Assembly (NCBI GenBank): GCA_015065175.1
Contig: SVQV01000013.1
Location: 1 to 32,960 of the forward strand
DNA length: 32,960 nucleotides
Reading direction: 5' to 3'
Origin: Oscillospiraceae bacterium
GTDB taxonomy: Bacteria > Bacillota > Clostridia > Oscillospirales > CAG-272
Of this stretch, positions 1-32,960 are shown in pieces. The translations under genes were made by a program, and so were the position numbers. How positions within the stretch are numbered: the first letter of the stretch is position 1; each line of letters begins with the position of its first letter. Below the pieces are notes generated by a model. That model worked only from the letters and a program-made list of their open reading frames with translations. It was not told where the DNA came from and searched no databases.

Positions 1-639
1 CCAAGACGTAACAGGCTTATAAGTGCAATATCGAAAGCTACGCTTGTTATTGAAGGCCCTTACAGAAGCGGAGCCTTGATAACAGGAGAAATAGCCTTGG
101 AGCAGGGCAGAGCAGTTTATGCCTTGCCGGGGAACATAGACGAAGCGGAAGGCTCCTGTACAGCGGTCCTGCTGAAGGAAGGCGCAAAATGCGCAACCTG
201 CGCTGACGATATCTTAAGCGATTTTTCACAGGCATATAACGGAAAAATAAATATATTCAAGCTTTTGGATAAAGTACCGCAAAACATAAAGGACGCTTTG
301 TCAAAGTTTGGGGCAAAATCCCCAAGTAAAAAACTAAAAGGTCAAAAACAAAAAGAAGTTAAATCAGATGATTTTCCGATAGAAGAAATCAAAAAAGAAG
401 CTGTTGAAGATGCGCCCGAGCCGGAAAACAAGATTTCGGATGTTGAAAAGCAAGAAATACTCTCTTCGCTCAGTAAAGAAACAGCGGATTTTTATAAGCG
501 AATACCCGAAAACGAAACCGTGTATATCGAAGCATTGGCAGAGGACGGCAATATAAATGATGCCATGTCTGCAACAACAATACTTGAGGTGTACGGACTT
601 ATAGAAGTATTCCCGGGAAACCGTATAAGAAAGAAATAA
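1..639 (+). CDS. dprA: DNA processing protein DprA, C-terminal part (5' end outside window)
   Basis: Frame 1 is open from base 1: PRRNRLISAISKATLVIEGPYRSGALITGEIALEQGRAVYALPGNID, typical Rossmann-fold DprA/Smf; C-terminal winged-helix-like domain; followed by topA as in many Firmicutes. Confidence 0.95.
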   Translation, partial: PRRNRLISAISKATLVIEGPYRSGALITGEIALEQGRAVYALPGNIDEAEGSCTAVLLKEGAKCATCADDILSDFSQAYNGKINIFKLLDKVPQNIKDALSKFGAKSPSKKLKGQKQKEVKSDDFPIEEIKKEAVEDAPEPENKISDVEKQEILSSLSKETADFYKRIPENETVYIEALAEDGNINDAMSATTILEVYGLIEVFPGNRIRKK

Positions 640-663
640 AACCGAAAACAGAAAGGTAAAAAA

Positions 664-2937
664 ATGGCAAATTTGGTAATAGTGGAGTCCCCTTCAAAAG
701 CAAATACTATTAAATCCTATCTTGGCTCCAATTATAAGGTTATAGCTTCAAAGGGACACATAAGAGACCTTCCGAAAAGCACCTTCGGTGTTGATATAGA
801 TAATAATTTCGAGCCGCATTATATAAATGTTCGCGGCAAGGGCGATGTTATTAAGCTTTTGAAAAAGGAAGCAAAGACAGCAAATAAAATATTCCTCGCA
901 ACCGACCCTGACCGTGAGGGAGAGGCTATTTCCTGGCACCTTGCAAATCAGCTTGGAATACCGCTTGACAGACAGTGCAGAGTTGCCTTCAACGAGATAA
1001 CAAAAACGGCTGTAAAGGAAGCTATAAAGCATCCTGTGGCTATAGATGAATCTCTTGTAAATTCTCAGCAGGCAAGACGTATTTTGGACAGAATAGTTGG
1101 TTATAAGCTCAGTCCGTTCCTTTGGAAGCACGTCAAGAGCGGCTTGTCGGCAGGACGTGTACAGTCTGTCGCGACCAGAATCATATCCGAGCGAGAGGAA
1201 GAAATTCGCTCCTTTAAGCCAAAGGAATATTGGCTCATAAAGGCTGATCTGATTACAGAAAGAGGCGAGGAGATCAAAACAAAGTTCTACGGAACCTCAG
1301 AGAAGGAGATGAAGCTCAATACAGAAGCAGACGCACTCCTTGTAGAAAATGCCGTAAAAAATTCTCCATTCGCAATAAAGAGCATAAAGAAAACACAGAG
1401 AAACAAAAATCCTCTGCCGCCGTTTATTACTTCTACCTTGCAGCAGGAGGCATCAAGGAGATTGGGTTTCCCCACACAGAAGATAATGAAGATAGCGCAG
1501 GAACTCTATGAAGGAATAAACCTTGGCTCCGAGTACGGAGGCGTACAGGGTCTTATCACATATATGCGTACCGATTCTCTTCGTGTTTCCACGGTTGCAC
1601 AGGATGCGGCGAGAGCCTTGATCTCAGAGCTTTACGGCGAGGATTATTTTCCACATACCCCCAAGCAGTATAAAACAAAAAACAACGCTCAGGATGCGCA
1701 CGAGGCTATAAGACCTTCAAACGTAAATATAATCCCGAAAAATATCAAAAAGAGTCTGACAAACGATCAGTATAAGCTCTATAAGCTTATATGGGAACGC
1801 TTCATGGCAAGTCAGATGTCTGCCGCTGTTTTTAATACGGTTTCGGTGGATTTTGAAAGTGCGGGATACATTTTCAAGGCAAACGGAAACGCCCTTAAAT
1901 TTAAAGGATATCTCGCTATCTACGATACTGTAGACCTTCAAAGTGCAGAGGATAATGACGATCTTGTCATTACAGCCATTCCCGCACTCGTGCCGAGCGA
2001 TAAGGTTACGCTTGACTCCTTCGATAAGTCTCAGCATTTTACAGAGGCGCCCCCGAGATATAACGAGGCGACTCTCATAAAATTTCTTGAAGAAAACGGA
2101 ATAGGCAGACCGAGTACCTATGCGCCGATCATCACGACTATAATTTCAAGAAACTATGTAAAGCACGAGGGAAAATCTCTTGTTCCTACTCCTATAGGAG
2201 ATATTACCACAAAAATTATGAAGGAGCAATTTCCCGAGATAGTAGATTATAAGTTCACCGCTTATATGGAAGATAAGTTTGACATGGTGGCAAAAGGCTC
2301 TGCCGAGCTTTTAGATGTCTTAAATGAGTTTTACGATAAATTTAAGGTTTCGCTTGAACAGGCAGAAAGCAAGACCGCTGAGGAAGAAATAGAAATTCCG
2401 CCCGAGGAGTCTGATTATCTCTGCGAAAAGTGCGGCTCTAAAATGGTATACAAGAACGGAAGATTCGGCAGATTTCTCGCTTGCCCCAACTATCCCGAAT
2501 GTAAAAATACAAAGGCGATAGGAAAGAACGGCGCGCCTATCGAAAAGAAGGAGGATGAGGAACAGCTTGCAGGCTTCAAGTGCGAGCTTTGCGGCGGTGA
2601 TATGGTCATACGAAGCGGCAGATTCGGCAGCTTCTATGCTTGTAAGAATTATCCGACATGTAAATTCACAAAGCAGAAGGTATCTAAAATAGGTGTCGCT
2701 TGCCCTAAGTGCGGTGCGGATATAGTCGCTAAGCACGGTAAGAAAAAGACTCTTTTCTATAGCTGCGAAAGATATCCCGACTGTGATTTCTCCTCCTGGG
2801 ATATTCCGCTTGACGAAAAATGCCCGCAGTGTAACAGTATCCTCTTTTACAGGAAAAGCAGAAAAACAGTTCTATGCTTAGAAAAGGACTGCGGATATAA
2901 ACGTGAGGAAAGTATAAAAGAGAACAATGAAGAATAA
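664..2937 (+). CDS. topA: DNA topoisomerase I
   Basis: TOPRIM start MANLVIVESPSKANTIKSYLG, DPDREGEAISWHL, active-site YMRTDSLRVS, four C-terminal Cys4 zinc ribbons. Confidence 0.98.
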   Translation: MANLVIVESPSKANTIKSYLGSNYKVIASKGHIRDLPKSTFGVDIDNNFEPHYINVRGKGDVIKLLKKEAKTANKIFLATDPDREGEAISWHLANQLGIPLDRQCRVAFNEITKTAVKEAIKHPVAIDESLVNSQQARRILDRIVGYKLSPFLWKHVKSGLSAGRVQSVATRIISEREEEIRSFKPKEYWLIKADLITERGEEIKTKFYGTSEKEMKLNTEADALLVENAVKNSPFAIKSIKKTQRNKNPLPPFITSTLQQEASRRLGFPTQKIMKIAQELYEGINLGSEYGGVQGLITYMRTDSLRVSTVAQDAARALISELYGEDYFPHTPKQYKTKNNAQDAHEAIRPSNVNIIPKNIKKSLTNDQYKLYKLIWERFMASQMSAAVFNTVSVDFESAGYIFKANGNALKFKGYLAIYDTVDLQSAEDNDDLVITAIPALVPSDKVTLDSFDKSQHFTEAPPRYNEATLIKFLEENGIGRPSTYAPIITTIISRNYVKHEGKSLVPTPIGDITTKIMKEQFPEIVDYKFTAYMEDKFDMVAKGSAELLDVLNEFYDKFKVSLEQAESKTAEEEIEIPPEESDYLCEKCGSKMVYKNGRFGRFLACPNYPECKNTKAIGKNGAPIEKKEDEEQLAGFKCELCGGDMVIRSGRFGSFYACKNYPTCKFTKQKVSKIGVACPKCGADIVAKHGKKKTLFYSCERYPDCDFSSWDIPLDEKCPQCNSILFYRKSRKTVLCLEKDCGYKREESIKENNEE

Positions 2938-4303
2938 TAAAACCGTAAAAATAATCGGAGCGGGTCTTGCGGGATGCGAAGCGGCTTGGCAGGCATCAAA
3001 GCTTGGAGTCGACGTTATGCTTTATGAGATGAAGCCTAAAAGCTTTTCTCCCGCGCATCACAGTGAAAAGTTTGCCGAGCTTGTCTGCTCGAATTCTTTT
3101 CGCTCTAATCAGCTTTCGAATGCCATAGGACTTTTGAAGGAAGAAATGCACAGAATGGGTTCTCTTGTCATGGAAGCGGCTTATGCCTGTGAGGTTCCCG
3201 CAGGAAGCGCGCTTGCTGTAGACAGAGAAAAATTTTCCGATTATATTACCGATAAGATTAAAAGTAATACGCGCATTACGGTCATAAATGAAGAAGTAAC
3301 ACAAATAGATGCGGATACAGACGAAGCGGTCGTTTATGCTACAGGACCGCTCACAAGCGATTCGCTTGCCGACAGTATCCTTGAATTTGTCGGAGGCGAT
3401 GAACTGCATTTCTATGATGCGGCGGCGCCTATAGTAGACGCCTCTACCGTAAATTACGATATTGCATTTTTTGCTTCACGGTACGGAAAGGGCTCGGGGG
3501 ACGATTATCTTAACTGTCCCATGAACGAAGAGCAATACAATGCGTTCTATAATGCCTTGCTTACCGCTGAAATGGCAAAATTAAAGGAATTTGATTCTGA
3601 ATCACAACAACAATTGCAGGTCTTTGAGGGCTGTATGCCTGTCGAAGTCATGGCACAGCGCGGATATGATGTTTTGCGCTTCGGTCCCATGAAGCCCGTC
3701 GGACTTCCGTTGCCCTCTACAGGAAAGGATGCTTTTGCAACCGTTCAGTTGAGAAAAGAAAACTTAGAGGGAAGTATGTATAATATAGTTGGCTTCCAGA
3801 CACACTTGACCTTTTCCGAGCAGAAAAGAGTTTTCAGAATGATTCCGGGACTTGAAAATGCTGAGTTCTTCCGTTACGGAGTTATGCACAGAAATACATA
3901 TTTAAATTCTGTAAAGCTGTTAAACAGCGATTATTCCACAAGAAAAAATCCGAATATTTTCTTTGCGGGACAGATGACCGGAGTTGAGGGATATATAGAA
4001 TCAGCATCTTCAGGCTTCGTTGCGGGAATAAATGCGGCAATGAGAGCCTTGAACGAGGAAATAGTAATTTTTCCTCCGCAGACCGAAATAGGCGCGCTTG
4101 CCTCTTATATAAGTAATCCGGGCGTATCTTCCTTTCAGCCAATGAACGCCAATTTCGGCGTAATAGCACCTCTCGATAAAAAGGTGAAGGGCGGAAAGAG
4201 CGCAAGAAACGAGGCGTATGCCGTTCGTTCTCTTGAGATAATCGATGAAATGTACAGAAATATCAAGGAAAGACAGGATGAAGCAAATGAGAGTAATAAT
4301 TGA
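2927..4303 (+). CDS. trmFO: methylenetetrahydrofolate-tRNA-(uracil-5-)-methyltransferase TrmFO
   Basis: KIIGAGLAGCEAAWQASKLGVDVMLYEMKP FAD-binding N-terminus, FAGQMTGVEGYIESASSG motif; directly downstream of topA with 11-nt overlap. Confidence 0.97.
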   Translation: MKNNKTVKIIGAGLAGCEAAWQASKLGVDVMLYEMKPKSFSPAHHSEKFAELVCSNSFRSNQLSNAIGLLKEEMHRMGSLVMEAAYACEVPAGSALAVDREKFSDYITDKIKSNTRITVINEEVTQIDADTDEAVVYATGPLTSDSLADSILEFVGGDELHFYDAAAPIVDASTVNYDIAFFASRYGKGSGDDYLNCPMNEEQYNAFYNALLTAEMAKLKEFDSESQQQLQVFEGCMPVEVMAQRGYDVLRFGPMKPVGLPLPSTGKDAFATVQLRKENLEGSMYNIVGFQTHLTFSEQKRVFRMIPGLENAEFFRYGVMHRNTYLNSVKLLNSDYSTRKNPNIFFAGQMTGVEGYIESASSGFVAGINAAMRALNEEIVIFPPQTEIGALASYISNPGVSSFQPMNANFGVIAPLDKKVKGGKSARNEAYAVRSLEIIDEMYRNIKERQDEANESNN

Positions 4304-5327
4304 TGTTATGAGCGGGGACAATGCTCCTGCCGAGCTTTTACGCGGCGCTTCTATGGCGGCAGACGCATATTCTGCAACTATCGTTGTTGTAGGCGACCGT
4401 GAGATCATAGAAGAAACCGCAAGAAAAGAAGATATTTCTCTTGAAAAAATAACCGTTGTACATGCCCCCGATGTAATAAACATGGAGGACAGCGCGTTGT
4501 CTGTTGTCCGAGATAAGAAGGATTCATCAATGAGCGTTGGGCTTAAGATGCTTTCGCAGGGAGAGGGAGATGCTTTTGTCAGCGCGGGAAATACGGGTGC
4601 TTTGCTCGCAGGCGCTACGCTTCTTGTCAGAAGAATTAAGGGCATTCAAAGGGCAGCAATTGCTACTGTCCTTCCGTTTGCCTCTCCGCTTCTTCTTATG
4701 GATTGTGGAGCAAACCTGGAAATTACCCCCGAAAATGGCGAGCAGTTTGCAATGATGGGCTCCATTTATATGGAAAAGATCTACGGCATAAAAAATCCCA
4801 GAGTAGGACAGGTAAACAACGGAACGGAACACAACAAAGGGCTTCCGCTTCAGGTCAAGACCTATGAATTGCTGTCCGAGTCGAAGAATATCAATTTCGT
4901 TGGAAATGTTGAAGCCAAGGAGATTCCTTTTTCAAAGTGCGATGTGCTTGTCGCTGATGGCTTTACGGGAAACATCGTTCTTAAGATGATAGAGGGAATG
5001 GGAAAATATGTTTTCTCCGAATTGAAAACAGTGTTCTACTCTAATATTATGACAAAGATTTCTGCCGCGGTTATGAAAAAGAAGCTTCATCAAATGAAGT
5101 TGAAGTTTGATCCTTCCGAACACGGAGGTGCGCCTCTTCTGGGAATTTCAAAACCCGTTATTAAAGCTCACGGAAGCTCTGACGCGCGTGCTATAAAAAA
5201 CGCGGTCCATCAGGCTATCACATTTGTAAACACGGGAATAAATCAGGATATAGCGAAGTGGGCAGTTGAAAAGAAATCGGAAAAGGCAAGTGCTGAAGCC
5301 GTTTCGGATACAGCTTCCCAAGAATAA
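4278..5327 (+). CDS. plsX: phosphate acyltransferase PlsX
   Basis: MKQMRVIIDVMSGDNAPAELLRGA..., FVSAGNTGALLAGATL, DGFTGNIVLKMIEG. Start placed at 4278 after AAGGAAA rather than the longer ORF start 4245; overlaps trmFO 3' end. Confidence 0.95.
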   Translation: MKQMRVIIDVMSGDNAPAELLRGASMAADAYSATIVVVGDREIIEETARKEDISLEKITVVHAPDVINMEDSALSVVRDKKDSSMSVGLKMLSQGEGDAFVSAGNTGALLAGATLLVRRIKGIQRAAIATVLPFASPLLLMDCGANLEITPENGEQFAMMGSIYMEKIYGIKNPRVGQVNNGTEHNKGLPLQVKTYELLSESKNINFVGNVEAKEIPFSKCDVLVADGFTGNIVLKMIEGMGKYVFSELKTVFYSNIMTKISAAVMKKKLHQMKLKFDPSEHGGAPLLGISKPVIKAHGSSDARAIKNAVHQAITFVNTGINQDIAKWAVEKKSEKASAEAVSDTASQE

Positions 5328-5342
5328 AACAAACAAAAAGAA

Positions 5343-6074
5343 ATGGAAAAAGAAATGTCTATCAGAAAAGATTTTGCTCTTCTGGAAGAGAAAATAAATT
5401 ATTCCTTCAAAAATAAATCTTTACTGCAAACTGCATTGACCCATTCTTCATATTATAACGAAAACAGAAAAGCCCCCGACTCGACACCTTCATATGAACG
5501 GCTCGAATTTCTCGGAGATTCTATTCTGCAAATTATTATAAGCGAATATATCTTCCTTGAATTTCCTGACAAGGATGAGGGAGAGCTTACAAAAATGAGG
5601 CAAAATCTGGTTTGCGAGTCTGCTCTCGCCCGTGTTGCAAAAAAAATAAAATTGGGAGACTATCTGTTTTTGGGAAAGGGAGATGACTCTGCTGAAGGCA
5701 GGGCGAGAGACTCTGTTATCTCTGATGCCTTTGAAGCCCTTTTGGCGGCAATATATCTTGATAATGATAAAAATAAATTGTCAGCCGTTAAGGCGGTGAT
5801 ATTCGATTTGATGAAGGAACAGTTGCTTCACTGTTGCCCTGATGATGACTATAAAACACGTCTCCAGCAGTTAGTTCAGCAGGACGGCATAGAAAGTCTT
5901 TATTATGAGGTTCTTTCTGAAAGCGGACCTGCTCACAACAGAAAGTTTACCGTAGCCGCAATGCTGAACAGCAATGTTATAGGCAAAGGAAGCGGTCATT
6001 CAAAAAGAGAAGCGGAGCAGAGGGCAGCACGCGAAGCTCTCTTGCTTTTTGGTATAAAAGACGACAGAAAATGA
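5343..6074 (+). CDS. rnc: ribonuclease III
   Basis: YERLEFLGDSIL catalytic motif, ALTHSSY, C-terminal dsRBD (GKGSGHSKREAEQRAAREAL). Confidence 0.97.
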   Translation: MEKEMSIRKDFALLEEKINYSFKNKSLLQTALTHSSYYNENRKAPDSTPSYERLEFLGDSILQIIISEYIFLEFPDKDEGELTKMRQNLVCESALARVAKKIKLGDYLFLGKGDDSAEGRARDSVISDAFEALLAAIYLDNDKNKLSAVKAVIFDLMKEQLLHCCPDDDYKTRLQQLVQQDGIESLYYEVLSESGPAHNRKFTVAAMLNSNVIGKGSGHSKREAEQRAAREALLLFGIKDDRK

Positions 6075-7096
6075 ATAAAAAGCATATAAACATACCCGTT
6101 TTCATTCCTCACCTGGGATGCCCTAATCAATGTGTATTCTGTAATCAGAAAACCATTTCGGGAGTTATGGAATTTGATCCTTCTCAGGTAGACAGGATAA
6201 TAACCGAGGCTCTTTCCACAATAGATATTTCCTCTTCGGACGTTGAAATAGCATTTTTCGGCGGTTCGTTTACGGGAATAGATTACTCTTTGATGTGTGA
6301 GCTTTTATCTATTGCTTACAGTTATGTAAAAAAGGGAAGTGTATCATCTATCCGACTCTCCACACGCCCCGATTATATTGATGACAGAATATTGAATACT
6401 TTGAAGAAGTACGGTGTGAAAACCGTAGAGCTGGGGTTGCAAAGTGTGTCGGAAAAGGTATTGCAAACCTGTAAAAGAGGTCATACCGCACTTGATGCCG
6501 AGAAGGCTTGCCGTCTTATCCGTGAATACGGCTTTGAGCTTGTGGGACAAATGATGATAGGGCTGCCCGGTTCTTCGCTTGAGGATGAAATGAATACGGC
6601 AGAGTTTATTCTCAGAAACGGAGCGTCAGGCGCGCGCATATATCCTACTGTAGTTTTACAGCAAACAGAGTTAAAGGATATGTGCCTTTCCGGAATTTAC
6701 ACACCGCTCGCAGTGGAAGATGCCATAATGCGCTCAAAAGAGGTCGCAAGGTTTTTTATTAAGAACAATATAGATATTATACGTGTAGGACTTTGCGCAT
6801 CGGAAAATCTGCATTCCGAGGAAACATATTTTGCGGGACCTAATCATTCCGCATTAGGTGAGCTGGTTTACGGAGAGGTCTATTACGATCTTATTCTTGA
6901 AGAATTGAAGTTTCTGACAGAAGATGACGTAAAAGGCAAGCGGCTGAATATTGAAGTGCCTTTTGGTGCTAAATCAAAGGCGATAGGTCAAAAAAGAAAG
7001 AATATACTTCGCTTACAGGAGCTTTACGGATTTTCATTAGTAAACGTTGAAGAAAATGAGTGCCTGTCGGCGTATGAAATAAAAATCCATTTTTAG
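6071..7096 (+). CDS. radical SAM protein, Elp3-like (no GNAT domain)
   Basis: CPNQCVFC (CX3CX2C) 4Fe-4S motif, FFGGSFTGI, VELGLQSV; ATGA overlap with rnc. Confidence 0.9.
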   Translation: MNKKHINIPVFIPHLGCPNQCVFCNQKTISGVMEFDPSQVDRIITEALSTIDISSSDVEIAFFGGSFTGIDYSLMCELLSIAYSYVKKGSVSSIRLSTRPDYIDDRILNTLKKYGVKTVELGLQSVSEKVLQTCKRGHTALDAEKACRLIREYGFELVGQMMIGLPGSSLEDEMNTAEFILRNGASGARIYPTVVLQQTELKDMCLSGIYTPLAVEDAIMRSKEVARFFIKNNIDIIRVGLCASENLHSEETYFAGPNHSALGELVYGEVYYDLILEELKFLTEDDVKGKRLNIEVPFGAKSKAIGQKRKNILRLQELYGFSLVNVEENECLSAYEIKIHF

Positions 7097-7110
7097 AATA
7101 GAGGAAAAAA

Positions 7111-10100
7111 ATGTATCTTAAATCCCTTGAATTACACGGTTTTAAATCTTTTCCGAACAGAACCGTTTTGAATTTTGAACGAGGAGCAACCGTTGTTGTC
7201 GGACCTAACGGAAGCGGAAAATCCAACATCTCAGATGCAATGAGGTGGGTGCTTGGCGAAATTTCGAGCAAAAACATCCGCGGAACAAAAATGGAGGATG
7301 TCATCTTCGGCGGTACCGATACAAGACGCCCTATGGGCTTTGCGGAGGTTTCTGTCACCTTTGATAACTCCGAACGCCGTATGGACAGCCCCTACGATGA
7401 GGTTACGGTAACAAGACGTTATTACAGATCGGGTGAGAGTGAATATCTTATAAATCGCAAGCCTGTGCGCCTTAAGGATATCCATGAGCTGTTTATGAAC
7501 ACAGGTGTGGGCAGAGAGGGATATTCTATTATCGGACAGGGTAAGATCGCCGAAATGATATCCAAAAAAAGCGAAGACCGACGTAACATTTTCGAAGAGG
7601 CGGCAGGTATTTCAAAATACCGTCACAGAAAAGAGGAAACACAGCGAAAGCTCAACGAAGCCGAAACAAATATGGTTCGTGTACGAGATATTCTTAATGA
7701 GCTTGAAGTCCGTGTTGGGCCTCTCGAAAGGGACTCCGAAAAGGCGAGAAAATATTTGGAGCTTTACGAGGAGAAAAAGCGTGCCGATGTTTCTCTTTGG
7801 CTTTTTGATACCGAGCATTTGCGCTTTGATATAGAAAAGGCAAGAGAAAACCTTGCGCTTTCCAAGAATGAGCTTGATGTTGTTTCGGAAGCGCTCGACT
7901 CTCTCTCCGCACAGGGAGACCGAGTTTATGAGCAGACTCAGAAGAATAAGTTAGCCTCCGAGCAGGTGCTTTCTAAAATAAATGATCTTGTGCAAAATAT
8001 GCACAACCTTGATAACGTATATAAGGTTTCCGAGAATGAAGCGCTTCACAGACAGGAAATGATAGAGCAGTGCAAAAAGCGCATTTCGGAAATAGATGCA
8101 TCAGAGGAAATAATACGAAGCGACGGAATCAATAGCGAAGCCAAGATAGAAGGACTCAAAGAACAGCTTGAAACATTCAGAACCGAGCGCCTTGAGCTTC
8201 TTGCTGAGCAGCAAAAAATAGCAGAGGAGATAAAGCGTCAGGAAGAAATACTTTCAGAAAGTCTTTTGAAGCTTTCCGAAAAGGAAAAGGAAGCCGTAGA
8301 TCTTCAGGTGCGTATAAACGTAATTAAAAATACGCAGACGACGGACGAATCTAAGGGAAGCAATCTCTTGCAGCAGATCTCCGAATATGAAGCAGAGCGT
8401 GAAATGCTTGTCGCAGAGGCTAAGCGTTGTGAGGAAAGCGCACAGGCATTCAAGGACAGAATTTCTTCACAGGAGGAAATCGTTTCCGAGCAGGAGACCG
8501 AAATTTCCAAGCTTTCGGAAAAGCGTACTGAGCTTACCGAAAGAGCAGCTTCATTGAAAATAGAAAAGGGAACTCTTGAACAGCGTGTAGAAACCTTGCG
8601 CCGTATGGAAGAGCATTTTGAAGGGTATAATGAAAGTGTTCGCTTCATTATGAAGGCATACTCAGAAAATGCAATAAGCGGTGCGGGCGAGATATTTGGC
8701 CCTATTTCAAAAATTATTTCTACCGACTCAAAGTATGTTATTGCTATAGAGACCGCATTAGGCGCTAATATGCAGAACATAGTCGTTGATAACGACTCTA
8801 CCGCAAAAGCGGCAATATCTGCTCTTAAAAATGCGAAGGCAGGACGCGCTACGTTCTATCCTATCAGCGCGATAAAGCCAGGAGCAGAGCCTGAGGAGAT
8901 ACATAACGCCGCTAAGCTTAAGGGTTATGTGGGAAGAGCCGATAAGCTTACCTCCTTTGATACAAAGTATTCTAATATTATCGAATGGCTTCTCGGAAGA
9001 ACGCTCGTTTTTGATAATATAGATAATGCGTCTGCCGCGGCTATTTCTCTTAAGTACAGAGTCAGATTTGTCACTCTTGACGGACAGGTCATAAACGCAG
9101 GCGGTTCTTATACAGGCGGTTCTACGAAAAATAGTAGCGGAATTCTTTCACGCTCTTTGGAAATAGAACAAATGCTTTCCAAAGCAAAATCGATCGGGTC
9201 CGATATAACTAAATTAGACAACGACATAGCAGACATAAACAAATCAATAGATAAAGCTCAGCAGAAATCCAAGGACGCCGAGCAGCAAAAGAGCTTGCTG
9301 CTTTCTCTGTCGAGAGCGCAGTTTGCTGCCCTTGACAGTGCCAATGCGAAGCTGGATGCAAAAAATTCCTTGATTGAAAAAATCAAGGGTGACTATGAAA
9401 AGCTCACAGGCGATAGCCTTATGTTTAAAACCGAGCTTAAAGAGCTTTCGGAAAAGCTTGACTCTGTAAATGCCGAAATAGATGAGATAAAAAATTACAG
9501 AAACGAGCAGGAGGTCTGCAAGAATGACAAGATAGACCGTAAGGACGAGCTTGTAGAGGAGGCAAACAATACCTATATACGTATTACCGAGATAGGTAAG
9601 GATATAGATGCTGCGGTAAGCCAGAAGGAAAATGCCGATACACGTCTTAGCGAGCTTGCACGTGAAAAAGAGCTTCAGCATCAGCGCATCGAGGAATTCA
9701 ACTCCAAAGAAAAAGCGCAGATCGACAGTCAGGCTGAAAACAGAAAAGACTATGAAGCCGCAGAAATTCAATTGAATGAATTGAAGGCGCAGAGAGAAGA
9801 AATTGAGCAGGAGATATCTGAGTTCGATAAGCGCGGTGCTGAAATACGTATAAAGACCAAGGAAAAGAGCAATCAGAAGGAGCTTTCCTTGCGCGCGTTC
9901 ACCTCTGCTGAAGCAAAGCTGAAGCGCCTTACAGATGAGCAGGACAGATTGAGCGTGAGCCTTTGGGAAAATTATGAGATTTCATACGAGCAGGCTATAG
10001 AGCTTGATTATCCCCCCGTAACCGCAGAAAACCGTTCTGCAACGGTATCTGTTCAAAATTCCTGTAAATCAAAAATAAAGGCTCTCGGTCCTGTAAATGT

Positions 10101-10722
10101 TTCCGCTATTGAGGAATACAGGGAAGTGAAAGAGCGTTATGATGCGTTGAAAATTCAGGTCGATGACTTTACACGCTCCTATGAAGAGCTTTCGGACGTT
10201 GTAAATAAGATCGAAGAGGAAATGCGTAATAACTTCATAGTTACCTTCGCGGAAATAAACAAGAACTTTACGGTAGTATTCAAAGAGCTGTTCGGCGGCG
10301 GACATGCAGAGCTTTCTCTCACCGAGCCGGATGACGTTCTTACAAGCGGAATTGAGATAAAAGCGGCGCCTCCCGGAAAAATAATAAAGAGCCTCTCCTT
10401 GCTTTCGGGCGGAGAACAGGCATTTGTTGCTATTGCGTTGCTCTTTGCTATTTTGAAGGTAAATCCGTCTCCGTTCTGTATTCTTGACGAGATAGAAGCG
10501 GCACTTGATGAGGCTAACGTGTTCCGTTTCGGAGAATATATCAAGAAGTTCTGTCAGGATACACAGTTTGTGCTTATCACTCACAGACGCGGAACTATGG
10601 AGATCGCGGACCGCTTGTACGGAGTTACAATGCCCGAACGAGGAATATCGAGAGTTTTGCCTCTTGATGTAAATGAAATAGAAAGCAAAAAGAAGGAGCT
10701 TACAGACGATGGGATTCTTTGA
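7111..10722 (+). CDS. smc: chromosome segregation protein SMC
   Basis: Walker A GPNGSGKSNI, ABC signature LSLLSGGEQ, FCILDEIEAALDE Walker B, central hinge between coiled coils; between rnc region and ftsY. Confidence 0.98.
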   Translation: MYLKSLELHGFKSFPNRTVLNFERGATVVVGPNGSGKSNISDAMRWVLGEISSKNIRGTKMEDVIFGGTDTRRPMGFAEVSVTFDNSERRMDSPYDEVTVTRRYYRSGESEYLINRKPVRLKDIHELFMNTGVGREGYSIIGQGKIAEMISKKSEDRRNIFEEAAGISKYRHRKEETQRKLNEAETNMVRVRDILNELEVRVGPLERDSEKARKYLELYEEKKRADVSLWLFDTEHLRFDIEKARENLALSKNELDVVSEALDSLSAQGDRVYEQTQKNKLASEQVLSKINDLVQNMHNLDNVYKVSENEALHRQEMIEQCKKRISEIDASEEIIRSDGINSEAKIEGLKEQLETFRTERLELLAEQQKIAEEIKRQEEILSESLLKLSEKEKEAVDLQVRINVIKNTQTTDESKGSNLLQQISEYEAEREMLVAEAKRCEESAQAFKDRISSQEEIVSEQETEISKLSEKRTELTERAASLKIEKGTLEQRVETLRRMEEHFEGYNESVRFIMKAYSENAISGAGEIFGPISKIISTDSKYVIAIETALGANMQNIVVDNDSTAKAAISALKNAKAGRATFYPISAIKPGAEPEEIHNAAKLKGYVGRADKLTSFDTKYSNIIEWLLGRTLVFDNIDNASAAAISLKYRVRFVTLDGQVINAGGSYTGGSTKNSSGILSRSLEIEQMLSKAKSIGSDITKLDNDIADINKSIDKAQQKSKDAEQQKSLLLSLSRAQFAALDSANAKLDAKNSLIEKIKGDYEKLTGDSLMFKTELKELSEKLDSVNAEIDEIKNYRNEQEVCKNDKIDRKDELVEEANNTYIRITEIGKDIDAAVSQKENADTRLSELAREKELQHQRIEEFNSKEKAQIDSQAENRKDYEAAEIQLNELKAQREEIEQEISEFDKRGAEIRIKTKEKSNQKELSLRAFTSAEAKLKRLTDEQDRLSVSLWENYEISYEQAIELDYPPVTAENRSATVSVQNSCKSKIKALGPVNVSAIEEYREVKERYDALKIQVDDFTRSYEELSDVVNKIEEEMRNNFIVTFAEINKNFTVVFKELFGGGHAELSLTEPDDVLTSGIEIKAAPPGKIIKSLSLLSGGEQAFVAIALLFAILKVNPSPFCILDEIEAALDEANVFRFGEYIKKFCQDTQFVLITHRRGTMEIADRLYGVTMPERGISRVLPLDVNEIESKKKELTDDGIL

Positions 10723-11626
10723 CAGACTGAAAGAAGGACTGGCTAAAACAAAAAAGTCCTTTTTTGGAAAGATAGATGACTTTTTCAAAAATTTTGTAAG
10801 GATAGACGAGGATTTTTTCGAGGAGCTTGAAGAGCTTTTGATATGCGCCGATGTCGGTGTTTCTGCGACTGAGGAAATATTGGATACTCTCAGAGACAAA
10901 GTGAAGGATGAGAGACTTTCTTCTCCCGAGGAAATAAAGAAGGCGTTCATTGAAATATTGAAAAGTACCATAGGAGAGCATGAGGGCTTGCGTATAAACA
11001 CAAAGCCGTCTGTTATTCTTGTAATCGGTGTAAACGGAGTAGGAAAGACTACTTCAATAGGTAAGATAGCAAAATTCCTCAAGGATGACGGTAAAAAGGT
11101 CGTTGTTGCCGCCGCTGATACCTTCAGAGCGGCAGCCGCGGAGCAGCTTGAGGTATGGTGTAACAGAGCTGGCGTAGATATAATCAAGCAGGATGCGGGA
11201 GCAGACCCGGCGGCAGTTGTATTTGATGCCATAAACGCAGTAAAGAGCAGAAAGGGCGACGTCCTTATAGTAGATACCGCAGGCAGACTCCACAACAAGA
11301 AAAACCTTATGGATGAGCTTGCAAAAATAAAGCGTGTCATCGACAGAGAGCTTCCCGACAGCGATAAAGAAACTCTGCTTGTAATAGACGCTACCACAGG
11401 ACAGAATGCCGTAAATCAGGCTAAAGAATTTAAGGATGCCGCCAATATTACAGGCATAATTATGACAAAGTTAGACGGAACGGCAAAGGGCGGAGTTTTG
11501 ATCTCTGTCAAGCGTGAATTGAATATTCCCGTCAAGTTCATCGGTGTAGGCGAAAAGGTCGAGGATATGCGCCCCTTTGATCCCGATGAGTTCGCAATGG
11601 CACTTTTTGACAGTGAAGAGGAATAA
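10709..11626 (+). CDS. ftsY: signal recognition particle receptor FtsY
   Basis: GVNGVGKTTSIGKIA G1, DTFRAAAAEQLEVW, DTAGRLHNKKNLMDEL, TKLDGTAKGG; overlaps smc end by 14 nt. Confidence 0.98.
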   Translation: MGFFDRLKEGLAKTKKSFFGKIDDFFKNFVRIDEDFFEELEELLICADVGVSATEEILDTLRDKVKDERLSSPEEIKKAFIEILKSTIGEHEGLRINTKPSVILVIGVNGVGKTTSIGKIAKFLKDDGKKVVVAAADTFRAAAAEQLEVWCNRAGVDIIKQDAGADPAAVVFDAINAVKSRKGDVLIVDTAGRLHNKKNLMDELAKIKRVIDRELPDSDKETLLVIDATTGQNAVNQAKEFKDAANITGIIMTKLDGTAKGGVLISVKRELNIPVKFIGVGEKVEDMRPFDPDEFAMALFDSEEE

Positions 11627-11628
11627 TT

Positions 11629-12231
11629 ATGGAAGTACTTCTCGCATCTAAAAACAAAAACAAAATAGCAGAAATAAAAACGCTTCTTTCGGAGTGTGTT
11701 TCTGACATCAATGTTCTTTCTCTCGACGATATAAATTATAATGATGAGATAGAGGAAACAGGAACAACGTTCGAAGAAAATGCAAAAATCAAGGCAAAAG
11801 TCGGGGCAGATCTCGGATATATCTGCATAGCGGACGATTCGGGACTCGCAGTTGATGCGCTCGGCGGCGCGCCGGGGGTTTATTCCGCGCGTTATTCGGG
11901 ATATCACGCCGATGACGAAACGAACAACACCAAGCTTTTATCTGAGCTTCAAGGTGTTCCGGATGAAAAGAGAACTGCGCGTTACGTTTGCGTTATTGCG
12001 TGCATTTTTCCCGACGGCAAAGAAATTATTGTAAAGGATACCTGCGAGGGTAAAATACTTACCGAATACAGAGGAAACGGCGGATTTGGATACGATCCCT
12101 TGTTTTTCGTAGATAAATTCGGTAAGACCTTTGCCGAGCTTTCTATGCAGGAAAAGAATACAGAGAGTCACAGAGGTAAAGCGATGAGGAGGTTCTGCCA
12201 AGAATTTTTTCGCGTTTTGAAAGGAGAATAA
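11629..12231 (+). CDS. rdgB: XTP/dITP diphosphatase (RdgB/HAM1)
   Basis: LLASKNKNKIAEIK, ADDSGLAVDALGGAPGVYSARYSG, GNGGFGYDPLFF. Confidence 0.96.
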   Translation: MEVLLASKNKNKIAEIKTLLSECVSDINVLSLDDINYNDEIEETGTTFEENAKIKAKVGADLGYICIADDSGLAVDALGGAPGVYSARYSGYHADDETNNTKLLSELQGVPDEKRTARYVCVIACIFPDGKEIIVKDTCEGKILTEYRGNGGFGYDPLFFVDKFGKTFAELSMQEKNTESHRGKAMRRFCQEFFRVLKGE

Positions 12232-12519
12232 ATGCTTACAAGTAAACAAAGAGCTTATCTTCGTTCTCTTGCAAATTCCCTTGACCCCATATTTCAAGTT
12301 GGAAAAGGCGGGATAAGCGAGGAAATGTGCAACCAGATCGGAAACGCTTTGGAAGCAAGAGAGCTGATAAAAGCAAGAGTTCTTGACAACAGCGGCTATA
12401 CCGCAAGGGAAGCGGCAGATGTAATTGCCGAGCAGATCGGAGCTGACGTTGTTGCCGTGCTTGGACTCAAGTTCGTATTATATAAGGAATCAAAAAAACA
12501 TAAGAGGATAGAGCTTTAA
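12232..12519 (+). CDS. yhbY: CRM-domain ribosome assembly RNA-binding protein YhbY
   Basis: MLTSKQRAYLRSLANSLDPIFQVGKGGISEEM, typical CRM domain. Confidence 0.95.
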   Translation: MLTSKQRAYLRSLANSLDPIFQVGKGGISEEMCNQIGNALEARELIKARVLDNSGYTAREAADVIAEQIGADVVAVLGLKFVLYKESKKHKRIEL

Positions 12520-13142
12520 TGTCAAAAATTAAAAAGGTCGGACTTTACGGCGGTACATTTTCTCCGCCGCATATCGGTCATATTTCCGCCGCTAAAGCCT
12601 TTATAGATAAAGAAAAATTGGACGAGCTTATAATAATGCCGACATATCAGTCTCCGCACAAGGAGCTGAGCGGAAGCGTTACCCCAATGCAAAGGCTTGA
12701 AATGTGCAGGCTTTCCTTTTCGGATATAGACGGCGTTTCTGTCAGTGACAGAGAAATCTCAAGAAAAGGCAAGAGCTATACTTATTTGACTTTATCCGAA
12801 ATGATGAGCGAAAGAAGTGACATAAGACCCATCTTCCTTTGCGGCACCGATATGATACTGACCTTTGATAAGTGGTATCGCTTTGAGGATATATTCAAAA
12901 TGGCGGATATCGTTTATATACGTCGGGAAAGCGACGAGCTTATCACAGAAGAGTTAAAAGCGAAAACACAGGAATATATAAGTAAATATAATGCAGTCGT
13001 GAGAGAGCTTAAGACCGAGCCTATAAACATTTCTTCTACCGAATTGCGTGAGATGATAAGCAAAAACGAGGACACTTCGCCATACTTAACCAAAGAAACA
13101 GAGGAATATATTAAAAAATGGAACATTTATCAGACGAAATGA
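12519..13142 (+). CDS. nadD: nicotinate-nucleotide adenylyltransferase
   Basis: GLYGGTFSPPHIGHISAA nucleotidyltransferase HxGH motif, ISSTELREMI. Confidence 0.96.
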   Translation: MSKIKKVGLYGGTFSPPHIGHISAAKAFIDKEKLDELIIMPTYQSPHKELSGSVTPMQRLEMCRLSFSDIDGVSVSDREISRKGKSYTYLTLSEMMSERSDIRPIFLCGTDMILTFDKWYRFEDIFKMADIVYIRRESDELITEELKAKTQEYISKYNAVVRELKTEPINISSTELREMISKNEDTSPYLTKETEEYIKKWNIYQTK

Positions 13143-13771
13143 AAAGCTCTGTTTTGGAGAGGATAACTGAATTTTTAAAGGGCGAAATGAGTGAGAACAG
13201 ATTTTCTCATACGTTAGGCGTCAAGGATGAGATAACCCGTATGGGAGAAATATATTTGCAGGACGAAATATTTGAATTGCAAATAGCCGCTCTTTTGCAC
13301 GATATTACAAAAGAATATTCTGTAAAAAAACAGTTGCAATTATGTGAAAGGTATGGTATAATGTTAGATAATGGTGATTTGCGATCTCCGCAGGTCATCC
13401 ATTCGCTTACAGGCGCATATGTAGCCTATGAAAAATTTCCCGAGCTTGTAACACCGAAAATAGCGGGCGCTATTTATAAGCACACTCTCGCTTCGGAAGA
13501 TATGTCGCTCTTTGACAAGCTTCTTTTCGTTTCCGACTTTACGGAAAGCGGAAGGACAAACGATTTTTGCGTAAATGTGAGAAATAAATTTTGGCAGAAT
13601 ATCAGCAAGTGCGCAAGCTATGAAGAAAAAGTACATTTGCTTGATGAAATTATCATCTTTTCTTTGGACAGTACTATTTCCAAGCTTTTGAAGTCAAACT
13701 CGCTTATCTCTCTCCGCACAGTTAAGGCGCGCAATAAAATATTGGAAACCTTTTCTTCTGACACCGAGTAA
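13118..13771 (+). CDS. yqeK: YqeK HD-domain hydrolase (Ap4A hydrolase family)
   Basis: HTLGVKDEITRM, LLHDITKEY HD motif, nadD neighbour. Confidence 0.93.
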   Translation: MEHLSDEMKSSVLERITEFLKGEMSENRFSHTLGVKDEITRMGEIYLQDEIFELQIAALLHDITKEYSVKKQLQLCERYGIMLDNGDLRSPQVIHSLTGAYVAYEKFPELVTPKIAGAIYKHTLASEDMSLFDKLLFVSDFTESGRTNDFCVNVRNKFWQNISKCASYEEKVHLLDEIIIFSLDSTISKLLKSNSLISLRTVKARNKILETFSSDTE

Positions 13772-13827
13772 GTATTTTATTTGTTTTTGAGACAAACTAA
13801 AATTATATTTTAATTTTGGAGTGTCTT

Positions 13828-14853
13828 ATGAAAAAATACTTTATTGCTTTATCTTTGATTGCCGTATCTCTTTTTGGAGTTCTCGCAATGCTCGACTTTC
13901 CTTCCTCTCATCCTGACAGCAGGACTGTAAATATAGACGAGGACGGTACTGTTACCTTTTTGTGTGCAGGTTTTGATTATGTCGGAAGCAATACAGATTC
14001 TTTGATTTTAGTTTCCGCCAATACAAAGGAGAAAAGCTTGAAATTCCTTCAGATCCCGAGAGACACTTTCATCTCGGGCGAGACTTCAAACGGAAAAATC
14101 AACAACCTTTATTCTTCCTATTATCAGGAAATAGGAAATCATAACTCGGCAATGCAGCGGCTGAAAAATACGGTTTCGGGAATTTTCGCTTTGCCCGTTG
14201 ACTATTATTTTTCCTTGAATCTGGATACTCTTTCAAATGCCGTCGATAAAATGGGCGGAGTGGAAATAGATGTTCCTTACGATATGAAGTATCTCGATGC
14301 GGAACAGAATCTTGATATAAGTATCAAAAAAGGAAAGCAGGTCTTAAACGGTAAAAAGGCGCTTGATTTTGTAAGATACCGTGTAGGGTATGTTGAGGGC
14401 GATATCGGACGTGTTGATGCGCAGAAGATCTTTCTTTCAGCTCTTTTGAATACAGCGAAGGAAAAGCTGAGCATACCGACCGCTGTATCGATTATAAGAG
14501 ATTGCCTTTCAAACGGTTCGACGGATATGTCAAATGAGTTTTTACTTTCATTTGCCGTAAAAATGCTTGGAGATGCCTCGCAGTATGAGATTTACTATAT
14601 GACTCTGCCGGGAGAAGCGGCAAAAGATACGGAAAACGGACTTTCTTATTATGCTGTAAACCGAGCTTCTGCTATAGATATGCTTTCTGCACAGGGATTT
14701 GACGGATTTGAAAAAATCAGATTTGATGCGCAATACCGTTTACTGAAAAAGAACAGCTTGACCTTTTCAAATATATACTATGCACCGAAGCTTGATTATT
14801 CGGTGTATACCGATGAAGATATCAAAAATTTAAATATAAATATAAAATCATAA
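13828..14853 (+). CDS. LytR-CpsA-Psr (LCP) family protein
   Basis: N-terminal TM, DSLILVSANTKEKSLKFLQIPRDTFI, DYYFSLNLDTLSNAVDKMGGVEIDVP, ALDFVRYR. Start at ATG 13828 after GGAG. Confidence 0.93.
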   Translation: MKKYFIALSLIAVSLFGVLAMLDFPSSHPDSRTVNIDEDGTVTFLCAGFDYVGSNTDSLILVSANTKEKSLKFLQIPRDTFISGETSNGKINNLYSSYYQEIGNHNSAMQRLKNTVSGIFALPVDYYFSLNLDTLSNAVDKMGGVEIDVPYDMKYLDAEQNLDISIKKGKQVLNGKKALDFVRYRVGYVEGDIGRVDAQKIFLSALLNTAKEKLSIPTAVSIIRDCLSNGSTDMSNEFLLSFAVKMLGDASQYEIYYMTLPGEAAKDTENGLSYYAVNRASAIDMLSAQGFDGFEKIRFDAQYRLLKKNSLTFSNIYYAPKLDYSVYTDEDIKNLNINIKS

Positions 14854-14870
14854 TTTGGAGATGCATTACC

Positions 14871-15275
14871 ATGATTGAAGCAGAAAACAAGACATCTGCA
14901 ACAGAGCAGCCTAAAGCGGCGGCGCTTTCTGCCGTGAAGGCGCTTTACTTAAAGCAAGCAGGCGATATAATGATGTATAATGTGGTGGACAATACCGTTA
15001 TAGCGGATTATTACGTAATCTGTTCAGCGCGTTCCTCTACACATATAAAAGCCTTGGCAGATGAGGTCTGTTACAGACTCGAATTGGAAGGCGTTAAAGA
15101 ATTGCGCGTTGAAGGACGAGACGGCGGCACTTGGGTGCTGGTAGACTTCGGAAGCGTGATAGTTCATATCTTTTCGAAGGATGCCCGCGAGTTCTATAAG
15201 CTTGAAAGACTCCTTAATGAAGAGACAAAGGAAGACCTGTCCGAATTTTTGAAAAATCTGGACGAAAACAACTGA
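14871..15275 (+). CDS. rsfS: ribosome silencing factor RsfS
   Basis: DYYVICSARSSTHIKALADEV, GRDGGTWVLVDFGSVIVHIF; located after yqeK/LCP. Confidence 0.95.
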   Translation: MIEAENKTSATEQPKAAALSAVKALYLKQAGDIMMYNVVDNTVIADYYVICSARSSTHIKALADEVCYRLELEGVKELRVEGRDGGTWVLVDFGSVIVHIFSKDAREFYKLERLLNEETKEDLSEFLKNLDENN

Positions 15276-15313
15276 TTATAATTTAAATAATTCATAATAG
15301 AGAAGGCAGAAAA

Positions 15314-17716
15314 ATGAAGTACGATTTTAAGACTATTGAACCAAAATGGCAAAAAAAGTGGGACGACGCAAAGGCATTTGAGGCAAAGAATGATTATACC
15401 TTGCCTAAATATTTTGCGCTCGTTGAATTTCCTTATCCTTCGGGACAGGGACTTCATGTAGGACATCCCCGTCCTTACACCGCTTTGGACATTATTTCCA
15501 GAAAAAAGAGAATGACAGGATATAATGTTCTTTTCCCTATGGGATGGGACGCTTTCGGATTGCCGACCGAAAACTATGCGATAAAGAACAAAATTCATCC
15601 CAAAATTGTTACAGAGAACAACATCAAGAGATTTAAGTCTCAGCTTAAGGCTCTCGGTCTTTCTTTTGACTGGAGCAGAGAGATAAATACCACTGACCCC
15701 GATTATTATAAGTGGACACAGTGGATATTCCTTCAGCTCTTTAAGCAGGGACTTGCTTATAAGAAGGAAATGTCTGTTAACTTCTGTACATCCTGTAAGG
15801 TAGTATTGGCGAACGAGGAGGTTGTCGGAGGTGTGTGCGAGCGTTGCGGAAGCGACGTAATACACAAGGTAAAGGAGCAGTGGATGCTCAAGATAACCGA
15901 GTATGCCGAGAAGCTCATTTCGGGACTTAACGGACTCGACTTCATCGAGCGTGTCAAGACTCAGCAGATCAACTGGATCGGACGTTCTACAGGTGCGGAG
16001 GTAGACTTCCGCACAAATACCGACGATGTTATAAAGGTATATACCACAAGACCGGATACATTGTTCGGCGCTACTTATATGGTTATCGCTCCCGAGTATG
16101 AAATGATAGAAAAATGGAAGGACAAGCTCGTAAATTACGATGAGATTGTCGCTTACAGGGAAGAAGCATCCAAGAAGTCCGACTTCGAGCGTACAGAGCT
16201 TGTAAAGGATAAGACGGGTGTTCGTTTGGACGGTGTATCCGCTATAAATCCCTTGAACGGAAACTCTATACCCGTATTTGTATCCGACTACGTACTTGCA
16301 AGCTACGGTACAGGTGCTATCATGGCGGTTCCCGCACACGATACACGTGACTGGGATTTTGCTAAAGCATTTGATCTTCCTATTGTCGAGGTCGTTGCGG
16401 GCGGAGATGTTCAGAAGGAAGCATTTACCGACGTTGAAACGGGAATTATGGTAAACTCCGGCTTCTTGAACGGGCTTGAGGTTGCTGAAGCAAAGAAAAA
16501 GATAATCGAATATCTTGATGAACATAAAATAGGAACACCCAAAGTAAACTATAAGCTTCGTGACTGGGTATTCTCAAGACAGCGTTATTGGGGCGAGCCC
16601 ATTCCGATAGTAAACTGCGATGATTGCGGATGCGTAGCTATTCCCGAGGAAGAATTGCCCTTGAGACTTCCCGATGTTGAAAGCTATGAGCCTACAGAGA
16701 CAGGTGAGTCTCCGCTTTCTCTCATTACCGATTGGGTAAACTGCAAGTGTCCCAAGTGCGGCAAGGCTGCCAAGAGAGAGACAGATACAATGCCTCAGTG
16801 GGCAGGTTCTTCATGGTACTTCCTCCGTTATTGCGATCCTCACAACAACGATGCGCTCGCATCCAAGGAGGCTCTTGATTATTGGATGCCTGTTGACTGG
16901 TATAACGGCGGTATGGAGCATACAACCTTGCATCTGCTTTATTCACGCTTCTGGTCCAAGTTCCTCTACGATATCAAAACAGTACCATGTCCCGAGCCTT
17001 ATCTCAAGCGTACCTCTCACGGTATGATCCTCGGTGAAAACGGCGAGAAGATGTCCAAGTCGAGAGGAAACGTTGTAAATCCCGATGATATCGTAAACGA
17101 ATACGGCGCAGATACAATGCGTCTATATGAGATGTTTATAGGAGACTTTGAAAAGTCTGCTCCTTGGAATCCTCAGAGCATTAAGGGCTGTAAGAGATTC
17201 CTTGACAGAGTTGCGGGACTCCTTGACATCGTTAAGGACGGCGATATAACCGACGCACTTGACAAACCCTTGAATAAGCTGATAAAGAAGGTCGGCGAGG
17301 ATATTGACGATATGAAGTTCAATACTGCTATTGCGGCATTGATGACATTCATAAATACCGTATATGATAACGGAAGTATCACTAAAGCCGAGCTTGGTAT
17401 ATTCTGTCGCTTGCTTTCTCCCTTTGCGCCTCACTTGGCAGAAGAGGTTTGGAGCGAAATTGGAAATACAACCCTGGTTTCTATAGAGAAGTGGCCTGAA
17501 TATGACGAGAAGAAGATAGTAGACGATACTATTGAGATCGCTATGCAGCTTAACGGCAAATTCAGAGGAACTGTCACTGTAGAAAGTGAAATATCCAAGG
17601 ACGAGCTTCTTGCGAAGGTTAAAGCAGACGAGAGAATTGCTCCCGCAATAGACGGAAAAACTATCGTAAAAGAGATAGTAGTTCCCAAAAAGCTTGTAAA
17701 TATTGTTGTTAAATAA
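15314..17716 (+). CDS. leuS: leucyl-tRNA synthetase
   Basis: [21 protein letters not shown] (HIGH-type), [14 protein letters not shown] (KMSKS), editing domain [14 protein letters not shown]. Confidence 0.98.
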
Positions 17717-17754
17717 AAATTCAAAAAAATATTTTAAAAAATGTCAATTTCTTC

Positions 17755-17783
17755 TTGACATTTAATAAATAATGTTGTATAAT
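17755..17783 (+). promoter_or_regulatory. sigma-A-type promoter of rplU-prp-rpmA
   Basis: TTGACA (17755-17760), 17-bp spacer, TATAAT (17778-17783): perfect consensus. Confidence 0.93.
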
Positions 17784-17787
17784 ATTA

Positions 17788-17850
17788 CGACGCATATGTG
17801 TAGGCTTCAAAAAGTCGGTTATCCGCGCCTACAGTAGCGATTTTTTATGG
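17788..17850 (+). ncRNA. ribosomal protein L21 leader
   Basis: Immediately downstream of promoter and upstream of rplU; 7-bp perfect stem TGTAGGC(17799-17805)/GCCTACA(17827-17833) plus outer CGC/GCG pairing; matches the expected place and form of the Firmicutes L21 leader. Confidence 0.75.
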
Positions 17851-17866
17851 AAGAGAGGTGCTTTTC

Positions 17867-18178
17867 GTGTTTGCAGTTATTGAAACAGGTGGAAAGCAGT
17901 ACAAAGTTAACGAAGGCGATGTTATCTACGTAGAGAAACTCGATGTAGCTGACGGTGAAACAATTACTTTTGATAAAGTACTTGCTGTTTCCAACGGTGA
18001 TAAGTTCTCTGTAGGTGCTCCGTATGTAGAGGGTGCTTCTGTCGTTGCTAATGTTATCGAGACAGGCAAGGGCAAGAAATTGTACGTTTTCAAATACAAG
18101 CCTAAGAAGAACGAAAAGAAGAAGATAGGACACAGACAGTTCTATACTAAGCTTCAGATTAATAAAATCGAAGGTTAA
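17867..18178 (+). CDS. rplU: 50S ribosomal protein L21
   Basis: [28 protein letters not shown] start at 17867 spaced behind AGAGAGG (the listed 17858 GTG overlaps the RBS). Confidence 0.97.
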
Positions 18179-18180
18179 TC

Positions 18181-18540
18181 ATGACGAAAATCGTATTTTA
18201 TAAGACGAACGATGTTTTTTACGGTTTTGAAGAGCAGGGACATACAGGCTATGGCGAATCGGGCGACGATGTTTTGTGCGCGGCGCTTTCGTCAATGACT
18301 ATGTTGATACTTAATGCGATCGAGGTGGCTTATGCTTCCGATGTCGAGTATACTATCGATGAGAAAACTACCGACATAAAGGTTATTGCAAAAGGCGCGC
18401 TTTCAAAATTTGAAAAAGACGACAAGAAACGCTATGCTGTTTCAGGTCTTATAATGGCTTATTACTATCAGCTCAACGACTTAGTGGAAGAGTATTACGA
18501 TTACCTTTCAGTAGATGTCGAAGAGAGACCGATAGATTGA
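18181..18540 (+). CDS. prp: ribosomal-processing cysteine protease Prp
   Basis: EEQGHTGYGESGDDVLCAALSSMT: conserved H and C active-site context; lies between rplU and rpmA. Confidence 0.95.
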   Translation: MTKIVFYKTNDVFYGFEEQGHTGYGESGDDVLCAALSSMTMLILNAIEVAYASDVEYTIDEKTTDIKVIAKGALSKFEKDDKKRYAVSGLIMAYYYQLNDLVEEYYDYLSVDVEERPID

Positions 18541-18596
18541 TAAGCGGTCACCCATTTCGGTTTGTCCGAAATACTTAATAATTCGGAGGTGTTAAA

Positions 18597-18875
18597 ATGT
18601 TAAAACTCAGTTTACAGTTTTTCGCTCATAAAAAAGGTGTTGGTTCCACCAAGAACGGCCGTGATAGCGAATCCAAGCGTCTCGGCGTAAAGAAGGCAGA
18701 CGGTCAGAATGTTTTGGCTGGTAATATCATCGTAAGACAGCGCGGAACTAAGATCGCTCCCGGAGCGAATGTAGGACATGGCTCTGATGATACCTTGTTT
18801 GCTTTGATAGACGGCAAGGTTAAGTTCGAGTATGCTACAAAAGATAAGAAGCGTGTAAGCGTATACGCTGACTAA
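18597..18875 (+). CDS. rpmA: 50S ribosomal protein L27 with cleavable N-terminal extension
   Basis: [37 protein letters not shown] Prp-type cleavage motif. Confidence 0.98.
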
Positions 18876-18883
18876 TCATGTAC

Positions 18884-18912
18884 AAAAAAGAGTAGATTTT
18901 CTGCTCTTTTTT
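18884..18912 (+). terminator. Rho-independent terminator of rpmA
   Basis: AAAAAAGAGTAGATTTTCTGCTCTTTTTT: long stem with one T-G pair, TTT loop, U-tract. Confidence 0.85.
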
Positions 18913-18940
18913 GTTATCTATATCAAAAAAGGAGAATATT

Positions 18941-19957
18941 ATGTCAATATTAGTTACAGGCGGAACAGGCTTTATCGGTTCACATACCGTTATCCAGCTT
19001 TTGGAGAGCGGCAACGATGTTGTTATTGTAGACAATCTTTCTAACAGTAAAATTTGCGTTCTCGACAGAATTAAGCAGATATGCGGAAAAAGACCTGAAT
19101 TTCACAAGGTAGATCTTTTGGACTACGATGCGCTTGAGGCGGTTTTCAAGTCGCATCCTGAAATAGATTCGGTTATCCATTTTGCCGGTTTGAAGTCGGT
19201 CGGTGAATCTGTAACCTTGCCCTTGCTCTATTATCATAACAATCTGACAGGAACCTTTAATCTTTGCAACTTGATGATTAAGTATAACGTCAACAGAATA
19301 GTATTCAGCTCATCAGCTACTGTTTACGGTATTCCCGAGTCGGTTCCGATAAGCGAGGATTTTCCCCTTTCCACAACTAATCCTTACGGTGAAACCAAGC
19401 TTATGATAGAGAGAATTCTCAAGGACTTGACAGTCCCCAATCCTAAGCTCAGCGTTTCTATACTCAGATATTTCAATCCTATAGGCGCGCATGAGAGCGG
19501 GCTTATCGGTGAAGATCCCAAGGGAATTCCGAACAATCTCCTTCCTTATATTTCAAAGGTCGCATTCGGTAAGCTGGATTGCCTCAAGGTTTTCGGAAAC
19601 GATTATCCTACCGTTGACGGAACAGGCGTTCGTGATTTTATTCACGTAGTCGATCTGGCGAATGCTCACTTGAAAGCGCTTGAAAGAACGAAAGCCGTTA
19701 CAGGTATAGAATATTTCAATATAGGAACAGGAAACGGCTATTCCGTTCTTCAGACTGTCAAGGCGTTCGAGAAGGCTTCGGGCTGCACGGTTAAGTATGA
19801 ATTCGCACCCAGAAGACCCGGCGACGTTGCCGAATGTTATGCCGATCCCACCAAGGCATATGAGGTCCTCGGTTGGAAAGCACAGTATGGCATAGAAAAG
19901 ATGTGCGAGGACGCCGCAAGATGGCAGAAAAACAACCCCGACGGTTATCCCGACTGA
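18941..19957 (+). CDS. galE: UDP-glucose 4-epimerase
   Basis: MSILVTGGTGFIGSHTVIQLLESG, SSSATVYGIPESVPISED, NPYGETKLMIE (YxxxK), GTGVRDFIHVVDLA; start after AAAGGAG. Confidence 0.97.
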   Translation: MSILVTGGTGFIGSHTVIQLLESGNDVVIVDNLSNSKICVLDRIKQICGKRPEFHKVDLLDYDALEAVFKSHPEIDSVIHFAGLKSVGESVTLPLLYYHNNLTGTFNLCNLMIKYNVNRIVFSSSATVYGIPESVPISEDFPLSTTNPYGETKLMIERILKDLTVPNPKLSVSILRYFNPIGAHESGLIGEDPKGIPNNLLPYISKVAFGKLDCLKVFGNDYPTVDGTGVRDFIHVVDLANAHLKALERTKAVTGIEYFNIGTGNGYSVLQTVKAFEKASGCTVKYEFAPRRPGDVAECYADPTKAYEVLGWKAQYGIEKMCEDAARWQKNNPDGYPD

Positions 19958-19970
19958 TAGATTATATAAA

Positions 19971-20006
19971 AGAAAAAACTTCCGTTTTGTTACGGAAGTT
20001 TTTTCT
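19971..20006. terminator. Bidirectional terminator between galE and the Nudix gene
   Basis: AGAAAAAACTTCCGT-TTTGTT-ACGGAAGTTTTTTCT, 15-bp perfect stem with A/T tracts on both sides. Confidence 0.92.
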
Positions 20007-20476
20007 TATAGCTCCATTTTTTTGCCATTCAGAACGGCTTCTGCCAAATGCTCACCCTCATATCTTAATTTAAGTGAGAAAAACGGACGGTTTTCGTTCA
20101 GAAGCTCAAAAAATATCTTATCTCCCTCCCATATGGGAAGAGAAGAAACCTTGCTTTTCTCTATCCAGACAGGCTCTCCTTCGTCACATGGGGAAAGCTC
20201 GCCCGAAAACTCATTTGCGGTGAATAAGTGCATATATTCTGTCGGATATCTGTCCGAAACAAATGTGACTATTCCTCTGTAGGAATAAGACAACAGCGTT
20301 ATCCCGACTTCTTCCTTCACTTCACGGAGCAGGCAGTCCTCAGGAGATTCTCCGCCTTCGAATTTTCCTCCGATTCCAACCCACTTATCCTTGTTCACGT
20401 CATTGATCTTTTTTGTTCTGTGAAGCATAAGATATGAGCCGTCTTTTTCAATGTAACATAAAGTAGTGTTTAACAT
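20006..20476 (-). CDS. Nudix hydrolase (8-oxo-dGTP diphosphatase-like)
   Basis: Nudix box GGKFEGGESPEDCLLREVKEEVGI; ATG start MLNTTLCYIEKDG at 20476 preferred to TTG start 20518. Confidence 0.92.
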   Translation of the reverse strand: MLNTTLCYIEKDGSYLMLHRTKKINDVNKDKWVGIGGKFEGGESPEDCLLREVKEEVGITLLSYSYRGIVTFVSDRYPTEYMHLFTANEFSGELSPCDEGEPVWIEKSKVSSLPIWEGDKIFFELLNENRPFFSLKLRYEGEHLAEAVLNGKKMEL

Positions 20477-20483
20477 ATAATAA

Positions 20484-20975
20484 TCATTTCTTAAAGATAT
20501 AATTTTTATGTTTTTCAAGTACGAAAAACAAAATCATTCCCAATATTCCGCCCGACACTGTTTCTCCCAAAAATACAGATATCAAATGTATATAGTATGC
20601 TTCTTTTAGTCCGTATACATATATGAGTATAAAAGGAATGATGACCGAGTTGGAAATAATGTTCGGTATAGGTGCGAGCCATTTGCTCCTGTTTTTTAAT
20701 ATCGAAGCGGCTATAGCGCCGATAAGAGTAGCGACACTTCCGAAAACTATGTCCCAGACGGCGCATCCTGTAAGCAGGTTTGAAAGTATGCAGCCGACAA
20801 ATAACCCGGGAATAGCCGCAGGGGTAAAATAGGGAAGAACAGTAAGAGCTTCCGAAAGCCTTACTTGAATTGCGCCGCTTGCCAACCCGAACATATGTGA
20901 AACATAAGTCAGTACGACATATAAAGCGGCAATCATTGCGCCTGTCGTCAAGCTTCTGATTTTTTTTGAGTGCAT
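20484..20975 (-). CDS. queT: QueT family transporter (predicted ECF S component for queuosine precursor)
   Basis: MHSKKIRSLTTGAMIAALYVVLTYVSHMFGLASGAIQVRLSEALTVLPYFTPAAIPGLFVGC; preceded by preQ1-I aptamer. Confidence 0.9.
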   Translation of the reverse strand: MHSKKIRSLTTGAMIAALYVVLTYVSHMFGLASGAIQVRLSEALTVLPYFTPAAIPGLFVGCILSNLLTGCAVWDIVFGSVATLIGAIAASILKNRSKWLAPIPNIISNSVIIPFILIYVYGLKEAYYIHLISVFLGETVSGGILGMILFFVLEKHKNYIFKK

Positions 20976-20982
20976 AAAAAGT

Positions 20983-21027
20983 CTCCTTTAGTTTTGTTTT
21001 AGGTGAGGAAGGTCTCGAACTCACCGC
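20983..21027 (-). promoter_or_regulatory. preQ1 class I riboswitch
   Basis: Minus-strand GCGGTGAG-TTCGAGACCTTC-CTCACC-TAAAACAAAACTAAAGGAG: 6-bp P1 (21020-21025 with 21002-21007), 12-nt loop beginning TTC.AG, A-rich tail; loop CCUU can pair with tail AAGG, part of the queT SD. Confidence 0.88.
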
Positions 21028-21050
21028 ATAATTTATATCAACAGGATCTT

Positions 21051-21947
21051 TTATTTCAGTATAGCCCCGAAATTAATGAGATCAAGCAATATACCAAATA
21101 TAACTCCTATCGAGTACATCAGTCCCGCAATTATCAGATTTTCCTTTAAGTGCTTGTTGGTACGGAACAATACCAATAATCCTACGCCCGCTCCGACAAG
21201 AAGCCCCGACATCATAGCACCTGCGGAAATTGCGCCCTTTATATAAAGCTCTGTAATAATTACAGAGGAAGCGCAGTTAGGTATCAGACCGATAATTCCC
21301 GCAATAAGCTGTCCCAAAACAGGCTTTCCGATAACAAGGGAAGCCAGCTTGTCCTCACCAACGAAATGAATAAATATATTCAGAACAATTGTAACTATTA
21401 AAATAAATATGAAAACATGGACTGTGTGATACAAAGAAGAACGGAAAATACCTTTTTCACATTGGCAGTGCTCGTGATTGCAGAATTCTTCGATCTCCTC
21501 GTCATTGTGAAGTGACGGTCTGAAGATAAGATCAATTATAAAGCCCGCTATTACAGCGATTATAAATTTTGTAAACAGAATTATCAGTATGCTTGCGACA
21601 GGGAACTTGTTTGAGATCATTACAGGCAGCATCTCATCCGAGGTGGACAGAAATACCGCAACAATGGTGCCCATAGTAATTATCTTTCCCGCATAAAAAG
21701 AGCTTGCGAGAGTGGAAAATCCGCACTGCGGAATAATTCCGACAGCCGACCCGATAAAAGGCCCTGCTTTTCCGGATCTTTGAATAGCGGTTGCCAATTT
21801 ACCGCTTGCTTTGTGTTCTATAAATTCCATAACCAGATATGAAATAAAAAGAAAAGGCAAAATGTGAATAGTGTCTTTAAATGAATGCAAAAGCAAGTGG
21901 GGAAGCTCCGCAAAAATTTCTTTAGCGGAATTTATAAAATCAGACAT
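21051..21947 (-). CDS. putative 10-TM heavy-metal exporter/permease (ArsP_2-like)
   Basis: Polytopic; GIIPQCGFSTLASSFYAG and LIPNCASSVIITELYIKG duplicated half motifs; Cys/His-rich cytosolic loop CNHEHCQCEKG. Confidence 0.8.
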   Translation of the reverse strand: MSDFINSAKEIFAELPHLLLHSFKDTIHILPFLFISYLVMEFIEHKASGKLATAIQRSGKAGPFIGSAVGIIPQCGFSTLASSFYAGKIITMGTIVAVFLSTSDEMLPVMISNKFPVASILIILFTKFIIAVIAGFIIDLIFRPSLHNDEEIEEFCNHEHCQCEKGIFRSSLYHTVHVFIFILIVTIVLNIFIHFVGEDKLASLVIGKPVLGQLIAGIIGLIPNCASSVIITELYIKGAISAGAMMSGLLVGAGVGLLVLFRTNKHLKENLIIAGLMYSIGVIFGILLDLINFGAILK

Positions 21948-21985
21948 AGAATATTCCTTTGGTTTTATTTGAGTGTAACAGTAAT

Positions 21986-22014
21986 ATATTAATACTTTTT
22001 TGCTTGTTTGTCAA
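21986..22014 (-). promoter_or_regulatory. promoter of the putative metal permease gene
   Basis: Minus strand TTGACA, 17-bp spacer, TAATAT. Confidence 0.8.
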
Positions 22015-22033
22015 GTTTTTAGTGTAAAATTCA

Positions 22034-22062
22034 TTGATATTTTAAAAAATTTGTGTTATTAT
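22034..22062 (+). promoter_or_regulatory. promoter of cca
   Basis: TTGATA, 17-bp spacer, TATTAT. Confidence 0.7.
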
Positions 22063-22093
22063 TAGTATATAAAATAATAAGCGGTGATCAAAA

Positions 22094-23311
22094 ATGAAAA
22101 TCAATAACAATTCGGATTTTAAAATAGAATTGCCAAAATATATAAAATCTCTGATAGACTTGTTGAATTCAAAGGGCTATGAGGCATATGCTGTAGGCGG
22201 ATGTGTCCGTGACTGTGTCATGGGCAGACTTCCTAACGATTTCGATATGACCACAAACGCAACGCCCGATGAGATGCTGACGGTATTTTGCGAGTACAAG
22301 GTGATAGAAACAGGCTTGAAGCACGGCACTCTCACGGTAATTTCGGAAAACATTCCCGTCGAGATAACCACCTACAGAGTGGACGGAGAATATCATGATA
22401 GCAGACATCCCGACAAGGTTTATTTTACACGTAATTTGAAGGATGACGTGTCAAGACGTGATTTTACCGTAAACGCTATGGCTTATAACGATAAAACGGG
22501 TATAGTCGATTTTTACGGCGGCATAGACGATATAAAGAAAAAGCTCATAATGGCAGTAGGAGACGCAGACAAAAGATTTAAAGAGGACGCTTTGAGAATA
22601 ATCCGCGCGCTCCGCTTTGCTTCTGTCCTCGGCTTTGATATCGAAGAAAAAACAGCATTTGCCGCAAGTGAAAACGCAGAATTACTAAAAAACATTTCGG
22701 CAGAAAGAATAAACGTAGAGCTGAAGAAGCTTTTGCTGGGAAAGAACGCAATAAAAATTCTCAAGGAACATTCCGATATCCTCGCTTTTGTTTCACCAGA
22801 AATGTTTTCTTCCTGTACAGAAAAGCTAAAAAAGCTTTCAACTGCGCCCGATGACGTAAACGTCTTTTTCGCGTTTTTGTTGACAGATTCGACAGAGAAA
22901 GAGGCAAACGAAGCTTTGTCCCGTCTTAAATTTTCAAATGCGGAACGAAAAGAAATAACGGAATTATTGAGTCTTCAGAAAAAGGATATCCCGAAAAATA
23001 AAATTGAAATGAAGTTCTTTATTTCCGAAACGTATATAGAGCTTATCCCCAAATATTTTATGCTTTTGTCTGCGCTCGGCAAGGGGACTTCTTCTGCCGA
23101 AAAATATTATGCTGAAATTCGAGATAATAAAGAGTGCGTCTATATCTCAGATCTCAAAGTGAACGGAAATGACCTTTCAAAAACAGGAATTTCAAAAGGC
23201 GAAAAAATAGGTCAGGCACTAAAATTTCTTCTTCGTGCGGTAATCAGCGGAGAAGTAGAGAACAAAAAAGAGGAACTTTTGGAATTTGCGAAAAATAATT
23301 TTCTTGAATAA
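22094..23311 (+). CDS. cca: CCA tRNA nucleotidyltransferase / poly(A) polymerase family
   Basis: YAVGGCVRDCVMGRLPNDFDMTTNATPDEM, RRDFTVNAMAYN, RFKEDALRIIRALRFASVLGFDIEEKT. Confidence 0.93.
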   Translation: MKINNNSDFKIELPKYIKSLIDLLNSKGYEAYAVGGCVRDCVMGRLPNDFDMTTNATPDEMLTVFCEYKVIETGLKHGTLTVISENIPVEITTYRVDGEYHDSRHPDKVYFTRNLKDDVSRRDFTVNAMAYNDKTGIVDFYGGIDDIKKKLIMAVGDADKRFKEDALRIIRALRFASVLGFDIEEKTAFAASENAELLKNISAERINVELKKLLLGKNAIKILKEHSDILAFVSPEMFSSCTEKLKKLSTAPDDVNVFFAFLLTDSTEKEANEALSRLKFSNAERKEITELLSLQKKDIPKNKIEMKFFISETYIELIPKYFMLLSALGKGTSSAEKYYAEIRDNKECVYISDLKVNGNDLSKTGISKGEKIGQALKFLLRAVISGEVENKKEELLEFAKNNFLE

Positions 23312-23334
23312 AATTTAGAATATATTTATTATTA

Positions 23335-23379
23335 AAAGCGGTTGAACGGTACCTTTCGGTAAAGCCCAACCGCTTTTTG
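23335..23379. terminator. Bidirectional terminator between cca and dgoK fusion
   Basis: AAAAGCGGTTG...CAACCGCTTTTT 8-bp or longer stem with an internal TACC-TTTC-GGTA hairpin. Confidence 0.8.
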
Positions 23380-23403
23380 CTTGCTTAAATTGTATCAGTT
23401 GTT

Positions 23404-24987
23404 TTATTCGCTCTTTACAGCTTCGGAGTACTTGCGGGCAAGCTCGCGGAGCGCATCAAAATTTTTCTCTTTTATCAGTTTATTGTTGTAAAGATTGGAG
23501 CCGACTCCTATGCCGCAGAAGCCCATGTTTAAAAAGTCTTTCGCGTTATCCGCATTGACTCCGCCTACAGCAAGCAGCTTTGCATCAGAAAGCGGTGCGC
23601 AAATTGCTTTTACATAATCTGCACTTACCTGATTGGCGGGGAAGAGCTTAACGAAATCAGCACCGCTGTTCATAGCTGCGGCGATCTCCGTGGCGGTATA
23701 AGCCGCAGGGATCGACACCAATCCTAATTTGCGTGTAAGTGAAATAATCTCTGTGTCGCAGTTTGGTGAGATTATGTAAGACGCTCCCGCTTCAAAAGCG
23801 GCTATAAGCTCTTCCTTTCTCGTTACAGTGCCCACGCCGATATACATTTTGTCGCCGAGGGCTTCTACAAGCATTCTGACGATATCGGCAGTTTCCTGAG
23901 GTGTTTTTTTACCTGAACGGTCAAAGGTTATCTCAGCTAAGCGAATTCCGCCTTCGTATATCGCCTTCATTGCTTCTACGCAGCTTTCCTTTTCAGCACC
24001 TCGGACGATTGCTATGATCTTTTCCTTTTCCACAGCTTCGATTATAGCCTTTCTTTTTGTGCAGGCGTTATAGATGCGCTTTATCAGCATCGAGCCGTTA
24101 ACCATAGCGTCGGATGCTTCTTCATCGCTAAGGAATACCGCATTTTCTTCTCCTAATAACAAGGAGTAAATATATCGGAGAGTTCTTCTTCCGCCGACAT
24201 ATATTTTCTTGCCCTGAGCAATACGCTTTATTAAATCAACATCCTCTCCTATTACGGCACCGTATAAAAATGAGGATAATTCATCTATACCTATTTTATT
24301 TTTAGCCATCACTCTTATGTGGAACAGAGCAGCGTTCAAGCCGTTTTCCTTTGCATATGACGCCCCCTTCAGCACTTCTGAATCCGCAATTTCAAATTTG
24401 TGAGAAACCTGTCCTGCGAGGATAGTGTTTGTAACAATACTGTCAAGAAGCTCTCCGCTGAAGGTGGTGTGGAAGTCGAGGATTTCTCCTTCGTCGCTGA
24501 TGCTCATTATTTTATTGTGTGTACCGGGCAATACAAGAACACAGGCTTCCGACATAGATAAAGATGATACAAGACCGATAGCCTCTGTTTCTTCGCCTCT
24601 CATTACGTCTACGGCTTCATTTTCCTTCATTTTCTTGACACCGGGAATAAACAAAAACGGAATATTGATGCCGTCTATCTTCTCAAATCGAGCGTTTTCT
24701 GCCAAAGCAAGCAGGTCTGTCGGTAAAGCGATGTGCGGTAATTCAAAAAGACCGAACTCGCTTCCCGCCATTCCCACGGCGACTATTTTTTCTATATCAC
24801 TCTCGCCTATTCCGCATTTGCTGATAAGAGAGTCAATAAGAGCCTTTGCGCTGTCACAAAGAGCGCCGTGCCCGTTCTTTTTTCCAAAACTTGCGCCAAA
24901 GCTTCCCTTGACACGCTCTACGACTTTTCCATCACGGCACAAAAACAATTCTGTGTTGGTTGTACCCATATCCATAACTATGTACAT
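23404..24987 (-). CDS. fusion: 2-dehydro-3-deoxygalactonokinase (DgoK) + KDPG/KDPGal aldolase
   Basis: N-term MYIVMDMGTTNTELFLCRDG, FIPGVKKM...DVMRGEETEAIG (DgoK); C-term EKEKIIAIVRG, GGIRLAEITFD, IGVGTVTRKEE, FVKLFPANQVSADYVKAI, VGGVNADNAKDFLNMG (KDPG aldolase with Schiff-base Lys). Start after AAAGGAG at 24987. Confidence 0.93.
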   Translation of the reverse strand: MYIVMDMGTTNTELFLCRDGKVVERVKGSFGASFGKKNGHGALCDSAKALIDSLISKCGIGESDIEKIVAVGMAGSEFGLFELPHIALPTDLLALAENARFEKIDGINIPFLFIPGVKKMKENEAVDVMRGEETEAIGLVSSLSMSEACVLVLPGTHNKIMSISDEGEILDFHTTFSGELLDSIVTNTILAGQVSHKFEIADSEVLKGASYAKENGLNAALFHIRVMAKNKIGIDELSSFLYGAVIGEDVDLIKRIAQGKKIYVGGRRTLRYIYSLLLGEENAVFLSDEEASDAMVNGSMLIKRIYNACTKRKAIIEAVEKEKIIAIVRGAEKESCVEAMKAIYEGGIRLAEITFDRSGKKTPQETADIVRMLVEALGDKMYIGVGTVTRKEELIAAFEAGASYIISPNCDTEIISLTRKLGLVSIPAAYTATEIAAAMNSGADFVKLFPANQVSADYVKAICAPLSDAKLLAVGGVNADNAKDFLNMGFCGIGVGSNLYNNKLIKEKNFDALRELARKYSEAVKSE

Positions 24988-25049
24988 ATCAATTTCTCCT
25001 TTTGAAGTCATTTTCGGAGGCAGTCCGACGAAAAAATATTAACACTAAA

Positions 25050-25078
25050 ATTATAACATTTTTTCGCCAATTCGTCAA
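25050..25078 (-). promoter_or_regulatory. promoter of dgoK-aldolase fusion
   Basis: Minus strand TTGACG, 17-bp spacer, TATAAT. Confidence 0.85.
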
Positions 25079-25101
25079 GGGGGAGCGGCGTTTATATTAA
25101 T

Positions 25102-26067
25102 TTATGTATTTATGTCCCGAATATAATTTGATATAATTCCTGTAAAAACGCCTGATATAAGTATAATAAAAATATCGACAGGTGCGAGTGCGATGAAGGG
25201 AAGTCCTTCGAAAAACGATCCTTGCCCAAATCTGTAAAGATTTCCGTTCAGGAGTATCATTTCACCTATGTACATAACGAGAGTAATGATTGAAGCAGTT
25301 ACAGAAGGAAGAAGTACGGAAAGTGATTTTTTCTTCTGTAATGTGAATGATGTGACGTAAACTCCTACGGTCATTCCGAAAAGAACAAAAAATACGCTCA
25401 TAAGAATGGCTGACAAAGGCGAAACGTTTATATCCCCGTTTCTGTAAAAAGCAGTAAAGCAAGCCCAAATGCACATTAAAAGAAAAACAACACTTGCGAC
25501 TGACTGTATTGTAAGCGCTTTGCATCGGCTTTTGTCGCCCGTTTTTATCATTTCGGCGAAGCCGTAAAAGCAATTCAGAATTGATATTATCAGAACCAAT
25601 GATATTATGTAAAAGTGAAGCTTAAAAGCAGGGCTGTATTCCCCCATAAGAATATCAACCTCTGTCAGCTTTCCCGACTCAAACACCTCAGGCGTTACGG
25701 CGCACAAGGACAATTGCCAATCCTTTAACTGAGCAAAGCTTCCCGTTACCGTTCTTGTAACCGTGACAGTGTGTTCAAATATCAATTCCGATGTGAAAAA
25801 TATTGCAGTTGAAATTCCCGTGCCGCCAAGCAGAGAATATTTCTTGAAAACTCTGATGAAAACAGGCATAAGCGCAATTCCGACAATCAGAGATAGCGCT
25901 ATTGGAGTATACGGAATGATATATTTAGGATAATCCTCCGCCTTGACAGTGCCAAATCGTATCATATCTGATATGACCGATATACCCATGTAAAGAGGAT
26001 AAAAAGACGCGATAAGAATGCCTATACAGGAAAAAAGGCAGTAGGTATTAAAGGTTTTGTTTTTCAT
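25102..26067 (-). CDS. polytopic membrane protein of unknown function, third gene of BlaI/M56 operon
   Basis: MKNKTFNTYCLFSCIGILIASFYPLYMG...; about 8 hydrophobic segments with a likely exposed stretch after TM3; ATG at 26067 behind GAAAGGAG, overlapping the M56 gene end. Confidence 0.85.
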   Translation of the reverse strand: MKNKTFNTYCLFSCIGILIASFYPLYMGISVISDMIRFGTVKAEDYPKYIIPYTPIALSLIVGIALMPVFIRVFKKYSLLGGTGISTAIFFTSELIFEHTVTVTRTVTGSFAQLKDWQLSLCAVTPEVFESGKLTEVDILMGEYSPAFKLHFYIISLVLIISILNCFYGFAEMIKTGDKSRCKALTIQSVASVVFLLMCIWACFTAFYRNGDINVSPLSAILMSVFFVLFGMTVGVYVTSFTLQKKKSLSVLLPSVTASIITLVMYIGEMILLNGNLYRFGQGSFFEGLPFIALAPVDIFIILISGVFTGIISNYIRDINT

Positions 26068-26080
26068 TTTGTATCTCCTT

Positions 26081-26995
26081 TCAAGATGCATTTGTTAGAA
26101 AAGCATAAGCCAAAGCAAGCAAAACAGCGAAAAAAGCCACGGCAGAAGCCGCCGAAAGCTTCCGATAAGAGAGTATGTTTTCAATTCTCGGTTTTATTTT
26201 GGCACCGCCGAATGTTGCGGAGAAGAAAGCTTGTTTTTCTATCGAGGACAGTAAAGCGCGCGCATATTCCTTCTTTTGAGCCTCGCTGCATTTTTTTAAT
26301 ACGGCTTCATCACAGGCAAGCTCAATATCCGAGTAGAAAGACTTCAAGAAAAGCCAGGAAAACGGGTTGAACCAATGAATGCAGGAAATGAACAACGCCG
26401 CTATACGAACAAGATTATCCATACGTTTGATATGTGCCCTCTCATGCATTAAAATGTATTCAAAGCAGTCTTCTTCATATTCGTAAGGGAAGATGATTTT
26501 AGGCTTTATTATACCGTAAACGGCAGGGATAGTTATTCTCCCCGATAAATAAATATTATCTTTAAAAAGCTGAGCCTCTTTTATTTCTTTCATTGCGGAA
26601 AAGTAAGAAATGATAATTATCAGCAGTGCCATAAAAAACACAGTTATCCATATGAGAGCCGCTGTATCGAATATTTTTTCAAGTAGCTTTAGCTTGTACG
26701 TGATAGGGAAATAGCTTTTTGCTCCCATAACATGATTCATCATCGTAAATACAGAAGAGCCATCTGTTTCGTATACTGTAACCGTTTTTGCGGTGAATTT
26801 TGATATAAGCGCCATAACGCCATATTTGCTTGAAATGCCTACAGGGAAAGACATTCTTATAAACGGTATCAGATACAGCCATACTGATACACGGCGCGGC
26901 AGTTTTTTAATAAGACGGATAAGCAATACAGGTATCCCGCAAATAGTTGCCGCAATACTCATATTAAATATCCAGTAAAATATTTCACCGAGCAT
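26081..26995 (-). CDS. M56 family metallopeptidase, BlaR1-like, without penicillin-sensor domain
   Basis: TIPAVYGIIKPKIIFP, HERAH (HExxH) zinc motif, FYSDIELACDEAVL; ends about 20 aa after a final TM, so no C-terminal PBP-like domain. Confidence 0.93.
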   Translation of the reverse strand: MLGEIFYWIFNMSIAATICGIPVLLIRLIKKLPRRVSVWLYLIPFIRMSFPVGISSKYGVMALISKFTAKTVTVYETDGSSVFTMMNHVMGAKSYFPITYKLKLLEKIFDTAALIWITVFFMALLIIIISYFSAMKEIKEAQLFKDNIYLSGRITIPAVYGIIKPKIIFPYEYEEDCFEYILMHERAHIKRMDNLVRIAALFISCIHWFNPFSWLFLKSFYSDIELACDEAVLKKCSEAQKKEYARALLSSIEKQAFFSATFGGAKIKPRIENILSYRKLSAASAVAFFAVLLALAYAFLTNAS

Positions 26996-27000
26996 AGCTT

Positions 27001-27357
27001 TTACCCTTTGTCGATGAGTTGGCGAAGGGATTCTATTTCCTCCTTTGTAAGCTCCTCGTCCTCAATTAAAGCGGAAAAAAGGGCTTTTCTTGAGCCTCCG
27101 AACAGCTTGTCTATCAAGCCCTGAGTCTCACTCTTACAGACGTCTGCCCTTGAGATAAGAGAAGAACATATGAATCCAGGCTCGGTGCGCTTGATATATC
27201 CCTTTGCTTCGATCTTTTTTATTACGGTATAGGTGGTGTTTTTATTCCAGTCGAAGTCTCTTTCGGCAAGCATACTAAGCGCTTTTGCGCTGATTGGCTC
27301 ATTTGCCCAAATCAATTCCATTACTTTAAGCTCGCTATCAAATAATTTTTGTGACAT
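27001..27357 (-). CDS. BlaI/MecI/CopY family transcriptional regulator
   Basis: LFDSELKVMELIWANEPISAKAL, WNKNTTYTVIKKIEAKGYIKR winged helix; ATG 27357 spaced 8 nt behind GGAGG. Confidence 0.94.
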   Translation of the reverse strand: MSQKLFDSELKVMELIWANEPISAKALSMLAERDFDWNKNTTYTVIKKIEAKGYIKRTEPGFICSSLISRADVCKSETQGLIDKLFGGSRKALFSALIEDEELTKEEIESLRQLIDKG

Positions 27358-27371
27358 TGTCATAACCTCCG

Positions 27372-27405
27372 GACTATTACTATAGTATATACTATCACAA
27401 TAGTC
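27372..27405. promoter_or_regulatory. predicted BlaI-type operator (34-bp near-perfect palindrome)
   Basis: GACTATTACTATAGTATATACTATCACAATAGTC; arms match at 14 of 17 positions, central 14 bp ATAGTATATACTAT fully symmetric; overlaps the -10 box of the regulator promoter. Confidence 0.8.
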
Positions 27406-27417
27406 TGAGTTTGTCAA
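27389..27417 (-). promoter_or_regulatory. promoter of blaI-M56-membrane protein operon
   Basis: Minus strand TTGACA, 17-bp spacer, TAGTAT. Confidence 0.85.
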
Positions 27418-27451
27418 TAGCTTTTTGAAACTTTTTTAATAAACATACATA

Positions 27452-27480
27452 TTGACAAAACACGTGTATTTTTATATAAT
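27452..27480 (+). promoter_or_regulatory. promoter of MATE gene
   Basis: TTGACA, 17-bp spacer, TATAAT; spacer holds ACACGTGT palindrome. Confidence 0.88.
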
Positions 27481-27530
27481 ACAATATGGCTTTACAGTCT
27501 AACAATTAAATTTTAAAATGGAAGTACCCA

Positions 27531-28910
27531 ATGAAAACCGACAACACCGAGCTTTTTGAAAAAATGCCTGTCTCAAAGTCAGTCATCACATTAATAATAC
27601 CTACAGTAATAAGTCAGATAATTACTGTCATTTATAATATGGCAGACACCTTCTTCATCGGTCAGATGAATGATCCTCACAGGGTCGCCGCAGCAACCTT
27701 GATAATGCCGCCGTTTATTATGCTGACAGGCATTGCCAACCTTTTCGGCATAGGCGGTTCAAGTCTCATTTCACGTTCTCTCGGTGTCGGCGACACAGAA
27801 AAAGCAAAAAAATGTGCAGCGTTCAGTATATGGACCTCTGCTGCCGTCGCGCTTGCATACGGATTGCTTATCTACTTTCTTCGCCCTGTAATCTTTCCGT
27901 TTCTCGGCGCTGACGGGAATACATTCGGATATTGTGCCGATTACGTGCTGTGGACTATAGGCGTGGGAAGTGTTCCTACTGTATTGAATGCCTGCCTTGC
28001 GCATCTTGTACGAGCTGAGGGATATTCAAAGGAATCCAGCTTTGGCGTTGCGCTCGGCGGTGTTCTGAACATCATTCTCGACCCTATTTTCATGTTTCCT
28101 CTGAGAATGGGACTCATAGGCGCGGCAGTTGCCACAATGCTTTCCAATGTTATCGCAACCCTGTATTTTATCATTTTGTTACATAAAAACAGAGAAAAAA
28201 CTGTAATCAAATTTTCTTTGCGAAATTATTCCTTAAAACGCGGCATACCTAAAGAAATATTGCTCGTAGGCTTCCCGAGCTTCGTGATGAATTTGATGAG
28301 TATAGTTTCAAATACGGTTTTGAACAAAATGGTTGTCTCATATTCAAATCAGGCTATAGCGGGAATGGGAATAGCAAAAAAGATAGATATGCTCGCGTTC
28401 GCTATTGCCAACGGAATGACGCAGGGCGTGCTTCCTTTGATAGGATATAATTATGCAGCGAAAAATCATTCCCGTATGCGTGCGACAATAAAGACCTCTT
28501 TTGTGTACAGTATTGCGGTCGCCTTTGTTGGCGCAGTTTTGTTGTTCACTTGCGCTGTGCCTGTTATGAGATTTTTTATTGACGACTCGGAAACGGTTGC
28601 ATACGGTCAGAATTTTCTCAGAATTATTTGTACAACATGTCCTGCGATTACAGTTACAATGATGATAGTCACAATCTTTCAAGCGACAGGGCAGAAGGTA
28701 AAGCCTATGATCTTGTCTCTCTTAAGAAAAGGGTGTGTAGATATCCCTTTTATGATCATTATGGACGCTATTGCAGGCGCAAACGGAATTCCGTGGGCAA
28801 CGCCTATATCGGATATAATTGCTATGAGCATAGCCATCATTCTGTTCATTCCGTATTGGAAAAAGGTCAACAAGACGATATTAAACAGCTTTAAAACAGT
28901 CGAAATATAA
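27531..28910 (+). CDS. MATE family efflux transporter
   Basis: PVSKSVITLIIPTVISQIITVIYNMADTFFIGQ, GGSSLISRSLGVGDTEKAKK, ANGMTQGVLPLIGYNYAAKN. Confidence 0.96.
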   Translation: MKTDNTELFEKMPVSKSVITLIIPTVISQIITVIYNMADTFFIGQMNDPHRVAAATLIMPPFIMLTGIANLFGIGGSSLISRSLGVGDTEKAKKCAAFSIWTSAAVALAYGLLIYFLRPVIFPFLGADGNTFGYCADYVLWTIGVGSVPTVLNACLAHLVRAEGYSKESSFGVALGGVLNIILDPIFMFPLRMGLIGAAVATMLSNVIATLYFIILLHKNREKTVIKFSLRNYSLKRGIPKEILLVGFPSFVMNLMSIVSNTVLNKMVVSYSNQAIAGMGIAKKIDMLAFAIANGMTQGVLPLIGYNYAAKNHSRMRATIKTSFVYSIAVAFVGAVLLFTCAVPVMRFFIDDSETVAYGQNFLRIICTTCPAITVTMMIVTIFQATGQKVKPMILSLLRKGCVDIPFMIIMDAIAGANGIPWATPISDIIAMSIAIILFIPYWKKVNKTILNSFKTVEI

Positions 28911-28917
28911 GTAAAAC

Positions 28918-28952
28918 AGACTCCCGAGCTTTGAAGGGAGTCTGTTTTTTTG
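28918..28952 (+). terminator. terminator of MATE gene
   Basis: AGACTCCC-GAGCTTTGAA-GGGAGTCT followed by GTTTTTTTG. Confidence 0.9.
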
Positions 28953-28954
28953 TA

Positions 28955-29027
28955 ATAGCTAACATTTTCAAAGAAAAGGTTGGCGTGAAAAGCATCGGAG
29001 ATGCTTGTTCTAAAAAGCTTTAGCTAT
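28955..29027. repeat. nested inverted repeat element A
   Basis: ATAGCTAA (28955-28962)/TTAGCTAT (29020-29027) enclosing AAGCATC-GGA-GATGCTT hairpin (28990-29006). Confidence 0.6.
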
Positions 29028-29041
29028 GAGTAGAAAAAATA

Positions 29042-29100
29042 TCCTCCTTTTGCTATAATAAGTGTGGGTTCGCTAACCGCACAAAAAAGCAAAAGGAGGA
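29042..29100. repeat. nested inverted repeat element B containing a Shine-Dalgarno
   Basis: 13-bp perfect IR TCCTCCTTTTGCT (29042-29054)/AGCAAAAGGAGGA (29088-29100) with inner imperfect hairpin GTGTGGGTT-CGCT-AACCGCAC. Confidence 0.85.
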
Positions 29101-29108
29101 ATCAAGTA

Positions 29109-29126
29109 ATGAAACTTGACTGTTAG
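29109..29126 (+). pseudogene. 5-codon ORF (MKLDC*) behind a strong RBS; possible remnant of a truncated gene or leader peptide
   Basis: AAAGGAGGAATCAAGTA-ATG AAA CTT GAC TGT TAG. Confidence 0.35.
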
Positions 29127-29127
29127 A

Positions 29128-30528
29128 TTATATTAAATTTTTTCTTTCCGATTCTTCCTTGAAAATAGAAGAAAGCTGATAAGTATATACTATCCAGACA
29201 ATAGATATTACCGCAAGAACTAACCAGAACCAGCCGTAGCTTGACATAAATACTTCATCTTGAGAGTATTCGGGACGAAGCTTTACCTTTTCCGTGAATG
29301 ACATCAGATAGGTATAGGCTACGTAAGCGACAGATGAAACCGAACCGATGCCCGCCCAAATCAATGAGCGGATTTTAAAGCTTCTGTGCAGAGAATTATT
29401 ATAGTTTATGTGGGCAGGATTTCCGTCTGAAGAATAACCGACGGTTTTCTTTGCAAATTCCGAGAGCGCAAAGGCAATAGAGAAGAAGAAGCCGATTGAG
29501 ATAATGCATTCTATAAAGGTGCATACAAAAACAAGATCATAAGCCTGCTTTGCGGAAACTATTCTTTCAATATCCGAATATGTATATTCTTTTTGGAACA
29601 GGTCAAGAAAATGAAGGGAAATGATGCTTGAAAGGAAATATGCTATACCGAGCGGAATCGCGAGCTTTATGCGCTTTGTATGATTTCTCATCATAACCAC
29701 AGCAAAGACCATTAAAGTAGCACTGAAAAAGTCGGGCAGACAATTTTTGTTATCCAAGATCAAGTCAAAATTCAACCATACCGCTATGAATAAAAGAAGA
29801 ATTGCGATGCAGTTGCAGCGATGTGTGTAAAATCCTGTAATTTCAGCATGCTTTTCACTGTATATCTGAGCGATCGAGTGACCAATCTTATGGTTGGCTG
29901 ACACTGATTTTATGTAACGGATAAATTTAACTATCCAGATAATTCCTACAATAAGAGTTATGAACGCCGCTAAAACAGAGAACGCAGGATAGTATTTTGC
30001 TATGTTAATTTTTAATTGAGATACAGTGCCGAGTCTGTCGCTTACCGATATAAGTGACATTTCGGGTAAGCAACAAGCTACCATTTTCAAAGTGAGAAAT
30101 ATAAGAGTAAATTTTTGCGGAGACTTTACAGAAGCTGACGCTTCGTTTTCCGAAAAACGTGCTTCCAGATAGAATAGCCCCTCAAAAAATGCATTGAATG
30201 CGGGGTAAATATATATCAGCTCAATAATGGAATATACAAGCGAGAAAACGGATACAATGGAGCGCTCTGAAATGTGTGTCGAAGAAATAGCGAGCATAAT
30301 GAACAGAGCAGGAAGCTTGGAAAGCGAGACCCAAAGGAGCTTTAAAAATCCCTCTCGCGCATCATCAAAATGCGGAATTACGTTTGAAATCCTTCCCAGC
30401 GCTCTGTAAAGAAGAATATAAGCAATGAAGTCGGGCGCAAAATCAAACAGGCTGATATTTGGTGTAGCTAAAAAGAATGCGGCGGCAATAACAGAGCCGT
30501 ATCCTATAATACCGTTGTTGTTTTTCAT
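29128..30528 (-). CDS. polytopic membrane protein of unknown function
   Basis: Intact 466-aa ORF with many hydrophobic segments; starts 5 nt after the upstream ORF end. Confidence 0.8.
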   Translation of the reverse strand: MKNNNGIIGYGSVIAAAFFLATPNISLFDFAPDFIAYILLYRALGRISNVIPHFDDAREGFLKLLWVSLSKLPALFIMLAISSTHISERSIVSVFSLVYSIIELIYIYPAFNAFFEGLFYLEARFSENEASASVKSPQKFTLIFLTLKMVACCLPEMSLISVSDRLGTVSQLKINIAKYYPAFSVLAAFITLIVGIIWIVKFIRYIKSVSANHKIGHSIAQIYSEKHAEITGFYTHRCNCIAILLLFIAVWLNFDLILDNKNCLPDFFSATLMVFAVVMMRNHTKRIKLAIPLGIAYFLSSIISLHFLDLFQKEYTYSDIERIVSAKQAYDLVFVCTFIECIISIGFFFSIAFALSEFAKKTVGYSSDGNPAHINYNNSLHRSFKIRSLIWAGIGSVSSVAYVAYTYLMSFTEKVKLRPEYSQDEVFMSSYGWFWLVLAVISIVWIVYTYQLSSIFKEESERKNLI

Positions 30529-30532
30529 AGCG

Positions 30533-31225
30533 TTATTTTTTCTTTCTTTTCTTTTTGTATTGTTCTTTGAATTGTCTTTCTGCCTTTTTTTGCTCTATGA
30601 TGCGATCTTCTATTTTGCTTTCTGTTTTTCGCAAGCGGTTTAAAAAGGCAAAGCTTGATTCTTTTCGCTCCATGTCCTCGTCACCTTCAAGACATATCCA
30701 CATGTAGCAGGAGTAGAAGAGAACAGCATTGAGAATAAGACAGACAAATCCAAAGAGCATAACAGGTAAAATCGCATAACGGGCAAATTTTGCAAATGCC
30801 TCGTTATTAAGCTCTGTGCAAATCTGTAATACGTAATATAAATATATAAAAAGTCTGTTTCTGAAAGCTCTTACACGTATATTTGGAATGTCAAGCTCAA
30901 ATGCAAGCGTCTCTATTCCTTTAAGGAGCAGAGCAGTATATATAAGCTTGAGTATGGCGCTGAGTATAGCGTAATAAGAATATACCAGCTCTTTGTTTGA
31001 TACAAGCTTGATATCAAGGATAGTAAGAAATTCAAAAGCAAAGAAGCAAAGCCCTGCTATGCATAGCGGAATAATGGCATATAAGCTGCTTTTAAAATAT
31101 TTGTTATGACGGGACAAAAGCAATAACGCATACAGTATGAGCAGAAATGAAATTATATCCGTAAATCCGTTATAAACAAAGTTTATTCCTATAACAGACC
31201 CGATAAACAGCCACCCGAAGCCCAT
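30533..31225 (-). CDS. membrane protein of unknown function, translationally coupled to secA
   Basis: 230-aa ORF; TGATG stop/start overlap with secA (31223-31227); C-terminal highly basic tail ending QYKKKRKKK. Confidence 0.82.
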   Translation of the reverse strand: MGFGWLFIGSVIGINFVYNGFTDIISFLLILYALLLLSRHNKYFKSSLYAIIPLCIAGLCFFAFEFLTILDIKLVSNKELVYSYYAILSAILKLIYTALLLKGIETLAFELDIPNIRVRAFRNRLFIYLYYVLQICTELNNEAFAKFARYAILPVMLFGFVCLILNAVLFYSCYMWICLEGDEDMERKESSFAFLNRLRKTESKIEDRIIEQKKAERQFKEQYKKKRKKK

Positions 31226-32960
31226 CAGTTGTTACCTTCGTTTGGGTTCATCCCACAGCACTTTTTATATTTCTTTCCGCTTCCGCAAGGGCAGAGATCG
31301 TTTCTGCCCACTTTTTCCTTGCGTACAATAGGCTTTCTCTCAGTGGGCATTTTTCCACCTGCAAAGCCTTCTATAAGCGGCTTGGCAACCTGAACTCTTT
31401 CAATAGGTTCTCTTTGCGGCATGACGGTCAAAATCATTCTTACGGTGCTTTCACGTATGTCGTTTACCATTTCATCAAACATATCCGCGCCGACCAAACG
31501 GTATTCGTTTATCGGATCTCTGTGAGCATATGCGCTGAGTCCTACAGTGCCCTTGAATTCCTCCATGGAATCAATATGCTCCATCCACTTGCTGTCAACA
31601 TTTCGGAGCAATATAACACGTTCGACTTCACGCATCATTTCTTCTCCGAAAAGCGCATCCTTTTCGCCATATATCTTAAGAGCCTTCGAAATAAGCTCTT
31701 CTTTTATCGCCTCAGCATTAAGTGACGCGCGTTCTTCTTCTGTGTATCTGAAGGAATTTTCATCGGTCAACAGATTTAAGTAGTTTGCGCGCAGACCGTC
31801 AATATTCCATTCGAGACTCGTTTCTCCGACAGTGAAGGTATCTACAGTCGCCGAGATCTGTTCTTTTATCATATTGGTAAGAGTCTGGCGCAGATCGGAG
31901 CCGTTAAGGACATCTCCTCTTTGATTGTAAATGATCTGACGTTGCTGATTCATTACGTCGTCATACATAAGAACATTCTTACGGCGCTGGAAGTTTCTGT
32001 CCTCTATATTCTTCTGAGCGTTTTCTATGGAATTAGAGAGTATTCTCGCGTTTATCGGAGTGTCTTCGGTAATTCCGAGACGTGTTATAGTGCCGAGAAG
32101 TCTGTCGCTTCCAAAAAGACGCATAAGATCATCTTCCATAGAAAGATAGAAACGCGATTCACCTGCGTCTCCCTGACGTCCGCTTCGTCCGCGGAGCTGG
32201 TTGTCTATACGGCGGCTCTCGTGTCTTTCCGTGCCTAATATGAACAGACCGCCTGCGCGTCTTACTCGCTCGGCTTCATCCTTTATTTCGTCCTTGAATT
32301 TCTTATTAAGCTCGGAAAATAACTTTCTTGCTTCAAGAATTTCTTCATTGTCGGTCTGCGCAAAGCCTGTGGCTTCGGCTATCAAAGCGTCATCAAAGCC
32401 TCTTTTACGCATTTCGGCCTTCGCCATATATTCGGGATTTCCGCCGAGCATAATATCGGTACCGCGTCCCGCCATGTTTGTCGAAATAGTAACAGCGCCT
32501 TCTTTTCCTGCCTGTGCTACTATCTCTGCTTCACGCTCGTGATATTTAGCGTTGAGGACGGTATGGGGAATGCCGTTGTGCTTGAGCATTTTTGAAAGCT
32601 CTTCGGATTTATCTATAGATACAGTTCCGACAAGCACGGGCTGTCCCTTTTCGTGACATTCCTTTATCTGATTTATAATGGCACTGTATTTTCCTCTTTT
32701 TGTAGGGTATACAACATCATCGTGATCCTTACGTATCATAGGTCTGTTTGTAGGTATTTCAACTACGTCAAGACGGTAAATTTCACGGAATTCGCTTTCT
32801 TCGGTAAGAGCTGTACCCGTCATTCCCGAGAGCTTTGAATACATTCTGAAATAGTTCTGGAATGTAATTGTAGCAAGAGTTTTTGACTCTTTTTCGATTT
32901 TGACGTTTTCTTTCGCCTCAATTGCCTGATGCAGTCCGTCATTATAACGGCGTCCGGGCA
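31225..32960 (-). CDS. secA: preprotein translocase SecA, C-terminal part (5' end outside window)
   Basis: Frame open to 32960 (GRRYNDGLHQAIEAKENVKIEKESKTLATITFQNYFRMYSKLSGMTGTA); TNMAGRGTDIMLGG, LRGRSGRQGDAGESRFYLSMEDDLMRLF, C-terminal CPCGSGKKYKKCCG zinc motif. Confidence 0.98.
   Translation of the reverse strand, partial: PGRRYNDGLHQAIEAKENVKIEKESKTLATITFQNYFRMYSKLSGMTGTALTEESEFREIYRLDVVEIPTNRPMIRKDHDDVVYPTKRGKYSAIINQIKECHEKGQPVLVGTVSIDKSEELSKMLKHNGIPHTVLNAKYHEREAEIVAQAGKEGAVTISTNMAGRGTDIMLGGNPEYMAKAEMRKRGFDDALIAEATGFAQTDNEEILEARKLFSELNKKFKDEIKDEAERVRRAGGLFILGTERHESRRIDNQLRGRSGRQGDAGESRFYLSMEDDLMRLFGSDRLLGTITRLGITEDTPINARILSNSIENAQKNIEDRNFQRRKNVLMYDDVMNQQRQIIYNQRGDVLNGSDLRQTLTNMIKEQISATVDTFTVGETSLEWNIDGLRANYLNLLTDENSFRYTEEERASLNAEAIKEELISKALKIYGEKDALFGEEMMREVERVILLRNVDSKWMEHIDSMEEFKGTVGLSAYAHRDPINEYRLVGADMFDEMVNDIRESTVRMILTVMPQREPIERVQVAKPLIEGFAGGKMPTERKPIVRKEKVGRNDLCPCGSGKKYKKCCGMNPNEGNN

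Follow-up and report, generated by a model that had tools for sequence, protein, structure and literature searches.

How an M56 protease without a penicillin-binding domain senses its signal is a question that has been raised for mycobacteria (PMC5473688, PMC9834060). The same question is posed by a three-gene locus of an Oscillospiraceae bacterium, in which a BlaI-like repressor, a sensorless M56 protease and a membrane protein, here called MEM, are encoded in a row. For these families it is established that BlaI represses and that activation of the M56 protein removes BlaI (PMC7593790, PMC9834060); at the present locus we infer BlaI binding, proteolysis, an extracytoplasmic signal and an activity of MEM. 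The locus is probably a sensorless BlaI/M56 proteolytic derepression switch with an undescribed envelope protein as its output, and the operon probably serves an envelope-stress response. The window, i.e. the whole stretch of DNA that was analysed, comprises 32,960 nt (contig SVQV01000013.1 of GCA_015065175.1, positions 1 to 32,960). Its relevant features are as follows.

27001..27357, minus strand: BlaI/MecI-family repressor, 118 aa; Pfam PF03965, E 1.2e-23; aligned end to end with 1okr and 1sd4
26081..26995, minus strand: sensorless M56 metalloprotease, 304 aa; PF05569, E 6.8e-39; 21-member alignment; PDB match to BlaR1 (8exp), E 1.8e-6
25102..26067, minus strand: MEM, eight-helix membrane protein, 321 aa; undescribed family; 43-member alignment
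27389..27417, minus strand: promoter, sigma70-type, TTGACA-17-TAGTAT; conserved in the BlaI upstream regions of relatives
27391..27404, ACTATTGTGATAGT on the minus strand: BlaI-type operator 1; between −35 and −10, overlapping −10
27373..27386, ACTATAGTAATAGT: BlaI-type operator 2; 18 bp from operator 1, 3' of −10

The start of BlaI was placed at the second ATG (27357; 118 aa), in agreement with the Shine–Dalgarno spacing and with the relatives, which begin near M(S)QKLFDSE; the protein would have 120 aa if the upstream ATG (27363) were used. A TTG start at 27417 in the list of open reading frames was rejected as it falls inside the promoter, and an early MEM start given by the ORF finder was rejected as the relatives begin at MxxK. 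With the corrected starts the BlaI–M56 and M56–MEM gaps are 5 and 13 nt, respectively. The preliminary description had called the genes overlapping or adjacent; given the conserved MEM start at 26067, they are adjacent and do not overlap. The single promoter that it had assigned to the three genes corresponds to the sigma70-type element listed above, whose presence was confirmed and which is conserved. MEM is probably the last gene of the operon, because a separate promoter serves the next gene (23404–25011). No beta-lactamase or PBP gene was found among the window genes, again as had been described.

This next gene (minus strand; promoter 25078–25050) encodes a protein of 535 aa in which 2-keto-3-deoxygalactonokinase and KDPG/KHG aldolase domains, two steps of one sugar-acid pathway, are joined. 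On the other side, a divergent MATE gene was considered as part of the system and rejected, as a perfect sigma70 promoter of its own (27452–27480) serves it and no homologous neighbour was found in the compared loci. Elsewhere in the window, two polytopic proteins of 466 and 230 aa with no Pfam family are encoded at 29128–31225 (minus strand), directly 3' of a SecA gene that begins outside the window. An open frame of 169 aa (20518–21024, minus strand) beside a NUDIX gene matches no Pfam family and may not be a gene.

The protease, the repressor and the operator

The M56 protein matches Peptidase_M56 (PF05569) with 134.2 bits (cut-off 31). Its HExxH (residues 184–188) and ExxCDE (residues 225–230) motifs are invariant in 21/21 aligned members. 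The blaR1_generic model scores 79 bits (cut-off 400) and covers only profile positions 162–318 of 585; the BlaR1/MecR1 models match over the membrane and protease part only. A C-terminal penicillin-binding sensor is absent from the window protein, as the preliminary description had claimed, and from all 21 aligned members. The window protein ends in TNAS directly after TM4, and throughout the subfamily (21 members) TM4 is followed at once by an invariant TN and two or three further residues. Because this C-terminal TN after the last helix is invariant, the sensorless M56 is, as judged from the alignment, an evolved fixed state, neither a truncated nor a broken BlaR1. In the alignment, F262 corresponds to F284, the autocleavage residue of BlaR1, and the GG after the F262 position is invariant (21 members). 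The loop between TM2 and TM3 (residues about 53–108), equivalent to EL1 of BlaR1, has N87, A92, Y95 and P97 invariant in the same 21 members. In BlaR1, EL1 occupies the groove of the sensor in trans, and the beta-lactam displaces it (PMC9834060).

The repressor matches Penicillinase_R (PF03965) with 84.1 bits (cut-off 22.6), upholding its earlier reading as BlaI-like; the winged-helix domain extends over its full length, and it can be aligned end to end with the MecI and BlaI structures 1okr and 1sd4. Its A98–L99 aligns with N101–F102 of S. aureus, the position near which repressors of the BlaI/MecI family are cleaved. The CopY_TcrY model gave 63 bits, below its cut-off of 122, and the window BlaI has no C-terminal CxC motifs.

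The BlaI gene is preceded by two inverted repeats of the form ACTAY-N4-RTAGT with centres 18 bp apart, which read ACTAT-N4-ATAGT in the window; they span the −35/−10 interval and the bases after −10 of the TTGACA-17-TAGTAT promoter. A TACANNTGTA core has been reported for BlaI, MecI and CopY operators (PMC7253601). This core is absent from the window's operator sites, and because it is missing they are classed as a putative variant operator, the operator as such being still present. The tandem site was found in 64/79 distinct upstream regions of related BlaI genes. TTGAC lies just 5' of the operator in all 64 operator-bearing regions (64/64), and TAGTAT follows at a spacing of 17 in 54 of them.

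Genomes of the order were searched for the tandem operator by pattern, with the reversed pattern as a control. With no mismatches allowed, the pattern occurred in 15/394 genomes and the reversed control in 0/394. MEM is encoded in 14 of the 15 genomes with the exact operator, compared with 23/394 overall (P about 6e-19). Single-copy operator matches elsewhere in the genome (C154 and C168) were left out of account, the reversed control being equally frequent and the second site missing. At the end of another contig of the same genome (G000, contig C51; L123, 8034–8390) are a second operator half and a BlaI gene; the reading frame of this gene diverges about two thirds of the way along. A remnant copy, contamination or misassembly could explain it.

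MEM, LIP and their distribution in Clostridia

The open reading frame of the 321-aa polytopic protein named in the preliminary description was confirmed. MEM has no family in NCBIfam or Pfam; CbiM, the best Pfam hit (11.9 bits, cut-off 23.1; E 0.2), was rejected as below the cut-off. No PDB chain was matched by the MEM family profile in a sequence search, and Foldseek searches with the MEM model gave best E values of 2.0 (PDB) and 1.1 (BFVD), none below 1. The profile and structure searches proposed earlier thus leave the family uncharacterized; its novelty refers to Pfam, NCBIfam, PDB and BFVD, the sequence of the C. difficile membrane protein BlaX lying outside the comparison. No MEM was found in the plasmid and phage records searched, and a mobile origin was rejected on this ground.

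The 43 aligned MEM sequences have a mean column identity of 62%. The AlphaFold2 model (pLDDT 77.7, pTM 0.80; low confidence in one outer loop) consists of long helices, consistent with eight membrane spans. By the positive-inside rule, both termini are predicted to be inside and four conserved loops outside. Conserved positions lie mainly in the outer loops and helices, and there is no long cytoplasmic loop. Even the most distant relatives keep, among other residues, E94, E98, W117, Q118, C199, R209, E269 and D298, and acidic residues within the helices are invariant. On its topology and invariant acids, MEM is most readily interpreted as a transporter, flippase or membrane enzyme that would protect the envelope.

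In many loci a lipoprotein of about 200 aa with a lipobox (LIP) is encoded between M56 and MEM. LIPs have no Pfam match. DUF4362 (PF14275), considered as a family for LIP, was not supported either: a profile comparison with one PF14275 member gave a probability of 1.7%. The LIP model is poor (pLDDT 64.7) and its fold search gave no significant match. In two loci (L060, 1780–3960; L082, 1–1881) MEM continues at its C-terminus into a LIP domain, the two being joined by a repetitive acidic linker and one extra membrane segment; the position of this segment before the LIP domain agrees with the predicted MEM topology.

MEM was found at 63 loci of one genome collection, and among the sampled genomes its frequency is roughly 11% in the family, 6% in the order and 5% in the class. 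The three-gene order was examined across Clostridia, as had been suggested, in the 53 loci with enough upstream DNA, window included: BlaI–M56 lies directly upstream of MEM or LIP–MEM in 35 (14 BlaI–M56–MEM and 21 BlaI–M56–LIP–MEM), with the operator at 33/35. The third gene is therefore conserved next to M56/BlaI and belongs to no characterized family in the databases named above. Other families of the class have the operon too, in one case (G901) on a single-contig chromosome. Linkage, counted at 36 loci, exceeds chance, as does the correlation of BlaI, M56 and MEM distances (0.80–0.84, with 0/1000 shuffles as high), a value to which shared descent contributes; the linkage and the correlations are partly due to shared ancestry. 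In 15/53 loci neither BlaI/M56 nor the operator is nearby. Gene context switches many times on the MEM tree, so that lone MEM genes are scattered and do not form one clade. Two distant MEM relatives (L226, 5126–6094; L227, 4987–6093) are without BlaI/M56; within a few genes of them, genes of the ABC-2 export and Gld-like auxiliary kinds were recognized by eye.

The cargo behind the operator varies. LIP is not essential, because the window and several relatives are without it. The tandem operator precedes LIP alone in one stretch (L158, 3592–4289) that holds no BlaI, M56 or MEM; it precedes LIP–BlaI–M56 in L159, and in L163 it is followed by two further lipoproteins and then BlaI–M56. A second lipoprotein family (391–605 aa, 28–43% identical) follows operator–BlaI–M56 in L156 (4050–5867), L165 (3932–5107) and L222 (1809–3035); the genomes concerned either lack MEM or encode it elsewhere. 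As seen in these loci, the constant core is operator–BlaI–M56 and the cargo is variable, usually exported.

Role of MEM and the proposed switch

The preliminary description had left the third gene as a sensor, peptidase substrate or effector. The effector reading, as a regulated output, is now supported by detached operator–MEM loci, and the sensor and substrate readings are less favoured. In three cases (L053/G549, G215 and G588) the tandem operator stands directly before MEM with no adjoining BlaI/M56. In the L053 genome operator–BlaI–M56 is on a different contig, and G215 has only a more divergent BlaI–M56 pair without this operator in front. BlaI–M56 with the operator also occurs in several genomes where MEM was not found, some of them with other lipoproteins. 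In a further locus (L066, 3728–6843) an ECF sigma factor, an anti-sigma-like membrane protein, MEM and a long LIP are encoded in a row with no BlaI/M56; L015 is apparently the same locus from another collection. Because the operator precedes detached MEM genes, BlaI–M56 occurs without MEM and a MEM–LIP pair stands under an ECF sigma factor, MEM is most likely a regulated output rather than an obligate receptor part.

Most loci link MEM to the sensorless M56, the extracytoplasmic loops of both proteins are conserved, the two diverge in a correlated manner, and the exported LIP is fused to MEM in two loci. These points would suit a split receptor in which MEM, with LIP where present, binds an outside signal, contacts EL1 of M56 and activates it, replacing the penicillin-binding domain of BlaR1 in trans. 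Regulon membership may be compatible with such sensing in trans, because BlaR1 controls its own gene too. We nevertheless consider a split receptor unlikely: several genomes have this M56 subfamily and operator but no MEM, some genomes or loci have MEM with no operator or M56 nearby, one MEM–LIP pair adjoins an ECF sigma factor, and the separate operator–MEM loci better fit an output. Quite unlikely, too, is the proposal that MEM (with LIP where present) is a detachable BlaR1-like sensor that is read in trans by an M56 retaining EL1, and that it represents a new class of envelope sensor controlling its own lipoprotein regulon.

An indirect response to beta-lactams or cell-wall damage, with MEM as a cell-wall stress gene, would have a parallel in the mycobacterial BlaR, which has no sensor and is described as regulating BlaC via BlaI (PMC5473688, PMC9834060), but it is improbable here, there being no beta-lactamase or PBP in the window and the operator-linked cargo in relatives being MEM and lipoproteins. 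It is still harder to credit MEM as an M56 substrate or as a negative regulator restraining M56 (a feedback brake): it is co-transcribed behind M56 and both are integral membrane proteins, but it has no long cytoplasmic loop, is conserved mainly in its outer loops and helices, and is commonly found with no M56 nearby.

For the favoured derepression switch with MEM as its output, the following sequence of events is proposed. At rest the operon would be repressed by two BlaI dimers bound to the tandem operators that overlie the promoter. A signal from outside the cytoplasm would reach the membrane part of the M56 protein, where the conserved TM2–TM3 loop, the equivalent of BlaR1 EL1, is the likely receiver, and would activate the cytoplasmic zinc protease, which would inactivate BlaI. 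With BlaI lost, BlaI, M56 and MEM would all be induced; in relatives the same operator would also induce lipoproteins, sometimes from separate loci. MEM would act as the effector, working with LIP where LIP is present.

Comparison with known systems and significance

The BlaR1–BlaI and MecR1–MecI systems of Staphylococcus and Bacillus share with the window locus an M56 protease with HExxH and a BlaI-family repressor, paired operators over the promoter, the EL1 loop between TM2 and TM3 and the alignment of F262 with F284. They differ in that the window M56 is without the penicillin-binding sensor and without beta-lactamase or PBP cargo, the window operator is without the TACANNTGTA core, and cargo of the window type is MEM and lipoproteins. 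The mycobacterial BlaR–BlaI pair (Rv1845c–Rv1846c), likened here by its descriptions, shares a sensorless M56 paired with BlaI (PMC5473688, PMC9834060), but its BlaI controls blaC, cytochrome bd and ATP synthase genes, and no MEM or LIP is reported. Systems of the CopY/CopR type share a repressor of the winged-helix superfamily and two operators before the operon, whereas they are controlled by metal without a protease, and CopY has the C-terminal CxC that the window BlaI does not. ECF sigma/anti-sigma stress operons are represented by the L066/L015 locus, where MEM–LIP lies behind an ECF sigma factor and an apparent anti-sigma factor, whereas the window uses BlaI/M56.

Apart from work on the systems of S. 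aureus, C. difficile and mycobacteria, the literature searched yielded little. In mycobacteria an M56 protein without a sensor is already known next to BlaI (PMC5473688, PMC9834060); the preliminary description was silent on this precedent, on the operators and on the frequent fourth gene, LIP. New, as far as the literature and databases searched show, are the fixed Clostridia M56 subfamily with its operator, MEM, LIP and the modular lipoprotein regulon.

The locus offers a compact, class-wide Clostridia case of sensing by an M56 protein without a penicillin-binding domain. Its operator is defined, its protease is fixed in the sensorless form and its candidate partners are few. MEM and LIP are two undescribed families with a regulatory handle, and from the operator motif regulon members can be predicted in genomes. 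An effector role would make MEM a candidate envelope-defence protein in gut bacteria; with a sensor role it would throw light on how sensorless BlaR proteins work.
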